Assembly (NCBI GenBank): GCA_017795005.1 | Contig: CP051242.1 | Span: 1,364,001-1,428,000 of the forward strand | Source of the DNA: Balneolaceae bacterium | GTDB taxonomy: Bacteria; Bacteroidota; Rhodothermia; Balneolales; Balneolaceae | DNA: 64,000 bases | Reading direction: 5' to 3' | In this document: piece by piece, positions 1 to 64,000 of the stretch | Position numbering within the stretch: the first letter of the stretch is position 1 | Layout: each line of letters begins with the position of its first letter | Made by a program: the position numbers and the translations under genes | Notes under the pieces: generated by a model | What the model was told of the DNA's origin: nothing | The model's database searches: none | Seen by the model: the letters and a program-made list of their open reading frames with translations, nothing else

Positions 1-1
1 T

Positions 2-1519
2 GCTTCAAAAGGTTTACTTACACAATCCCGAAGACATGCATTTATTTCTTCACTCCTAAGAATACCTCACCTTGTAGTTGCAATAAATAAAATGGATTTA
101 GTGGATTATGATGAAAAAGTATTTGATAAGATTGTCTCTGATTTCAAAGAATTTTCACATAAACTGGATATCTCAGATATTACCTTCATTCCTATTTCTG
201 CACTTAAAGGTGATAATGTAGTAGATAAAAGTGATAATACAGATTGGTATAACGGGTCTACACTTCTCCACCACCTTGAAAATGTAAAAGTAGATGCTGG
301 TGAAAATATTCGTGACTTCAGGCTTCCGGTTCAATATGTTATCCGTCCAAACAGAAACTTCAGAGGTTTTTCAGGTCAAGTTGCTTCCGGGCACGTTCGA
401 CCAGGTGATGAGGTAAAAGTGCTACCCTCTGGACTTACAACCAAGGTAAAAGAAATAGTAACAAGAGATGGGAATTTAGAAGCGGCTTTTACCGGTGATT
501 CCATTACTCTTACAATGGAAGATGAGATTGATATCAGCCGTGGTGATATGATTGTTCGCAAGAATAATGTCCCTACTGTAAGAAATGAATTTGAAGCCTA
601 CATTTGCTGGATGAATGAAAAGGCAATGGGTTTGAATAAGCAATATATATTACAGCATACCAGCAGGACTGTTCAGGTTTTTGTTGAAGATCTTTTTTAC
701 CGAATAAATGTAGATACATTAAGTAGAGAACAAGCTGAAAAACTTGATTTAAATGAGATAGGTAGAGTTAAGCTTAAAACAAGTCTACCTCTATTCTTTG
801 ATCCATATCAGATCAATCAAAAAACAGGTAGTTTCATAATTATTGATCCTGCATCAAATGTAACTGTAGGAGCTGGAATGATAAGAGCAGGATCTACAGT
901 AGCTAAAGAAAGTGGACAAACCATCTCTGAAAAACTCATTTCTCCAAATGTAATATGGGAGCCCTGGAATATTCCAAGAGAGGAGCGTGAGAAAAGGAAT
1001 GGACATAAAGCCAAGGTTTTTTGGTTTACTGGTATTTCCGGAGCCGGTAAAAGTACTATTGCCAGAGAGTTGGAAAAGAAGCTCTGGAATGAAGGTAAAC
1101 GTACAATGCTTCTGGATGGCGATCAGGTACGTCATGGACTTAATGGAGACTTAGGATTCAGCCCAAAAGATCGGGCAGAAAATATTAGAAGAGTAGGGCA
1201 GGTAGCTCGGTTATTCTTTGAACATGGTAATATCGTGCTCTGTACATTTGTATCACCTTATGTCAAAGATCGAGAAGCAGTAAAAGCAATGTTTCCTGAA
1301 GAAACCGACTTCATTGAAATTCATGTGACATGTAGTCCCGATACAGCTAAAAAAAGAGACCCTAAAGGACTTTATAAGAAAGCAGAAAAAGGTGAAATTT
1401 CAGGATTAACAGGATTTGATTCTGAACATGAGTCTCCTAAAAATCCAGATCTTATCATTAATACAGATAGTCTTTCAGTAGAAGAAGCTGTAAATGAAAT
1501 ATATAAACTTTTTGAATAG
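2..1519 (+). CDS. cysNC: Bifunctional sulfate adenylyltransferase subunit 1 / adenylylsulfate kinase (5' end outside window)
   Basis: Activates sulfate: the CysN GTPase part works with CysD to make APS, and the CysC part phosphorylates APS to PAPS. The reading frame is open from base 2 and continues upstream of the window, so the first in-frame ATG at 92 is internal: the codons before it give GLLTQSRDMHFISSLL, typical of CysN switch regions, and the G4 box NKMD lies at residues 29-32 of the visible part. EF-Tu-like domains II and III follow. An APS kinase domain begins near residue 335, with Walker A GISGAGKST at 344-352 and the typical LDGDQVRHGLNGDLGF stretch after it. A CysNC fusion is common in this group. 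cysD should lie just upstream. The cysE-cysM pair near the other end of the window feeds the same cysteine pathway. Confidence 0.95.
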   Translation, partial: ASKGLLTQSRRHAFISSLLRIPHLVVAINKMDLVDYDEKVFDKIVSDFKEFSHKLDISDITFIPISALKGDNVVDKSDNTDWYNGSTLLHHLENVKVDAGENIRDFRLPVQYVIRPNRNFRGFSGQVASGHVRPGDEVKVLPSGLTTKVKEIVTRDGNLEAAFTGDSITLTMEDEIDISRGDMIVRKNNVPTVRNEFEAYICWMNEKAMGLNKQYILQHTSRTVQVFVEDLFYRINVDTLSREQAEKLDLNEIGRVKLKTSLPLFFDPYQINQKTGSFIIIDPASNVTVGAGMIRAGSTVAKESGQTISEKLISPNVIWEPWNIPREEREKRNGHKAKVFWFTGISGAGKSTIARELEKKLWNEGKRTMLLDGDQVRHGLNGDLGFSPKDRAENIRRVGQVARLFFEHGNIVLCTFVSPYVKDREAVKAMFPEETDFIEIHVTCSPDTAKKRDPKGLYKKAEKGEISGLTGFDSEHESPKNPDLIINTDSLSVEEAVNEIYKLFE

Positions 1520-1634
1520 TATTATCTTTTGTCAGTTCTTGACCATTCTAATTCTCAAGAACAGATTGTGATATTAGAAACGATTATTAAAGAATCATTT
1601 ACTAACTATTAATAATCTGATCTCTCACTAAAAA
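1520..1634. other. Intergenic gap between convergent genes, weak stem-loop
   Basis: The gap separates the convergent cysNC and tyrosine kinase genes. An 8-bp perfect inverted repeat GTTCTTGA/TCAAGAAC lies at 1535-1542 and 1555-1562 with a 12-base loop. Neither side has a clear T-run, so it is at best a weak bidirectional terminator. Confidence 0.25.
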
Positions 1635-3974
1635 CTAGTTAGTCTCTTCCTGATAATACTCACTATAAGTTCGTTTGTAGTAAGAATAGTTTGTATAATA
1701 ATCTGTACTCCTTTTCGGATCAAAAGCATTAAGCACGATACCCAAAACATCCGCATTTAGATGCTCCAGGCCTTCAAGAGTAAACGAAAGTTCTCGTTTT
1801 GTAGTAACATTAAACCTTGATACGACAACAATTCCGTCAACTAATCTTAACAAAGAAGCAGAGTCTGAAATTATACCATATGGTGCTGTATCCAGAATTA
1901 TGTGGTCATATCTTTCAGAAAGCTTGTCGATTAATTGCTTTAATCTTTTACTATCAAGCACTGTAGCGGGTTCTGGGGTTTTCTTACCAACTGTTATTAA
2001 ATCAACATTAGGAGCAATAGTCGTATTTGTAATATCACTAATTCTAATTGTTTCAAACAATGAATCCGTTAAGCCAGGCTCTCTGTTTTCTCCAAAAATT
2101 TTATGTTGAGTTGGTCTTCTAAGATCAAGGTCAATAATTAATACACTCTTTTCAGCTTCAGAAAATGTTACAGCCAAATTTGCAGCTACTGTACTTTTCC
2201 CTTCACCTTTAGTGGCACTGGTTACCATAATAACTTTGTAGGCTTTATCAGGATTTGCATAGATAACGTTAATTCGAAGCCTCCTATACGCCTCCGAAAT
2301 TGGAGAGATGTGGTCTAAAAAGGTAATTAATTGGTTAGAAATAGATTTATTATCAATGTATTGTCTTCCAATAGGATCCAACCCATCAAGAATGGAGAAG
2401 TCCGGAATAGTACCTAAAACAGGCAGCTTAAATACTTTAAATGAATCAGTGGAAGTGATTTTGTCATCTATCAAATCACGGACAATTATTAAACTTACTC
2501 CAAATATTCCACCAAGGAGTAATCCAATTAGGGTAATTACTCTCTTTTTAGGTTTTAAGGGTATTTTAGGAACCATTGCATAGTCTAAAGGCCTTCCAAG
2601 TCCGAACTGGGTTTTTTCCCATAAACTCATTTCAGCAAATTGACTTGATACAAGCAAAAATAATTCCTCATTAATAGCAACATCCCTTTTAAGTTTAGCG
2701 AGCTCAATGATATTATCAGGAAGTTCTTCAAATTGAGTATTAAGTGTTGTATAGTATTCATCAAACACTTCTTTTTGAGTTTCAATCTGAGACTGTTCAA
2801 CTTTTAATTCTACAAGTTTTTCTGATATTTCTGCTAGCCTCTGAGTTACTGACCCCTCTCCTCCAAGATTGGCAAAACTCAAATTCAAAAGGGAGTTAGA
2901 TTCTATAAGATCTGAGGTTAAGTTTGAAATCTGTCTTTTGAACTGGGCTATTTCATTATCAATACGCTGGATCTCAGCATGATCTTCGGTTATTTCTGGA
3001 TTTTTTGTTAGAATTTGAAGTCTCTGGGTTTCTAATTCCGATATTTGATATTGAAAACGTTGAAGTAGAGGGCCGAGCGCTTCAGAGTACTGATCAGCTA
3101 AACCGGGTCGAATTTCATCCAGTTGGCTTTCATATTGTTCAATAGCAGAGTTAACGGTAACTAATTGTACCTCAACAGTTTTTTTATCAGCTTCTAGTTC
3201 AGCGATTTGCTCAATAATCTTAGTTCCCTGTGATTCTACAGAGATCAGATTTGTATTGTTCATAAAGATCCTAAGAGAGTCTTCCCTTAGAGTTAGTTCG
3301 TCTTCAAAACGATTTTTTTCTCCTCTTAAAAAATTAAGAGCTGACATGGCCATAGTTCGGTTTTGTTCTGTAGACAACATTGAATATGTATCCATTGTAA
3401 GATTTACAATGGTATTTGTCTCAGTAGGCAACGGACTTTCAAATGTAATGCGGACTAAATCAGCATCGGGATCTACCTGACCAAATTTTATGACACTTCG
3501 GTACCGAGTAGCTATGGTGTCAATACCTACTGTTGTAGAATCTTCAGGATAAGCTCTCCATAGAATTGGAAACTTTCTTCCATATTCATCAAATTCTAAC
3601 TCTTTAATTCGTTCAGCAAGATCATAACTCAGTTGTACAGATCGTAAAATTTGTAACTCGTTAGCTATAGTACTTCCTACACCAATCCCATAAGTTGAAG
3701 AAAGTAAACTAGCCAAGTCAGATCCTGCGTATGAATATCTATTTTGTGTTTCACTAATTATAATAGTTCCACTACTTTGATAAATTGGGGTCATCATCAA
3801 TGAAATAATAGCTGCAGAAATTCCAAATAAAATTGTGGATAGCACTATTTTCCATTTATTAAGCATTAATAAATTAAAGAGTTTGAGAAGGTCTATCTCT
3901 CGATCATATTCCCGACTCGAATAATTAGAATTGTCAGGTGAGTGGCTTATACCATTGGAACCGTTGAGATGCAT
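1635..3974 (-). CDS. wzc: Polysaccharide co-polymerase / tyrosine autokinase (Wzc, BY-kinase)
   Basis: Inner-membrane BY-kinase that controls chain length and export of Wzy-type polysaccharides by cycles of tyrosine phosphorylation. The N-terminal Wzz domain has a TM segment (KWKIVLSTILFGISAAIISL), followed by a long periplasmic coiled-coil region, a second TM before the cytoplasmic domain, Walker A (TSATKGEGKST, about residues 583-593), A' motif VLIIDLDLRRP and Walker B IILDTAP. The C-terminal tail has 8 tyrosines in about 20 residues, the usual autophosphorylation cluster. The frame stays open to a TTG at 4067, but the ATG at 3974 is preferred: the added 31 residues do not look like Wzz and would leave only 21 bases to the divergent gene. 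The gene stands just before the large polysaccharide locus and probably regulates its polymer. Confidence 0.93.
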   Translation of the reverse strand: MHLNGSNGISHSPDNSNYSSREYDREIDLLKLFNLLMLNKWKIVLSTILFGISAAIISLMMTPIYQSSGTIIISETQNRYSYAGSDLASLLSSTYGIGVGSTIANELQILRSVQLSYDLAERIKELEFDEYGRKFPILWRAYPEDSTTVGIDTIATRYRSVIKFGQVDPDADLVRITFESPLPTETNTIVNLTMDTYSMLSTEQNRTMAMSALNFLRGEKNRFEDELTLREDSLRIFMNNTNLISVESQGTKIIEQIAELEADKKTVEVQLVTVNSAIEQYESQLDEIRPGLADQYSEALGPLLQRFQYQISELETQRLQILTKNPEITEDHAEIQRIDNEIAQFKRQISNLTSDLIESNSLLNLSFANLGGEGSVTQRLAEISEKLVELKVEQSQIETQKEVFDEYYTTLNTQFEELPDNIIELAKLKRDVAINEELFLLVSSQFAEMSLWEKTQFGLGRPLDYAMVPKIPLKPKKRVITLIGLLLGGIFGVSLIIVRDLIDDKITSTDSFKVFKLPVLGTIPDFSILDGLDPIGRQYIDNKSISNQLITFLDHISPISEAYRRLRINVIYANPDKAYKVIMVTSATKGEGKSTVAANLAVTFSEAEKSVLIIDLDLRRPTQHKIFGENREPGLTDSLFETIRISDITNTTIAPNVDLITVGKKTPEPATVLDSKRLKQLIDKLSERYDHIILDTAPYGIISDSASLLRLVDGIVVVSRFNVTTKRELSFTLEGLEHLNADVLGIVLNAFDPKRSTDYYTNYSYYKRTYSEYYQEETN

Positions 3975-4088
3975 ATACAAATACTTTATATCTTTATTTT
4001 GAACTAGATAAGATAGTAAAGAAATGGTTAATTTTGGGCAAAATTGTAGAGTTTTAAAAATTTCCAATTCATTTGAAAATAGATATTA

Positions 4089-4790
4089 ATGCCACGTATT
4101 GCCTTGATTTCCGATCCTCATGCAAATCTACCAGCTTTGAGAGCGGTTGTAAAAACTTTGGAAAAAGAAAAACCTGATATTTGGCTATGTTTGGGAGACT
4201 TGGTTGGTTATGGTCCGTATCCTTCAGAGTGTATAGATCTTATTAGACATAAGGGAATGTTGTGTATAAAGGGTAATCACGATGCGGGAGTAATAAATGA
4301 GCTTACTTTGAAACATTTCAGGGACCCTAACCGCACACTAATTGCTAAAACTAGAGAGCTAATTACTGATGAGCAATTTTCTTGGTTAAGGGAACTCCCA
4401 TTAACCATTGAAAAAGATAATTGGATTGCTGCTCATGCAAGTCCTATGGAGCCATCTTCATGGAAGTATGTGGAAAGCGCCTTTACAGCCAGAGAGATTT
4501 TAAAGTTCATTAAAGTTCCATTATGTTTTGTTGGGCATACCCATAAACCAGCAATAGTATCAGATAGTTTTGGTGCAGTTAAATTCAGAAAAGGTACTAA
4601 GTTCTTGATTAATCCCGGTAGTGTGGGACAATCCAGAGATGGTGATTACCGTGCTTCTTGTGCATTAATTGATACAGATGAATGGACTTACTCTAATTTT
4701 AGAGTCGATTTTGATCTTGAAGAAGTACTTACTGGATTAATGAAGCTGGGCTTTTCCAGAAGTGATGCCTATCATATGATGAAATTATAA
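4089..4790 (+). CDS. Metallophosphoesterase (YfcE/MJ0936-like phosphodiesterase)
   Basis: Calcineurin-like phosphoesterase of 233 residues that should bind two metal ions. The metal-binding blocks are all visible: DPH at 9-11, GDLVGYGP starting at 36, GNHD at 62-65, AHAS in the middle and GHTHKP toward the C-terminus. The substrate is not predictable; relatives hydrolyse phosphodiesters or act on unusual nucleotides. It is transcribed divergently from the wzc-like gene. No signal peptide, so cytoplasmic. Confidence 0.85.
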   Translation: MPRIALISDPHANLPALRAVVKTLEKEKPDIWLCLGDLVGYGPYPSECIDLIRHKGMLCIKGNHDAGVINELTLKHFRDPNRTLIAKTRELITDEQFSWLRELPLTIEKDNWIAAHASPMEPSSWKYVESAFTAREILKFIKVPLCFVGHTHKPAIVSDSFGAVKFRKGTKFLINPGSVGQSRDGDYRASCALIDTDEWTYSNFRVDFDLEEVLTGLMKLGFSRSDAYHMMKL

Positions 4791-4861
4791 TAAATTGGTA
4801 TAGATTTCTTTTCAAGTAAATACTTTAAAGGGTAAGTTATAGTTACAAAACAAAGTTAAAA

Positions 4862-4895
4862 TTGCTTCCAAGAGTTTTAAAATTTTGTATCTTTG
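4862..4895 (+). promoter_or_regulatory. Bacteroidota-type promoter (TTG ... TAnnTTTG)
   Basis: TATCTTTG at 4888-4895 is an exact match to the TAnnTTTG -7 element used by the primary sigma factor of Bacteroidota and relatives. A TTG at 4862-4864 sits 23 bases upstream, at the long end of the usual -33 spacing. The start codon at 4916 is about 20 bases downstream, implying a very short leader. It would drive the SLBB-like gene. Confidence 0.65.
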
Positions 4896-4915
4896 CAGAT
4901 TAACACTTAATAGAG

Positions 4916-5464
4916 ATGATAAATCAAAATTTGAAATTACTATTCTTTCACTTTTTTCTACTACTTTTTTTACTCAATACAGATGTACAAGCACAATTCC
5001 AGCAGCTACAAACATCGCAACAATTTCGTCTTGCAGACCGGGTTATTAGGATTGCTGAACCAGGCGAGTTAACTGATTCGGTGAATGTCTGGGGAGATGT
5101 CGGAAGTTCTGGGCGGTACTTAGTTCCTAAAGGAACTAATCTAGTGAAGCTTATCAGCTATAGCTTTGGTCCACAAACAATTAGAGATGGTCAAACAAAT
5201 CTTGACTGGTCAAAGATGCGTGTTGAAATAAATGTTCATGAATATTCTCAAGACAGTACTCTAAATTCCTTAACTACATTTAAGTATCGTTTTGAAGAAC
5301 CTTATCCAGAAGGTATGTATGACTTTATTGTTGAAAATAATCAAACGATTACAGTTAGAGTTAAGAGAAAACCTGGATTTGTTGACTATCTGGGAGTATT
5401 TGCATCTACGGTTTCTGCAGTTGCGGCAACTATCATTTTGATAGATAGGCTAGGTGGAAACTGA
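4916..5464 (+). CDS. Exported SLBB-like protein, probably polysaccharide-export related
   Basis: A 182-residue secreted protein. An N-terminal hydrophobic signal (LLFFHFFLLLFLLNTDVQA, cleavage near AQ at 26-27) precedes a stretch VNVWGDVGSSGRYLVPKGT that resembles SLBB (soluble ligand-binding beta-grasp) domains of Wza-type export proteins. A C-terminal hydrophobic helix (FASTVSAVAATIILI) may anchor it to a membrane. It is much shorter than a Wza (about 370 residues or more) and lacks the N-terminal poly_export domain, so it is not itself the outer-membrane channel. Its place between the wzc-like kinase and the polysaccharide locus suggests a part in export or assembly; that is inference. Confidence 0.6.
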   Translation: MINQNLKLLFFHFFLLLFLLNTDVQAQFQQLQTSQQFRLADRVIRIAEPGELTDSVNVWGDVGSSGRYLVPKGTNLVKLISYSFGPQTIRDGQTNLDWSKMRVEINVHEYSQDSTLNSLTTFKYRFEEPYPEGMYDFIVENNQTITVRVKRKPGFVDYLGVFASTVSAVAATIILIDRLGGN

Positions 5465-5777
5465 TTTAAGACAGTTTCTGGATATGCTATATTTTATTTA
5501 TCAACTTTGAATAGTAACTTTGATTAATCTATATGTGATTATGATAATCGCTTTTATGCATTCTAAAGAAAAGTTGGAAATGTTATTTCTGGAATAATTC
5601 AAATGGGGTAATTACAATCGTACATAGAGTGCATAGTACTTCATTTGCACATTTTGGGGTTGATACAATAATCGAACTAGTTGTTAATAAATTGTGTGAT
5701 CTTAAAGCTGACTTCAATAATTAAGGTTATCATAAAACTAAAACTTGAAATTAAAGAAATACTTAAGCTAGAGCACT
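5465..5777. other. AT-rich intergenic region upstream of the polysaccharide locus
   Basis: About 310 bases without a convincing gene; the only small frames (for example a 13-codon ATG frame near 5556) lack support. TAACTTTG at 5515-5522 matches the TAnnTTTG element but has no well-placed TTG upstream. The region probably holds the promoter of the neuBCA operon, but I cannot place it with confidence. Confidence 0.35.
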
Positions 5778-5785
5778 AAAGGTGA
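5778..5785 (+). promoter_or_regulatory. Ribosome binding site fixing a TTG start
   Basis: AAAGGTGA lies 6 bases before the TTG at 5792, and an in-frame TGA at 5783-5785 rules out any upstream start, so the neuB-like gene starts with TTG. Confidence 0.6.
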
Positions 5786-5791
5786 ATCATA

Positions 5792-6805
5792 TTGTTAAAT
5801 AATAAAGAGTTTTACACTATTGCAGAAATAGGGCAGGCACATGAAGGAAGTTTGGGTATTCTTCACTCCTACATTGACGTAGCTGCAGAAATAGGAGTTA
5901 ATGCTATAAAATTTCAAACACATATTGCAGATGCAGAGAGTTCTGAATATGAGCCTTTCAGAGTAAAGTTTTCATATGAAGATAATTCTAGATATGATTA
6001 TTGGAAAAGAATGGAGTTCAGCTATGAACAGTGGGTTGGCATCAAGAAACACTGTGATGAAGTTGGTTTAGATTTTATTTCTTCTCCTTTTAGTATTAAA
6101 GCGGTGGAGCTTCTTGAAAAAGTTGGTGTTTCAAAATTTAAAATTGGTTCAGGAGAAGTTACAAACCATCTGATGCTTGAAAAGCTTTCTGGACTTAATA
6201 CTCCAGTTATTATTTCTTCAGGTATGAGTTTTACAGAAGAATTAGACAACTCGATAGCAATTTTGAAAAAATCTAAATCCGAAATTTCAGTTTTGCAGTG
6301 CACTTCCAACTATCCTACAAAACCAGAAGATTGGGGGTTAGGGCATATTGCTTTTTTTAAAGAAAGATATAATGTACCAGTTGGTTTCTCAGACCATTCA
6401 GGTGATATTTTTGCATGTCTATCCGCAGCAAATTATGGAGCCGAAATTTTTGAGTTTCATATAACTTTTGATAAGAGAATGTTTGGGCCTGATAGTAAAT
6501 CTTCCTTAGATATAACCCAGGCTAAACAATTAATGAAAGGTCTTGAAGCAATACAGATTTCAAATAATAATTTATTTGCAAAGAAAATAGAAGTAATAGA
6601 TAAGAACTTAAAGACCATTTTTGAGAAGTCTTTAGCTGTGAATAAAGACTTAAAAGCTGGTTCTATTATTCGTATCGAAGATCTCGAAACAAAAAAACCC
6701 GCAGATAAAGGCATATCGGTTAGGAAATATACTTCTGTTCTCGGTAAAAAATTAGCTAGAAATATTAAGCAGTGGGAATTTATTAACTGGGAAGATTTGA
6801 ATTGA
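5792..6805 (+). CDS. neuB: N-acylneuraminate / nonulosonate synthase (NeuB family)
   Basis: Condenses phosphoenolpyruvate with an N-acetylmannosamine-type hexose to give a nine-carbon nonulosonic acid. The protein (337 residues) has the NeuB TIM barrel (IAEIGQAHEGSLG at the N-terminus, FKIGSGEVTN, GFSDHSGDIFACLSAANYGA, FHITFDKRM.GPDS) and a C-terminal antifreeze/SAF-like domain of about 60 residues (EKSLAVNKDLKAGSIIRIEDL). The start is TTG with a good ribosome site. It is followed within 10 bases by a NeuC-like epimerase and then a NeuA-like CMP transferase, which together form a compact synthesis cassette. The exact product (Neu5Ac-like or legionaminic-like) cannot be told from sequence alone. 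Confidence 0.9.
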   Translation: MLNNKEFYTIAEIGQAHEGSLGILHSYIDVAAEIGVNAIKFQTHIADAESSEYEPFRVKFSYEDNSRYDYWKRMEFSYEQWVGIKKHCDEVGLDFISSPFSIKAVELLEKVGVSKFKIGSGEVTNHLMLEKLSGLNTPVIISSGMSFTEELDNSIAILKKSKSEISVLQCTSNYPTKPEDWGLGHIAFFKERYNVPVGFSDHSGDIFACLSAANYGAEIFEFHITFDKRMFGPDSKSSLDITQAKQLMKGLEAIQISNNNLFAKKIEVIDKNLKTIFEKSLAVNKDLKAGSIIRIEDLETKKPADKGISVRKYTSVLGKKLARNIKQWEFINWEDLN

Positions 6806-6815
6806 TATTATAATT

Positions 6816-7973
6816 ATGAAAAGAAAAATTTGCGTTGTTGTAACAGCTAGACCCTCTTATAGTCGAGTAAAATCAGTTCTCACGGCAATTAAAAAACATT
6901 CTAATCTGGAGCTACAATTAATAATCTCAGGTACTGCTTTACTTGATAAATACGGTAAAACTGATAGTTTCATTGAAAGAGATGGATTTGAAATCACAGA
7001 AAAGGTATTTACTGTTATCGAAGGGGGTAACTTAGTGTCAATGGCTAAAACTACAGGCATTGCAATTATGGAGCTTTCAACGGCATTTGAAAAACTACAA
7101 CCCGATGCTGTCATAACTATTGCCGATAGATATGAAACTATAGCTACTTCTATTGCGAGTAGCTATATGAACATACCACTAGTACACCTGCAAGGTGGGG
7201 AAATTACAGGTAACATTGATGAGAAAGTACGCCATGCAAATACTAAACTAGCTGATATTCATTTTGTTTCCTCAAATCTTGCCCGTGACAGAGTCATTAG
7301 AATGGGAGAGAATCCTGATTTTGTTTTTAATACTGGTTGTCCATCAAACGACATAGCAAAAATTGTGATTGATAACCCAGAACTGAATTTTAATCCCTTT
7401 AATAAATATTCTGGGGTAGGGGAAAAATTTGAACTTACTAATGGCTATATAGTAGTTATGCAGCATCCGGAAACAAATAGTTATTCAAAAGCAAGAGAAC
7501 AAATTACAGAAACATTAATGGCAGTTAACGACCTTGATATCCCTGCATTTTGGTTTTGGCCAAATTCTGATGCTGGAACCGATGGTACATCAAAAGGTAT
7601 ACGAGCCTTCCGGGAAGATCATTTACTAAATAAAGTATTTTTCTTTAAAAATATGAGTTCGGAGGATTTCCTAAAACTGATAAATAATTCAAAATGCTTA
7701 GTAGGAAACTCAAGTGTTGGTATTCGTGAAGCTTCATTTTTAGGAGTTCCTACTGTAAATATAGGAGATCGGCAAGAATCTCGGGACAGAGGAAGTAATG
7801 TGATTGATGTTAAATATGATCATAAAGAAATAGAAGATGCGATTATAAAACAATTAAGGATAGGGAAATATCAATCTGATCCGCTTTATGGAGATGGTTA
7901 CGCGGGGGAAAAGATTGCTGATTTACTTGCAAATGTAGATCTGGTTTCTAGAAAAAAGCTTAATTACTCATAA
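6816..7973 (+). CDS. neuC: UDP-N-acetylglucosamine 2-epimerase, hydrolysing (NeuC/LegG family)
   Basis: Epimerises C2 and hydrolyses UDP from UDP-GlcNAc (NeuC) or UDP-diNAc-bacillosamine (LegG) to release the mannosamine-type substrate of NeuB. The 385-residue GT-B-fold protein has VTARPSYSRVKS at the N-terminus, LVHLQGGEITGNIDEKVRHA in the middle, HPETNSYSKA and the UDP-binding GNSSVGIREASFLGVPTVNIGDRQ.SR near the C-terminus, all typical of the hydrolysing epimerases and different from the WbpI-type enzyme at 23025. Cotranscribed with neuB; the next start follows its stop by 1 base. Confidence 0.9.
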   Translation: MKRKICVVVTARPSYSRVKSVLTAIKKHSNLELQLIISGTALLDKYGKTDSFIERDGFEITEKVFTVIEGGNLVSMAKTTGIAIMELSTAFEKLQPDAVITIADRYETIATSIASSYMNIPLVHLQGGEITGNIDEKVRHANTKLADIHFVSSNLARDRVIRMGENPDFVFNTGCPSNDIAKIVIDNPELNFNPFNKYSGVGEKFELTNGYIVVMQHPETNSYSKAREQITETLMAVNDLDIPAFWFWPNSDAGTDGTSKGIRAFREDHLLNKVFFFKNMSSEDFLKLINNSKCLVGNSSVGIREASFLGVPTVNIGDRQESRDRGSNVIDVKYDHKEIEDAIIKQLRIGKYQSDPLYGDGYAGEKIADLLANVDLVSRKKLNYS

Positions 7974-7974
7974 G

Positions 7975-8673
7975 ATGAATGTATTAGGGATTATTCCCGC
8001 AAGGGGTGGGTCGAAAGGAATACCAAATAAAAACCTTAGAGAGATCAATGGTAAGCCACTGATTTTTTACACTATTGAAAGAGCAATAGAGTCTGAATTG
8101 ATTTCGCACTTAATACTAAGTAGTGATTCTCCATCTATACTGAACCTGTGTAGCCAATTTAAGGATCTATATTTAGATAAAAGGCCTGAAGCTTTAGCAA
8201 CTGATGAAAGTAATGTTTCACATACGATTTCATATTTAATCGAAAAAGCTGAACAAGAAAATGGGATTAAGTACGATTACATTCTTTTATTACAGCCTAC
8301 TAGTCCAATTAGAATTCCCGGTGAAATTGATAAAGCACTAACAGAACTGAGTAATAGGAAAGAATTTGATAGTTTGATTAGTGTATGTGAAATGAAAGAT
8401 ATACACCCCGCTCGAATGTATAACATTGATTCAGATCAGAAAATGATCGCATTAATTCCAGAATTAGAAACAGTTAGAAGGCAGGATTTGGATGCTGTAT
8501 ACTTCAGAGACGGAACTTTCTATATCACCAAAAGAGATGTCTTCATGAAGGAACAAAAGTTAATGAATCATCCAGTTTATGCATTCGAAAGAGACAGTAA
8601 ATATTTATTGAACTTAGATGAACCAAGAGACCTACTAATTGCAGGTCCATTACTGAAACAATATTATATATAA
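7975..8673 (+). CDS. neuA: CMP-nonulosonate synthetase (acylneuraminate cytidylyltransferase)
   Basis: Activates the nonulosonic acid with CTP so it can be transferred to a glycan. The 232-residue protein has the nucleotide-binding IPARGGSKGIPNKN at residues 7-20, LLLQPTSPIR and the conserved catalytic-region VYFRDGTFYITKRD. It completes the neuB-neuC-neuA cassette. No matching sialyltransferase of a recognised family is obvious nearby; one of the divergent glycosyltransferases downstream may do that job. Confidence 0.9.
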   Translation: MNVLGIIPARGGSKGIPNKNLREINGKPLIFYTIERAIESELISHLILSSDSPSILNLCSQFKDLYLDKRPEALATDESNVSHTISYLIEKAEQENGIKYDYILLLQPTSPIRIPGEIDKALTELSNRKEFDSLISVCEMKDIHPARMYNIDSDQKMIALIPELETVRRQDLDAVYFRDGTFYITKRDVFMKEQKLMNHPVYAFERDSKYLLNLDEPRDLLIAGPLLKQYYI

Positions 8674-8755
8674 AAACAAAATTTAATTTAATTCTTTTTT
8701 ATTTATCAAATTAGATCAAATACTGAATTTTTTTTAAAAATTTAATTTTAAAAAC

Positions 8756-9685
8756 TTGAAAATTTTAAATCTCGAACCTGACAGATATTCATCTAAAGCC
8801 ATCTCACTATTTCAAGAACAAAATGAATATTTTGAGTTTTCTGATACTGGAATATATCCAGTTGAAAAGGCTGAAGTTGACACAATCCTGACACGGTTAA
8901 ATTTCAAGTTAAACGAGGAATTTTTGAAAGATTTTTCCTCTCTCAAGTATATAATTAGCCCGACAACTGGTTTGGATCATATTGATTTTTCATATACTCA
9001 GAAAAAGGGTATAAAAGTTTATTCACTAAGAAGTCATAAAGAATTCCTTTCTACAATAACCACAACTCCTGAATTAGCTTGGGGGTTATTACTTGCATTA
9101 ATTAGAAACATACCAAAAGCTGTAAGTTCAGTCAGTAATTATAGATGGGAGCGCGATAACTTTCGGGGTTTGCAGTTAGGTGGTAAGAATTTGGGTATTA
9201 TTGGATTGGGGAGAACTGGTAAAAAAGTAGCAGAGTATGGTAAAGCATTTGGTATGAATGTTTTTTATGTAGATCCGGAAGTACAATCAAAAGAATATAT
9301 AAAGGTTTCAACTATTAACGAGCTCGTGGAATTAAGTGATGTAGTATCCTTGCATATACATTTAACTGATGAAACGTATCATTTGATCTCCCCGGTGTCG
9401 ATTCGTCAATTTAAAAAAGGCTCAGTATTGATTAATACTTCCAGAGGAGGTGTTGTGGATGAACAATTTATTTTACAGGAAGTTAATAGGGGTAACCTTT
9501 ATGGCTATGCCACGGATGTATTGGAAGATGAACTAAGTGACATTTCTGAAAGTCCTGTTATTCAAGAGATGAATAAAGGCAAAAATATAGTAGTAACACC
9601 ACATATTGGAGGTGCATCTACTGAAGTTATGAACAAATGTGAAGAATATTTGGCAAAACTTTTTTTAGGAGAGTTTGATCAATGA
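8756..9685 (+). CDS. D-2-hydroxyacid dehydrogenase (SerA-like), NAD-dependent
   Basis: A 309-residue D-isomer-specific 2-hydroxyacid dehydrogenase. It shows the Rossmann motif LGIIGLGRTGKKVAEYGKAFG, the substrate-binding arginine in INTSRGGVVDE and the catalytic histidine in TPHIGGAS. The start is TTG; no in-frame ATG is near and the upstream bases are almost pure A/T without a clear ribosome site. It overlaps the next gene by 4 bases (ATGA), so the two are translationally coupled. In this setting it may make or use a hydroxyacid that decorates the polymer, but that is inference; a phosphoglycerate dehydrogenase of serine synthesis is less likely given its place. Confidence 0.8.
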   Translation: MKILNLEPDRYSSKAISLFQEQNEYFEFSDTGIYPVEKAEVDTILTRLNFKLNEEFLKDFSSLKYIISPTTGLDHIDFSYTQKKGIKVYSLRSHKEFLSTITTTPELAWGLLLALIRNIPKAVSSVSNYRWERDNFRGLQLGGKNLGIIGLGRTGKKVAEYGKAFGMNVFYVDPEVQSKEYIKVSTINELVELSDVVSLHIHLTDETYHLISPVSIRQFKKGSVLINTSRGGVVDEQFILQEVNRGNLYGYATDVLEDELSDISESPVIQEMNKGKNIVVTPHIGGASTEVMNKCEEYLAKLFLGEFDQ

Positions 9686-11268
9686 TTGGAATACATATTT
9701 CTAAGTATCAACGTTATGAAGATCACCATGAAAATTTTTCTACAAAAATTGAAGGAATGTGGTGTACGGTTTCTTACCACAAGGGAACCGGAAAGCAAGC
9801 GTTCTACGAAAATGAAAACCTGCTGGTATTAATCGATGGTTGGGTATTTAACTCTGAATCATATGTAGGTCAAGCAGAATTTGTAGCAGACATATATGAT
9901 AACAAAGGTACAGATGTTCCTTTATACCTTAATGGGCAGTTTAATATTCTTATACACGATAAAACAAAAAATTTATCTCTCTTGTTTAATGATATTTTTG
10001 GGTTTAGAAAATTATTCATTAATAAAGATAATGAGATTAGTAGCGATTTATCTTTTTTGAGAAGAAATGGCTCAAGTCTGAACATCGAACATATAAGAAA
10101 GAATTTAAATTACCCTCGTTTTCTTTCTTCCGATGAAACTTTTTATAATGAAATTTATCCTTTAGAACCATCAAGTATTTTAAATCTTGATTCTGGGGAG
10201 GTCAAGCGATATAAAATAAATTCATTTTATAAGGATAGTCCAGAGGTCAGTGATTGGAGCATTGAACAAATAAATTCAAAAATAACACAAAATATTTCTG
10301 AGACTCACAAAAGTTCAATAGTTGTTATAGGGCTTTCAGGTGGTATGGATTCAAGATTTCTCCTTGAGCATTTATTAAAAACTTCATCAAATGTAGAATC
10401 CCTTACCTATGGAATTGAATATTCAGATGAAGTTAATATTGCCAGAGAGGTAGCCGAAAAGTGTGGTATTAAACAAAACAATTTATTCCTTAACAGTAGC
10501 GATTTTACCAGATATGCTACCAGATATGTGGATCAGATCGGAGGGCTTGATATTTTTCCTCAATCATTTATTTATTTGCTGGAGAATAAAAAATTTACTG
10601 GCAAAGTTCTGGATACTGGCTTTGCTTTGGATGTATATTTAGGAGGTACTCAAGTCGATAGAATAGATGGAGGTAAGGCTACTGGTTTAACAAATGATCA
10701 TTTTGATTTTTCACTGAATAATATCTATGCAGAACCTTTCAGAGTATTTACCTCTCTAATGTATCGACAAGTTATGCTACGTGAATATATAGATGACAGA
10801 TATTCTCTTTTTCATTACGATAATTATTTTCTTATTAAGGCATTAAAAGACAGGTTGATTCAGGGGGGTGCTTTTTATTATGATTTAGCCAGAAATGTGA
10901 TACAAAAAAGCTACACTACCCCTTTACAATCAACAATGTTTGATTTATCACTTGAGTTTGAAGATCATAAAGAAGCTGAAAGGATACAGATATTAAAAGA
11001 ACAATTTGTTCAACGTAAAGTTACAGAAGGCAAGACTTTATACCATAGAAGGTACTACTCAGATTTTGGGATGTGGTTGATAAATTCAGATAGTTGGAAA
11101 GGTTTGTTAAATGATCTTCTTTTCAGCTCAGAATTGAATGGTATGGTGGAAATAGAAAAAATTCAGAAATTGGTTACAGAACACAAACATGGTCAGTCTT
11201 CTCATATTAGAGACTTAATTCGGCTTATTACAACCAATCTTTTTATCAAGTCACACAAAAAAGAATAA
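9682..11268 (+). CDS. Asparagine-synthase-like ATP-dependent ligase
   Basis: A 528-residue protein of the AsnB family. The C-terminal half has the PP-loop VVIGLSGGMDSRFLLEHL (about residues 213-230), which adenylates a carboxylate. The N-terminal part looks like a degenerate Ntn glutaminase domain (IDGWVFNSES, LYLNGQFNILIHD), but residue 2 is Ile, not the catalytic Cys, so it should not release ammonia from glutamine. It therefore probably joins a carboxylate to an amine or free ammonia. Coupled to the upstream 2-hydroxyacid dehydrogenase by a 4-base overlap, which suggests a two-step modification of a hydroxyacid or uronic acid in the polysaccharide. Products of such pairs are not established to my knowledge. 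Confidence 0.75.
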   Translation: MIGIHISKYQRYEDHHENFSTKIEGMWCTVSYHKGTGKQAFYENENLLVLIDGWVFNSESYVGQAEFVADIYDNKGTDVPLYLNGQFNILIHDKTKNLSLLFNDIFGFRKLFINKDNEISSDLSFLRRNGSSLNIEHIRKNLNYPRFLSSDETFYNEIYPLEPSSILNLDSGEVKRYKINSFYKDSPEVSDWSIEQINSKITQNISETHKSSIVVIGLSGGMDSRFLLEHLLKTSSNVESLTYGIEYSDEVNIAREVAEKCGIKQNNLFLNSSDFTRYATRYVDQIGGLDIFPQSFIYLLENKKFTGKVLDTGFALDVYLGGTQVDRIDGGKATGLTNDHFDFSLNNIYAEPFRVFTSLMYRQVMLREYIDDRYSLFHYDNYFLIKALKDRLIQGGAFYYDLARNVIQKSYTTPLQSTMFDLSLEFEDHKEAERIQILKEQFVQRKVTEGKTLYHRRYYSDFGMWLINSDSWKGLLNDLLFSSELNGMVEIEKIQKLVTEHKHGQSSHIRDLIRLITTNLFIKSHKKE

Positions 11269-11384
11269 AAATTCAGCCTGATAATGAATTTGTTAAGAAT
11301 TGAGTTCTTTACTTTGAAATATTTAGAGTCCACAACTTCTATGGATTTTTTTATCTCATTTAATTCAAATACCAGATTAGTAAA

Positions 11385-12622
11385 GTGGCAGTAAAAAGAC
11401 TGATTAAAAGATTACAAAAAACAGTCTCGGTTAATTTAATCAGGCATGTATGTCAATTATTACTTGGAATAATAATTGCTCGTTTTTTAGGAGCTGATGA
11501 AAAAGGATTACACTTTACTTTTACTACTATTGGAGCATCAATTGCAATACTTGGATCTTTTGGGTTGTCTAACTCAATCATATTTCATGTTAAAAAAAGT
11601 ACATAACCTCCAAACAATTTATTTTATATGTTCTAATAAGTAATCTGGTTCTTGGTATAGTTTGTAGCCTCATATTTCTATTTATACCAAATGTTATTTA
11701 TCAAATGTTGTTCGATGGTATTCAACCCTCTTCTTTTATTAAGGTTCTTTTTGTTCTGAGCATATTTTCAGCATTGATTAATTACCTGGTCAATAGCTTT
11801 TGTTTAGCTTTTGGAGAGATGAGAATATATTTAATTACGTTTGGTATAAGTTCATTGATAAATTTATCAATCATATCAGTTGGTATTTTTTATTATAACT
11901 TTGATATATATAACTGCTTAACTATTACTGTCTTTATTGAATTAATTTCTGCAATATGTTCATTTATATTTCTGTCTAATATCAAAGAGCTAAAGGGCTA
12001 TGAAGCAACTAAAGGTTTTAGAGATGTAATCAATTATGCTTCACAAAGTTATTTAGGAGTTTCGGGTAGTACTTTAATTAGCAATGGTGATACAATTGTG
12101 TTAGCGAATATTTTGACTCAGGAATCTCTGGGTATATATTCCATTGCTAAGACGGTCTACAGACTCTTTTCTATTATTCCGCAAACAATTAATAGTGTTA
12201 TCTTTGGTATTCTATGTGATTTAAATGCAAAAAATGCTTCGGTACTTGTAAACAAGACATGTTTAACTTTAACATTATTATTTACTTCTATCTTTATTGC
12301 TGGAGTTTTTTCACTGGATAAACTTATTGTATTTGTTTGGGGTATTGAATTTTCTACGGCCTATGAACCTGCTTTGATTTTATTAATTGCAGCTACTTTT
12401 ATTTCTGCTACATCTCCAATGAATCCTTATTTTTTAACACAAAATAAACCAATGATCTCAAGCCAGATAACACTTATTAGTGGTACTTTGGGATTGGTAG
12501 GAGCAATTATGTTAGCGCCTCATTTTGGGATAATTGGCGCTGCAACTTCTGTATTAATTGCAGGGATGACCACTTGTGTACTGCGAATATTCAACTATAG
12601 AAAATTAACGAAAGTGGTTTAA
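11385..12622 (+). pseudogene. wzx: O-unit flippase (Wzx-like), interrupted by a frameshift in an A7 tract
   Basis: Lipid-linked oligosaccharide flippase of the polysaccharide biosynthesis/MATE-like type with many membrane segments. As written it is split: the first part (GTG start at 11385) ends at TAA 11604-11606 after 73 codons, and the rest is readable to 12622 in another frame. Reading the run of seven A at 11592-11598 as eight joins both parts into one protein of about 412 residues, through VKKKYITSKQFILYVLISNL, with a normal flippase hydrophobicity pattern. The cause may be a sequencing or assembly error, a true mutation, or slippage-based phase variation. The second part has no good start of its own (its first ATG is at 11705). 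The gene sits directly before the glycosyltransferases and the Wzy polymerase. Confidence 0.85.
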
Positions 12623-12645
12623 TCATTTATAATCAATAAATAAAA

Positions 12646-13935
12646 ATGAAAGAAGTAACTATCGTAATTAACTTTAAAATATATCTTTATTTATTCGAAC
12701 CTATCATTAGGTTTCTGTTAAAAAAAGAAGTTAAAATTTATGTTGCTGTTCCGGATAATATCTTATCAGATGTTCAGGTAATCTTAGAAGGTCTTGAAAT
12801 TACATATTTATCTTTAACAAAGATCGGAAATCAACATTGGGGACGGTATTATATACACAGAGTGTTAGCGACTTTACTTACAAGACGAGATTTTTCATTT
12901 CAATATCAAAAAAAGATTGAGCAGACTACTAAAAAGTATTCAGGATTTCAGGGTCTGTTACTAAAAATAGCAAGGTTTACTCCAAAAATTCCAAATAACA
13001 AAATTAATCAAACTTTGCACAAAATTGTTGGATGGGGTCTTTCAAACCCATTTCCAACTCAACTAGTAATGGTAGGTAGTCTAAATGCATCCCCAGAACT
13101 ATTAACATCAAAGGAACAAAAAGTTATAACAGTAATGGAAAGCTGGGATCATCCTGTTAAACATCCAAATGGATATTTATCAAAAAAAATATATACCTGG
13201 AATAAAAGTTTAAGCCTCGATTGGGTCGAAAATCAGTTTGAAAATAATTGTACAGAATTTTACCCTTTAAAACTAAGATACCCTTTAAAGAATAGATTGA
13301 ACTCTGATAATATTGTTTCTAAAAAGAAAAAAGTTTTGATGTATGCTATTTCAAGCACCTCTCGCTTTAGTATAAATGTATTATCGTCTTTAGATCTCAG
13401 AATTATTGAAGAGTTAATCATAGCTACAAGACAAGCAGGATGGAGTCTCGTATTGAAGCCACGTCCAAATGGTACAGATGGTGAATTCGATCATTTTTCA
13501 AAACATGACCATGTTGAAGTCCTACCTATTAATGACCACGTTTATAATCCTGCAGATTATTATCTGGATGATGATTACAATAGAAAAAGATTTAGTGACT
13601 TAAATAAAGTTACAGCAGTTGTAAACGCATTTACAACATTTGGTTTAGATGCTGCTTGCTATGGGATTCCAGTAATTCAAATTGACCTAAGAAAGAATCT
13701 TAATTTTTCTGACTCATGGATGGTATATAACAATCATCATATCAAAACACACCTTTTAAGTCGTGAAAATATATTGACGATAAATGAAGGGACTTTAAAC
13801 GAAAAGATAAGTGATGTATTAAAAGGGGACTTAAGTTTTGCTAAGAAGTACTCTGATGAAATATATGACTGGCTTACAAATGGACTCGACATAGATTCAG
13901 CATTGGAAAAATTATATAAGAGCGAGTTCGAATAA
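12646..13935 (+). CDS. Putative GT-B-like glycosyl- or glycerophosphotransferase, family unclear
   Basis: A 429-residue protein I cannot place firmly. It has an N-terminal Rossmann-like start (KEVTIVINFKIYLYLFEPIIRF), a central segment VITVMESWDHP, and in the C-terminal half GWSLVLKPRPNGTDGEFDHF and VNAFTTFGLDAACYGIPVIQIDL. The latter resembles the nucleotide-binding end of CDP-glycerol glycerophosphotransferases and of GT-B enzymes, where a serine/threonine-rich loop precedes a helix and a GxPV strand. No signal peptide or membrane helix is evident. It lies between the flippase and a pyruvyltransferase-like gene in the O-unit block, so transfer of a sugar or polyol phosphate to the repeat unit is likely. 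Confidence 0.5.
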   Translation: MKEVTIVINFKIYLYLFEPIIRFLLKKEVKIYVAVPDNILSDVQVILEGLEITYLSLTKIGNQHWGRYYIHRVLATLLTRRDFSFQYQKKIEQTTKKYSGFQGLLLKIARFTPKIPNNKINQTLHKIVGWGLSNPFPTQLVMVGSLNASPELLTSKEQKVITVMESWDHPVKHPNGYLSKKIYTWNKSLSLDWVENQFENNCTEFYPLKLRYPLKNRLNSDNIVSKKKKVLMYAISSTSRFSINVLSSLDLRIIEELIIATRQAGWSLVLKPRPNGTDGEFDHFSKHDHVEVLPINDHVYNPADYYLDDDYNRKRFSDLNKVTAVVNAFTTFGLDAACYGIPVIQIDLRKNLNFSDSWMVYNNHHIKTHLLSRENILTINEGTLNEKISDVLKGDLSFAKKYSDEIYDWLTNGLDIDSALEKLYKSEFE

Positions 13936-14025
13936 TCTAAATTTTATCTGAGAGCACAAAATGTCAGAACTTAGGAAACATAACTTTAAGAATTATGACT
14001 GGAAGTATTTAATCTATTTTAATAT

Positions 14026-15357
14026 ATGAAATATGCTATAACCCATTGCTATACAGATCACAATAAAGGTGATGCTGCTATAATAATTTCGACAACTCAG
14101 TTGATTAGGAATTTTGATGATCATGCTACCATCAATATGTTTTCAACATTCGGTCCAAATGATGAACAATTTCATTATGAGCATGATTTTGTCAAAAAGT
14201 TCTCTGATAATATGTATCCAGGTATATTCTACCAACCAAGGCCAGTGATAGGTAAGAGTGATGCGTCAAGATTTTTACATCTGATTTGGATTTCCCTGAA
14301 GTTTGTGATTCTATTGATTTCAAAAAATAGTTTTTTTCAATTTCTTTTTTTTACTAAGCTCGAAAGAGAAGGGCTGAAAGCTTTTTTGTCTAGCGACGTG
14401 ATTATAAGTAAAGGTGGTAGCTATATAACTTCTCAAAATAAGTCATTGAGACAATCGATTTCTCTATTCAGTATGCTATATCCATTTCTGTTAGCTAAAA
14501 GATATGGCAAGAAAATGTATATTTTTAGCCAGTCATTAGGACCGGTTGTGGGAAAACTAAATCAATGGTTGACAAAAAAAGCTTTGTCTGATGTAAAGAA
14601 GATATTTTTAAGAGAGGATGTTTGTTTAAATGAATATGATGAAATAAGGGACTTAAGGTCGCCTGAAGCATTTGAAATAATACCCGATTCTGCATTTTAC
14701 TTATTAAGCAATCCGGAATACTCTTTACATAATCTCAAGTTCGATATAAAAAAGTTTAATGTGGGTTTAACTATTGTTGATCATGCATTTAAATATATTT
14801 CGGATCCAGAAAAAAAGAAGGAAAAAATTGATCTATACAAAAAAGCATTAATTGATAATATTGAATATTTGGTACAGGAGAAAAATGCATTAGTACATAT
14901 TTTCCCTCAGGTTATTTCTAATAATTCTCATTTAGGCCATAGCGATGTGAGAATTTCGAGAGAAATCGAAAATATATGTGCTGAAATGGGATATGGAGAA
15001 AAGGTGACTTATCATTATGGTGATTTTAACCCTATGCAATTAAAAAATATGTATAGTAAGATGGATATATTTATTGGAACTCGTCTCCATTCTGTAATCT
15101 TTGCTTTAAGTTCAAATGTGCCATCGATAAACATTGCTTACCATGGAACAAAATCACAAGGAATTCTTAAATCGCTAAATGGTTTTAAGGAAAATGTTAT
15201 TTCAATTGATGAAATCAATACTGAAGTACTTAAAAATAGAATTGATGAGTTACTTATTAATAAATTCAATTTAAGAGCCGTTTTGCAAAAAGAGAACTTA
15301 CGATTAAATACTGAACTTGAAATAGCGATTAATAAAATCTTAAAAGGGAGAGAATAA
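14026..15357 (+). CDS. Polysaccharide pyruvyl transferase family protein
   Basis: A 443-residue protein of the PF04230 type (CsaB/WcaK-like), which adds pyruvate ketals to sugars using phosphoenolpyruvate. Visible hallmarks are the N-terminal HCYTDHNKGDAAIIISTTQL (the N-x-GD-x-A-I/L pattern), IISKGGSYI, IFSQSLGPV, IPDSAFYL, and near the C-terminus FIGTRLHSVIFALSSNVPSI, where the R-x-H motif is typical. It is somewhat longer than CsaB because of an insertion near residues 60-110. It is likely to pyruvylate one residue of the repeat unit. Confidence 0.8.
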   Translation: MKYAITHCYTDHNKGDAAIIISTTQLIRNFDDHATINMFSTFGPNDEQFHYEHDFVKKFSDNMYPGIFYQPRPVIGKSDASRFLHLIWISLKFVILLISKNSFFQFLFFTKLEREGLKAFLSSDVIISKGGSYITSQNKSLRQSISLFSMLYPFLLAKRYGKKMYIFSQSLGPVVGKLNQWLTKKALSDVKKIFLREDVCLNEYDEIRDLRSPEAFEIIPDSAFYLLSNPEYSLHNLKFDIKKFNVGLTIVDHAFKYISDPEKKKEKIDLYKKALIDNIEYLVQEKNALVHIFPQVISNNSHLGHSDVRISREIENICAEMGYGEKVTYHYGDFNPMQLKNMYSKMDIFIGTRLHSVIFALSSNVPSINIAYHGTKSQGILKSLNGFKENVISIDEINTEVLKNRIDELLINKFNLRAVLQKENLRLNTELEIAINKILKGRE

Positions 15358-15367
15358 CTCAAAATCT

Positions 15368-16585
15368 ATGAAGTTTGGAAAAGATAAATTAGGGTTATTT
15401 ATAATTAACATTACTTATCTATTGGTGCTTTTTAATGCTCCGCTCACTGCAATAGGCATTAAGTACGGCTACCTAATTATGTACGTAGGTACGATTATTT
15501 TTTTTCTGAGCGGAAAATTAAGTGCATATAAGCTCAAAATCTTTGCGCTGCACATTTTCTTTGTTTTTTTGATGATACTGCTATTGTGTTTAGCATTAGT
15601 ATTTAACGGAGGAGGTTCAGACGCTGTTATAGCATTTGGTCTATATAGCTCTCCTATAGTCATATGGATATTATTTAGTTGCAGTAATTCTACTCTCACT
15701 TTTCCAAAGATTTTCAGGTCAACATATTTACTTACGGTCATAGTAGCATACTTAGGCATCATCCAATATTTTATTAGTCCAACCCTTTTTGGTTTTTTAC
15801 CAATAGATTCAATGGCAATGAAATGGGCTTCTGGTCAGTCATTTAATGATTATGCAGTTTTTTTTAGGGCAACATCAACTTTAGGGAGTCCACAGGTATT
15901 TGGTCTTTTTTGTGCTTTAAATCTAATTTTAACCGTTAGATTTAGGAAAATATTCTCTAGTAAAATTTTCTATATAGGATTGATAGGGCTTACTTTCGGA
16001 GGTGCACTTAGTGCAAATAAGTCTTTTATTTTAATTGTTATACTATATTTCCTTTTAAATAATTTTAGAACTTATTTGGTTTCCTTCAGATCTATTGCTG
16101 TATTTGGAATTTTAGGATTTCTTATTATTTCAAATTCTCAATTAATTATTGAACGCCTTCCAATTCTTGAAAGAGTTGTTTCTGTTAATAAAGTAATTGA
16201 ACAAGAAGCCAGTGATGGAGATGGAAGGATTGCTCGATATTCATTTATACTGTCTAATGCGAATCCAATAATAGGAGAGGGATTAGGTTCAATTACAAAT
16301 AAATCCATTTATAATTTAAAAGCTGCTGAGAGTTATTATTTGAAACTATATTATGAAGCAGGAATGTTGATAATGATATTTTTCATTTTTTTAAATTTTA
16401 TAAGTTTATATGGCGCATTTCAATTTAATCCCGTAGACGCAATAATTGTTATGCTTATTATGCTAAGCATGATTATTGTTCACGCTTTTGAAAGCCCTGC
16501 TTTTCTCATTGTATGGTGCTACTTTTTAGGGTTTGCTTTAAATCTTGGGAAAAAAAATATTTTCAGTTTTGAAAAACTCAGCTAA
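15368..16585 (+). CDS. wzy: O-antigen polymerase (Wzy-like) membrane protein
   Basis: A 405-residue integral membrane protein with about ten or more hydrophobic segments spread over its length and a larger periplasmic loop near residues 255-320 (ERLPILERVVSVNKVIEQEASDG...GEGLGS), the layout of Wzy polymerases and O-antigen ligases. The loop ends with GEGLGSITNKS and is followed by YYLKLYYEAGMLIMI, as usual for the Wzy_C/O-antigen ligase superfamily. It should polymerise lipid-linked repeat units in the periplasm after flipping by the Wzx-like protein. Sequence is very AT-rich. Its 3' end overlaps the next frame by about 40 bases or less. Confidence 0.75.
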   Translation: MKFGKDKLGLFIINITYLLVLFNAPLTAIGIKYGYLIMYVGTIIFFLSGKLSAYKLKIFALHIFFVFLMILLLCLALVFNGGGSDAVIAFGLYSSPIVIWILFSCSNSTLTFPKIFRSTYLLTVIVAYLGIIQYFISPTLFGFLPIDSMAMKWASGQSFNDYAVFFRATSTLGSPQVFGLFCALNLILTVRFRKIFSSKIFYIGLIGLTFGGALSANKSFILIVILYFLLNNFRTYLVSFRSIAVFGILGFLIISNSQLIIERLPILERVVSVNKVIEQEASDGDGRIARYSFILSNANPIIGEGLGSITNKSIYNLKAAESYYLKLYYEAGMLIMIFFIFLNFISLYGAFQFNPVDAIIVMLIMLSMIIVHAFESPAFLIVWCYFLGFALNLGKKNIFSFEKLS

Positions 16586-17705
16586 AAAATTATTAATTAA
16601 TTTTGGACCTCTGAAGAAAGGAGGCGGACAAAATGTTGCACTAAATTTTGTTCAGGCATTATTTCGAAGGTCTTCCAAACTATATGATTTTTATTTCATA
16701 GTAACTAAAGGATCTTTAATTGATGATTTCTTAAGTACGGAAGTAGAAAAAAGAAAAATACTTTACGTTAGCTCTAATCCATTAATTCGAACTTTACAGG
16801 AACTAACTATTGGTACTATTTTCCTGAAGAAAAATGAAATACAAAATGTATATACATACTTTGGTTTTGGATTATTCCTGGGTAAGGTTAAACAAATAAT
16901 AGGTTCAGCTGATTCTAATTTATATTTTCCGGAGATTGATTTTTGGGTGGCAGAAAGCAGACTGGAGAAAATCAAAAGATATATCGTTGATCAATATCGG
17001 AAATTCGGGTTAAAAAAAGCTTCTGGTGTTATCTATGAAAATAAATCAATGTATGATAGGGCTGACAAGCTTTATCCGATAGAATCAAAATCTCTGATAT
17101 TGCCATCTTTTGATGAACCTCTTATTAGAGATGAAATTTCAGTAGAACTTGATAAGGAAAGTTTTAAGATTTTGATGTTGTGTGGTTGGCAAAGAAATAA
17201 GAATATTCTACTGATCCCAGAAATAGCAAGAGTATTGGTTGATCTTGGTTTAGATTTCCAATTTATAATTACTGTAAAAGATGATTCATCTATTTGCGCC
17301 AGAGAATTTTTCCAACTGGTTGACAAACATTCTGTTCATGAATTTATACAATGTATTGGACCTGTAACAAAAAGCCAACTCCCAGATTTATACAAAAAAA
17401 TCGACGTAGTACTCTTACTAAGTCGACTTGAGAGTTTTAGCAATAATATTATTGAATCCTGGTACTATAAAAAACCGTTGATAATTTCAGATGAAATTTG
17501 GTCTAGGGCTATCTGCGGAGACGCTGCTAAGTATGTGCCTCGTGATGATTCTAAAATTATAGCTCAGAGTATTGTTGAATTAGCAAATGATCATGAATAC
17601 ATTAAAAATTTGGTTAAGCTTGGTGAAGAAGCATTTTCAGTTTTTCCAGATATAGATGAGCGGCTTGAACAGGAATTAAATTTTATTGAGGAGTTTTATG
17701 ATTAA
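16545..17705 (+). CDS. Glycosyltransferase, GT-B fold (GT4-like)
   Basis: A 386-residue glycosyltransferase with an N-terminal donor/acceptor lobe opening [19 protein letters not shown] and a C-terminal GT1/GT4 lobe: [61 protein letters not shown], in which the E-x7-E-like region (ESFSNNIIE) is typical of GT4. The start is uncertain: TTG at 16545 overlaps the wzy-like gene by 41 bases, and TTG at 16569 is equally possible; neither has a clear ribosome site. It likely adds one sugar to the repeat unit. Confidence 0.75.
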
Positions 17706-18222
17706 GAGTTTTCTTGTGATAAGCTTTGAGTTTTTAATGGTAGTTTTATTTTCATTACCAAGATATCGAGTTTTTATTTTTTTAAAACAAAGTTTACTAA
17801 GAATAATGGGAGCTAAATTTGGGAAAGGAGTTGTAATTTATCCCGGAGTTTGGATATCTCCAGGACGTAATCTTATAGTTGGTGATGATGTTGACCTTGC
17901 AAAAGATGTATTGATAACTACATCGGGAGGAGTAACGATAGGTGATCGTACACTTATTGGTTATCGATCGTTAATAATATCCAGCAATCACTCCATCCCC
18001 CCAATTGGAGAACCATTTCCTATTTCTGGAGATGTACACGCTCCTGTTTCAATCTCTAAAGATGTTTGGATTGGAGCTAATTGTGTAATTACGCCTGGTG
18101 TAGAAATTGGGGAGGGTGCAGTGATTGCAGCCGGAAGTGTAGTTACCAAAGATGTGCCTGCAAATGCAATATATGGAGGCGTACCAGCTAAATTAATTCG
18201 AATGAGGGATAGTTCAGAATAG
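17698..18222 (+). CDS. Left-handed beta-helix acyltransferase (WcaF/maltose acetyltransferase-like)
   Basis: A 174-residue hexapeptide-repeat acyltransferase. GAGGAG at 17688-17693 precedes the ATG at 17698, which fixes this start over a TTG 12 bases upstream. After an N-terminal hydrophobic stretch, imperfect hexapeptide repeats run through [80 protein letters not shown], with the usual histidine loop (ISSNHSIPP). It overlaps the upstream glycosyltransferase by 8 bases. Likely O-acetylates a sugar of the repeat unit. Confidence 0.85.
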
Positions 18223-18229
18223 AAAAAGT

Positions 18230-19369
18230 ATGAAAGAAAAAGCGCAAAAAACTTGTACCAATTGTGTTATGGATGTTTCCGATTCCAATATTCAATTTGA
18301 TGAATCGGGTGTATGTGACCATTGTAATACGTATTACCGAGAAATTGAACCTGTCTGGAATTATGGATTAGGTCGTGAAAAAGAGTTGCAACAACTCGTT
18401 GAATCTATAAAAAAAGAGGGTAAAGGAAAAGACTTTGATTGTCTTATGGGAATGAGTGGAGGAATTGATAGTTCCTATCTTTTATACAAGATGACTCACG
18501 ATTATGGCCTTCGACCATTAGTTTTTCATGTGGATGCCGGGTGGAACTCTCAGATTGCTGTAAATAATATAGAAAAGTTGATTGACGGTCTTGGACTTGA
18601 TCTTTACACTGAAGTGATTAATTGGGAAGAAATTCGAGATTTGCAGCTTGCATTCTTTAAATCGGGAGTTCCACATATTGATGTTCCTCAAGATCATGCT
18701 TTTTTTGCAACGATGTACAAGTTTGCATCCAAACATAAGATTAAATATATACTTACAGGTGGAAATTATTCAACTGAATGTGTACGAAATCCGCTTGAGT
18801 GGATGTACTATCAATCAGATTCAATTCAGTTAAAAGATATATATAAAAAACATGGTACGGGAAAGCTCGAAGATTATCCCGTGACAAACATTCTTTGGCA
18901 TAAGGTCTATTTACCCTACTTAAAGGGAATTAAGCTTTACAGACCGTTAGATTATTTGGCTTATAACAAAGAGGAAGCCATGAATTTACTGGTAGATAAA
19001 TATGGTTATCAAAAATACCCTCAAAAACATTTCGAATCCCGTTTTACCAGATTTTATGAAAGCTATTGGTTGGCAGAACGATTTGGCTATGATACAAGAA
19101 AAGTACAGTATTCCAGTTTGATTTTAACAAAACAGATGACACGCAAGTATGCATTAAGTGAATTAAAAAAACCAGCATATGACCCAGAGCAGGTCGAACA
19201 TGATAAAGAATATGTAGCGAACAAGTTAAGAATATCCGTTCGTGAACTTAATGAGTATTTTGAAATGCCAAAAAGAACTTATAAGGATTATAAATCTATG
19301 GAATCAATCTATAATATTGGTGCAAGCGTTATGCGATTTATGGGCCTGGAAAGAGGAGGAAAGCGTTGA
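18230..19369 (+). CDS. wbpG: N-acetyl sugar amidotransferase (WbpG/PseA family)
   Basis: ATP-dependent enzyme that turns an acetamido group of a nucleotide or lipid-linked sugar into an acetamidino group, using ammonia channelled from HisH2/HisF2 partners. The protein (379 residues) has a zinc-ribbon-like pair C9-x2-C12 and C29-x2-C32, then the PP-loop SGGIDS at 76-81 in a typical MGMSGGIDSSYL context, followed by FHVDAGWNSQIAV and TGGNYSTEC. The next two genes are hisH- and hisF-like and overlap it end to start, the same order as wbpG-hisH2-hisF2 in Pseudomonas aeruginosa O5. The histidine biosynthesis genes that normally surround hisH/hisF are absent, supporting the specialised role. Confidence 0.88.
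   Translation: MKEKAQKTCTNCVMDVSDSNIQFDESGVCDHCNTYYREIEPVWNYGLGREKELQQLVESIKKEGKGKDFDCLMGMSGGIDSSYLLYKMTHDYGLRPLVFHVDAGWNSQIAVNNIEKLIDGLGLDLYTEVINWEEIRDLQLAFFKSGVPHIDVPQDHAFFATMYKFASKHKIKYILTGGNYSTECVRNPLEWMYYQSDSIQLKDIYKKHGTGKLEDYPVTNILWHKVYLPYLKGIKLYRPLDYLAYNKEEAMNLLVDKYGYQKYPQKHFESRFTRFYESYWLAERFGYDTRKVQYSSLILTKQMTRKYALSELKKPAYDPEQVEHDKEYVANKLRISVRELNEYFEMPKRTYKDYKSMESIYNIGASVMRFMGLERGGKR
19354..19359 (+). promoter_or_regulatory. Strong Shine-Dalgarno fixing a TTG start for hisH2
   Basis: AGGAGG stands 6 bases before the TTG at 19366. The TTG overlaps the wbpG stop TGA (19367-19369), so the two genes are translationally coupled. Confidence 0.7.
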
Positions 19370-19983
19370 TAGGTATTATTAATTATGGCTCAGGTAATAT
19401 ACAGGCAATTTTAAATATTTATAAACGATTAAACAAAAAAGCATATATAGCTAATACTCCCGAGGATATTAGTAAATCTGATAAATTGATTCTTCCAGGA
19501 GTGGGGGCTTTTGACGAAACTATGGAAAAGCTTGTTTCATCAGGCTTAATTAATGTATTGAATGACCAGGTTCTCCAGAAGAATGTTCCGGTATTAGGAA
19601 TTTGTGTAGGTATGCAGGTGATGGCGAGGAAAAGTGAAGAGGGCAAACGCGAAGGTTTAGGGTGGTTTGATGCAGAAGTCAAAAAATTAGACCCAATTAA
19701 CAAAAAAGGTGAAATAGTATTATTACCACATATGGGATGGAACTCTATCCAGCCAGTTACAAATAGCCATCTTTTTAATGGAATTAACCCTGATCGCGGT
19801 TTTTATTTTTTACACTCATACCATTTTGTATGTAATTCTGAAGAAGATCTCTTAGCAAGAACTAACTATGGCAATGTTGTAACTTCAGCAGTTTCAAAAG
19901 GCAATATCTTTGGCACACAATTTCATCCAGAAAAAAGTCATATGAATGGTATTCAAATGTTTAAAAATTTTTCAGAATTATAA
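19366..19983 (+). CDS. hisH: Glutamine amidotransferase subunit, HisH paralogue for sugar amidination
   Basis: Class I glutaminase of 205 residues related to imidazole glycerol phosphate synthase subunit HisH. The triad is intact: Cys80 in LGICVGMQ, and His187 with Glu189 in GTQFHPEKS. The start is TTG supported by AGGAGG. Its stop shares a base with the ATG of the hisF-like gene. Because it lies between wbpG and hisF in a polysaccharide locus and no other his genes are here, it is best seen as HisH2, which supplies ammonia for WbpG rather than for histidine synthesis. Confidence 0.88.
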   Translation: MIGIINYGSGNIQAILNIYKRLNKKAYIANTPEDISKSDKLILPGVGAFDETMEKLVSSGLINVLNDQVLQKNVPVLGICVGMQVMARKSEEGKREGLGWFDAEVKKLDPINKKGEIVLLPHMGWNSIQPVTNSHLFNGINPDRGFYFLHSYHFVCNSEEDLLARTNYGNVVTSAVSKGNIFGTQFHPEKSHMNGIQMFKNFSEL

Positions 19984-20777
19984 TGCTTCGACCAAGAATT
20001 ATCCCATGTTTACTAATTCATAAAAAAGGATTAGTAAAGACTATAGGATTTAAGAATCCTAAATATGTTGGAGACCCATTAAATGCTGTCAAAATATTTA
20101 ATGAAAAAGAAGCTGATGAATTGATGGTTGTTGATATTGATGCTTCTGTTGAGGGCAATGAGCCTGACTTCCAGCTTATAAAAAACATAGCTTCAGAGTG
20201 TAGAATGCCTCTTTGTTATGGGGGAGGTGTTAAGACAGTTGAACAAGCTCAAAAAATCATTAATCTAGGTGTAGAAAAAGTAGCGCTTAGTTCCGCATTG
20301 GTTGAAAATATTGACCTTGTTACTAAAATAGGTAGCGTAATAGGAAATCAAAGTGTTGTTGCTGTAATTGATGTAAAAAAGAAGGGTCTTTTAAAAAAAC
20401 AGGAAGTCTACATTCATAATGCATTAAAATCGACTGGATTAAATCCAGTAGACTTTGCGATCAAACTTGCAAACAATGGGGTGGGAGAAATAGTAATAAA
20501 TTCTGTAGATCAAGATGGGGTGATGAATGGTTACGATTACAGCCTTATTGAAAAAATTAAGTCACAAGTAAATATTCCTGTTACAGCATTAGGAGGTGCT
20601 GGTTCACTAAGTGATATTGAAGAATTGATTCGAAAGTTTGGTGTAATAGGTGCTGCTGCGGGCAGTTTATTTGTTTTTAAAGGAGTATACAAAGCAGTAT
20701 TGATTAACTACCCAAATCCAAAGCAGAAGTTTGAACTGATAACTAATGCTTTTGGTACAATTGTGGATAATGAATAA
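19983..20777 (+). CDS. hisF: HisF paralogue (cyclase-like subunit) for sugar amidination
   Basis: A TIM-barrel protein of 264 residues of the HisF family: RIIPCLLIHKKGLVKTIGFKNPKYVGDP at the N-terminus, MVVDIDASVEGNEP, LCYGGGVKTVEQA, VAVIDVKKKG, INSVDQDGVMNGYDYSLI, and ALGGAGSLSDI. The position of the first catalytic aspartate of histidine-pathway HisF (KxxDVxxGRVVKG) is occupied by Leu-Ile-His-Lys, which argues against cyclase activity and for a role as ammonia conduit with HisH2. It overlaps hisH by one base. Together with wbpG it forms the acetamidino-forming set. Confidence 0.87.
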   Translation: MLRPRIIPCLLIHKKGLVKTIGFKNPKYVGDPLNAVKIFNEKEADELMVVDIDASVEGNEPDFQLIKNIASECRMPLCYGGGVKTVEQAQKIINLGVEKVALSSALVENIDLVTKIGSVIGNQSVVAVIDVKKKGLLKKQEVYIHNALKSTGLNPVDFAIKLANNGVGEIVINSVDQDGVMNGYDYSLIEKIKSQVNIPVTALGGAGSLSDIEELIRKFGVIGAAAGSLFVFKGVYKAVLINYPNPKQKFELITNAFGTIVDNE

Positions 20778-20790
20778 AGAAAGAATATAA

Positions 20791-22947
20791 ATGAAACAAA
20801 TTATTCAAGACCTAAAATCAGGTAAAACTATTCTTGAGGAAGTTCCTGTTCCCCGAGTAGGTTCAGGGAAAGTGCTTATTAAAACTCACAGAAGTTTAGT
20901 TTCTCTTGGCACTGAGAAAATGTTGGTTAGTTTTGGTCAGGCAAACTTACTGGATAAGGCAAGGCAACAGCCCGAAAAAGTAAAAGAAGTACTAAACAAA
21001 ATGAAAACAGATGGAATACAGCCAACTGTTGAAGCAGTGTTTAGAAAGTTGGGAACTCCACTTCCTTTAGGATACAGTCAGGCCGGAGAGGTAGTAGAAG
21101 TTGGGGCCGGAGTTACAGAATTCAAAAAAGGAGACCGTGTTATTTCAAATGGAAATCACGCAGAATATGTAGCTGTTCCAAAAAACTTGGTTGCGAGAAT
21201 ACCTGATGGTGTCTCATATGATGAAGCCGCATTTACTGTAGTGGGAGCAATAGGGCTTCAGGGAATCCGATTGGTAAAACCAACCATGGGTGAAACTGTA
21301 GCTGTGATCGGGCTTGGTTTGATTGGATTGATTACTGCTCAACTTCTGAAAGCTAATGGTTGTAAAGTTGTAGGCTATGACCTTGATGAAGATAAATTGA
21401 AAAGAGCTGAGGGCTTTGGCATTACTGCGGTTAATTCAGTGAAACAGGATCCGGTACGATTTATGGATTCTTTCACAGAACAAATTGGATGTGATGCTGT
21501 TATTATTACTGCAAGTACAAAATCCAACGCAGTAATTAAACAGGCTGCCAATATGAGTAGAAAAAGGGGGAGAATTATTCTGGTAGGAGTGATAGGCTTG
21601 GAATTAGACCGAGCGGATTTTTATGAGAAAGAAATTTCGTTTCAGGTTAGTTGCTCGTATGGTCCTGGACGATATGATTATGACTATGAACAACAAGGTA
21701 TTGATTACCCTCTACCTTATGTTAGATGGACTGAAAAACGGAATTTTGAGACTATACTTGAAAGTATTCGAAGTGGATTACTAGATGTTAGTTCTCTTAT
21801 TACAGAACATGTGATGTTGAAAGATTACCTGGACATTTACGGTGATATGAGTAATGGAAAGTCTATTGCCTCATTGATTGAATATCCTGAATCAGAAACT
21901 TACTCGGAAGATGAAAAGAAGGATTTTGATAATAAACGAACAATTACAATTGCTGATAGTGAATTAAAAGATTCTAGTCGAACAATAGCTGTAGTAGGGG
22001 CAGGTAACTTCACTCAAGCTATGATTCTTCCGGCTCTTAAAAAATCAAATGCACCCATTAAATATATTGTGAGTTCAGGTGGATTATCTTCTACAACACT
22101 GGCAAAAAAATATGGAATACCAAAAAGTACAACAGATCTAAAGACAGCAATTGGGGACCCTGAAGTCTATGGTGTTGTAATAACTACCCAACATAACTTA
22201 CATGCAGAAATGACCAGAATGGCTCTGGAAGCAGGTAAGCATGTATTTGTTGAAAAGCCATTGGCATTAAAATGTGAAGAGCTTGATGTTATTATCAAGG
22301 CAGTAGAAGAGACAGAAAAAACTGTGACAGTTGGATTTAACCGTCGCTTTTCTCCTCATTCAGAAAAAATGAAATCTTTATTAGGAGATCAGCCCGGTCC
22401 AATGAATATCATTGCAACTATGAATGCCGGTTATATCCCACCGGATGTTTGGGTTCATAATCTTGAGTCTGGCGGAGGTCGAATAATAGGTGAAGCTTGT
22501 CATTATGTCGATTTGATTACATTTCTGACTGGTTCAAAAGTAGTAGAAGTAAGTATGATGGGTATGGGAATCAATCCAGAAGAAAATACAGACAATGCTT
22601 CCATTCATCTGAAATATCAAAATGGATCTGTTGGAGTAATTAATTATTTCGCTAATGGTAATAAGTCTTATTCTAAAGAAAGATTGGAAGTATATTATCA
22701 GGAGAAAAACCTCATTTTAGATAACTTCCGCAGACTGGATGGATATGGATATAAATCTGGATTGAGTAGCAAAATCCTAAAGACAAAACAAGACAAAGGT
22801 CACATCAGACAATTTCAATTATTGACCGAAAGATGGAATTCAGGGGGAGAAGTTTTAATTCCATTTGATGAAATCGTTAATACCACTAAAGCTACATTTG
22901 CAGCTATTGAATCTTTGAAGATTAAAAAAACCGTTACAATTAGTTAG
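20791..22947 (+). CDS. Bi-domain oxidoreductase: zinc-type alcohol dehydrogenase fused to Gfo/Idh/MocA
   Basis: A 718-residue fusion. Residues 1 to about 365 form a medium-chain dehydrogenase (GYSQAGEVVEVGAGVTEFKKGDRVISNGNHAEYVAVP, Rossmann loop VIGLGLIGLITAQLL). From about residue 393 a Gfo/Idh/MocA oxidoreductase follows (IAVVGAGNFTQAMILPAL, HVFVEKPLALKCEEL with the EKP motif, GGGRIIGEACHYVDLI). Such fusions are repeatedly found beside wecB/wbpI-like epimerases, heparinase II/III-like proteins and WbuB-like glycosyltransferases in polysaccharide loci, exactly the order seen here. The reaction is not established; the order suggests a role on the growing or finished glycan. Confidence 0.85.
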   Translation: MKQIIQDLKSGKTILEEVPVPRVGSGKVLIKTHRSLVSLGTEKMLVSFGQANLLDKARQQPEKVKEVLNKMKTDGIQPTVEAVFRKLGTPLPLGYSQAGEVVEVGAGVTEFKKGDRVISNGNHAEYVAVPKNLVARIPDGVSYDEAAFTVVGAIGLQGIRLVKPTMGETVAVIGLGLIGLITAQLLKANGCKVVGYDLDEDKLKRAEGFGITAVNSVKQDPVRFMDSFTEQIGCDAVIITASTKSNAVIKQAANMSRKRGRIILVGVIGLELDRADFYEKEISFQVSCSYGPGRYDYDYEQQGIDYPLPYVRWTEKRNFETILESIRSGLLDVSSLITEHVMLKDYLDIYGDMSNGKSIASLIEYPESETYSEDEKKDFDNKRTITIADSELKDSSRTIAVVGAGNFTQAMILPALKKSNAPIKYIVSSGGLSSTTLAKKYGIPKSTTDLKTAIGDPEVYGVVITTQHNLHAEMTRMALEAGKHVFVEKPLALKCEELDVIIKAVEETEKTVTVGFNRRFSPHSEKMKSLLGDQPGPMNIIATMNAGYIPPDVWVHNLESGGGRIIGEACHYVDLITFLTGSKVVEVSMMGMGINPEENTDNASIHLKYQNGSVGVINYFANGNKSYSKERLEVYYQEKNLILDNFRRLDGYGYKSGLSSKILKTKQDKGHIRQFQLLTERWNSGGEVLIPFDEIVNTTKATFAAIESLKIKKTVTIS

Positions 22948-23024
22948 TTTTATGGGTTTTAAATCTCAATAATAATGTGAGACTTATTTTAAGGTGTACA
23001 TAATCGAACAAAAAAATTCAGTAT

Positions 23025-24113
23025 ATGCTTATTGATCTTATTGCAGGGGCAAGACCAAATTTTATGAAAATTGCTCCTATTATTGATGCTATAAAGAAAG
23101 AACATTCTAATAATAGGTTGATTAATTATCGCTTAATTCACACTGGGCAACACTATGATAAGAATATGAGTGGTTCATTTTTTGAACAACTTGGAATCCC
23201 TGAACCAGATGTAAATCTGGGTGCTGGTGGTGGTACACAGGCAGAACAGACCGCTTCTATTATGATAGGCTATGAAAAACTACTTATGGATAAGCCCTCT
23301 GATCTTTGCTTAGTTGTTGGTGATGTCACCTCAACCATGGCTTGTGCGATAACGGCTCAGAAAATGCATATCCCCGTAGCGCATGTTGAAGCTGGTATCC
23401 GTTCTGGTGACTGGAAAATGCCAGAAGAGATAAACCGATTAGCTACCGATGCAGTGACTAATTATTTTTTTACTACCTCTGAAATTGCTAACAAAAATCT
23501 TAGAGATTCTGGTGTGGGAGAAGATCGAATATTCTTTGTTGGAAATACAATGATTGATACCCTTCTGAAACATCGCCCCAGATTTAGAAGGCCAGAAGTT
23601 TGGGATGAGGTAGGTTTGGAAAAGCAGAGTTATATAGTTATGACTTTACATCGCCCATCTAATGTGGATGAAGAAGAAATCTTGAAATCATTGATGAGTG
23701 AAATCATTAATAATACGAGAGAATTGCCATTGATATTTCCGGTTCACCCAAGAACTGCAAAAATTCTAAAAAGCCTGGGAATTGAACATGATCGTCTGCA
23801 TATGATCGAACCTCTTGGCTATCTTGAGTTTAATTATCTTGTCGAACACTCAAAGGCTGTCATTACTGATTCAGGAGGAATCACAGAAGAAACCACTGTA
23901 ATGGGGGTTCCTTGCATGACGCTTAGAAATTCAACTGAGAGACCAGAAACAGTAGATATAGGTACTAATGAATTATTAGGGGTAAATCCAAAAGCAATAA
24001 AACCAGCACTTGATATTTTATTTAGTGGAAACTGGAAAAATGGAGAAATACCGGAACTCTGGGATGGAAAAACATCTAAACGGATTATTGATCATTTGAA
24101 AAAATTATTATAA
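23025..24113 (+). CDS. wbpI: UDP-GlcNAc(3NAc)A 2-epimerase, non-hydrolysing (WbpI/WecB family)
   Basis: A 362-residue GT-B-fold epimerase: GARPNFMKIAPIIDAI, HTGQHYDKNMSGSFFEQLGIPEPD, VVGDVTSTMACAITAQK, VAHVEAGIRSGDWKMPEEINR, VMTLHRPSNVDEEE, PVHPRTAK and SGGITEETTVMGVPCMTLRN.TERPET. This is the pattern of non-hydrolysing UDP-GlcNAc 2-epimerases. With wbpA, wbpB, wbpD and wbpE at 28298-33808 it can close the path UDP-GlcNAc to UDP-ManNAc(3NAc)A, in which WbpI acts last. WecB activity on plain UDP-GlcNAc cannot be excluded. Confidence 0.9.
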   Translation: MLIDLIAGARPNFMKIAPIIDAIKKEHSNNRLINYRLIHTGQHYDKNMSGSFFEQLGIPEPDVNLGAGGGTQAEQTASIMIGYEKLLMDKPSDLCLVVGDVTSTMACAITAQKMHIPVAHVEAGIRSGDWKMPEEINRLATDAVTNYFFTTSEIANKNLRDSGVGEDRIFFVGNTMIDTLLKHRPRFRRPEVWDEVGLEKQSYIVMTLHRPSNVDEEEILKSLMSEIINNTRELPLIFPVHPRTAKILKSLGIEHDRLHMIEPLGYLEFNYLVEHSKAVITDSGGITEETTVMGVPCMTLRNSTERPETVDIGTNELLGVNPKAIKPALDILFSGNWKNGEIPELWDGKTSKRIIDHLKKLL

Positions 24114-24144
24114 AAGAGTCGTTTGGGTCAACTGATAAATCAAT

Positions 24145-25722
24145 ATGCTGAATAAAGTTTACAGATATTATCATACGATCAGGCATCTTAAATTTATTCA
24201 AGTCAGGTATCAATTGTGGTACAGGCTTCGAAAAAAAATATTTCCTTTAAATTACAAGAGACCAGATAGTGTACCAGAATTTCAAAAGATTACCCTTGAA
24301 CCTTTTCCAAATCAACATACCCATTATTCAAGAAGTAATACCTTTCGGTTTTTAAATATTGAGCATTCTTTTCAAAAAGTTATTGATTGGAATATTATGG
24401 AGTATGGTAAACTTTGGTGTTATCATCTCAATTACTTTGACTATCTACATCAGAAAAATCTTGAAGAGAGAATCGGGTTTCACCTTATTGATTCATTTCT
24501 GCAAATACCAGAACAACGTAAAGAAGGTTTAGAGCCGTATCCAATTTCTCTACGGACTATTAACTGGATAAAATTTTTATCTAAAACTGATACATATCCG
24601 GATAACATTGTTTCTCATTTATATGAACAATATAAAATACTGATTCATAATATTGAATATCACTTATTGGCTAATCATTTACTTGAAAATGGATTTTCTA
24701 TTCTTTTCGGAGCAGTTTTTTTTCAGGACAAAAAGCTTAATAGTCTGGCAAAAGAAATCATGATTGAACAATTGGAAGAACAAATTCTAAAGGATGGAGC
24801 TCATTATGAGCTTTCTCCAATGTATCATCTCATAATTCTCCAAAGATCGTTGGATGCATATAATTTACTTTCCAATAACATTCATTCTCTATATGAGGTC
24901 AAGGATAAGTTAGAAACTGTGATCCCAAAGATGTTGGGCTGGTTAAAATCAATGCAATTTTCAAATGGAGAGCTTCCTAATGTTAATGATAGTGTAGAGG
25001 GGCAATCACTTTCTTCTTCAGAGATAATAGATTATGCTAAAACTTTAGGTTTTAAAATAAACAAAAGCATCCTTTCAGAATCAGGTTATCGAAAATTAAG
25101 TAATAATAATATCGAGTTAATTTGTGATGTTGGACATATTGGACCAAATTATCAACCTGGTCATGCACATTCTGATACTTTATCTTTTATATTGTATTAT
25201 AATGGGAAGCCTTATATAGTTGATCGGGGAATTTCTACTTATGAAAAGAATAAAATCAGAGCTGAACAAAGGAAAACAGCTTCTCATAATACAGTTGTCG
25301 TAATGAATGAAGAGCAATCTGATGTATGGGGAGGATTTAGAGTAGGAAAAAGGGCTAGTTGTTTTATTGAAGTTGATAAACCTCTTAAACTGAAAGCAAA
25401 TCATGACGGCTTCAAAAATATTGGGGTAAGTCATTCTAGAGACTGGAGTTTAAAGAATAATTCTATAGTAATAACAGATGAATTGATAGGAAGCCAAAAT
25501 GAAGCAAAGGCTTATTTACATTTTCATCCAGATATTGTCTTAACACTTATGGACTCAAATAAGCTTCAGGCTAATGATCTCATTATAGAATTTGAATCAG
25601 TTCAATTACTTAAATTAAAAACCTCTGAATATGATTATTGTCTAGGATTTAATAAAGTGATAAAGGCATCTTTACTGGTAATTATTTTTAAGAAAGAACT
25701 AAAAACAGTGATTTATCAATGA
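24145..25722 (+). CDS. Heparinase II/III-like protein (putative polysaccharide lyase)
   Basis: A 525-residue protein with an N-terminal alpha/alpha-toroid region (W-rich helices, EGLEPYPISLRTINWIKFL, HLLANHLLENGFSILFGAVFF, HYELSPMYHLIILQRSLDAY) and a C-terminal beta-sandwich of the heparinase II/III type (DVGHIGPNYQPGHAHSDTLS, VDRGISTYE, RKTASHNTVVVMNEEQSDVWGGFRVGKRA). The conserved tyrosine/histidine set for beta-elimination (NH.LENG, HYELS.MYH, GHAHSD) is visible. There is no signal peptide, which is common for copies inside polysaccharide loci. It overlaps the next glycosyltransferase by 4 bases. It could trim or edit the uronic-acid-bearing polymer, or act in synthesis. Confidence 0.82.
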   Translation: MLNKVYRYYHTIRHLKFIQVRYQLWYRLRKKIFPLNYKRPDSVPEFQKITLEPFPNQHTHYSRSNTFRFLNIEHSFQKVIDWNIMEYGKLWCYHLNYFDYLHQKNLEERIGFHLIDSFLQIPEQRKEGLEPYPISLRTINWIKFLSKTDTYPDNIVSHLYEQYKILIHNIEYHLLANHLLENGFSILFGAVFFQDKKLNSLAKEIMIEQLEEQILKDGAHYELSPMYHLIILQRSLDAYNLLSNNIHSLYEVKDKLETVIPKMLGWLKSMQFSNGELPNVNDSVEGQSLSSSEIIDYAKTLGFKINKSILSESGYRKLSNNNIELICDVGHIGPNYQPGHAHSDTLSFILYYNGKPYIVDRGISTYEKNKIRAEQRKTASHNTVVVMNEEQSDVWGGFRVGKRASCFIEVDKPLKLKANHDGFKNIGVSHSRDWSLKNNSIVITDELIGSQNEAKAYLHFHPDIVLTLMDSNKLQANDLIIEFESVQLLKLKTSEYDYCLGFNKVIKASLLVIIFKKELKTVIYQ

Positions 25723-26930
25723 GGATACTCTTTATAACGGATAATTTCCCTCCGGAAGTAAATGCTCCTGCTACTCGCACATTTGAACATGCCAAAGAAT
25801 GGGTAAAAAAAGGCGTTGAGGTCACTATTCTTACATGTCATCCTAATTTTCCTCAGGGAAAGGTGTATGATGGCTATAAAAATCAATTTAGGAAAGTCGA
25901 AGAAATTGACGGGATTAGAGTTGTTCGATTATGGTCTTATATGTCGCGAAATGAGGGTTTTATTAAAAGAACCTTTGATTATATGAGTTTTGCTTTTATG
26001 TCTGCTATTGTTGGTTTATTTGAAAAAACAGATGTCATCATTGCAACTTCTCCTCAGTTTTTTACAACTTGGGCAGCTTGGTTTCTTTCAAAAATTAAAA
26101 GTAAACCTTGGGTATTCGAATTAAGAGATTTATGGCCTGAATCTATTGCTACTGTAGGGGCATTAAGTCAAGATAGTAAGTTATACAAGTTCCTCGAAAA
26201 AATAGAAATAAGTTTATATAAATCAGCTGAACTGGTAATTCCAAATACACCGGCTTTTAAAAAAAATCTGATAGAAAGGGGGATTTCTGAAGAAAAAATT
26301 AAAGTAGTACTCAATGGAGCTAATTTAGAGTTATTTCATCATGAGGAAGTAAATATTACTCTAAAAAAACAATTAGGTATATCAAGTGAGTTTATTGTTG
26401 GCTATATAGGTACACACGGCCTGGCACATTCATTAGACTTTATAATAGAATCTATTTCTAAAGTGAATCTTTCAAAAATTCATTTTCTTTTTATTGGTGA
26501 TGGTGCTGAAAAGCAAAAAATAATGAGAATGGCTCATTCTAAGGATTTAAAAAATGTGACCTTTTTAAATCCTATTCCAAAAGAACAGATTCCTTCTTAT
26601 TTATCTATAATTGATGCAGCACTTGTTCCTTTAAAAAAATCAGACACTTTTAAAACGGTAATTCCATCAAAAATTTTTGAAGCTTGTGCCATGGGAAAGC
26701 CTATTATTCTTGGAGTAGAAGGGCAGGCTCAGGAAATTACTAATAGGTTTGGAGCATCAATTAATTTTAAACCAGAGAACGAAAAAGAATTTATTGAAGC
26801 TATAATATCTATTTCAAACAATAAAAAAATATACAACAAGCTTTCTAAAGGGGCGATTGAACTTGCCAAAAATTTTGATCGGAAAATGTTAGCACTTGAA
26901 ATGCTTAATCATATCAAACGACTAATGTGA
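25719..26930 (+). CDS. Glycosyltransferase family 4, WbuB-like
   Basis: A 403-residue GT-B glycosyltransferase with the WbuB-type N-terminus (ILFITDNFPPEVNAPATRTFEHAKEWVKKG, TCHPNFPQGKVYDGYKN), WVFELRDLWPESIATVGAL in the middle and the GT4 lobe GYIGTHGLAHSLDFIIESI, FLFIGDGAEKQKI, VIPSKIFEACAMGKPIILGVEGQA. WbuB of Escherichia coli O26 transfers an aminodeoxy sugar to the lipid-linked first residue. Its start overlaps the heparinase-like stop (ATGA). The following gene encodes the initiating phosphosugar transferase, so it probably adds the second sugar. Confidence 0.88.
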   Translation: MRILFITDNFPPEVNAPATRTFEHAKEWVKKGVEVTILTCHPNFPQGKVYDGYKNQFRKVEEIDGIRVVRLWSYMSRNEGFIKRTFDYMSFAFMSAIVGLFEKTDVIIATSPQFFTTWAAWFLSKIKSKPWVFELRDLWPESIATVGALSQDSKLYKFLEKIEISLYKSAELVIPNTPAFKKNLIERGISEEKIKVVLNGANLELFHHEEVNITLKKQLGISSEFIVGYIGTHGLAHSLDFIIESISKVNLSKIHFLFIGDGAEKQKIMRMAHSKDLKNVTFLNPIPKEQIPSYLSIIDAALVPLKKSDTFKTVIPSKIFEACAMGKPIILGVEGQAQEITNRFGASINFKPENEKEFIEAIISISNNKKIYNKLSKGAIELAKNFDRKMLALEMLNHIKRLM

Positions 26931-27057
26931 TTACTATTAACTAGATTCTTCAAATACTATCCGCAAAATTAATAGTATGTTAATTATAGTTAATGTTAGT
27001 TGTGCTAATTATTTGTATATTTTTCTTTTGTAAAATCAGGTTTCTCCATATTTAATT

Positions 27058-28245
27058 ATGAGTGGGCAGTTAATTCAAGTTTTATTGGGTTTAGTAGTTG
27101 CGGTTGGGGTGTCACTTTTTTCGGTACCCATTCTACGTAAAGTCGCATATTTAAGTGATCTGTATGACAAACCAGATAATGAACGTAAGTTACATGATCG
27201 GTATGTTCCTACACTTGGCGGAGTTGGAATCTTTTTAGCTTTTTTTGTTGGGTTTTCTATTAGTGGTTTTGCTGAACAAATTCAGGGGTATCCATACTTG
27301 GCAGCCGCTCTTATTACACTTTTATTTACTGGTTTAAAAGATGATATAGTTGATCTTTCGCCAAAAACTAAATTACTTGTCGAACTAGCTGTTGCTGCAT
27401 TATTGATTTTTGGGTGTGATTTTTATATTTCAAATTTTTATGGGGTATTTGGTATCGAATCTATTCCGTATTGGGCTAGTGTATTAATTACGACATTTAC
27501 TATGATTGTTGTTGTCAATGCTTATAATTTGATAGATGGTATTGATGGATTAGCTGGAGGAGTTGGTGCGATTGCAGCTGCTTTTTTTGGAATAGGTTTT
27601 TATGTATCAGGCGAATACGCCTTTGCTGTATTAGCTCTTACTCTTTTCGTTTCCTTAGTAAGTTACTTAAAATTTAATTTTCACCCTGCTAAAATATTTA
27701 TGGGTGATACAGGCTCCCTTGTAATTGGCTTTTTACTCGCAACACTGGCTATTAATTTCATCGGCTTAAATGAAAGCAGTGAATATGTATCTAGGTTTGG
27801 ATATTCTTCATCTATACTTCCCATTGCAATATTAGCTTTACCATTATATGATACTATAACCGTATTTTATAAACGAATAAGAAAAGGTAAATCTCCATTT
27901 AGTCCTGGTCAGGATCATGTTCATCATGCCATGATAAACGCGGGCTTAGGACATAAAAGCACCTCAATTTTACTTTACTTTTGTAGTGTATTTATCATAT
28001 TAATAGCAATTAGTTTGAGAGATGTTGAAGTAAATATCTCACTTTCAATAATTGTAGCAACAATGTTTCTCTTCTTACCTACTAATGGACTCAAAAGAAA
28101 ATTTATCAAGAAAATGGGTATAGATCTGGATTTGAACTCCAGAAAATCTGGACTTGTTGGTAATCAAGAAAAAACCAAAAAGAATATTCTTGATAATGTT
28201 GATGTATCTTCTAGAAGCAAAACTCAGGAAGATATTAAGGTTTAG
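27058..28245 (+). CDS. Undecaprenyl-phosphate sugar-1-phosphate transferase (WecA/MraY family)
   Basis: Initiates repeat-unit synthesis by moving a HexNAc-1-phosphate from UDP to undecaprenyl phosphate. The 395-residue polytopic protein has the family motifs RKLHDRYVPTLGGVGI, LKDDIVDLSP, NAYNLIDGIDGLAGG, FHPAKIFMGDTGSLVIGF and the SPGQDHVHHAMINAG loop, with about ten membrane helices. The C-terminal tail of about 50 polar residues (after KKMGIDLDLN) is an addition to the core. A 127-base AT-rich gap precedes it, so a separate promoter is possible, but no exact TAnnTTTG was found there. Confidence 0.9.
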   Translation: MSGQLIQVLLGLVVAVGVSLFSVPILRKVAYLSDLYDKPDNERKLHDRYVPTLGGVGIFLAFFVGFSISGFAEQIQGYPYLAAALITLLFTGLKDDIVDLSPKTKLLVELAVAALLIFGCDFYISNFYGVFGIESIPYWASVLITTFTMIVVVNAYNLIDGIDGLAGGVGAIAAAFFGIGFYVSGEYAFAVLALTLFVSLVSYLKFNFHPAKIFMGDTGSLVIGFLLATLAINFIGLNESSEYVSRFGYSSSILPIAILALPLYDTITVFYKRIRKGKSPFSPGQDHVHHAMINAGLGHKSTSILLYFCSVFIILIAISLRDVEVNISLSIIVATMFLFLPTNGLKRKFIKKMGIDLDLNSRKSGLVGNQEKTKKNILDNVDVSSRSKTQEDIKV

Positions 28246-28297
28246 GGCTTTTCTGACTAACAATAATAAATTGAATTAAAGATCAAAAACTAGAAGT

Positions 28298-29629
28298 ATG
28301 TCTTATACAGACCTTATTGAAAAAATTGAAAGAAAAGAATTTGTAATTGGTATAGTAGGTCTAGGGTATGTTGGTTTACCACTTATGTGGACCTTTCACC
28401 AAAAAGGAATGCCGGTAGTAGGGTATGATATTGATGAAAAAAAAGTAAAAAATCTAAAAGAGGGGATTCCGTATATAAAACACTTGGGTTCGGATATGAT
28501 GGAAGTATTAGCCCAATCAGAAAGATGTGAAGCTACTATTGATTTTACTAGACTTACTGAAGCTGATGCAATTCTTATGTGTGTTCCTACTCCTTTAGAT
28601 CATCACAGAGAACCTGATATGAGCTTTGTGGTACAAACCACTGAAACGGTTTCAAAATATTTAAGGAAGAACCAGCTTGTTATTCTTGAATCCACTACTT
28701 GGCCTGGAACCACAGAAGAATTGATGATACCAATTCTGGAAAAAAATTCTGGGCTAAAAGCTGGGAAAGATTTTTATCTTGCATATAGTCCTGAAAGAGA
28801 AGATCCAGGAAATTCAAACTTTAATACTGCAAAAATTCCAAAGGTAGTTGGTGGTCATGGCGAAGAAGCTTTGAGTATTGCTAAAGCTATGTATGATACA
28901 GCAATTGTACAAACTGTCCCGGTTTCAGACTGTAAAACTGCTGAAGCTGTAAAGCTAACAGAGAATATTTTCAGATCAGTTAATATTGCATTAGTAAACG
29001 AGCTTAAAGTTGTGTATGAATCCATGGGTATAGATGTTCATGAAGTTCTAGATGCAGCTGCTACAAAACCATTTGGATTCATGAAATTTACCCCTGGCCC
29101 GGGTTTAGGAGGGCATTGTATTCCAATAGATCCATTTTATTTAACTTGGAAAGCACGGGAATTTGAAAAAAATACAAGATTTATTGAGCTCGCAGGTGAA
29201 ATTAATACTGTAATGCCTCGGTATGTTTTGGATAGGACAATACTTGGGTTAAATGCTCATAAAAAAGCAATTAATGGATCTAAAATATTAGTTATTGGTT
29301 TAGCTTATAAACCAGATATCGATGATATGAGAGAGTCACCGACTTTCAAGATTTTTGATTTACTAAAAGAAGTAGGGGCAGAGATTTCTTATTATGATCA
29401 ATACATACCAACTATTTCAGAAACCAGAGAGCATAAAGAATATACTGGTCAAAAATCAATAAAGTGGAATAAGGATACAATTTCCGGGTTTGATGCTGTG
29501 ATAATTTCTACAAATCATTCAGATATTAATTATTCAGAATTAGCTAATTGGAATAATTGTATTATAGATACAAGAAATGCAATGAAAGGGATTGAGCCAA
29601 AAAATGAAATACACTTCTTTAAGGCTTAG
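28298..29629 (+). CDS. wbpA: UDP-N-acetylglucosamine 6-dehydrogenase (WbpA)
   Basis: Oxidises C6 of UDP-GlcNAc to UDP-GlcNAcA with two NAD. The 443-residue protein has the NAD motif IGIVGLGYVGLPLMWTFHQKG, the TPLDHHREPDMSFV loop, ESTTWPGTTEE, SPEREDPGN and the catalytic cysteine in TPGPGLGGHCIPIDPFYL, the WbpA/WbpO form rather than the UDP-glucose form. It starts the five-step UDP-ManNAc(3NAc)A path completed by genes at 30974-33808 and 23025. Confidence 0.9.
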   Translation: MSYTDLIEKIERKEFVIGIVGLGYVGLPLMWTFHQKGMPVVGYDIDEKKVKNLKEGIPYIKHLGSDMMEVLAQSERCEATIDFTRLTEADAILMCVPTPLDHHREPDMSFVVQTTETVSKYLRKNQLVILESTTWPGTTEELMIPILEKNSGLKAGKDFYLAYSPEREDPGNSNFNTAKIPKVVGGHGEEALSIAKAMYDTAIVQTVPVSDCKTAEAVKLTENIFRSVNIALVNELKVVYESMGIDVHEVLDAAATKPFGFMKFTPGPGLGGHCIPIDPFYLTWKAREFEKNTRFIELAGEINTVMPRYVLDRTILGLNAHKKAINGSKILVIGLAYKPDIDDMRESPTFKIFDLLKEVGAEISYYDQYIPTISETREHKEYTGQKSIKWNKDTISGFDAVIISTNHSDINYSELANWNNCIIDTRNAMKGIEPKNEIHFFKA

Positions 29630-29659
29630 CTAAACTAATTCTTTAGTAAAAAAAAATTC

Positions 29660-29695
29660 TTGAATTTTTCTGATTAAAGACCTTCTCTAACTTTC
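29660..29695 (+). promoter_or_regulatory. Possible promoter upstream of ugd
   Basis: TTG at 29660-29662 and TAACTTTC at 29688-29695 (one mismatch to TAnnTTTG) are 25 bases apart, slightly longer than usual. The 125-base gap between wbpA and ugd would allow a separate promoter. Weak. Confidence 0.25.
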
Positions 29696-29754
29696 ATTTT
29701 TTTTAGAAAGGAATGATTTATTATCGTTAACTTCGATAAAAATTCGATTGATTT

Positions 29755-30927
29755 ATGAAAATAGCTGTAGCCGGTACAGGTTATGTAGGACTCTCTTTAT
29801 CCGTTCTATTGTCTCAGAATAATGAAGTAGTTGCTGTAGATATCATTAAAGAAAAAGTTGATTCGATAAATAGTAGAATTTCTCCTATTAGTGATTCTGA
29901 GATTGAATCTTATTTTAAGAATAAGGATTTAAATCTCTCTGCTTCTTTAGATTATAAATCTGCTTATAAGAATGCAGACTACATAATAATAGCTACTCCC
30001 ACAAATTATGATCCAGAAACAAATTTTTTTGATACTAGTTCTGTAGAAATGGTAATCAGGGAAGTTCAAAAGGTGAATTCTGATGCCGTAATGATCATAA
30101 AGTCAACCGTGCCTGTAGGTTATGTTGAAAAAACAAAAAAAGAGCTTAATACTCAGAACTTAATTTTCTCTCCTGAATTTCTTCGTGAAGGTAAAGCACT
30201 ATATGATAATCTTTATCCTTCAAGAATAGTTGTTGGTGAACAGTCTGAAAGAGCGAGAGTTTTTGCAGATTTGTTAGTAGAGGGTGCTATTAGGTCTAGT
30301 GAAGAAATACCAATTCTTTTTACAGATCCTACTGAGGCAGAAGCTATCAAATTATTTGCTAACACTTATCTTGCAATGAGAGTGGCTTATTTTAACGAAT
30401 TGGATTCTTATTGTGAATCACATGGATTGAATTCAATGCAGGTCATCAATGGTGTCGGTTTAGATCCAAGGATAGGTGATCATTATAATAACCCTTCTTT
30501 TGGTTATGGAGGGTATTGTCTTCCAAAGGATACGAAACAGTTATTAGCAAATTTTGAGGATGTACCTAATAATCTTATACAAGCTATTGTTGATGCTAAT
30601 CGTACAAGAAAAGATTTTATAGCACGGCAAATATGGAAAGATGATCCTAAAATCGTAGGAATCTATCGTCTTGTTATGAAAGCTGGTTCAGATAACTTTC
30701 GTCAGAGCGCTATACAGGGAATTATGAAACGCATAAAGGCTAAAGGAATCACGGTAATAGTATATGAGCCTTATCTTACAGAGAAAGAGTTTTATCATTC
30801 AGAAGTTGTTAGAGATTTGGATGAATTCAAGAAAAGAAGCGATGTTATAGTAGCTAACCGTATGGTTGAAGAAATTAGGGATGTCAAGAGTAAAGTTTAC
30901 ACACGTGATCTTTTTGGGAAAGACTAA
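29755..30927 (+). CDS. ugd: UDP-glucose 6-dehydrogenase (Ugd family)
   Basis: A 390-residue nucleotide-sugar dehydrogenase of the short Ugd type found in enterobacteria: [66 protein letters not shown], and the catalytic cysteine in [20 protein letters not shown]. It should make UDP-glucuronate, a second uronic-acid donor distinct from that of WbpA. Flanking gaps of 125 and 46 bases. Confidence 0.88.
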
Positions 30928-30973
30928 AAAATTTGATGTGCTATAAGAATCTAAAAAGCTAATAATCCTCTAA

Positions 30974-32002
30974 ATGGAAAAAATTAAATTCTCTGTTATT
31001 GGTTTTGGTCGTATTGGAAAAAGACATGCGAAGATAATCAATGAATTTGAACCTGCAGAGTTAGTTTCAGTTGTAGATGTTTCGCAAAAGCAGTTTGAAT
31101 CGATTGAAATCCTGGGTTTAAAAGCAAAAACGTATAACTCTATTGATATTTTTTTGCAGGAAGATTCAAATACTTCTGATGTCGTTACAATAGCTACTCC
31201 AAATGCACTACATATAGAACAAGCTGTTCAATTATTAAAGGCCGGGTATCATGTATTAATTGAAAAGCCTATGGGGCTGTCTCAGGATGAATGTCTTAAT
31301 TTGATTGAAGAACAAGAAGCTTCAAAAAAGAGGGTTTTTGTTGTCAAGCAAAACCGATATAGTCCACCATCACTCTGGATGAAGAAAATCATTGATGATA
31401 ACATTATTGGTGAAACACTCATGGTTCAGGTTAATTGTTACTGGAACAGAGACGAGAGGTATTATATAGTAGACAATCAATGGAAAGGGATTAAAAAACT
31501 TGATGGAGGGGCTTTATTCACCCAATTTAGTCACTTCATAGATATTATGTACTGGGTATTTGGAGATATAAAAAATACGAAAGCAATTGTTAAGAACTTT
31601 TCTCACCCTTATTTAAAAGACTTTGATGATTCCGGGTTTGTTCAATTTGAATTTAATAAAGGAGGAATTGGGTCGATCAATTATTCTACCTCTTGTTGGG
31701 GGAAAAATATGGAAAGCAGTATTACGGTGGTAGGAACGAAAGGGAGTTTCAAAGTTGGTGGACAGTATATGAATGAAGTGGAATACTGCCATATTGAAGG
31801 CTATGAAATGCCAGAATTAACTGAAACTAATCCACCGAATGACTATGGACCCTTTAAAGGAAGTGCAGCAAATCACCATTTCGTTTTTGAAAATATTGTA
31901 GATACATTAAAAGGGAAATCAGAACCTACTGCCAATTCCTTCGAAGGAATGAAAGTAGTTAGTATAATAGAACGAATTTATAAGGCAGCAAATTTTATTT
32001 AA
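30974..32002 (+). CDS. wbpB: UDP-GlcNAcA 3-dehydrogenase, Gfo/Idh/MocA family (WbpB)
   Basis: Oxidises C3 of UDP-GlcNAcA to the 3-keto sugar that WbpE then aminates. The 342-residue protein starts with the NAD fold [18 protein letters not shown], contains the EKP motif in [14 protein letters not shown] and the substrate-side [19 protein letters not shown]. It overlaps wbpD by one base (TAATG) and lies in the block wbpB-wbpD-wbpE, which strongly supports the assignment over generic Gfo/Idh functions. Confidence 0.87.
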
Positions 32003-32571
32003 TGTCCGGTTTTTTCTCTCATCCTACTGCAATAATCGAAAAAGGAGCAAGAATTGGTTCTGGTACCAAAATCTGGCACTGGGTTCATGTTATGGGAAAT
32101 GCTAAAATTGGTAATAACTGTGTATTAGGACAAAATGTTTTTGTGGGAAAGGCTCTTCTAGGAAATAATGTTCGTATACAAAATAATGTTTCAATTTATG
32201 ATGAAGTTCAATTGGAAGATGATGTTTTTTGTGGCCCTAGCATGGTATTTACAAATGTAATAAACCCCAGAAGTCATATTCAGAGAAAAGACGAGTATAA
32301 GAAAACAACTGTAAGAAAAGGAGCTTCAATTGGTGCAAATGTCACTATAATTTGTGGCAATGAAATAGGAGAATATGCCTTTATAGGGGCTGGGGCTGTA
32401 ATTACTAAATCCGTAAAAGCCTTTTCATTAGTAATTGGTAATCCTGGGAGGCATATTGGTTGGGTTTCTAAGGCAGGACATCGGTTGATTTTCGACGAAA
32501 ATGGTTCTGCGATTTGTCCTGAAACCAAGGAGAAGTATAAGTTGAAAGAAAATTCAGTTCATCCTGTTTAG
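32002..32571 (+). CDS. wbpD: UDP-3-amino-sugar N-acetyltransferase (WbpD)
   Basis: Left-handed beta-helix acetyltransferase of 189 residues that acetylates the C3 amine to give UDP-GlcNAc(3NAc)A. Starts [34 protein letters not shown], typical of WbpD/WlbB; hexapeptide repeats continue through [12 protein letters not shown] and [27 protein letters not shown]. One-base overlap with wbpB and 1 base before wbpE show a tight operon. Confidence 0.92.
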
Positions 32572-32572
32572 T

Positions 32573-33808
32573 ATGAGTATCCCTTTACTTGATTTACAAG
32601 CCCAATATTCTACAATCAAAGATGAAATTAATGATGCTGTTTTAGAGGTAATTGAGTCTCAACATTTTATAATGGGTAGTTTTGTAAAAGAGTTTGAGAA
32701 AGAAGTTGCTGAGTATTGTGAAGCTGATTTTGCTTTCGGATGTGCTTCAGGTTCCGATGCTCTTTTATTAGCTTTAATGGCCATAGATCTTCAACCAGGA
32801 GACTATGTTATCACTTCTCCATTTACTTTTTTTGCAACCGCAGGGGCCATACAACGTTTAGGTGGAATTCCAATATTTATTGATATTGAACACAATAGCT
32901 TTAATTTGGATCCAAAGAGACTCAGAGATTTTCTTGAAGGAAATGATGAATTATTTAGACGAGTCAAACCGGATATCAAGAAAATTAAAGCCATTATTCC
33001 TGTTCATTTATATGGACAAATGGCTGATATGGAGCCAATAACAGAACTCGCCAGAGAATTTGATTTAAAAATAATTGAAGATGCTGCTCAATCCATTGGA
33101 TCAAAATATAAAGGAGTTAAAGCAGGTAACTTAGGTGATTTTGGATGCTTCAGTTTTTTTCCAAGTAAAAACCTTGGTGCTTTTGGTGATGCAGGGCTTA
33201 TTACAGTAAAAAACGAAGAGCTTGCAGATAAAGTAAATATTCTTAGGTTACACGGAGCGCGCCCAAAATACTATCATAAATTAGTAGGAATAAACAGTAG
33301 GTTAGACGCTATTCAGGCAGCGGTTTTATCCGTTAAGTTAAAGTATTTAGACTCTTGGTCTGATCGAAGAAGAGAAATCGCGCTTCTTTATAATGAGCTT
33401 TTTGAAAGCGAAGGTTTAGTTGAGAAAGAACCAATAGAATGCTCATATTCCTGCAGCAGTAGGGGTGGGGGTGATTGCGATTTATTTGATAATAAAATAA
33501 TTCTTCCTGAAGAGACTACTGGAGCTCTTTCAAAAGACGGACGTCATATTTATCATCAGTATACTATCAGAACTTCGAACAGGGAAAAAGTAGTCTCTGC
33601 ATTAAACGCTGAAAATATTGGCTCATCCATTTATTATCCCGTTCCACTTCATATTCAGGAATGCTTCTCGGATTTAAAATACTCTGCACAAGACTGTCCG
33701 GTTTCTATGTGTGTGAGCAATCAATCCTTATCCTTACCAATTTATCCAGAGCTTAATAAAGATCAGATTAAAAAAATAGTAAAAACTATCTCTAAAGCAT
33801 TAAAGTAA
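32573..33808 (+). CDS. wbpE: DegT/DnrJ/EryC1 aminotransferase (WbpE), with a cysteine-bearing insertion
   Basis: PLP enzyme that transfers an amino group to C3 of the 3-keto-UDP-GlcNAcA made by WbpB. Fold landmarks: PLLDLQAQY at the N-terminus, CASGSDALLLAL, TSPFTFFATAGAI, IEDAAQSIGSKY, and the PLP lysine K199 in SFFPSKNLGAFGDAG; C-terminal HLQECF-like block reads PLHIQECFSDL. At 411 residues it is longer than the usual 360-390. One extra stretch lies at about 120-138 (FLEGNDELFRRVKPDIKKIK), and a second at about 285-322 contains C290, C294 and C302 in CSYSCSSRGGGDC, just before the conserved HIYHQYTIRT. The second insertion is unusual for the family and its role is unknown. Confidence 0.9.
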   Translation: MSIPLLDLQAQYSTIKDEINDAVLEVIESQHFIMGSFVKEFEKEVAEYCEADFAFGCASGSDALLLALMAIDLQPGDYVITSPFTFFATAGAIQRLGGIPIFIDIEHNSFNLDPKRLRDFLEGNDELFRRVKPDIKKIKAIIPVHLYGQMADMEPITELAREFDLKIIEDAAQSIGSKYKGVKAGNLGDFGCFSFFPSKNLGAFGDAGLITVKNEELADKVNILRLHGARPKYYHKLVGINSRLDAIQAAVLSVKLKYLDSWSDRRREIALLYNELFESEGLVEKEPIECSYSCSSRGGGDCDLFDNKIILPEETTGALSKDGRHIYHQYTIRTSNREKVVSALNAENIGSSIYYPVPLHIQECFSDLKYSAQDCPVSMCVSNQSLSLPIYPELNKDQIKKIVKTISKALK

Positions 33809-33809
33809 T

Positions 33810-34337
33810 ATGCTAAAAAGTCCGATAGCACAATTCATTTTCAAAGCATTGGCAATTTTTATTGTCTGGTATGTAGTTTATGAATTATGGCTTCTACCTG
33901 ATGGAAGATTAGATGAATGGTTAGCTCTTAATATTGTAAGTGTGAGTAGGGGTTTAGTAGAAGGATTTGGATATGAAGTTTGGTCAGTTAATCGAATTAT
34001 TGGGATTAATGAAAATGCTGGAATTGAGCTGGTTGATGGCTGTACTGGAATTTCGGCTATTGGACTCTTTTTAGGATTTATTATTGCCTATCCAGGTGAT
34101 TGGAAAAACAGAATCAGCTTTTCTTTTTTAGGAATCGGGATAATTTATTTAGTAAATATTATTAGGATTGTTGTTTTGGTTATTACACAAGAGGAATGGG
34201 TAGAACTCTTTGATTTAACTCATGATTATTCTACAACAATGATCTTCTATCTCGTTATTTTTTTACTTTGGGTAATTTGGGTAAAACTTGAAGATTATCT
34301 TAAAGTAAATACTTTTGTGAAACCCGAAATAAAATGA
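33810..34337 (+). CDS. Exosortase/archaeosortase family transpeptidase (XrtX-like)
   Basis: A 175-residue inner-membrane protein with about four to six hydrophobic segments. The likely catalytic set of exosortases is present: Cys78 in LVDGCTGISAIGLFLGF, Arg119 in VNIIRIVVL and His138 in DLTHDYSTTMIFY. Exosortases cleave C-terminal sorting signals of exported proteins and probably attach them to a glycan or lipid; they are often linked to exopolysaccharide loci, as here. The short size and the following small membrane gene fit the Bacteroidota XrtX/XrtF kind. I see no protein with a PEP-CTERM-like tail in this window. Confidence 0.82.
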   Translation: MLKSPIAQFIFKALAIFIVWYVVYELWLLPDGRLDEWLALNIVSVSRGLVEGFGYEVWSVNRIIGINENAGIELVDGCTGISAIGLFLGFIIAYPGDWKNRISFSFLGIGIIYLVNIIRIVVLVITQEEWVELFDLTHDYSTTMIFYLVIFLLWVIWVKLEDYLKVNTFVKPEIK

Positions 34338-34798
34338 AAAAAATTTTAGCTCTTTCAATTTATCTGTTATTTCATGTATATATATTAAGGGCGGTAAGAA
34401 CTGAAATCTTTTCTTTACAATTGAATACTAAATTTCAGGCTAAGGTTGAAAATACAAGTACAGTTTCAATTTTAAATTTAGATGCACGTAAAGTATTGTT
34501 TGAGTATAGTTCTGATTCTTCCAAAAAAATATTGAGCTACAAAGTATCATTTGGATACTTTTTTCTTTTTTCAATCTTTGGGTTAATTTTGATCGGTGCT
34601 GGAAAACAGTTCTTTATCCTGATAGCATTAATTCATTTTTCTGATTTGGTGATCTCATCCATTGTGCTTAAATCAGCATATTTATTTTCATTCAAAACAC
34701 TTGTTATTTGTGATTTATTTAGTGCCTATTTAATACCATCGGCTTCAATTGCTATTATACCGTTAGCAATTATGTACAGAAATAACGATCACAAATAA
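34334..34798 (+). CDS. Small membrane protein paired with the exosortase (XrtX-associated-like)
   Basis: A 154-residue protein with an N-terminal hydrophobic segment (ILALSIYLLFHVYIL), a short exported loop with TKFQAKVENTSTVSILNLDARKV, then three or four further membrane helices. The start overlaps the exosortase stop by 4 bases (ATGA), and such small partners accompany exosortases of this type in Bacteroidota. I infer a partner function from position and topology; no catalytic motif is visible. Confidence 0.6.
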   Translation: MKKILALSIYLLFHVYILRAVRTEIFSLQLNTKFQAKVENTSTVSILNLDARKVLFEYSSDSSKKILSYKVSFGYFFLFSIFGLILIGAGKQFFILIALIHFSDLVISSIVLKSAYLFSFKTLVICDLFSAYLIPSASIAIIPLAIMYRNNDHK

Positions 34799-34799
34799 G

Positions 34800-36068
34800 A
34801 TGGAAATTTCCTTACCAGAAATATTCAATAAAGCAGTAAAAGATTTCAACAAAACTCAGGAAAACCCAATTGTTACTTTAATTGAAGGTGGACAAAAAGT
34901 ATGGGTTTTAGGAGCGGGAAAAGCTTCATACCAAATAGCAAAAAACATCTGTGAGAATAACAACTTATATGTTGTAGATGGTATTATAATTTCAAATCAT
35001 TCGAAGTATTCTAAAGATAAATTTCAGGTCTTCAAGGGTTCGCATTCATTTCCAGATGAAAGCTCAGTTTCTGCTTCGTATGAATTACTTCAAATGGCTA
35101 AAAAGATACCAAAAGGAGAAACGGTTGTTTTTTGTTTGTCAGGAGGAGCGTCTTCCATGCTTTGTATACCACCGGGTGGAATAGAGATTGAGGAATTGGC
35201 TGAAACCTATAAACTTCTCCTTAATTCCGGTGCTCCAATTAAGGAGATTAATATTGTCCGAAAACATTTATGCTTAATAAAGGGAGGTCAGCTTGCACAG
35301 GCACTTCATCATACAAATCTCATTACTTTAATTGAATCCGATGTTCCTGATAATGATCTGGAAACAATAGGAAGTGCTCCTACGATTTGTGATTCTTCAA
35401 CCTTTCAAGATGCATTCCAGGTATTGAAGAGATATCAGATTTGGAATCAAGTACCTCATTCGATAAGAATACATATTGCAAAAGGAATGAGTGGAGATAT
35501 AACTGATACTCCAAAGCCGGGCATTAATGAGCACCCTGATCATACTATTAAACTAATTTCTGAAGCGTCTTCTTTTGCGGAATTAGTAGCAGCTAAGTTA
35601 TCTATTGAGGGATATAAAGTTTGGGTCACTGATTCTGCATATAATGATGATGTTCGGAAGGTTTCAAAAATGATATGTAGTAAAGCAATCTCTATACTCA
35701 GTAGGAATGAACCAATAACAAAACCTGCAGCTTTGGTTTTTTATGGTGAAAGTACTGTACAAGTAGCAGGAAAAGGTAGAGGAGGAAGAAACCAGGAATT
35801 AGCACTTATCTCAGCTATTTCAATCGAAGGTCAGCATTCTATATCAATGTTAAGCATTGGAACAGATGGTATTGATGGCCCAACAGATGCAGCTGGCGCA
35901 ATCATTGACTCGACAACAACATTGAAAGCCAGAAAAAAGAAACTCAATCCTGAAGAGTATCTTATTAACAATGATTCATACAGCTTCCATGAACTAATGG
36001 ATACGTTAGTTAAAACCGGGCCAACCGGAAAAAACATGATGGATTTACAAGTTGTACTTATAGAGTAA
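34800..36068 (+). CDS. Glycerate 2-kinase (GckA/MOFRL type)
   Basis: A 422-residue type-2 glycerate kinase: N-terminal DUF4147 domain (WVLGAGKASYQIAKNI, CLSGGASSMLCIPPGG, IRKHL-type block NIVRKHLCLIKGGQLAQAL, LIESDVPDNDLETIGSAPT) and the C-terminal MOFRL domain (GRGGRNQELALISAI, IGTDGIDGPTDAAGAIID, TGPTGKNMMDLQVVLI). It phosphorylates D-glycerate to 2-phosphoglycerate. Why it sits directly behind the exosortase pair is unclear; with the 2-hydroxyacid dehydrogenase at 8756 it hints that glycerate may matter in the locus, or it may simply be a neighbour. Confidence 0.9.
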   Translation: MEISLPEIFNKAVKDFNKTQENPIVTLIEGGQKVWVLGAGKASYQIAKNICENNNLYVVDGIIISNHSKYSKDKFQVFKGSHSFPDESSVSASYELLQMAKKIPKGETVVFCLSGGASSMLCIPPGGIEIEELAETYKLLLNSGAPIKEINIVRKHLCLIKGGQLAQALHHTNLITLIESDVPDNDLETIGSAPTICDSSTFQDAFQVLKRYQIWNQVPHSIRIHIAKGMSGDITDTPKPGINEHPDHTIKLISEASSFAELVAAKLSIEGYKVWVTDSAYNDDVRKVSKMICSKAISILSRNEPITKPAALVFYGESTVQVAGKGRGGRNQELALISAISIEGQHSISMLSIGTDGIDGPTDAAGAIIDSTTTLKARKKKLNPEEYLINNDSYSFHELMDTLVKTGPTGKNMMDLQVVLIE

Positions 36069-36077
36069 TTTTTTTTC

Positions 36078-36188
36078 AATGATTTATACTTTTCTGAACA
36101 ACCTTTAACAGAACTTATTAATGATTATGAGATTCTTGGTAAAAAGATTAATAAGTTTATACAGTACGTAGAAACCAACTGGAAATAA
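36078..36188 (+). pseudogene. 3' remnant of a small protein, possibly four-helix-bundle (23S rRNA IVP/Avd-like)
   Basis: A 36-codon open stretch ending at TAA 36186-36188 reads like a real C-terminus (SEQPLTELINDYEILGKKI, then NKFIQYVETNWK) but has no start codon: only a T-run and the glycerate kinase stop lie upstream in frame. The helix-rich end with the aromatic NW/K finish resembles four-helix-bundle proteins of the 23S rRNA intervening-sequence type. The family call is tentative. Confidence 0.4.
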
Positions 36189-36232
36189 TTATTTGACTAT
36201 TACTAGTAACAAGAAACTCGAAACAAGTTAAA

Positions 36233-37252
36233 ATGATCTGGGAAGACCCAATTTATCTTTGGTTATTATTTCTGCTTCCGGCATTAATCTTTGGAATCTG
36301 GCTAAAAAACCGTTCTATTAAAAAAATTCAGGAAAAGTATTTCGACAAATCCGTATTTGAAGGTTTAAGGAAAGGATATTGGTCAACAGGCACAGCAATT
36401 AAAACAATCCTGTTTATCTCAGGTTTAGTATTCATCTTAGTTGCGTTGGCAGGACCGAAAATTGGTACAGAAGTTCGTGAAGTTAAACGACGTGGAATAG
36501 ACATGTTAATAGCTCTTGATCTCTCAGCTAGTATGAATGCAGAAGATGTTCGTCCCAGTCGTTTGGAAAAAGCTAAATTCGAGATCAACAGATTAATTGA
36601 ACGTCTGAAGGGGGATAGAGTAGGTCTGGTTGTATTCACGGGTGAGGCTTATCTTCAAAGCCCTATGACGCTCGATTACTCAGCTCTTCGACTATTTCTT
36701 GAAATTGTTGATACCGATCAGATGCCAAGTTCAGCAACAGATTTCAAAGCTGCCATGGAAACGGCATTATCAGCTTTCCAATCGCTAGAAGAAAATTCAA
36801 CAGAAGCTTCTAAGGTATTGTTGATTATTTCGGACGGTGAAGATCATGGACAATCTTATGATGAAGCACTTACGGAATTAACTGAAAACTCCATTGCGGT
36901 TTATACCTTAGGGATTGGAAGTACAGAAGGAACCACTATTCCTTTGTATGAGGACCAAACAGGGCAACTTATTGGGTATAAAAGAGACAGGGATGGTAAA
37001 GTTGTAACGACCAGTTTACAGAGAGATGCACTTCGGCAAATAGCTTCAAAATCTAATGGAAATTATTATGAAATTGAGAGGGGAAATGATGGGATAGATG
37101 CTTTTCTAGCACGTGTGGATGAATTGGAGAAAGGGGAGTTTTCGAGTCAGGAATACGCTGACTTCAAAAACCAATATCAATGGATGGCAGCACTAGGCTT
37201 AGTTTGTTTTGTATGTTCTGTAATGATTCCGGGATATAAAAAGAAGAACTAA
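36233..37252 (+). CDS. VWA-domain membrane protein (BatA/BatB-like)
   Basis: A 339-residue membrane-anchored von Willebrand factor A protein. Two N-terminal TM helices (about 7-24 and 55-75) precede a VWA domain with an intact MIDAS motif, D-x-S-x-S in IALDLSASMNAED, plus SSATDFKAAMETAL and LIISDGEDHG; a third TM lies near the C-terminus (MAALGLVCFVCSVMI). This is the BatA/BatB layout of aerotolerance operons, but no MoxR ATPase, DUF58 or TPR partner genes are adjacent; the strand changes after the next gene to a DUF4175 protein often found near Bat-like genes. Confidence 0.85.
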   Translation: MIWEDPIYLWLLFLLPALIFGIWLKNRSIKKIQEKYFDKSVFEGLRKGYWSTGTAIKTILFISGLVFILVALAGPKIGTEVREVKRRGIDMLIALDLSASMNAEDVRPSRLEKAKFEINRLIERLKGDRVGLVVFTGEAYLQSPMTLDYSALRLFLEIVDTDQMPSSATDFKAAMETALSAFQSLEENSTEASKVLLIISDGEDHGQSYDEALTELTENSIAVYTLGIGSTEGTTIPLYEDQTGQLIGYKRDRDGKVVTTSLQRDALRQIASKSNGNYYEIERGNDGIDAFLARVDELEKGEFSSQEYADFKNQYQWMAALGLVCFVCSVMIPGYKKKN

Positions 37253-37258
37253 TAGACT

Positions 37259-38002
37259 ATGATCAAATTGTTCGTAACAGATCTGGATGGTTGTGTGACA
37301 GATCCATTTATCACTCCAGACTGGAAGGCTTACACAAAACTCAGAGAGTTAAATCTAGAAAGTCATAAAGATGATACTATACCACCATTAACTATTTGCA
37401 CAGGCAGACCAATGCCTTATGCAGAAGCTCAGGCTCAGATTTTGGGGGTTAGACTTCCATTTATATTTGAAAGTGGTGGAGGTATGTACGATGTGGTTAA
37501 TAACAGAATTACATGGACCCCTCACTTGGATGAAGAAGCAAAAAAACAGGTTTCTGAGATCAAAGAATGGTCGAGAAACAATATCATCAATAAGTATAAG
37601 TCAGCAATTCCGGAATTCGCAAAATTTACTGATATAGGAATTATCCATCAGGACACACCGACTATAAATGAGATGGCTGCAAAATGTGAAGAATATATTC
37701 TTACAAATTATAGTCGCTTTGAAGTTCATAAAACAGAAGTATCCGTTAATATTATTCTAAAAAAAGCGAATAAAGGAGAGGGTATGAAGATGATTGCAAA
37801 TCACTTTAATTTGAAGCTGGAAGAGTTGGCGTACATTGGTGATTCAAGTGGAGATGTTCCTGCTCTTAAGATTATTGGGATGCCTTTTGCACCTTCCAAT
37901 GCTGCAGAGGTAGCCAAAGAAGTTGGTGAGGTTACTGAACTAGAATCCACAAAAGGAGTTGTAGAAGCCTATCAGAAAATTATTGAACGAAACAGAAGCT
38001 AA
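37259..38002 (+). CDS. HAD-superfamily phosphatase (Cof/SPP-like)
   Basis: A 247-residue HAD hydrolase. Motif I is FVTDLDGCVTDP (nucleophile D8 and D10), motif II TICTGRP, motif III the lysine of KKANKGEGMKMI, and motif IV IGDSSGDVPALKI, with a C2-type cap between II and III, as in sugar- or glycolate-phosphate phosphatases. Substrate not predictable. It follows the VWA gene by 6 bases and ends one base before the convergent DUF4175 stop, leaving no room for a terminator between them. Confidence 0.85.
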   Translation: MIKLFVTDLDGCVTDPFITPDWKAYTKLRELNLESHKDDTIPPLTICTGRPMPYAEAQAQILGVRLPFIFESGGGMYDVVNNRITWTPHLDEEAKKQVSEIKEWSRNNIINKYKSAIPEFAKFTDIGIIHQDTPTINEMAAKCEEYILTNYSRFEVHKTEVSVNIILKKANKGEGMKMIANHFNLKLEELAYIGDSSGDVPALKIIGMPFAPSNAAEVAKEVGEVTELESTKGVVEAYQKIIERNRS

Positions 38003-38003
38003 C

Positions 38004-41000
38004 TTACTGAATTTCTCTTTCCTGAATGAGTTTCAGCAGTTCAAAATAGCGTTCAATCAATCGCTGATAATCCGCAGAATATTTAGAGAAATTCGGGTCG
38101 TTTAATCTATTCCTAATTTGCTTCTCAAGCTCCTCAAGAGTTAAGTCTGGTGGGGTTGGTTGTCCGGTAACCTGACCTGTATTGCCCTCTCTTTTTTCTT
38201 CCTCATCCCTTTCCTGCATGGCTTGTTCCGCTTCAAGCATACGGGACAAAATATTTTGTTGTCGTTCTATTAGTGTTGGGTCTATCGCACCGCCACGTAA
38301 ATCATTGATGGTATCCTCCATCTGCTCTATCATTCTTTCTAGTTCACTTCCGAGCTGATCCCCACCTTCTAATTCTCCATTTCTTTGTAGCTCCTGAAGT
38401 TGTTGACGAATTGCATTTTGCTGTCTCGATAATTGATTTAGTCTTTCCATTTGATCCTGAGTGAGCCGATCTCCCTGCATATCATTGATCAGGTCTTGAA
38501 TTTGTTGGTTCAGTTGTTGTTGATCCTGTCCCATTTGTTGCATTTGCTCCATCATCTGTTGCATGCTCATTCCACTACCACTTCCGCCACCCTGACTATT
38601 GGAATCCTGGATCTGTTCTAACAGATTAGCAATCATAAATGCGATCTCATTTATTCCGCCCATTGCCTGACGGGTAGCAACAGAAGCACGACTCTGATTT
38701 CGCTCCGCCATTTGTTCAAGTGAGTTAGTTAATCTTAGTTCTACTTCTTCTTTCTTTTGATTGATTTGATTGGAGAACTGAGGGATTTCCTTTGAAAGTT
38801 CGAATAAGGAGTCGGATAAGGAAATGAATATATCTTCCACATTTTTCTGATCCCTTGCATATTCTACATAAGCCTGACTTCGGTTTTCTGTTGAGCTTGC
38901 ATACTCTACAAGTTCTTCCTGTTCAACAGACAGGTTTAATAATGAATATAAAATGTATTGTAACCCGGCAATATTTATGTTCATTTGTTGCTGCTGCATT
39001 TGTTGCATAGCGTTACGGGTCATTTCAGCAAGCTGCTGAAAGTCTTGTTTCAGATTCTTTTGTTGGTTTTGATTTTGTTCATTCTGTTGCTGTTCTGATT
39101 GATCTCCGGATTGTTGATCAGAATCTTTTTCACTTTGATTTCCACTTTTTTCTGACTCCGAACTCTGATTAGGTGATTCTTTATTAAGTTCTTCAAGCAT
39201 CTTCTCAAGTTCTTGTTGAATGCGCTCCAATTCATCCTGAGACATTTCCTGATATGCTTCAACCGATTCCTCAGTTTTCTCACTTACGTTTTCTGAAAGT
39301 TCTTCAATTTGTTCCTTTAGTTTTTCAGTTTGTTCGAGCGTTGACTCGCGCTGCTCTTGTAGTGATTGAGTATTCCCGGCTTGATTCTCCAGTTCTTCTT
39401 CCTGCCTTGCAAGATCATCATATGCTTCAGCTAATTTTTCCAAATCAGAATTAAGCTTTAGCTGTTTAAAAAGTTCTAAGGTTCGTTCTAAACGTTGTTT
39501 GTATAATTCTTCATTAAACTCAGCTTCCTGCAAAGCATCTCTCAACTGTTCAGGAGTCATTTCACTCATTTGTTCCTGAAGCTTTTGCAGCGCTTCACGA
39601 AATGCAGGATCATCAATTTCTTCCATTAGCTCCTGAAGCTCCTGATAGGCTTCCATAGTCTCTTCAGACAACATGTTATTTTCACTCAACTCTTCCTTTA
39701 TCTCATCAAATTTTTCGTTGAGCTCTTCAATTCTTTTTTCAATTTCTTCCTGTTGCCGTTGAACTTCCTGTAACTGGCGTTGTTGTTCGAAGTTTGTTTC
39801 CGGATTCTCTTTTAGCTGTTCCTTGAATGTATCATACTGTTCAGACATTTCTTCAAAAGCTTCAGAGATATCTTCAAGATCAGTTTGAACATCGTCTTCC
39901 TGTTCTCCTAAATCATCGAAATAATCGATAAGGGAAGGAACTGTAAGAGTAATCAGTTCAGATCGGGATGTTTTATAACCCTGGTATCCATCATTATCAG
40001 AAACTTCAATCCAGAAAGTCAATTGATCTTTGGGTTTAAGTTCTAACTCAGAAACATCCCATGAGAATGACTGAAGAACTCCATTCACAGGATTTTCAAG
40101 ATTCCTGGTACCTGTAATAGGTTCTTCTACAAAAGCTTTTTGAAGTTCATAATTCAGAGACGCAGAAGTAAGAGCAAAATCATCAGATGGCCGGAAAAGA
40201 ATATCTATTGTTGCAGGATCTACTGCCTCAAAAGACTGAGATGGCTCCAGAAGTTCTACATAAGGATATTCATCTTGTAATGGCTCGATAGTGAACCGGA
40301 ATGGGTTCTCGTTTTTCAACCCATTATTATCTGTTAATTGAAATGATATGGTGTCAGGATTTTCTACTACAAACGAGTAATCTAAAGCCATATCCGAGTC
40401 TGACTTAATTTGAATTAGCTGATCATTTTTCAATAATTGAAAACTCTGAAGTTCTTTATTAACACTTCCATTAAGGGATATTTCAGAACCTTGGTAGCCC
40501 TGAATCTGAGAAAAAGGATATTGAACAGAAACACTTTCAAGTCTTGTGTAAGAAGGTGGAGTAATATTTATCGTGAGTTCGGAAAACCGGGGCCTAAGTT
40601 GAACTTTTGCTTCATAAACAGAGCTTTTGTAACCATCCATCTCGATATGATAACTCAGGTCGGTATTTAAGTCGAAAGCCAGGGAAGAATAGGTGGATCC
40701 GGAAAGATCCATATTACGAGAACGGTAATCATCCTCAACAGGAGTTTTTACCATTAACGAAACTGTTTTTGGGAGCTCACCATTGAAGGTAACAAAAGCT
40801 GTGAACGATGTACCTTGTTCCTGGGTAATATTTCCAGGAGTAACCTCAAACTTAAATGGATTAGGTTTTTCAAAATGTACCCAGAATTGCGTTAATCTCG
40901 AGGAAGCTTCATTAAGACTAAAAACAGATATACATAGCATAACCAAAGAAGCTATGCTGATGGTTCTGAAGAGAGAGACTTTTTTTGAAATTTCAGATTC

Positions 41001-41453
41001 ATCAAGGAAGCTATTTAGCTTTTCATCCAGAACTGACGGATTAACTTCTTCCAGATTTTTAAAAATTGCAGCTTCAACCAGCTTCGGGTTCGCATTTCTT
41101 GATGTCTCAAGATCGAGAGCATAGGAGAGCTCTTTGAGCTGAGATGAACGTGCAAAGCTTCTATAAAACTCAATAAAAGAATTTTTTCTGATCAATGAAA
41201 TCCCTCTCCAGGTACTCACTCCTGATATTATAATAAGCAGACTAAGCAGTGTAATTTTAGTCGAGGGTGCGAGATAAAGAATTTGTTCTCCAAAAATTAG
41301 AACAATTAACCAAGCAGCCAGAAGAGTTAATCCACCATATACAACGCTTTGTTTCTTCTTTTTATGAAGACTCGAATGAACCCGGGTTAATTTTTCCCGA
41401 ATCTTAGAGGAAGTATTTGTTGAACTGGTAGTAGCCATAATCTCTGATATCAA
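38004..41453 (-). CDS. DUF4175-type membrane protein with long Glu/Gln-rich coiled coil
   Basis: A 1149-residue protein. Membrane helices near the N-terminus (about 38-56, 63-80 and 162-180) are followed by beta-rich extracytoplasmic segments (residues about 195-500, with ITPPSYTRLESVSVQYPFS) and then a very long charged coiled coil rich in Glu, Gln and Leu (about 520-1130) with asparagine/glutamine tracts. This is the layout of DUF4175 family proteins, whose function is not established; they occur with VWA/Bat-type genes. ATG at 41453 is used; ATG five codons on is an alternative. The repetitive Gln-rich part is a likely place for sequence variation. Confidence 0.8.
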   Translation of the reverse strand: MISEIMATTSSTNTSSKIREKLTRVHSSLHKKKKQSVVYGGLTLLAAWLIVLIFGEQILYLAPSTKITLLSLLIIISGVSTWRGISLIRKNSFIEFYRSFARSSQLKELSYALDLETSRNANPKLVEAAIFKNLEEVNPSVLDEKLNSFLDESEISKKVSLFRTISIASLVMLCISVFSLNEASSRLTQFWVHFEKPNPFKFEVTPGNITQEQGTSFTAFVTFNGELPKTVSLMVKTPVEDDYRSRNMDLSGSTYSSLAFDLNTDLSYHIEMDGYKSSVYEAKVQLRPRFSELTINITPPSYTRLESVSVQYPFSQIQGYQGSEISLNGSVNKELQSFQLLKNDQLIQIKSDSDMALDYSFVVENPDTISFQLTDNNGLKNENPFRFTIEPLQDEYPYVELLEPSQSFEAVDPATIDILFRPSDDFALTSASLNYELQKAFVEEPITGTRNLENPVNGVLQSFSWDVSELELKPKDQLTFWIEVSDNDGYQGYKTSRSELITLTVPSLIDYFDDLGEQEDDVQTDLEDISEAFEEMSEQYDTFKEQLKENPETNFEQQRQLQEVQRQQEEIEKRIEELNEKFDEIKEELSENNMLSEETMEAYQELQELMEEIDDPAFREALQKLQEQMSEMTPEQLRDALQEAEFNEELYKQRLERTLELFKQLKLNSDLEKLAEAYDDLARQEEELENQAGNTQSLQEQRESTLEQTEKLKEQIEELSENVSEKTEESVEAYQEMSQDELERIQQELEKMLEELNKESPNQSSESEKSGNQSEKDSDQQSGDQSEQQQNEQNQNQQKNLKQDFQQLAEMTRNAMQQMQQQQMNINIAGLQYILYSLLNLSVEQEELVEYASSTENRSQAYVEYARDQKNVEDIFISLSDSLFELSKEIPQFSNQINQKKEEVELRLTNSLEQMAERNQSRASVATRQAMGGINEIAFMIANLLEQIQDSNSQGGGSGSGMSMQQMMEQMQQMGQDQQQLNQQIQDLINDMQGDRLTQDQMERLNQLSRQQNAIRQQLQELQRNGELEGGDQLGSELERMIEQMEDTINDLRGGAIDPTLIERQQNILSRMLEAEQAMQERDEEEKREGNTGQVTGQPTPPDLTLEELEKQIRNRLNDPNFSKYSADYQRLIERYFELLKLIQEREIQ

Positions 41454-41503
41454 ATAAACAGCTTTACACCATCAAAAACTATAAATGTTAGTTAAAATTG
41501 TGG

Positions 41504-42379
41504 CTATAAATCAGAAAGAGTCAGGCTTTCTTTCACGTAATATTTTCTACCATCATGACCTACTGAAATTATTTCTTTCTCTAAATCATGCTCCAGAAAT
41601 AAATACCAATGTTCTTTTACAACCTGATCCAGAAAAGTCTTTTTTTCATCCAACGTTTTAATTGGTCGCATATCATATCCCATTACCCAGGGAAGAGGAA
41701 GGTGAACATGTGTGGGAAGTAAATCAGCTACAAAAATGAGAGATTTACCATCAGCATCAATTTTTGGAAGCTGCTGCCCGAGAGTATGACCATTTGCGAT
41801 GATGGTACTTAACCCGGGTTCATATTCAATACCATCATCAACCAGGTTTACATTTGAGGAATTTTTTAGCGGCTCAATATTTTCTTTCAGGAAACTGGCT
41901 TGCTCACGTGCATTAGGATTTATGGCTGTTTCCCAATGCCTATTGTTAATATGATAGATTGCATTTGGGAAGGCATAATCCAGCTCTCCATGTTCATCAA
42001 AAAAGGTAGTTCCACCACAGTGATCGAAATGGAGGTGAGTGAAGATGATATCGGTAATATCTTCAAAACTAAATCCCTGGGTCTTTAATGAGCTTTCTAA
42101 CGTTTTTTCGGAGAAGTCAATTTGGTAAATATCCATCATCTTCTCGTTGAACTTGGTACCCACTCCATTATCAATCAAGTATACCTTACCGGTCGCATTA
42201 GATTTTATGAGTAAACATCGCATGGTCATAGCAATTCTATTCTTTTCATCCGGTTCTATGCCACGTGACCATAATGTTTTTGGGACTACTCCAAACATCG
42301 CACCGCCGTCTAACTTGATGTCTCCGGTTTCGATGGTGAAGAGTTCAAAATCTCCAAGGATTGTTTTAGATAGGTTCAA
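41504..42379 (-). CDS. MBL-fold metallo-hydrolase
   Basis: Zinc metallo-beta-lactamase-fold hydrolase of 291 residues. The metal-binding motif THLHFDHCGG is intact (H-x-H-x-D-H), with later ligands in NGHTLGQQLP and FVADLLPTHVH and a final His in the tail. The frame stays open to an ATG at 42451, but that codon lies inside the rho-independent terminator of the upstream operon. TTG at 42377-42379, preceded by AAGGAG (42385-42390) at 5 bases, is a better start and gives a normal N-terminus (NLSKTILGDFELFTIETGDI). Substrate unknown; lactonase-like members have similar spacing. Confidence 0.85.
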   Translation of the reverse strand: MNLSKTILGDFELFTIETGDIKLDGGAMFGVVPKTLWSRGIEPDEKNRIAMTMRCLLIKSNATGKVYLIDNGVGTKFNEKMMDIYQIDFSEKTLESSLKTQGFSFEDITDIIFTHLHFDHCGGTTFFDEHGELDYAFPNAIYHINNRHWETAINPNAREQASFLKENIEPLKNSSNVNLVDDGIEYEPGLSTIIANGHTLGQQLPKIDADGKSLIFVADLLPTHVHLPLPWVMGYDMRPIKTLDEKKTFLDQVVKEHWYLFLEHDLEKEIISVGHDGRKYYVKESLTLSDL

Positions 42380-42384
42380 TGAGA

Positions 42385-42390
42385 CTCCTT
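42385..42390 (-). promoter_or_regulatory. Ribosome binding site that decides the MBL hydrolase start
   Basis: AAGGAG on the minus strand, 5 bases before TTG at 42379. It moves the start downstream of the terminator hairpin at 42438-42469. Confidence 0.55.
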
Positions 42391-42430
42391 TTTGAGGAGA
42401 AGTTCTATATTCCAAGCACCAATTTCCAGA

Positions 42431-42470
42431 AAACAAAAAAGCCCCGCACATAATTATGTGCAGGGCTTTG
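42431..42470 (-). terminator. Rho-independent terminator of the act-cta respiratory operon
   Basis: On the minus strand AAAGCCC, a wobble pair and the perfect palindrome GCACATAATTATGTGC, then GGGCTTT, followed by a T-rich run (complement of 42431-42440). Stem arms 42438-42453 and 42454-42469. It lies 20 bases after the ctaF stop. Confidence 0.85.
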
Positions 42471-42489
42471 AATTTGATTTATTCTCCTT

Positions 42490-42804
42490 TTAAAAAGAAG
42501 GGACTACATCCTGTCTATACATGGTATCGAGTAGAGTAACTGTTACCATCAGTATGAAGAAGACCAGTGCTCCTATAAGAAGTAAGGAGTTGAATTTGGT
42601 ATCCCAGTACAATCCCATGAAGAAGGCAGCTACAAGATATGCTTTACCAAAAGCTATAACTAAGGCAGATATGATATCAAAAGGAGATGGTAGACCAAGA
42701 TTTGAAACCACTACCGTTAAGATAGTAAGTACAAATAATCCTCCACCAATCAACCAAAGTTGTTTAGCAGTAGCAACGTGATGTTCGTGATTGTGTTCGC
42801 TCAT
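42490..42804 (-). CDS. ctaF: Cytochrome c oxidase subunit IV (CtaF)
   Basis: A 104-residue protein with three TM helices (LWLIGGGLFVLTILTVVVS, SALVIAFGKAYLVAAFFMG, SLLLIGALVFFILMVTVTLL) and a His-rich N-terminus, typical of prokaryotic subunit IV. The ATG at 42804 is preferred over one at 42825 because the latter overlaps the ctaE stop and GAGAGG lies upstream of 42804. Last gene of the operon. Confidence 0.88.
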   Translation of the reverse strand: MSEHNHEHHVATAKQLWLIGGGLFVLTILTVVVSNLGLPSPFDIISALVIAFGKAYLVAAFFMGLYWDTKFNSLLLIGALVFFILMVTVTLLDTMYRQDVVPSF

Positions 42805-42817
42805 TGTCAAAAACCTC

Positions 42818-43483
42818 TCATTCAATTAAGTAAAGTAGTGGGAATAGGAAAATCCAGATCAAGTCAACCAAGTGCCAGTAAAGACCTGTGATTTCAACGG
42901 GGGTGTAGTATTCACTGCTGAAGTGACCTTTACCCGCTCGAATATAGAGCCAGATCATAAGACCAATACCGACTAATACGTGAAGTCCATGGACCCCGGT
43001 CATCATATAGTATATTCCAAAAAAGATATTAGCTTTTGGGTGACTTAGTTCTTCTAAGATCTCAGGAGTTGGATTCCAGAAAGATCCTGGTGCAATTCCC
43101 AGGTGTAATTTGTGCTCGTATTCGAAGTACTTAATCACCATGAACACACATGCAAGAGCAATGGTGATCAGAAGGTTAATCCGAAGGCCTTTGATCTGGT
43201 TCTTTTGAGCAGAACGGATAGCCATTGCAACCGTTAAACTACTACCAATAAGAACAATAGTGTTTACGCCTCCCCAGAGTTTGTTAAGTTCAAGCGCTGC
43301 CTGTGTAAACAGCTCGGGATACCAGGCTCTGAATACGATGTACGCACAGAAAAGCCCGCCGAAAAAGAGGATTTCGTTCACCAGGAATACCCACATTCCC
43401 ATCTTTGCCGATTCGAACTGTTGGTCTGAATCTACAAAATGGTGCTGAACATGAGCCGGGTGAGATGCTGAATGATTCGCCAT
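42818..43483 (-). CDS. ctaE: Cytochrome c oxidase subunit III (CtaE)
   Basis: A 221-residue heme-copper oxidase subunit III with five to seven TM helices. Visible landmarks: KMGMWVFLVNEILFFGGLFCAYIVFR, the conserved GVHGLHVLVGIG and YWHLVDLIWIFLFPLLYL at the C-terminus. An N-terminal His-rich segment precedes helix one. It lies between subunit I and subunit IV in the caa3 gene order. Confidence 0.95.
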   Translation of the reverse strand: MANHSASHPAHVQHHFVDSDQQFESAKMGMWVFLVNEILFFGGLFCAYIVFRAWYPELFTQAALELNKLWGGVNTIVLIGSSLTVAMAIRSAQKNQIKGLRINLLITIALACVFMVIKYFEYEHKLHLGIAPGSFWNPTPEILEELSHPKANIFFGIYYMMTGVHGLHVLVGIGLMIWLYIRAGKGHFSSEYYTPVEITGLYWHLVDLIWIFLFPLLYLIE

Positions 43484-43506
43484 TTATAGTGTCGGTTTTT
43501 AGTTAA

Positions 43507-45255
43507 TTAAGCTTTTTCTGTTTGATCGGTTTTAACTTCATGATGCTCGCCGTGACCATGTCCATTATGCTCAACCGCCAATCCAAGTTGAAATTCTTCC
43601 ATTGGTTTGTGGTAGTCGTATGGACCGTTGATTACAACAGGAGTGTGATCGAAGTTGTGGAAATCGGGAGGTGAGGTTGCCTGCCATTCTAATCCACGGC
43701 TGTTCCATGGATTCGCAGAAGCTTTTTCACCACCGAAAAGAGAACGTACTAAGTAGTACAGAATGATCAGGAATGCAGCTCCAAGAATATAAGATCCAAT
43801 GGTTGAAGTCTGGTGGAATGGCTGGAACTGATCGATATAATTGTAATAACGTCTTGGCATTCCCTGCGCTCCCATCACAAACTGTGGAAGGAAAGTCATA
43901 TTGAAGCCAATAAAGATCAATACAGCTGAAATCTTACCTAAGGTTTCGTTGTACATTTTACCAGTCATTTTTGGCCACCAATAATGCAGACCTGCGAGGA
44001 GTGCCATCAAGGTTCCACCCATCATTACATAGTGGAAGTGAGCAACTACATAGTATGTATCGTGCAAGTGAATATCTACAGAAAGAGCACCTAACATAAT
44101 TCCAGTAAAACCACCGATGGTGAAAAGGAATAAGAAAATGAATACGTACAACATTGGGGTTTTCATCTCTATGGAGCCTTTATACAAGGTAGCCACCCAG
44201 TTTAGAATTTTAATACCTGTTGGGATACCAACGAGGAAAGTAAGGAATGAGAATACAGTAGTTGCAACAGCACTTTGACCAGATGTAAACATGTGGTGTC
44301 CCCAAACAAGGAATCCAATGAATGCAATTGCTAAAGATGAAAGTGCAATCGCCCAGTATCCGAAAATGTGTTTTTTAGAGAATGTGGTAATTACTTCTGA
44401 AATAATTCCAAATCCTGGTACAATCATGATATATACTGCAGGGTGGGAGTAGAACCAGAAGAAATGCTGATAAAGCACTGGATCGCCACCTTTAGCCGGA
44501 TCAAAAATCCCGATATCCAAAATATTCTCCATTGAAAGAAGAAGAATAGTAATTGCAAGTACTGGTGTTGCCAATACCTGAATCACTGAAGTGGCATACA
44601 ATGCCCAGATATTAAGCGGAAGTTTATCCCAGGTAATACCTGGAGCTCTTAATTTGTGAATGGTCGTGATGAAGTTGGTTCCCGTCAAAATAGAAGAGAA
44701 TCCAAGAATAAATACCCCAAGGGTAACCCAAATCACACCAAGAGAGTTAGTATCTGAACTGTAAGGTGTATAGAATGTCCAACCAGTATCAAAACCATTG
44801 TTAGCAAGTGAAATAAAAGTGAACACTGCTCCAATTACATAGATGTAGAAACTAGCGAGGTTGAGGCGAGGGAAAGCCACATCCTTTGCTCCAAGCTGCA
44901 TCGGGAGTACAAAGTTTCCAAGAGCAGCAGGAATACTGGGAACTAACACGAAGAACACCATCATCGCACCATGCAAGGTGAATAATTGGTTGTAAGTGTC
45001 CGCTTCAATAAAAGTTTTAGCAGGAGTCCAAAGCTCAGTACGAAGAGCTATTGCAAGAAATCCTGCAAGTGCAAAGAAGAAAGCCACAGCAACCAGATAC
45101 ATAAGTCCGATTTTCTTGTGGTCAACCGTAGTCATCCAGGCCCAAACACCTTTTTCGTCTGTTAAATAGGTATTAGTTGGATTTTCAGAGGGTTTAAACC
45201 TCTTTACTTGTAGTGTTGTCATATTTTTTGATTGCGCTGCTGCCATATCACTCAA
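43507..45255 (-). CDS. ctaD: Cytochrome c oxidase subunit I (CtaD), A2-type caa3
   Basis: A 582-residue catalytic subunit with 12 or more TM helices that holds heme a, heme a3 and Cu[16 protein letters not shown] carries a heme a ligand; [20 protein letters not shown] carries the CuB histidine; WGHHMFTSG and [17 protein letters not shown] carry the remaining ligands. The Glu of the D-channel (GHPEVY in A1 enzymes) is replaced by the YSHP form, marking an A2-type oxidase as in Rhodothermus marinus caa3. The C-terminal tail is His-rich. Its start overlaps the end of ctaC by 8 bases. Confidence 0.96.
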
Positions 45256-46189
45256 GTGTTTTTATGTATTCAATAATATTTGTGATTTCATCATCGCTTA
45301 GAATTCCTTCATAAGGAGGCATGATGTTTTCATATCCATTAACAACCTTAGCTCCTGGATTGAGAATCGACTCTCTTAAGTAGTTTTCATCAACAGTCAG
45401 GGAGCTTCCATCATTTAATTGTTCTTCTTTACCAAACAGGCCTTTAAAAGTAGGGGCCAAGCCTGCGGAACCATCAACAGAGTGACATGTTTGGCACCCT
45501 TGTTGCACTACAAGTGCTTCACCCTGCTCAACTGGAGTTCCTGAAGGACCACCACCATTTAATTCAAGCCAGGTTTCAAAATCTTCAGGTTCATGAACAA
45601 TGATTTTAGCCAACATATCAGAATGGCTTGTTCCACAGTATTCGGTACAGAAAACTACAGATTCACCAACTTCTTCCGCCTGGAACCAAACATACGTATA
45701 ACGTCCAGGAACGGCATCGTGCTTTACACGGTAATCCGGAACAAAGAAGGAGTGTAGTACATCTCTTGATTGAAGTACGATTTTAACAGGACGCCCTTTA
45801 GGAACATGAATTTCATTTAATGTCTGAGCACCATTTTCGTAATTAACTGCCCAGTTCCATTTAAATCCTGTTACCTGAATTTCGTAGGCATCATCAGGGA
45901 CAGCTTTTAGGTTAAGCCAACCCGAGTATCCCCATCCGAAGATAACTAATGTGATTAGAAGTGGAATTACAGACCAGGTAATCTCCAATGTATTATTGTG
46001 AGTAATCAATGGAGTTTTGTCGTCTTCTGATTTACGCTTGTACTTAAAAGCGAAGTAAATTAAAGCGAATGTAATTCCTATAAGGAGGATTAAACTCACT
46101 TCATTGATGAAGTGAAAAAGCCCGTCGGTAGAATCTGCCGTAAGTGGAGATTTGTTTTCCGGGAGCATAAAATCGAATAGTCTGCCCAT
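45248..46189 (-). CDS. ctaC: Cytochrome c oxidase subunit II with fused cytochrome c (CtaC, caa3 type)
   Basis: A 313-residue subunit with two N-terminal TM helices, a cupredoxin domain with CuA ligands in [15 protein letters not shown] (C-x3-C...H...M), and a C-terminal cytochrome c domain whose heme motif is CQTCH. The fused heme makes it a caa3 subunit II. The cytochrome domain ([19 protein letters not shown] through IIEYIKTLE) is closely similar to the extra domain on ActE. It overlaps ctaD by 8 bases and abuts sco. Confidence 0.95.
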
Positions 46190-47022
46190 TATTGGAAGTC
46201 GATGTTAGAAGTTAGTTTTTTACCTTTTTTGCGAAGCCAAAAAAGGCTTAAGAAGATACCAAGAATTATTAGTGTAGCCAAGCCACCAATCTTCATAATA
46301 TTGATAGCAAGTGGTACATAACTGTTGGAATCTGGGTCATATTGATAGCAATACATCAGTACTTTTTCCAGGGTTGAGCCAATCTGCCCATCCGCCGATT
46401 CGTAAAGCGCATTACGTGCATCAAACTCATTGTATTGAATGCCATAGAGATAGCGGGTAATTTTTGCTTCCGGACTCAGCATAATTATTGCTGCACTATG
46501 TGCGAACTCGCCGGTACCTGCTACTTCATTATATTTGAAACCTACAGCATCAATTACTTTATCAATTTCTTTTTTTTCTCCGGTTAGAAAATACCAACCG
46601 TTATCTGGTATTTTTTTATCGAGCTTTGAGACATACTTAGTTCGGTATTCTTCGGCAAGCGTGTGATTTTCTTCGGGGTCAATACTTATTGAAATAATCT
46701 GATAGTCTTTTCCCGGCTGCCAGGCTAGTTCATCAGCAACATTTAACACTCCATCCAGAACAAGTCCACAAAGCATCGGGCATTCCAGATACATAGGATT
46801 AAGGATAACAGGTTTTCCTTCTTCCAAAAGTGAACCAATTGTTACACTATCTCCATTAGAGCTTGCAAATTTAGCGTCAAGTGGGATGTAGTCTCCCAAA
46901 TGTTCATCAATACCGACGCCTTGCAGTGCCTCCGGCTGTCCTTGATTTAGCTGTGCTACAGCGTTAAAGGGAAGAGAAAGCACTGCAAACAAATAAAAAG
47001 TACACAGTGCAATGCGTTTCAT
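46189..47022 (-). CDS. sco: SCO1/SenC family copper chaperone
   Basis: Inserts copper into the CuA site of subunit II. The 277-residue protein has a signal peptide (FYLFAVLSLPFNAVAQ), a thioredoxin-like domain with the CPMLC copper motif in YLECPMLCGLVLD, ISISIDPEENHTLA, and the conserved histidine in GTGEFAHSAAIIMLSP. An added C-terminal TM helix (IGGLATLIILGIFLSLFWL) anchors it. Its place directly before ctaC fits its role. Confidence 0.93.
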   Translation of the reverse strand: MKRIALCTFYLFAVLSLPFNAVAQLNQGQPEALQGVGIDEHLGDYIPLDAKFASSNGDSVTIGSLLEEGKPVILNPMYLECPMLCGLVLDGVLNVADELAWQPGKDYQIISISIDPEENHTLAEEYRTKYVSKLDKKIPDNGWYFLTGEKKEIDKVIDAVGFKYNEVAGTGEFAHSAAIIMLSPEAKITRYLYGIQYNEFDARNALYESADGQIGSTLEKVLMYCYQYDPDSNSYVPLAINIMKIGGLATLIILGIFLSLFWLRKKGKKLTSNIDFQ

Positions 47023-47029
47023 AAATAAA

Positions 47030-47416
47030 TTAATCTACAGCTATTTTTTCAATAGCATCATCAATTGGGATGTGGTAAACACCATCTTCTAAATCAACAA
47101 CACCAAATGAATTTAGCTGTTCATTCTGGTCAGCTCTTAATTTTGTTATTTCCATATAAGTGCTTGACTCAGACGCATTCCTTAATGCATTAGTGAAGCT
47201 GAATTGTGCAAAAAACATCAATGCTACAACAAAAACAATTACAGCAACGATTCCCAAACCTGACCAGAAAAATATTTTTCCATAGTCCATGGTATCGTCG
47301 TTAACCCCATGAGTAACAGCACCTGCAAAGAGTGTATCTTCTGTTTCAAGCGTTACTTCTTCTCCAGCTGCTTGTAAGACACGGGTTTTTGATTCTTCAA
47401 TGTGATCAGCAGACAT
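47030..47416 (-). CDS. Conserved one-TM protein between actF and sco, function unknown
   Basis: A 128-residue protein with one TM helix near residues 48-70 (FFWSGLGIVAVIVFVVALMFF), an acidic N-terminal tail and a C-terminal soluble part rich in acidic residues (NSFGVVDLEDGVYHIPIDDAIEKI). It is in the operon, 13 bases after actF and 7 before sco. I do not recognise a family. It may be an accessory or linker subunit of complex III or the oxidase. Confidence 0.6.
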   Translation of the reverse strand: MSADHIEESKTRVLQAAGEEVTLETEDTLFAGAVTHGVNDDTMDYGKIFFWSGLGIVAVIVFVVALMFFAQFSFTNALRNASESSTYMEITKLRADQNEQLNSFGVVDLEDGVYHIPIDDAIEKIAVD

Positions 47417-47429
47417 AGCTATTAATCAA

Positions 47430-48653
47430 TTATTGGTGATACGTTTTTTCGAGGCACTCATCCAGTTTCGGATCATTTTCAGGAATCATGCTGTTTTGTT
47501 TAAATCGGTTGAAGAACAACCAGAAGAATATTCCGCCTAAGCCTAAGAAGGTAGAGAAATCCATCCAGCTGAAGCTTAAACCATGAGCATCTTCAGAGTA
47601 AAAAGCAGGCTTTACAATCCAGTGTAGTTCGAAGAAATGGATAACCACAACTACAATCGCCACAAATGCAAGAACAGACCTTTTATGCTTTTGTTCTCTG
47701 TTTAATAATACCAGGAATGGAAGCGCAAATCGGAATAGCAGAAGTCCATATGCTATGTACTCATATCCTCCTTCAAGTCTGTGATAGAACCAAAGTGTTT
47801 CTTCCGGAAGGTTCGCGTAATAAATAAGTAGAAACTGGCTGAACGCGATGTATGCATAAAATACGGTGAATGCGAAAAGCCATGCACCCAGATCATAAAT
47901 ATGAGCTTGTCCAATGGTGTTTTTTAAGTATCCATTTCTGTGTAAGAAGAATACCATTAAAATCATGATTGCCCAGAAACTCTGGAAGCTGATTGCAAAG
48001 AAATAGACACCAAACATGGTAGAGAACCAGTGTGGATCTAATGACATCAACCAATCGAAACTTGCAAAGGCAATAGATAATCCAAAAATTGGAATTGCCG
48101 GAGCACTTACTTTTCTCATTAACGTAGTGATGCCCCAATCACCGGTTTTTTCCAGCTCTACAGAAGCTTTATACAGTTTATGGCCAACAAAGCCCCAAAT
48201 TGCGAAATAGATTACCTGGCGAATAATGAAAAAAGGGACATTTAAATACGCTTCTTTTTTTGCAACGATATAGTCAAAATTAGGTGAATTTGGATCGAAG
48301 AGGGTAGGGTCGGTCCAGTGATGGTATAGGATTGTCATTCCACCAAGAATAGGCAAGAATGCAATAGTCCACCATTTCATATTTGATCCAAAAGTTTCCG
48401 GAATTCTTCGGACAACCACACCCCATTTAGACTTTGTAATATGGTGGAACATTACCATAAAGATAGAAGCGAGTGCAATACCAGTAAAGAATACAAAGCT
48501 TACTAAATAAGAGAACAAAAATTGATCAGTATTTGTGTAAGCGCCAATTGCACTAAGGATCAGTCCAATAACACCAACTCCCAAAAGAACCTGAGGAATT
48601 TTGCTATCGGCTGAAAATTTTAAAGAATCTGTTATTGTTGGCTTATGACTCAT
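47430..48653 (-). CDS. actF: Alternative complex III subunit ActF
   Basis: A 407-residue, roughly ten-helix membrane subunit of quinol:cytochrome c oxidoreductase alternative complex III, related to NrfD/ActC. Landmarks include SYLVSFVFFTGIALASIFMVMFHHI, AFASFDWLMSLDPHWFSTMFGVYFFA and FWFYHRLEGGYEY. Follows actE by 24 bases, in the usual actA-F order. Confidence 0.93.
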   Translation of the reverse strand: MSHKPTITDSLKFSADSKIPQVLLGVGVIGLILSAIGAYTNTDQFLFSYLVSFVFFTGIALASIFMVMFHHITKSKWGVVVRRIPETFGSNMKWWTIAFLPILGGMTILYHHWTDPTLFDPNSPNFDYIVAKKEAYLNVPFFIIRQVIYFAIWGFVGHKLYKASVELEKTGDWGITTLMRKVSAPAIPIFGLSIAFASFDWLMSLDPHWFSTMFGVYFFAISFQSFWAIMILMVFFLHRNGYLKNTIGQAHIYDLGAWLFAFTVFYAYIAFSQFLLIYYANLPEETLWFYHRLEGGYEYIAYGLLLFRFALPFLVLLNREQKHKRSVLAFVAIVVVVIHFFELHWIVKPAFYSEDAHGLSFSWMDFSTFLGLGGIFFWLFFNRFKQNSMIPENDPKLDECLEKTYHQ

Positions 48654-48677
48654 TGTATATGTGTTTAAGCAAATATC

Positions 48678-49682
48678 TTAGTTATCGCTCAGCGTTTTAA
48701 TGTATTCTACCAGTGACTTAAGGTCAGCTTCAGAAAGAGATCCATAAGCGTTTGCCATAAGTGGATCGAATCCTTCAGTGACTTTTGCGTAAGGATTAAC
48801 GATAGATTCAATGATGTATTCATCATTTTTAGTTACCGTAATAGTTTCACCATCAGCAGTTACTACTTGTCCTTCACTTCCATACAGGTTTAACCAGCTT
48901 GGTCCAATTACAACTGAACCATCAAGAGAATGACACGTTTGACAAGCCCATTCGGTACTAACTTGTTTACCTCTTTCTGCAGTTGCTACAACTTCACCCT
49001 GACTGGCAGTTCGAGCTTCCTGAAGTTCTGCTAACCGTGCTTGTTCCGTTTCGTATTCAGCTTTTAGTTCATCAAGATCGACATCAAATTCTAAAATTTC
49101 ATCTTCAGTAGCGTTTTGACTAGCCTGAAGTGCCCTGATATATCCAACAATTGCCCAACGATCTTCTGTTTTAATCTGGTGGGCATATGAAGGCATGTTT
49201 CTTACCCCATTATAGATAGCAGAATAAATTTCTCCATCAGGTGCTTCTCTTAGTCTGTCTTGGTGGAAAGTAGGTGCTGGAACATATCCATAACCACCCG
49301 TCATAATTATTCCACGACCGTCACCGGTAATGCCATGACATGGAGTACAGTAGATTTCATACCGCTCTTTACCTCTGTAAAGGAAAGACTGAGTAAATTC
49401 AACCGGAGCGTCAGCAATCCATTCACCATCTTCATCAACTCCTTCATAATAAGCTAGATCAGCTTTTCTAAAGCCACGAGCAACCGTTCCTTCAACAGGT
49501 TGACGCATTGATCGTCCGTCTTCAAAGAAATTATTTTCTTCCTGAGCTTCCTTTCTTGGCTGTTGATCCATATTCATATTCGGGTGAATAGGAGTTTTTT
49601 CTGATGTAGTACCTCTACAACCAGCCAAAAATGCTCCAAGAACAAAAACTATAGCGATTTTTTTAATTCCGTTAGTGTTCAT
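48678..49682 (-). CDS. actE: Alternative complex III subunit ActE, diheme form with extra cytochrome c domain
   Basis: A 334-residue lipoprotein cytochrome. The ATG at 49682 gives a lipoprotein signal (KKIAIVFVLGAFLAGCRG, lipobox LAGC); an earlier ATG at 49751 would overlap actD and place about 23 odd residues before the signal. The first cytochrome domain has heme motif CTPCH and axial-ligand region VRNMPSYAHQI, the usual ActE. After a charged linker (DLDELKAEYETEQARLAELQ) a second domain with CQTCH follows, ending LKSLVEYIKTLSDN. That second domain closely resembles the C-terminal domain of CtaC and is not part of the usual monoheme ActE. Confidence 0.92.
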   Translation of the reverse strand: MNTNGIKKIAIVFVLGAFLAGCRGTTSEKTPIHPNMNMDQQPRKEAQEENNFFEDGRSMRQPVEGTVARGFRKADLAYYEGVDEDGEWIADAPVEFTQSFLYRGKERYEIYCTPCHGITGDGRGIIMTGGYGYVPAPTFHQDRLREAPDGEIYSAIYNGVRNMPSYAHQIKTEDRWAIVGYIRALQASQNATEDEILEFDVDLDELKAEYETEQARLAELQEARTASQGEVVATAERGKQVSTEWACQTCHSLDGSVVIGPSWLNLYGSEGQVVTADGETITVTKNDEYIIESIVNPYAKVTEGFDPLMANAYGSLSEADLKSLVEYIKTLSDN

Positions 49683-49707
49683 GAAAAATGATATTCCGTG
49701 ATTACTT

Positions 49708-50256
49708 TTAGTCATACACTTCCTCAATATGTGTAGCACCTGCTTCTTCAAATAACTGGCGAACTAAGTCAGCCTGAAATTTACTATCAGTAGCTTCAAT
49801 ACAAACAAAGAAACCATCATCAGTAGCTTTTTTAAAGCGCTCTACATTAAATAGTGGATGATTTAAACGTGGTAGTCCATTTAAGAAGAACATACCAAAA
49901 ACAGCTCCAAATGCTGAAAGGAGAACAGTTAATTCAAATGTGATTGGCACCCAAGCCGGTGCATTAAAAAATGGTTTTCCACTAATATTAATAGGATAAT
50001 CAATTACCGACATGAAATACATCATGGCAATAGCTCCTGAAAAACCAAGAAGTCCATGACCAAGGACAATCCATCCCAGTTTTGATTTAGGAAGATTCAT
50101 TGCTTTATCAATCCCATGAATAGGGAAAGGGGCATAGGTGTCAAATTTATCATACCCAGCCTCAACAACTTTCTCAGAAGCATCGATTAATGCCTTTGGA
50201 TTCTTGAACTCGGCAAGAATGCCATATAATTCAGTGTTTTGATCGTTCGTACTCAT
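49708..50256 (-). CDS. actD: Alternative complex III subunit ActD (DUF3341)
   Basis: A 182-residue membrane protein with a soluble N-terminal alpha/beta part (YGILAEFKNPKALIDASEKVVEAGYDKFDTYAPFPIHGID, typical of DUF3341) and two TM helices (LGWIVLGHGLLGFSGAIAMMYFM and TFELTVLLSAFGAVFGMFFL), followed by NHPLFN and a small C-terminal part. Between actC (5 bases) and actE. Confidence 0.94.
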   Translation of the reverse strand: MSTNDQNTELYGILAEFKNPKALIDASEKVVEAGYDKFDTYAPFPIHGIDKAMNLPKSKLGWIVLGHGLLGFSGAIAMMYFMSVIDYPINISGKPFFNAPAWVPITFELTVLLSAFGAVFGMFFLNGLPRLNHPLFNVERFKKATDDGFFVCIEATDSKFQADLVRQLFEEAGATHIEEVYD

Positions 50257-50261
50257 ATTCT

Positions 50262-51689
50262 TTAAACCCTCTCAGCTTGAGGTTTAGGAACTTCCACTTC
50301 GTGTGGATGATATTCTTGTGTTTCCTCATCATAATTATGAGGATCAGCCTGTGGCATTACTGCTTTGATTTCCGCAATAGCAATCATTGGGAGGAAGCGA
50401 AGGAATGCGAGGAAGAATGTGAAGAAAATTCCGAAGGTTCCAACATAGGTTAACACGTCCCAGATAGTAGGGGAGAAGTAATCCCATGAAGACGGTAAAT
50501 AATCGTTGGCAAGTGATGTCACGGTAATTACAAATCGCTCGAACCACATACCAATATTAACTACAATTGATATAAAGAAGGTGAAATTAACATTCCTTCT
50601 TAATTTCTTTGACCAGAATACCTGAGGAGAAATCACATTACATAACATCATAATCCAGTAGGCCCATGCATAAGGACCTGTTGCACGAAGCATAAAAATA
50701 GCTTTTTCATATTCAACGCCACTGTACCAGGCAATAAAGAATTCCATCATATAGGCAAAACCTACCATAGACCCGGTAACCAAAATGATGATATTCATTT
50801 TCTCCATATGATCATCGGTCATAATATCTTCCATACCGTAAATTTTACGGCAGATTATCATAAGCGTCAGTACCATTGCGAATCCTGAAAATACAGCACC
50901 TGCAACGAAATAAGGAGGGAAGATAGTAGTGTGCCACCCTGGTATCATAGAAACTGCGAAGTCGAAGGATACAATAGTGTGTACTGAAAGTACCAGTGGA
51001 GTAGCAAGACCTGCAAGAATCATATATGCTTTTTCATAATTCCACCAGTTACGGCCACTTCCAGTCCAGCCAAGTGAAGCTATTCCATAAGCGATTTGAC
51101 GAACTTTGTCTTTAGCCTTGTCTCTTAGTGTAGCAAAATCAGGCACTAAGCCAACGTACCAGAACAATAGTGAAACAGTGAAATATGTAGAAACCGCAAA
51201 TACATCCCAAAGCAGAGGAGAGTTGAAGTTTGGCCACATTGCCATCTGGTTTGGAATTGGGAATACCCAATATATTACCCAGATTCGACCAACGTGGATA
51301 CCGGGAAACATCAACGCACAAATTACGGCAAAGATGGTCATCGCTTCCGCAAAACGATTAATCGCAGTACGCCAATCCTGTCTGAATAAGAATAAAATCG
51401 CAGAAATAAGCGTACCAGCGTGACCAATACCAACCCACCAAACAAAGTTGATAATCGCCCAACCCCAACCTACGGGGTTCATAAGTCCCCAAATACCGGT
51501 TCCTTCCCATATCAGGTAAGCAACAGCTACAAGGAAAACGCCCAAAAGCGCATTTGCAAGCAACATGGCTGCATACCATGGCTTCGGAGTAGGTCTTAAG
51601 TTTACATCAGTAACCAGTTTAGTGATGCTGGAAAAGCTATGATTGCCTTTTACGAGCGCTGGTTCAGGTATGTATTCGTATTTACTCAT
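50262..51689 (-). CDS. actC: Alternative complex III subunit ActC (NrfD/PsrC family)
   Basis: A 475-residue polytopic quinol-binding subunit with about ten TM helices. Seen: [48 protein letters not shown] and the double-tryptophan [31 protein letters not shown], all diagnostic of ActC. Its ATG shares a base with the actB stop (TAATG). Confidence 0.96.
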
Positions 51690-54600
51690 TAGTGGGCAGG
51701 TTCCATTTTAGTTTCGTCTACCAATGCCGGATTCGGGTTGGTCAATTTTGCGATGTAAGAAGTTCTTGGACGAACATTAAGTTCTTCAAGCATCAGATAA
51801 TTTCGTTCATTGCGCTTCATCTTAGTCACTTCGCTATTTTCATCGGTTAAATCACCAAAATAAATAGCATCTGCAGGGCAAGCTTGCTGACAAGCTGTAA
51901 CTACGGTACCATCAGCCGGTTTAGGAGAGCCGGTTTCAATTTTTGTATTGATTTTAGCTCTGTTAACACGCTGAACGCAATAAGTACATTTCTCCATAAC
52001 TCCACGGAAACGTACAGATACCTCAGGATTCATCGCCATTTGGATGATATCCGGATCTTCTCCGGTAGTTAAATACTCTTTTGGATAGTTGAAGAAGTTG
52101 AATCTTCGAACTTTGAATGGGCAGTTATTTGCACAATAACGAGTACCAATACAACGGTTATACGTCATTTGGTTCATTCCGTCATCACTATGGGTAGTTG
52201 CTGCAACGGGACAAACTTGCTCGCAAGGTGCCAATTCGCAATGCATACAAGGAACTGGTTGGTGAACTGCCTGTGGATCATGTTCATCACCCATATAATA
52301 ACGGTCATTTCTAATCCAGTGCATTTCACGGCCACGACCTACTTCTCGCTTTCCAATAACAGGAATGTTATTCTCACTTTGGCAAGCAATTACACAAACT
52401 CCACATCCAAAGCACGAGTTCAAGTCGATAGCCATACCCCATTGTGGTTCACTTTCAGGATAAGTTTGCTCGTTGAATAGCGATATAGGTTGATCTTCAC
52501 CTAACTCAGCAGCTTCTTTCATTCCTGGTACAGCATATTTGTGCACATACTTGAATGAAGCGTAGTCCGGTGTGTCTTTATACTTATTTAATGTAGCCTG
52601 ACGGTACATATCACGGCCTTCCAGACTGTGATGGTCCTGAACACAGGAAATAGAATAAGTACCGGATGCTTTTGAAACTTCTCCGGAAGTGTATAAAGAT
52701 GTATTTGAGTTACGAAGTGGATAAACATCAACACCACCTGCAGTAACTGTTTTGTCAAAAAGCTGAGAAGTATCGGAATCAACATCAGCTACTCTACCAA
52801 TACCTTCTCGTCCATATCCAACATTAAGTGTAATAGAATCATCAGCATGACCGGGCTGAATCCATGCTGCTATTTGAACAGCTTTGCCATTAACAGCAAC
52901 GTTAACCAAGTCTTCGTTTTCTACTCCTAAACTGGAAGCAGTAGCAGGACTCATTAAAGCAACGTTATCCCAGGTAATCTTTGTCATTGGGTCAGGAAGT
53001 TCCTGTAACCAACCAAGATTTGCGAATCTTCCATCATATACAGAAGCATCCGGTCTAATAACTATTTCAATTCCATCAACTCCTGAAGTCTGAGAAGGAG
53101 AAACAGAACGTAAACTTACTCGTGCTCTGCTGTAGCCATCTCTGATATCCAGCCCATCATGAAGGATATCTTTCCATCTGTTTTCGAAATTTCTACTGTA
53201 ATAACCTTTAAAAGTATTTTGAACTAACTCGTATCCTGAAACACGTTCTTCATATACAATAGCGTTCAGGAATTCAATTTCACTCATTGAATCATGCAAT
53301 GGCTGAATCTGAGGCTGAATTACAGAACGGGCGCCACCAAAAGAGAATCCATCACCCCATGATTCGAGGAAATGGGAACGGCTTACATGCCAGCTGGCGC
53401 CTTTTGAGCTTTCATCACGATACGTACCGAAGTGAATTACTTCTCCAACATTGCTTAATGCTCCTGAGAAATCAAGATCAGCTGGAGCAGTAAGCGAAGG
53501 ATTAGTTCCTATCATCACCACTGCATCAATGTTACCAGCTTTTATTTCAGTAACCACATCAGCAAAAACTTGTTTGTTATTCTGATTATCGAAAGAAGGA
53601 ACTTCAAGATAGTTTACAGTGCTTCCAACGTTATTTAGTGCACTGTTTATTGCAGCAACAATAGCATGTGCATTTGCAGAATGAGAAAAGCCAATAGAAA
53701 CAGCTGAACTACCAGTGTGGGAAGCGAGATCATCTGCCATTGCATTGATGAAATCACTACCGGTGAATTTGTTATTTACACCAGAGAATGCATTTAAACC
53801 ACTTATTTTGCTTGAAAGGGTGGCAGCTAAAGCATTAGCAAAAGCTTCAACTTCACTTGCCTTTACCCGAAGTCGGTGATCAGCAAAAGAACCGGTAAGT
53901 GTAAACCCGTTTTCTACTGAGTAGATACGGTTCATAGTGTCATTGGTGCTGGTTACTTTTCTTCTTCCGGTAACCTGCTTTGCATACTCTACATTATTAG
54001 GATGTGTAGCAGCCAGGAAATCATCGTCAAGAGATACAACTATATCGGCATTAGAGTAGTTGTAATGAGTTCTCAGACGTCTGCCAAAGGCAATTCTGTT
54101 TCCTTCAATATTATTGTCTTCCCCAAATGGCTCATAAGTCACCCATTTGGCATTATCAAATTTTCTAAGAGCTCCTTCTTTTAATGACTGAAAAGTAGGA
54201 GAGGAGTTAGCTTCAGAAATAAAAGCAACTCGCTTGTTTTGATCAGCAAAAAATTCCTGAGCGAAAACAACAAAATCATTAGTTGATGCTTTATCACCAT
54301 TTCTAAGAGGAGAACGTGAACGATCAGGATCGTACATTTCTAATATGGTAGCCTGATGATAGGCATTTGTATTACCCCAGCTTCCCGGGTGAAGGTCATT
54401 TCCTTCAACTTTAGTAGGTCTTCCTTCATGATTTTCTACAACCAATCCGGTTAAACTTCCCTGAAATGGCATAGCTGTTGCATAAAACAAAGGGATGCCC
54501 GGAACAATATCTTCAGGCTGCTGAGAATAAGGAAGAATTTTCTGAACAGGACGGCGGCAAGCAGCAAAACCTGCTAATGCAATAGATGCCCCCATAACCC

Positions 54601-54754
54601 GAAGGAATCCTTTTCGCGAAACGCCATCGGTTAATTCTGTAGCGTTCTCAGGGAACTCACGCTCTACAAAATTTTGATATTCTTTATTCTGAGCTAATTC
54701 GTTTAAGCTTTTCCAGTAGGTATTCTGTGTTACTTCGCTCATCTGGTGATGCAT
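51689..54754 (-). CDS. actB: Alternative complex III subunit ActB (iron-sulfur, molybdopterin-oxidoreductase-like)
   Basis: A 1021-residue subunit exported by a twin-arginine-like signal with an RK variant ([23 protein letters not shown], near residues 46-69). A molybdopterin-oxidoreductase-like domain without evident cofactor ligands covers most of the protein. The C-terminal ferredoxin part has four cysteine blocks: [48 protein letters not shown] and [12 protein letters not shown] with CQQACPADA, for four iron-sulfur clusters. The frame opens at a TTG at 54787, but ATG at 54754 with AAGGA upstream is preferred. Starts 20 bases after actA. Confidence 0.95.
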
Positions 54755-54774
54755 AGGTTCAAAATCCTTCGTTA

Positions 54775-55419
54775 TTAATAATGACAACCCTGGCAGTACT
54801 GCGGAGGGCTAACATTATTTTTCTTAACTAGTTCGCTTCCCAGTAAAATCTGGTCTTCTGCCTGATATCCCATAGTAGTCACTTCTTCAACCGGGCGCAG
54901 ATATTTTTCAGGTTCACGATGACAATCCAGACACCAACTCATGCTAAGAGGTTCTGCCTGGTAAACAACTTCCATTTTATCAATTCTTCCGTGGCAACTT
55001 TCACATCCAACACCCACATTAACATGAGCAGCGTGATTGAAATATGCATAGTCTGCTAAATTATTAACACGTACCCACTCAACAGCTTTGCCGGTTTCCC
55101 AACTCTCGCGAATAGGAGCTAATTTCTCACTATCTGTCTTAATCTGACTATGACAGTTCATACAAGTTTGAGTTGGAGGAATATTAGCCTGTTTTGACTC
55201 GAACACAGAAGTATGACAATACTGGCAATCCAAGCCAAGTTTATCTACGTGAATTTTGTGTGAGTAAGGAACAGGTTGAGTTGGAGCATATCCAACATCA
55301 GTATATTCAGGTGAGAAGAAGTACCAAATTCCAAGAATTACCACATTTGCAGTAACGATCAATCCAATAAGTAATTTTCGGGGAACTTGATTTGTCCACT
55401 TAGGGAAAATCTGCGCCAT
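54775..55419 (-). CDS. actA: Alternative complex III subunit ActA (pentaheme cytochrome c)
   Basis: A 214-residue membrane-anchored multiheme cytochrome with one N-terminal TM helix (LLIGLIVTANVVILGIWYFF) and five CxxCH motifs: CQYCH, CMNCH, CESCH, CLDCH and CQGCH, the last at the very C-terminus. PVPYSHKIHVDKLGLDCQYCH is typical of ActA. First gene of the respiratory operon, which runs 13 kb to ctaF. Confidence 0.96.
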   Translation of the reverse strand: MAQIFPKWTNQVPRKLLIGLIVTANVVILGIWYFFSPEYTDVGYAPTQPVPYSHKIHVDKLGLDCQYCHTSVFESKQANIPPTQTCMNCHSQIKTDSEKLAPIRESWETGKAVEWVRVNNLADYAYFNHAAHVNVGVGCESCHGRIDKMEVVYQAEPLSMSWCLDCHREPEKYLRPVEEVTTMGYQAEDQILLGSELVKKNNVSPPQYCQGCHY

Positions 55420-55712
55420 AAAAAAATGCTGATTAAGTTTGTGGATCCGAGTTGCTAACTCTTATTAAGAAGCCGGGCAAAACTATCGAATTTTTAGATC
55501 GAATTGTACTTAAAGATGCCTCAATTTCTTATTTAAAATTGTTCTAAATAAAACTCAGAGAATCCACGAGACTTTTAGTTAGTTTTTTCAGCAGAGAAGA
55601 TAAGAACATTTATTAAAAAAATTTGGTTTGAATCTCAGATTAATAGAATTATGCCTGAAGTTTACCGTAACTTCAAGGCGTTCAATCAAAGAGAAAAAAT
55701 AGAATTTTAAGA
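55420..55712. promoter_or_regulatory. Divergent control region of the act operon and the DUF420 gene
   Basis: AT-rich gap of 293 bases. On the minus strand TAGTTTTG (complement of 55478-55485) is an exact TAnnTTTG, about 60 bases before actA; no ideal TTG is found 17-23 bases upstream. A hairpin CCTGAAGTT/AACTTCAAGG with a 6-base loop and one bulge lies at 55654-55678, 35 bases before the DUF420 start; it has no T-run. Confidence 0.35.
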
Positions 55713-56282
55713 ATGTCTAAAGAATATAATTTACCGGAGTCGATTACCCTTTTACAGGATGTAAATACTAAAAAGGCATTGGGTATTATAATAGGTGTTA
55801 GTGTAGCTGCACTCCTTTTTTTGGTTTGGTTAATTTATTTCAAAGCTCCTGCAGTATCAGAAATTGAATGGGTAAAAAACCTATCGGTGTTGAATGCTAC
55901 ATTTAATAGTCTAAGCACCATGTTTTTAATTTTGGGTTTTCTGGAAATAAAGAAACGCAATTATGTTAAGCACATGAATTTTATGATTAGCGCCTTTATA
56001 ACCTCTTCATTATTTCTGGTAAGCTATGTTGTTTACCATCACTTTGTCGGAGATACCCCTTTTGAAGGAGAAGGGTTTATTCGTCCGATTTATTTCTTCA
56101 TACTCATCTCACACATTGTTCTTTCCGCATTTGTAGTTCCACTCGTACTAACCAGTTTCTATTTTGCATTTTCCGGCAAATTCGAAACTCATCGTAAAGT
56201 TTCTAAATGGACATTTCCGATCTGGCTATATGTTTCAGTGACTGGGGTATTGGTGTTTATTCTGCTGAAAAGTTTTGGTTGA
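55713..56282 (+). CDS. DUF420 membrane protein (oxidase-assembly-associated)
   Basis: A 189-residue protein with five or so TM helices. NLSVLNATFNSLSTMFLILGFLEIKKRNYVKHMNFMI and FFILISHIVLSAFVVPLVLTSFYFAFSGKFETHRKVSKWTFPIWLYVSVTGVLVFILL are the DUF420 (YozB-like) pattern with conserved Asn and His residues. Family members are found beside cytochrome oxidase genes, as here, divergent from actA; a role in heme or copper handling is inferred. Confidence 0.85.
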   Translation: MSKEYNLPESITLLQDVNTKKALGIIIGVSVAALLFLVWLIYFKAPAVSEIEWVKNLSVLNATFNSLSTMFLILGFLEIKKRNYVKHMNFMISAFITSSLFLVSYVVYHHFVGDTPFEGEGFIRPIYFFILISHIVLSAFVVPLVLTSFYFAFSGKFETHRKVSKWTFPIWLYVSVTGVLVFILLKSFG

Positions 56283-56286
56283 GATA

Positions 56287-57933
56287 ATGAAACAAGCTTT
56301 TATTCTAGTTTTATTTATTACGTTATCACCAATAACTAATGCTCAGTTCTTCCAGAACCAGCAGGAGTTTACCAGACAGGATACTTTACGAGGTACGATT
56401 ACCCCTGAACGAGCATGGTGGGATGTTACTTATTATCACCTCGACGTTACTGTTGATTTAAATGACAGTACAATTGTCGGATCAAATACAATTCAATATC
56501 GGGTGGATTCTTCCAATACAGAAAGAATGCAAATAGACCTCCAACCACCGATGGAAATTAAAAGGGTTTCTCAATCAGGAAAGGAACTCGAAGTTGAGAA
56601 AGATGGGAATGCATGGTTTGTTACTCTGGAAGAAGATCAAATGGTAGGCGAAATATATGAGATAGAAATAGAATTCGGAGGAAAGCCATTAATAGCAGCA
56701 CGTCCACCATGGGATGGAGGTCTAACATGGACTCGCGATAAAAATGTAAAGCCATTCATTGCTAATGCCAATCAAAAAATCGGAGCAAGTATCTGGTGGC
56801 CTAATAAAGATCATCCCTATGATGAAGTAGACAGCATGCTTATCAGTGTAACCATTCCGGAAGAGTTAGTTGATGTATCCAATGGAAGGCTCAGAAGTGT
56901 GGATGATAACAATGATGGAACTAAGACCTGGAACTGGATTGTATCCAATCCAATCAATAGTTATGGAGTGAATATTAATATCGGGGACTATGTGAACTTT
57001 AAGGAAATCTATGCTGGTGAGAAGGGGGAACTGGATATGGATTACTGGGTGCTATCCTATAATAAGGAGAAGGCCATAGCCCAGTTTGCAGATGCTCCCC
57101 GAACTATGGAAGCTTTGGAATACTGGTTTGGACCGTATCCTTTTTATGAAGACAGTTATAAGTTGGTAGAGGCTCCTTATTTAGGTATGGAGCATCAAAG
57201 TTCAGTGACCTACGGAAATCGCTATGAGAATGGATATTTGGGTACTGATTTAAGTGCTTCGGGATGGGGATTAAAATTTGACTTCATCATTGTGCACGAA
57301 ACTGGTCATGAATGGTTTGCCAACAATATCACCTACGCTGATATCGCAGATATGTGGATTCATGAAAGTTTTACTCATTATTCAGAGTATTTATTCCTGG
57401 AATATCATTTTGGCGAAAAAGCAGCAAGTGAATATCAGAAAGGGGTGAGGTTACGAATCAGTAATGATATTCCAATCATTGGTAATTATGGTGTTCATAA
57501 TGAAGGTTCCGGGGATATGTATTATAAAGGAGGGAATATGCTCCATATGATTCGACAGATTTTTGATAATGATGAATTGTGGAGAGAAACCCTGCGCGGT
57601 TTGAATGAAGAATTTTATCATCAGACTGTATCTACAGAGCAGGTGGAAGGATATATCAACGAAAAAGCAGGAAAGGATTTAACACCGGTGTTCGATCAAT
57701 ATCTGAGGGATGTTCGAATTCCTATTCTGGAATACAGTTTTAAAGATGGTCTTCTATTTTACAGATGGGGAAATGCAGTTTCAGGATTCAATATGCCCGT
57801 AGATATATTTCTGGATGGAAAGGAAATCCGACTCACTCCAACAACAAGGTGGCAAAGAATGGAATCCTTTGCCCAAGATCTGAAAGTAGATCCTGATTTC
57901 TATGTGGGAAGCATGAATGTGCTCGGGAATTAA
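56287..57933 (+). CDS. M1-family metallopeptidase, exported
   Basis: A 548-residue secreted zinc aminopeptidase-like protein. Start ATG at 56287, 4 bases after the upstream stop, gives a clean signal peptide (KQAFILVLFITLSPITNAQ); a TTG at 56275 is less likely. The catalytic block is HETGHEWFANN (H-E-x-x-H) with the third ligand Glu in DMWIHESFTHYSEYLF. The exopeptidase motif reads LGMEHQSS instead of G-x-MEN, a change that alters the N-terminal amine recognition site. It ends after the catalytic and short helical domains, without the ERAP1-type C-terminal domain. Confidence 0.9.
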   Translation: MKQAFILVLFITLSPITNAQFFQNQQEFTRQDTLRGTITPERAWWDVTYYHLDVTVDLNDSTIVGSNTIQYRVDSSNTERMQIDLQPPMEIKRVSQSGKELEVEKDGNAWFVTLEEDQMVGEIYEIEIEFGGKPLIAARPPWDGGLTWTRDKNVKPFIANANQKIGASIWWPNKDHPYDEVDSMLISVTIPEELVDVSNGRLRSVDDNNDGTKTWNWIVSNPINSYGVNINIGDYVNFKEIYAGEKGELDMDYWVLSYNKEKAIAQFADAPRTMEALEYWFGPYPFYEDSYKLVEAPYLGMEHQSSVTYGNRYENGYLGTDLSASGWGLKFDFIIVHETGHEWFANNITYADIADMWIHESFTHYSEYLFLEYHFGEKAASEYQKGVRLRISNDIPIIGNYGVHNEGSGDMYYKGGNMLHMIRQIFDNDELWRETLRGLNEEFYHQTVSTEQVEGYINEKAGKDLTPVFDQYLRDVRIPILEYSFKDGLLFYRWGNAVSGFNMPVDIFLDGKEIRLTPTTRWQRMESFAQDLKVDPDFYVGSMNVLGN

Positions 57934-58080
57934 ACCTGTCTCCCCTCGGGGGGAGACCGATTTCACGCTTGCGTGAAATCAGAGGGAGGACGCTTACTTC
58001 AAATAATTGCGAGTAGGTTCCGTCCTCTCCCTGACTTGCTCAATATTCGCAAGTCTGTCCCTCCCCAAGGAGGGACAGTT
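57934..58080 (+). repeat. Structured intergenic repeat, copy A (about 147 bp)
   Basis: Begins directly after the M1 peptidase stop and ends 20 bases before the yebC stop. Order of stems: CTGTCTCCCC/GGGGAGAC; TTTCACGC/GCGTGAAA; GAGGGAGGAC paired with GTCCTCTCCCT; ACTTGC/GCAAGT; and CTGTCCCTCC/GGAGGGACAG. Both ends match copy B at 58937-59082 nearly base for base, while the interior differs but keeps stems. Confidence 0.85.
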
Positions 58081-58099
58081 ACTCAGTCATTACTTTTTT

Positions 58100-58822
58100 C
58101 TACACCAAATTATGGAAAACCCGCTGGACGTCTTCGTCCTGCTCCAGTTTATCGATAAGAGATAATACTTCTTCTGCCTGCTCTTCTTCCAGTGAAACAG
58201 TAGATTGAGGAATCCAATCTGTTTCTGCACTAATAGGTTCTATTCCTCTTTCTTCAAGTGCATGCTGCATGTTACCAAACTCTGTGAACTCACATCGAAT
58301 CACTAAAATGCGTTCACCTTCATCATTTTCACTTTCTCCCATTTCAGTGAGTCCGTGGTCGATCAATTCGAGTTCCAGTTCTTCTTCGTCGAATTCGCCG
58401 GGAGCGATTTTAAAGGAGCCTACTTGAGTGAATTGAAAAGCCACACTACCGGAGTTTCCAAGGTTCCCACCATTCTTTGTGAAAATTGGCCGGACATTGC
58501 CCACAGTTCGGGTGTTATTATCGGTCGCAGTTTCAACCAATACAGCGACTCCATGTGGAGCGTATCCTTCAAACAATACTTCATCATAATCAGTAGAGTC
58601 TTTTCCAAGAGACCTTTTAATCGCACGTTCGATCAGATCTTTGGGCATGTTTACACCACGACCATTTTGGATAGCCCGGCGCAACGCAGGATTGGTTTCC
58701 GGATCAGGACCACCTTGTTTTACCGCGATTACAATTTCCTTTCCAATTCTGGAAAATTGCTTGGCCATCTTATCCCAACGAGCAAACTTAGCTGCTTTAC
58801 GGACTTCAAAAATTCTACCCAT
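58100..58822 (-). CDS. yebC: YebC/PmpR-family translation/transcription factor
   Basis: A 240-residue YebC-family protein; recent work links the family to translation of difficult sequences, older work to DNA binding. It opens [29 protein letters not shown], the Bacteroidota form of the usual start, with [26 protein letters not shown] and [26 protein letters not shown]. The frame runs on to 58969 but those 49 residues translate repeat copy B and spacer, so ATG at 58822 is the start. The gene is framed by repeat copies A and B. Confidence 0.93.
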
Positions 58823-58936
58823 AGTGTTCTGATCTAAATTCTGAAAGATTAATCGGTGAGAATTTACAAGGTTATTAAAACAGTTGGGAGGGAGGAAGAA
58901 AATTTTTTGAATGATAATAATTCTAAGTAGAAAAAG

Positions 58937-59082
58937 ACCTGTCTCCCCTTGGGGGGAGACAGAAATCACGCTTGCGGGGTTTCAGAGGGAGGACATGTTT
59001 GGCAATTTAGAACGAGCTTGCTCCGTCCTCTCCCTGAGCCAAAACAAGTTTTGACTCTGTCCCTCCCCAAGGAGGGACAGTT
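58937..59082 (+). repeat. Structured intergenic repeat, copy B (about 146 bp)
   Basis: Same orientation and same ends as copy A (57934-58080): terminal hairpins CTGTCTCCCC/GGGGAGACAG and CTGTCCCTCC/GGAGGGACAG, central GAGGGAGGAC...GTCCTCTCCCT. The inner stems differ in sequence (GAGC/GCTC; CAAAAC/GTTTTG) but pair at matching places. It lies between the end of cysM and the start of yebC. Confidence 0.85.
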
Positions 59083-59106
59083 TGGTGTGAAGTCTTTAAT
59101 TAATCC

Positions 59107-59982
59107 TCAAAACAACTCACTACTCAAATACCGATCTCCGCGATCACATACAATAGATACGATTATTCCCTCTTCAATTTCTGAGGCAACTTTTAAGGCT
59201 GCTGTCATAGCTCCACCGCTACTCATTCCGGCAAGGATTCCTTCTTCTTTTGCGAGTCTTCGGGTCATGGAAGTTGCTTCATCAGTGCTTACATCAATAA
59301 TACGATCAACCCGTTTAGGTTCGTAGATTTTGGGAAGGAATTCCGGAGACCATCTTCTGATTCCGGGAATACGTGAACCATCGGTTGGCTGTGTACCTAC
59401 AATCTGAATGTCAGAGTTTTGTTCTTTTAAATATCTGGAAACTCCCATAATAGTACCGGTCGTACCCATTGCCGAAACAAAATGAGTGATCTTACCTTGG
59501 GTGTCATTCCAGATTTCAGGACCAGTGGTTTTGTAGTGCATCTTGTAATTATCAGGATTCGCAAATTGATTGAGAATGTGATAATCACCTGAAGAAGCCA
59601 TGTCTTCTGCAAGTTCACGGGAATATTCTATTGTCTTTTCAGCAGGGGTTAGAATTACTTCTGCTCCATACGCTTTCATCGTTTTAACACGTTCGGGAGT
59701 TGCTCCATCAGGCATAATCAAGGTCATATGAACGCCTAACGCCTGAGCGATCATTGCCAACGCGATGCCGGTATTCCCACTGGTAGCTTCCACCAGTTGG
59801 TCGCCAACAGATATTTCTTTTCGATCCAGTGCACTCTTAATCATATTCAAAGCAGCACGGTCTTTTACACTCCCACCGGGATTCTGACCTTCCAGTTTAC
59901 CGTAAACTTTTACCGATTTATTGGTATTAAGAGTTTGAATCTCTACTAATGGTGTATTTCCGATAAGTTGTTCTAAGGTCAT
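59107..59982 (-). CDS. cysM: Cysteine synthase (CysM/CysK, O-acetylserine sulfhydrylase)
   Basis: PLP enzyme of 291 residues that makes cysteine from O-acetylserine and sulfide. LIGNTPLVEI, the PLP lysine in GGSVKDRAALNMI, EATSGNTGIALAMIA and GTTGTIMGVSRYL are typical; the length and the C-terminal LAKEEGILAGMSSGGAMTAAL fit the CysM/CysK group. It overlaps cysE by 4 bases (ATGA), forming a cysE-cysM operon. Confidence 0.93.
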   Translation of the reverse strand: MTLEQLIGNTPLVEIQTLNTNKSVKVYGKLEGQNPGGSVKDRAALNMIKSALDRKEISVGDQLVEATSGNTGIALAMIAQALGVHMTLIMPDGATPERVKTMKAYGAEVILTPAEKTIEYSRELAEDMASSGDYHILNQFANPDNYKMHYKTTGPEIWNDTQGKITHFVSAMGTTGTIMGVSRYLKEQNSDIQIVGTQPTDGSRIPGIRRWSPEFLPKIYEPKRVDRIIDVSTDEATSMTRRLAKEEGILAGMSSGGAMTAALKVASEIEEGIIVSIVCDRGDRYLSSELF

Positions 59983-60818
59983 GGTGCGTCGGTCTTAATA
60001 ATATGAGTATCGATGTGTTCTTTGCCTTCTGTGATCACTTTATTTAAATAATGTACTTTCGAATTGGGTGCTACACTTTCCGTAATCCAGACATTTCCTC
60101 CAATCACACTGTGTTCTCCAATTATTGTTTTTCCTCCAAGAATAGTGGCTCCTGAATAAATCACTACATGATCTTTAATAGTTGGATGTCGTTTCGTTTT
60201 CGCGTCTTCCTTTTTCACACTTAGTGCACCCAAAGTAACACCCTGATAGATTTTCACATGATTGCCAATGTCGGTAGTTTCCCCGATTACAATCCCTGTT
60301 CCATGATCAATACAAAAATGATTTCCAATGTTTGCTTTAGGATGGATATCGATACCGGTAACACTATGCGCATGTTCTGTAATCATTCTGGGAAGAATAG
60401 AAACATTGCACTTCGCTAATTCATGAGCAAAGCGATAGGCAGCTATTGCATAAAAACCCGGATAAGAACGAATTACTTCATCCACACTGGTAGCGGCCGG
60501 ATCTCCTTTATACATGGCCAGAACATCCTGCTGTAATTTCTCATATACCTCTTGAATTGAATCAAAAAAGGAGTTCGTTACTTCATGAGCATCAATCGGG
60601 GTATTTCTCAGTTGGATGTATAACATCTCATACAACTCTTCCCGGAGATTCAGAATATGGAGATTGAATTTGATTAAAGATTCAAAAGACTGAGTGGCAT
60701 AATTAGGGAATAATGTACCTAACAGATTGCGAAAAAAAGTACTCACTTCCTCTTTGGAAGGGCATTGCACACAATCCTGATGTGAGCTGTAAATTTGTTC
60801 AATAAAACGGTCATCCAT
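59979..60818 (-). CDS. cysE: Serine O-acetyltransferase (CysE/EpsC family)
   Basis: Acetylates serine for cysteine synthesis. The 279-residue protein has an N-terminal helical domain (SHQDCVQCPSKEEVSTFFRNLLG) and a C-terminal left-handed beta helix with FAHELAKCNVSILPRMITEHAHSVTGIDIHPKANIGNHFCIDHGTGIVIGET, holding the catalytic His residues. This long-N-terminus form is of the EpsC/SrpH kind. Cotranscribed with cysM; cysNC at the other end of the window belongs to the same pathway. Confidence 0.93.
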   Translation of the reverse strand: MDDRFIEQIYSSHQDCVQCPSKEEVSTFFRNLLGTLFPNYATQSFESLIKFNLHILNLREELYEMLYIQLRNTPIDAHEVTNSFFDSIQEVYEKLQQDVLAMYKGDPAATSVDEVIRSYPGFYAIAAYRFAHELAKCNVSILPRMITEHAHSVTGIDIHPKANIGNHFCIDHGTGIVIGETTDIGNHVKIYQGVTLGALSVKKEDAKTKRHPTIKDHVVIYSGATILGGKTIIGEHSVIGGNVWITESVAPNSKVHYLNKVITEGKEHIDTHIIKTDAP

Positions 60819-60876
60819 ACATAGAAAATAATGTTCTTAATGAACCTTTTCCTGATTAGAATGATTCGTTTTGAAG

Positions 60877-61872
60877 TTAATCAGCTTCAGCTACAAATCG
60901 GGTCATCGAATTTTCCACAGGTTCCAGCGTTTGAAGGTAAGCGAAGATTGCACCTAATTCTTCTTCGCTCATTTTACTGTAAAAACGCCATGGCATTTCA
61001 GTCTGAAAAGTGCCGGGTTCAACTAAGTCCTGATTAATTGCTTTAGTGGAGTCCTGGAATTGTTTGAAACGAGCGATGAACATTTCTTCCGTCCAGGCTC
61101 CGATTCCGGATGTTTCATGTGGGGTTATGTTAGCTGAATAGACTGTTCCTCCGGTTGGCATGTTAAAATCCATTCCCCCGGCATAGTCCATTCCCGGAAT
61201 TCGTCCACCTCGTTCATCAATTGGTGTATGACAATCGGCACAACTACCCGCTACGGTAAGATATTCACCATAAGCAACACGGTCGCTAATATCGGGTCGC
61301 TCTGTAAAAGCTGTTTCGTTTTGAGGAATCGTGTTTATGATGAAATTCATAGGAAATGCAGAAGATGAAGCCGGAACATTATGTTCTATTGGTTCCAATG
61401 TTCTTAGATAAGCAATGATGTCGTAGATATCTTCCTTATCCACACGACGGTAATTTGTGTAAGGCATAATTGGGAAAAGAGCATCACCGTTTTTATTCAC
61501 ACCTGTTGTAATGGCCCGGAATATTTCTCCATCGGTCCAGTCTCCTAAATGATAGGGAGTTAGGTTTTTGGCGTAGTAATCGCCGGGAAATCCATGTTCT
61601 AAACCGAATAAATTTCCACCTTTGCCTAACGTGTTTTCATCAACAACCAAAGCAAAACGACTATAATCTCTATCCGAATGGCAATCCATACACACGTATA
61701 CATTCTTTGCCAGAAACTCCCCACGCTCGATACGTTCCGGAGTGAGTTCAACCGTTAGATTGGGAGCCGGTTCTACATTTGGTAAAGCTGTGGAAATGTA
61801 TATGAGTGTACCACCGACAAAAAGAATGACAAGGGCGACTAATCCACCCACAATTTTCAGAACTAATTTCAT
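60877..61872 (-). CDS. Membrane-anchored diheme cytochrome c
   Basis: A 331-residue protein with an N-terminal TM helix (ALVILFVGGTLIYISTAL) and two cytochrome c domains, heme motifs CMDCH and CADCH. Each is followed by a methionine-containing axial region (FPIMPYTNYRRVDKEDIYDIIAYLRTLEPIEHN; EMPWRFYSKMSEEELGAIFAYLQTLEPVENS). This is the layout of alcohol/aldehyde dehydrogenase-type cytochrome subunits and of diheme c-type electron carriers, but no dehydrogenase gene is adjacent. Possible partner of the respiratory chain encoded nearby. Confidence 0.85.
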   Translation of the reverse strand: MKLVLKIVGGLVALVILFVGGTLIYISTALPNVEPAPNLTVELTPERIERGEFLAKNVYVCMDCHSDRDYSRFALVVDENTLGKGGNLFGLEHGFPGDYYAKNLTPYHLGDWTDGEIFRAITTGVNKNGDALFPIMPYTNYRRVDKEDIYDIIAYLRTLEPIEHNVPASSSAFPMNFIINTIPQNETAFTERPDISDRVAYGEYLTVAGSCADCHTPIDERGGRIPGMDYAGGMDFNMPTGGTVYSANITPHETSGIGAWTEEMFIARFKQFQDSTKAINQDLVEPGTFQTEMPWRFYSKMSEEELGAIFAYLQTLEPVENSMTRFVAEAD

Positions 61873-62261
61873 AACCCGAATATTTAATTATTGTACTGAC
61901 GGCCCTATTCCGTCTTAGATCGCGGGTTAATTTGGGTAATTCAGAGGTAAATGTCTAGCGGAGAAGGGAATAGGTGTTTTTAAACAGCTTTCTACATCAT
62001 CCCTGAAGCTGTGATGAATAGCTGCTATTCCTGCATAACTCCAATGCCGGAATAATTTTGAAGTAAATACAATAGTCCCCTCTTGAGAGGGTATTTAGGG
62101 GTGTGTTATTACACAGAATCAAACCTGGCTAACGACCCCATCTGTCTTCCCCCTCTCAAGGGGAAGGACTTGCTAACTGGAAATGGAGTCTGTTAATGAG
62201 CATCCCCTCCTTGATAAGGAGAGGATAGAGGGGAGGTTGGAAGTCTCCTCAGGATGACTTA
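61873..62261. other. Intergenic region with hairpin-rich repeat (copy C type)
   Basis: About 390 bases without a gene. From 62075 to 62240 it holds several short hairpins: CCCTC/GAGAGGG, CTTCCCC/GGGGAAG, and CTCCTT-gat-AAGGAG followed by AGAGGGGAGG. The CCCCTC...GAGGGG style is like copies A and B, but the ends do not match them, so it is a related or different family. The rest shows nothing I can name. Confidence 0.5.
62075..62240. repeat. GC-rich palindromic intergenic repeat, third type
   Basis: Contains CCCTC/GAGAGGG near 62078, CTTCCCC/GGGGAAG near 62153-62167 and CTCCTT/AAGGAG near 62207-62224. Much more G+C than the flanks. No protein frame. Confidence 0.5.
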
Positions 62262-62477
62262 TTAGTTCGAATACCAATCCTTCAGTCTAATCTCGATATC
62301 AATCTCTGCTAAATCCACGATGGTTTTAAATTTCATGATATCCTGACCTCTGTGATGATATGGATACATAATCGAAGGTTGGAATTCTACCACCGCACTG
62401 GCCGCCTGATAAATGTCCATAGTGTAGGGAAGGTTCATGAATACAAAAGCAATATCAATATTTTCGAGAGCTCTCAT
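62262..62477 (-). pseudogene. C-terminal remnant of an MBL-fold metal-dependent hydrolase
   Basis: A 71-codon frame reading RALENIDIAFVFMNLPYTMD and later IMYPYHHRGQD, ending in a RLKDWY block. This matches the C-terminal third of a known group of MBL-fold hydrolases of about 250-290 residues (Leu-Pro-Tyr-Thr-Met block; Pro-Tyr-His-x-Arg-Gly metal-side block). The H-x-H-x-D-H metal site is missing, and an in-frame TAA stands directly before the ATG at 62477, so the 5' two-thirds is gone. It may still be translated but should be inactive. Confidence 0.6.
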
Positions 62478-62541
62478 TTAAGGAGTTTTTGTTTGATTAA
62501 TAAATAACTAGAAAAGAATTAAAAACCCATTAAATTCGAGC

Positions 62542-64000
62542 ATGCAAAAAGAACTTCAACTCAGAGTTTTACCGGAGATAGCCGGTCAACCTGATCAGCT
62601 TCAGAAATTCATTTCCCGAAAAGAGGGAATACCTGAAGATGAAATAAGGCATATCGAAATTCTAAAACGCTCAATTGATGCCCGTCAGAAACAGGTGATC
62701 ATCAACCTGAAAGTCCAGGTTTTTATAAACGAGGATTTTGTAGAAGAACCCATCACTTTACCTGATTACCCTCATGTATCTAATGCAGAAGAAGTTCTGA
62801 TAATTGGTGCGGGTCCGGCAGGATTATTTGCTGCACTTCGATTAATAGAACTTGGAAAGAAACCGATTGTTCTGGAGCGTGGAAAAGATGTAAGGGATCG
62901 GATAAAGGATTTAAAAGGAATCAATGTTGATCACATTGTAAATGAAGATTCCAATTATTGTTTTGGGGAAGGAGGAGCCGGAACCTATTCGGATGGAAAG
63001 CTTTATACCCGTTCAAAGAAAAGAGGAGACGTGCAGCGAATCCTTGAATTATTGGTAGGATTCGGAGCAGTAAAAGATATTCTTGTAGAAGCTCATCCAC
63101 ATATCGGGACCAACAAGCTTCCGAAAATAATTGCCAACATCAGGGAATGTATCAAAGCACAGGGCGGGGAGATTCACTTTAACACTAGAGTAACAGATTT
63201 ACTTATTTCAGGCAACTCAATGAAGGGAGTGAAAACCCAAAATGGAGATACGTATAAAAGTGAAAAGGTAATTTTAGCAACCGGACATTCAGCCCGTGAT
63301 ATTTTCGAATTACTTTATCAAAAAGAAATAGAGATTGAGCTTAAACCGCTGGCCATCGGAGTTCGTGTGGAGCATTCTCAGCAGTTGATCGATCAGATTC
63401 AGTATAGTTGTGAGAATCGGGGAGAATATCTGCCGCCATCACCATATAGCATTGTAAAGCAGGTAGAAGGGCGTGGCGTTTATTCTTTTTGCATGTGCCC
63501 CGGTGGAGTGATAGCACCTTGCGCTACAAGTCCTGGCGAAATAGTAACCAATGGATGGTCTTCTTCAAGAAGAGCCCGTTCAACAGCAAACTCAGGGATT
63601 GTGGTTGAGTTAAGAGAAGAAGATTTCAAACCCTTTGAGAAATTTGGTCCGCTGGCAGCAATGGAATTTCAAAAAGCAATTGAGACTAAAGCTTGGGAAG
63701 CAGGTGGGAAAACCCAAACCGCACCCGCCCAGCGACTGGTAGATTTTGTAAAGGGGAAAGTTTCATCTGATTTACCAAATACGTCCTATGCCCCGGGAAT
63801 TACATCCGTTGAATTAGGTGAGGTACTCCCTGATTTTATTCATGGTGCTCTTAAGAATGGTTTTAAGGCATTTGATCAGTCTATGAAAGGATATTTGACG
63901 AATGAGGCAGTGGTTCATGCTCCTGAAACAAGAACTTCTTCTCCGGTTCGTATTCCAAGGGACCGAAAAACATTGGAACATGTTCGGATAAAAGGCTTAT
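62542..64000 (+). CDS. FAD-dependent dehydrogenase, NAD(P)/FAD oxidoreductase (3' end outside window)
   Basis: Reading frame from ATG 62542, open to the end of the window (486 codons). The first 90 or so residues form an N-terminal extension (ELQLRVLPEIAGQPDQLQKF), then the FAD motif VLIIGAGPAGLFAALRLIELGKKPIVLERG, YCFGEGGAGTYSDGKLYTR, VILATGHSARDIFELL, and the cysteine-bearing YSFCMCPGGVIAPCAT. This is the pattern of COG2509-type uncharacterised dehydrogenases. Substrate unknown. It is divergent from the MBL remnant. Confidence 0.88.
   Translation, partial: MQKELQLRVLPEIAGQPDQLQKFISRKEGIPEDEIRHIEILKRSIDARQKQVIINLKVQVFINEDFVEEPITLPDYPHVSNAEEVLIIGAGPAGLFAALRLIELGKKPIVLERGKDVRDRIKDLKGINVDHIVNEDSNYCFGEGGAGTYSDGKLYTRSKKRGDVQRILELLVGFGAVKDILVEAHPHIGTNKLPKIIANIRECIKAQGGEIHFNTRVTDLLISGNSMKGVKTQNGDTYKSEKVILATGHSARDIFELLYQKEIEIELKPLAIGVRVEHSQQLIDQIQYSCENRGEYLPPSPYSIVKQVEGRGVYSFCMCPGGVIAPCATSPGEIVTNGWSSSRRARSTANSGIVVELREEDFKPFEKFGPLAAMEFQKAIETKAWEAGGKTQTAPAQRLVDFVKGKVSSDLPNTSYAPGITSVELGEVLPDFIHGALKNGFKAFDQSMKGYLTNEAVVHAPETRTSSPVRIPRDRKTLEHVRIKGL

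Follow-up and report, generated by a model that had tools for sequence, protein, structure and literature searches.

The window analysed here, a 64,000-nucleotide stretch from the genome of a Balneolaceae bacterium whose assembly consists of one contig with a completeness of 99.5%, contains a glycan locus anchored by exosortase X at positions 4089-38002. Between about 4 and 38 kb the sequence is AT-rich, with a GC content of 0.30-0.37 in 2-kb steps against 0.37-0.43 beyond it, and carries NeuB-, NeuC-, and NeuA-like genes together with glycosyltransferases, a pyruvyl transferase, WbuX/HisH/HisF-type genes, and UDP-sugar dehydrogenases. The initiating sugar-phosphate transferase is of the WecA type (27058..28245, plus strand; PF00953), and both this gene and the glycosyltransferases of the locus have open frames. 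The conserved anchor itself, exosortase X (XrtX; 33810..34337, plus strand), scored above the cut-off of the NCBIfam model NF046081 and was matched in 50 of the 92 genomes searched in the family; a literature search on exosortase X found no paper. A Wzc-like polysaccharide tyrosine autokinase is encoded ahead of the locus (1635..4067, minus strand; TIGR01007 above cut-off), its best-scoring model being Wzc PRK11519, below the cut-off of that model. Four locus genes, at 4916, 12646, 15368, and 34334, had no family match. The one at 15368..16585 (plus strand) encodes a 10-TM protein and is probably the Wzy polymerase, judging from its size, number of transmembrane segments, and place.

Between these genes lies wzx (11385-12622), which is the only flippase gene found in this exosortase-X-linked locus of the Wzx/Wzy type. 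Its setting is that expected of a flippase, namely a glycan locus that also holds an initiating transferase and a Wzy polymerase, the latter recognized by size and number of transmembrane segments. Neither a second flippase nor an ABC exporter was found among the locus genes scanned (all but those of 37259-38002), and five other flippases of the Polysacc_synt family, all without internal stops, are encoded elsewhere in the genome.

As written, the wzx gene is split into two parts. Part 1 (11385..11606, plus strand) starts with the GTG at 11385, ends with the TAA at 11604-11606, and encodes the N-terminal 73 residues of the flippase. Part 2 (11597..12622, plus strand) continues in a shifted frame and, read from 11597, comprises 341 residues, the first ATG, GTG, or TTG being the ATG at 11705. 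The last stop of this second frame ahead of part 2 is the TAA at 11591-11593, from which the frame is open to 12622 with no second lesion. Both frames are open together only over 11594..11603 (plus strand), bounded by these two TAA codons, so the frame was lost within the run of exactly seven A at 11592..11598 (plus strand) or the next five bases. At a GC content of about 30%, some 8% of codons would be stops, and 341 open codons would occur by chance with a probability of about 1e-12 according to a hand estimate; hence the second frame is not explained by chance. The simplest reading is that the flippase frame was broken by a deficit of one base. Two extra bases would yield the same frame, and no homologue was found near enough to tell one base short from two too long.

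The relationship between the two parts was analysed with a flippase HMM built from 11 other proteins, nine of them flippase-like ones (part 2 being excluded) and the rest ORFs of flippase size from the loci of G001 and G034. Part 1 matched positions 23-81 (E 1e-7) and part 2 positions 91-419 (E 1e-24) of this model, i.e., co-linear, non-overlapping, and nearly abutting stretches; six of the 11 members had been recruited through part 2, which flatters the E-value of part 2 and leaves that of part 1 independent. The same HMM matched three others of the surveyed ORFs of the genome at E < 1e-6, two of which were flippases already known from the Polysacc_synt search, and the next protein had an E-value of 0.012. 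None of six Wzy-like decoys from relatives, nor the probable Wzy of the window, rose above the inclusion line. Each part has a possible start of its own (GTG 11385 and ATG 11705), and one could imagine two independent genes, one for a small membrane protein of 73 aa and one for a separate transporter of 305 aa. This is almost certainly not the case, and the idea was rejected because the HMM matches of the two parts lie side by side, without overlap, in a single flippase profile, and because the matched segment of part 2 starts at residue 4, upstream of the first ATG. A restart of translation at the stop was also considered and rejected.

An AlphaFold model of part 2, based on an alignment of 10 sequences, had a pLDDT of 76.0 and a pTM of 0.71. 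All 19 PDB chains matched by this model at E <= 0.001 were MurJ, WzxE, or MATE proteins, the best being MurJ 6nc8 (E 8.4e-5, TM 0.69 by query); WzxE 9g9m was matched at E 3.5e-4. Searches with the two parts found no Pfam family at E <= 0.001, part 2 had no NCBIfam family, and some accepted cluster flippases of relatives likewise miss Pfam or match it weakly, so these misses are compatible with membership among the Wzx proteins. The adjacent profile matches confirm, at the level of sequence, that parts 1 and 2 belong to a single gene of about 412 residues when joined, and, together with the predicted fold of part 2, they support its assignment as a Wzx-type flippase of the MOP superfamily. In these respects the earlier note, which had read seven A at this position and had seen in the two parts one flippase of about 412 residues, is borne out by the exact sequence, by the profile, and by the fold matches to MurJ, WzxE, and MATE proteins.

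Searches of the genus, family, order, and phylum did not find a close relative of the wzx gene. Part 2 matched only itself in the genus (one of three genomes) and, at E <= 1e-10, in the phylum (one of 392). Matches were obtained in 10 of 92 family genomes, comprising itself and nine weak ones (at most 28% identical over long and at most 40% over short stretches), and in three of 84 genomes of the order at E <= 1e-6, itself included. Pattern scans of genome contigs gave 26 matches for part 2 and 223 for part 1, none of which was confirmed. The XrtX regions of ten relatives were also compared, that of G034 covering 21.4 kb up to the contig end. A variable glycan cluster lies ahead of XrtX in seven of them (G001, G002, G034, G035, G038, G015, and G005) and is absent from this place in three (G025, G032, and G029). 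Each of the seven clusters contains one or more unbroken ORFs (432-495 aa) with multiple helices and the size of a flippase. When those of all the relatives but G034 were searched against Pfam, a flippase family was found above cut-off in G002, G035, G038, and G015, MatE was matched weakly, below cut-off, in G005, and no match was obtained in G001. From their sequences, it looks as if every relative's cluster examined has an unbroken flippase candidate, and as if that gene is the broken one in the present genome.

The surroundings of XrtX differ in their conservation. The 3' block beside it (two UDP-sugar dehydrogenases and WbpB/D/E-like genes) is kept in five of the seven cluster-bearing relatives and partly retained in G038 and G015, the 5' block varies among relatives, and an SLBB/Poly_export gene adjoins XrtX in G002, G005, and G038.

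Beyond the glycan locus, the window has four matches to whalefall-1 (RF01762), at 57936-57991 (plus), 58022-58078 (minus), 58939-58994 (plus), and 59025-59080 (minus), which form two inverted pairs, 85% alike, with members about 30 bases apart. Among 150 candidates scored per genome, there were at least 60 matches at E <= 0.001 in this genome, at least 42 in G002, at least 8 in G028, and at least 3 in G001, some of the matches at this threshold falling below the curated score. Any match among the scored candidates was seen in six of 19 relatives, and one above the cut-off in three of 19, compared with none of 14 controls. For 53 of the 60 matches listed in this genome, a copy on the opposite strand is present no more than 150 bases away; given this inverted pairing and the number of copies, whalefall-1 has the appearance of a dispersed, REP/BIME-like palindromic repeat and not of a single sRNA gene. 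We regard these pairs as more curious than the flippase break.

The frequency of comparable breaks was estimated in a frameshift survey, in which the proteins of two relatives (G001 and G002) were compared with 1.03 Mb of this genome. Of the 826 ORFs used as queries, 488 had a match, and these matches fell on 359 distinct coding stretches totalling 410,122 bp and including 232 A/T runs of at least seven. Extension of the survey along the chromosome, the rule being slightly altered, added few matches (169 instead of 160), and the comparison with G002 and G001 was then carried on in a second region. Only three of the 359 coding stretches were frame-shifted, all three short by one base and all outside the window: a gene that we take to be lepA (elongation factor 4; 1492497-1494295), a presumably YtxJ-like gene (1475142-1475518), both names being assigned by recall from the sequence and not by a family search, and a large gene (2470183-2472827). 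The deficit of the YtxJ-like gene is located in an A7 run, and two of the three deficits lie outside any long run. A fourth candidate of the present genome (G000), with a shift of +7, was dropped, its alignment being full of stops (a spurious frame), and an extra candidate in G001 under a looser first rule, which was not co-linear, was removed by a stricter rule.

In the reverse test, counted by query, G001 had one shift in 293 (a surplus base in a G8 run) and G002 had two in 218 (both one base short); compared with these relatives, the present genome does not clearly stand out as error-prone. At its own rate, 0.25 breaks are expected in the 34-kb locus, with a probability of 0.22 for at least one, so the wzx break is within the genome's ordinary background of one-base deficits. 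Stops were present in eight of 465 alignments of the relatives' proteins to this genome, and these eight, judged by eye and not one by one, appeared to be shadow ORFs or over-long N-termini; by this noisy test no convincing nonsense mutation was found among the 465 alignments. The same noisy test gave 7 of 270 in G001 and 3 of 205 in G002.

These data favour the view that wzx is frame-broken in a non-programmed way and forms part of the genome's background of scattered one-base deficits, to which we assign a probability of roughly 0.77. As to the cause, a consensus error introduced in the A run by sequencing or assembly is the most likely one, with about an even chance. In lepA, the parts before and after the break each share 95% identity with the intact G001 protein, so this break is either very recent or not real, and a background that includes lepA suggests consensus errors. 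The rate of deficits is no higher than in the relatives, which leaves room for a real mutation.

The next likeliest cause, possible although clearly less probable than a consensus error, is a recent real loss by replication slippage, e.g., in culture, which would have turned wzx into a pseudogene, with another flippase substituting for it or the glycan not being made. Draft relatives have deficits at a similar rate, and part 2 carries no second lesion, so the break, if real, would be recent. Substitution by one of the five unbroken flippase-family proteins encoded elsewhere would make such a loss tolerable, and capsule flippases can in part replace one another according to an excerpt of PMC11759038. 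The similar break of lepA in the same genome, however, makes a technical cause likelier, and the lack of a convincing nonsense mutation in the noisy test of 465 alignments also speaks against fixed losses. If the deficit is real, the one wzx gene of this locus would give rise to a stub of 73 aa and, at most, to a C-terminal fragment of 305 aa translated from the ATG at 11705, and the locus would be without a flippase unless another flippase of the genome substitutes. In Escherichia coli, disruption of wzxE or wzxB while the pathway is running is described in passages of PMC11813082 as lethal, with undecaprenyl phosphate being trapped; the same passages mention that wzxE did not prove essential in studies of mutant libraries. 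In view of this lethality, the open initiating transferase and glycosyltransferases of the present locus would disfavour a stable real loss, and the cost of losing a flippase is a further and indirect reason to suspect the consensus.

Phase variation has also been considered, in which slippage in the A run would toggle the flippase and the surface glycan, the assembly having captured the off state. Two points invite this idea: a single flippase was found in what is a surface-glycan locus, and the run lies early, at 17% of gene length, in a part of genes that is rich in such runs. Of 361 A runs of at least seven, 101 occur within the initial 20% of the gene, a mild excess over one in five. This early-position excess is genome-wide and does not single out wzx. 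Passages of PMC2831843 report that, in most of 99 prokaryotes, genes contain more A/T tracts of up to seven bases than expected, placed towards the 5' end, and interpret them as a general inactivation device; slippage measured there in a Listeria A6/A7 tract was about 5.5e-7 (A6 to A7) and 3.9e-8 (A7 to A6), which documents slippage in such a tract but at frequencies that are slow for a switch.

Run statistics based on 632 sampled ORFs of at least 200 aa, with codon shuffles as the chance level, argue against a switch as well. An A run of at least seven occurs in 251 of the 632 ORFs and, among 27 genes comparable in length and GC content, in 16, and the glycan locus alone has 57 A/T runs of at least seven. 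In genes, A/T runs of seven are near chance (418 observed vs. 387 in shuffles), whereas longer ones are depleted (eight bases, 80 vs. 138; nine, 9 vs. 51; ten or more, 0 vs. about 29). Slippery runs are avoided in the genes of this genome, and there is no stock of contingency tracts; a repeat tract longer than expected by chance, the mark of a phase-variable gene, was not found in wzx. Moreover, silencing a glycan by shutting off nothing but its flippase would come at a high cost, according to the same passages of PMC11813082, and a literature search for phase-variable wzx returned no phase-variable flippase among the titles of the matches listed. Phase variation is thus quite improbable here. 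A related proposal, that a real A7 run is put to use, slow and reversible slippage in DNA or RNA keeping the sole flippase of the locus off in most cells as a low-frequency bet on export, is improbable too. The earlier note had offered an error, a knock-out, or a switch as causes; an error or a chance knock-out fits the three background deficits among 359 stretches, lepA included, whereas the switch conflicts with the ordinary nature of such runs and the depletion of longer ones. Its remark that a run of 7-8 A is short holds, a run of seven being short by the standards of known slippage and common in the genome, but its reading of the early position as a sign of a phase-variable tract is weakened by the genome-wide excess.

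A real deficit might also be bypassed in expression, RNA polymerase slippage or ribosomal frameshifting giving some full-length flippase. The run consists of A throughout, and the direction of the shift is that of a -1 translational shift or of a one-base gain in RNA. However, the known -1 frameshift heptamer A AAA AAG is in the phase of the downstream frame and not of the upstream frame, and no downstream RNA structure beyond chance was found (fold z-scores of 1.14, 0.48, and 0.49, all on the unstable side); programmed -1 ribosomal frameshifting was rejected on these two grounds. For slippage, seven A is short of the nine typical of slippage-prone runs, nine A/T being the length at which selection against slippage is visible in a large share of bacterial genomes according to part of PMC1088944, and an extract of PMC6260861 states a minimum of seven T for productive slippage by E. 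coli RNA polymerase, with a bias away from A. Some low-level slippage at A7 may occur, but bypass as an explanation is very unlikely, and switch and bypass taken jointly still have a small share of the probability.

The finding bears chiefly on annotation: the flippase of this locus should be recorded as frame-broken, and the locus should not be described as phase-variable. The break has the look of a routine sequencing error or a chance mutation, not of an on/off switch; if the deficit proved to be real and stable, the locus would offer a case in which to study how cells survive flippase loss while the upstream pathway is open.

Three known systems offer themselves for comparison. The split gene resembles the Wzx/MOP flippases (PF01943 and PF13440; WzxE, MurJ, and MATE folds) in its size of about 412 aa, its multi-helix membrane nature, its setting beside glycosyltransferases and a probable Wzy, the predicted fold of part 2, and the co-linear HMM match of both parts. 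It differs from them in that a Pfam match (either part) and an NCBIfam match (part 2) are missing, the closest relatives found share no more than 28% identity in the longer matches, and its frame is broken as written. With the slipped-strand phase-variable glycan genes, it shares the loss of frame at a single-base run in a surface-glycan gene, whereas its run is short and ordinary for a genome that has no surplus of long runs. With the indel errors that fragment genes in long-read genomes, as described in part of PMC12007338, it shares the pattern of isolated one-base deficits in otherwise open genes, a housekeeping gene included; unlike in that system, the frequency of deficits is no higher here than in two draft relatives.

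Follow-up and report, generated by a model that had tools for sequence, protein, structure and literature searches.

A second, caa3-tail-type cytochrome c domain on the ActE subunit of alternative complex III in Balneolaceae

In Balneolaceae, the ActE subunit, by which electrons leave the respiratory alternative complex III (ACIII), consists of the usual ActE domain and a second, tethered cytochrome c that has been added to it. Whether complex III in ACIII systems hands its electrons to the oxidase through a diffusing carrier or through a built-in wire is still debated, and the two-heme ActE is a modest but clear variation, real and conserved, in the way the two complexes meet. An extra heme on ActE in a system whose oxidase retains its own cytochrome tail is a new variant; no report of a two-heme ActE was found in a search of the open-access literature. 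The most likely role of the added domain is that of a relay, and we lean towards a reading in which an ancestor gained it as an extra tethered step between ActE and the caa3 oxidase.

The genes described here lie in one operon of the window, by which we mean the whole stretch of 64,000 nucleotides that was analyzed (Table 1). Homologues of ActA to ActF occur in order, ActA has the five CxxCH motifs of the pentaheme subunit, and the gene order ActABCDEFG-SCO-CtaCDEF is preserved in relatives; a link between ACIII and caa3 in this organism is suggested by this operon adjacency. No Pfam-A match at E 0.01 was obtained for ActF or for the ActG-like protein. The actE gene has actD on one side and actF on the other, and a competing TTG start at 49751, preferred by the ORF listing, overlaps actD. 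The protein has the lipobox, the ActE-type N-terminal extension and the cytochrome c domain expected of an ActE, and the match to the Rhodothermus marinus subunit spans residues 36-220 of the TTG-start ORF. It departs from the single heme c of the ActE family in that two CxxCH domains are present in all sampled members of Balneolaceae.

Table 1. Features of the ACIII-caa3 operon in the window (positions are those of the window)
Feature	Position	Strand	Evidence and remarks
CtaF-like oxidase subunit	42490-42825	-	Orthologues in relatives (CtaE and CtaF-like together, 42490..43483)
CtaE oxidase subunit	42818-43483	-	Orthologues in relatives
CtaD, oxidase subunit I	43507..45255	-	TIGR02891 3.5e-206
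CtaC, caa3 oxidase subunit II (CuA domain and cytochrome c tail)	45248..46189	-	TIGR02866 8.4e-59, PF00116, PF00034
CtaC cytochrome c tail, homologue of the ActE C-terminal domain	45254..45532	-	Pfam (PF00034), BLASTP
SCO-family copper chaperone gene, between ActG and CtaC	46189..47022	-	Inferred from sequence and place in the operon; relatives have orthologues
ActG-like single-helix protein	47030..47416	-	Operon position; orthologues in relatives
ActF, ActC-like membrane subunit	47430..48653	-	Operon position; orthologues in place in relatives
ActE, two-heme cytochrome c lipoprotein subunit of alternative complex III	48678..49682	-	334 aa from ATG at 49682; lipobox LAGC, two CxxCH; best PDB match 6f0k_E
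ActE C-terminal cytochrome c domain, caa3-tail type	48687..48980	-	CQTCH 48930-48944; candidate axial Met309 in DPLMANAYG; PF00034; phmmer 1w2l; Foldseek 1w2l; BLASTP CtaC
Acidic, helix-predicted linker between the ActE heme domains, 46 residues	48987..49124	-	43-48 aa across 28 two-heme ActEs, sequence variable; helix 203-227 in model
ActE N-terminal cytochrome c domain (canonical ActE heme)	49128..49376	-	CTPCH 49335-49349; PF13442, PF00034 span; phmmer to R. marinus ActE 6f0k_E E 1.4e-68
ActD	49708..50256	-	PF11821 5.5e-67
ActC, NrfD family	50262..51689	-	PF03916 8e-27
ActB, iron-sulfur/molybdoenzyme-like subunit	51689..54787	-	Pfam, operon position
ActA, five-heme cytochrome	54775..55419	-	Five CxxCH in 214 aa; Pfam

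An earlier note on this DNA had described the second domain of ActE as nearly like the tail of CtaC, and the open reading frame, the two CxxCH motifs, the two cytochrome c domains found by Pfam and BLASTP all agree with that description. The BLASTP alignment of ActE with CtaC was confined to the C-terminal domain of ActE, where 41 of 97 positions were identical (42%, 79 bits, E 3e-21), while the N-terminal domain gave only 21.6 bits against the CtaC tail, and the resemblance is therefore far beyond chance. The strings that the note had quoted as shared or similar (CQTCHSLDGS, two longer stretches of 28 and 23 protein letters, and IEYIKTL) are all present. Since CxxCHSxDG(S/T) marks the caa3-tail-like cytochrome family as a whole, the exact match of strings is a trait of that family and no mark of a recent copy. 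Membership of the domain in this family is also seen in the domain tree discussed below, in a phmmer match to the solved cytochrome c domain of the R. marinus caa3 oxidase (1w2l) and in the predicted fold, as the modeled C domain aligned to 1w2l in Foldseek with a TMt of 0.87 and an rmsd of 2.1 over 98 columns at 42% identity. The AlphaFold2 model (32 family sequences) was confident for the C domain and had an overall pTM of 0.44, a combination that would fit domains that are mobile relative to each other.

The two-heme form is a property of the whole family. Of 92 family genomes searched (with Balneola, Gracilimonas, Fodinibius and Aliifodinibius in the set), ActE was detected in 86, and in every one of these the match ran to the end of the query and the protein had two hemes; the form was also found in a genome from another family of the same order (G343). 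The comparison reached the order, the class and the phylum, and in the loci read from two other families of the order (f2 and f3) and from the rest of the class, ActE had one heme and was mostly about 210-290 aa long, in the same operon and with a c-tailed CtaC. The statement that ActE is usually monoheme accordingly holds for the relatives examined outside the family and G343. Long ActE ORFs of 380-440 aa in other Bacteroidia were considered as further two-heme cases and rejected, as they are ActD-ActE fusions with one heme in the loci examined. Four loci from other members of the phylum (L048, L049, L050 and L056) combine such a fused ORF with a CtaC that has no c tail and with a monoheme cytochrome encoded by its own gene between ActF and SCO, so that the extra heme sits elsewhere.

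The origin of the second domain was addressed with a tree of 92 domains and 99 columns that included 25 family ActE C domains. These 25 formed a single clade (100/97) within the caa3-tail-like set, beside the CtaC tails, and the ActE N domains were split from all other domains at 100/100 on a very long branch. The two domains of the window are not sisters; each groups with its own orthologues across the family, and the acquisition is therefore at least as old as the family. The family-wide sorting of ActE C domains and CtaC tails by gene leads us to reject recent copying or gene conversion within this species. Duplication of the N domain within ActE is also an unlikely source, given that the C domain is about 40-55% identical to caa3 tails and the N domain has only the low score against the tail mentioned above; an approximately unbiased (AU) test with the N domain held next to the C domain (p 0.315) asks only where the outgroup attaches and was counted neither way. 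The family CtaC tails did not form one clade with the ActE C domains in the best tree, yet an AU test holding them together was not rejected (p 0.124). What stands of the proposed copying between CtaC and ActE is that both domains belong to the same cytochrome family, with which copying is compatible; they are not sister copies, and CtaC as the specific donor is unproven. The ActE C domain is thus of the caa3-tail type and old, and its donor could have been CtaC or another gene of the same cytochrome family.

The number of gains depends on G343. A tree of ActC, ActF, CtaD and CtaE supported the family (100) and f2 plus f3 (100) and placed G343 between them without resolution. The two-heme form may accordingly have arisen through one gain accompanied by a loss, through one gain on a common stem or through two gains. 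A single origin of the two-heme ActE of G343 and of the family was not rejected in an AU test (p 0.289), and the common tether (47 aa in G343 and 43-48 aa in the family) speaks for one origin. The Balneolaceae ancestor, perhaps together with another family of the Balneolales, would then have gained a caa3-tail-type domain at the C terminus of ActE.

The domain has since been kept under constraint. The CxxCH motif does not vary among the 25 C domains sampled from the family, each listed sequence has a methionine in the axial-ligand region that is a candidate partner to the histidine, and the spacing from CxxCH to CxxCH is 132-137 residues in the same 28 sequences over which the tether length is nearly constant. 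Comparison with two relatives gave dN/dS values of 0.04 and 0.13 for the ActE C domain and 0.06 and 0.11 for the CtaC tail, which are rough values with synonymous distances near saturation; the ActE C domain is under purifying selection, like the CtaC tail. It is also the least conserved of the three domains, with a mean identity of 50% compared to 60% for the CtaC tail and 70% for the ActE N domain. This variability would suit a role mainly as a structural dock or electron buffer for the ACIII-caa3 assembly, in which the C domain has no essential part in electron transfer. One-heme relatives have the same operon, and in Flavobacterium johnsoniae, electrons can reach aa3 even without ActE (PMC8552683), both of which point the same way. 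The invariant heme motif and the low dN/dS values argue against such a role, which we regard as very unlikely.

The net charges of the domains (-10.5 for the ActE C domain, -10.4 for the CtaC tail and +2.0 for the ActE N domain) bear on where the C domain might dock. They fit a C domain that is an acceptor look-alike and could dock on the N domain, but the like acidity of the C domain and the CtaC tail argues against simple electrostatic docking of these two; this acidity may, however, reflect a saline habitat. The C domain might thus dock on the ActE N domain or on CuA rather than on the CtaC tail. Its equal charge and common family membership with the CtaC tail are also what would be expected if it competed with or replaced that tail as an alternative entry at the CuA site, with one of the two redundant at any time. 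We find this quite unlikely, as both domains are retained in every intact operon seen, with intact heme motifs and under purifying selection.

The partner of the C domain was sought in the distribution of oxidases. Wherever the contig extends far enough, a caa3 tail accompanied the two-heme ActE, and the four family genomes without a match to the CtaC tail are cases of contig ends: in G050, the edge of the contig cuts through the CtaC core, in G048, the contig is 5.3 kb long, ActE is at the contig end in G088 and it ends 721 bases from it in G052. A two-heme ActE in a species without caa3, which would have spoken against the proposed connection, was hence not found where the contigs allow the check. 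One family genome (G084) has neither ActC, ActE nor the caa3 tail and has cbb3. Overall, cbb3 (ccoN over the curated cutoff) was found in 31 of 89 family genomes and was absent from many two-heme-ActE genomes that are at least 90% complete. The presence of the caa3 tail wherever contigs reach and the patchiness of cbb3 favor caa3 as the partner and disfavor cbb3 as a specific one, although ActE and caa3 are linked in one operon, so that their co-occurrence is weaker and less independent evidence than the numbers look.

No high-potential iron-sulfur protein (HiPIP) was found in the genome of the window organism, and scans with PF00034 and PF13442 did not find a typical small class I cytochrome c there. 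The scans returned ActE, CtaC, cbb3 subunits, peroxidase-like and multidomain proteins, and two CxxCH proteins of 143 and 227 aa. A secreted protein of the azurin family, which might serve as a soluble electron carrier, is encoded at L100:1366-1863 of the same genome (about 3.026 Mb). A carrier-free chain in this organism is plausible, but the earlier note's phrase "without a soluble carrier" goes too far with this azurin gene present. The same inventory, with a c-type cbb3 subunit, azurin, other cytochromes and no small class I cytochrome c detected, is what could make ACIII a branch point, with the C domain as a side exit to acceptors besides caa3 (cbb3, peroxidases, azurin or dehydrogenase-linked cytochromes). 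As most of the family genomes with a two-heme ActE do without cbb3, and with the caa3 tail found wherever contigs allow, this alternative appears unlikely.

Returning to the tethered relay, electrons would pass, as in known ACIII structures, from quinol to the FeS clusters of ActB, the five hemes of ActA and the heme of the ActE N domain. From there they would move to the tethered C domain, presumed to be loaded with heme, which would dock at or near the CtaC tail and deliver to the CtaC heme or to the CuA of the neighboring caa3. The C domain would in this way be a leashed carrier, shuttling on its tether and supplementing the direct link that a one-heme ActE already gives. The C domain is unnecessary for coupling, because one-heme relatives manage with the same caa3. 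Direct wiring, which the earlier note took the domain copying to suggest, therefore does not follow from the likeness: those relatives share the operon and the caa3 tail, and in R. marinus, one-heme ActE is reported to reduce caa3 directly, without a soluble carrier, in an ACIII-caa3 supercomplex (PMC5928083, PMC8552683). The claim adds nothing beyond what one-heme systems do. A stronger version, which we put forward only tentatively, is that an ACIII with its own leashed copy of the acceptor domain of the oxidase, on a tether of constrained length, makes up an obligate, carrier-free respirasome together with caa3, in which electrons would cross seven ACIII hemes in series ahead of the heme c of caa3.

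The operon logic, the five-heme ActA, the lipoprotein ActE and the c-tailed caa3 are all as in R. marinus (6f0k and 1w2l), but ActE has one heme in that species, and here a caa3-tail-type domain is fused to it on a tether of ~46 aa. In the F. johnsoniae ACIII-aa3 supercomplex (6btm), an additional cytochrome c domain is also found on ACIII; it is a mobile domain of ActA that replaces the c domain of the oxidase and is the proposed route of electrons to the oxidase (PMC5928083, PMC8552683), although this heme chain might not be universal (PMC8552683). In contrast to that system, where the extra domain is at the ActA N terminus and the oxidase tail has been replaced, it is on ActE here and the tail is kept; ActA in the window does not have the N-terminal sixth-heme domain of the F. 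johnsoniae kind, and that of relatives is also five-heme wherever the whole gene is present in the examined loci. The diheme QcrC (cyt cc) of the actinobacterial bcc-aa3 supercomplex wires complex III to the oxidase without a small cytochrome c (PMC8361435) and likewise is a complex III cytochrome subunit with two hemes, but it belongs to an unrelated bc1-type complex, and the QcrC model matches weakly, far under its curated cutoff. Caldithrix abyssi has extra monoheme capacity at the ActE position through duplicated ActE genes (PMC5317091), which are separate, unlike the single fused protein with a caa3-tail-type second domain found here. If true, a carrier-free respirasome in Balneolaceae would be an independent solution to the problem that actinobacteria meet with diheme QcrC and flavobacteria with the ActA extension. 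Balneolaceae with cultured strains, such as Gracilimonas and Fodinibius, are a natural case for removal of the putative relay domain with the canonical ActE heme untouched.

Across the relatives, extra heme c is placed at different sites: on the CtaC tail in Rhodothermia, at the ActA N terminus in F. johnsoniae according to the literature, in a cytochrome gene beside SCO in several Bacteroidia, on an extension of CtaF in two genomes of the Rhodothermia class and on both ActE and CtaC in Balneolaceae. The CtaF-like subunits with a fused C-terminal cytochrome c domain are at L046:1469-2176 (minus strand) and in L117 (9093, plus strand). At L058:9682-10056 (the same stretch as L142 of Fodinibius roseus) and on the reverse strand of L103 (G012), both in genomes of the Fodinibius group, a third caa3-tail-type cytochrome c ORF of 125-155 aa comes straight after the two-heme ActE; its longest frame has no clear signal peptide, and the start or frame is uncertain. 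Finally, caa3-tail-type domains are found at the C termini of large dehydrogenase-like proteins of up to ~980 aa in genomes of the family and the class (L104, L105, L106 and L107).
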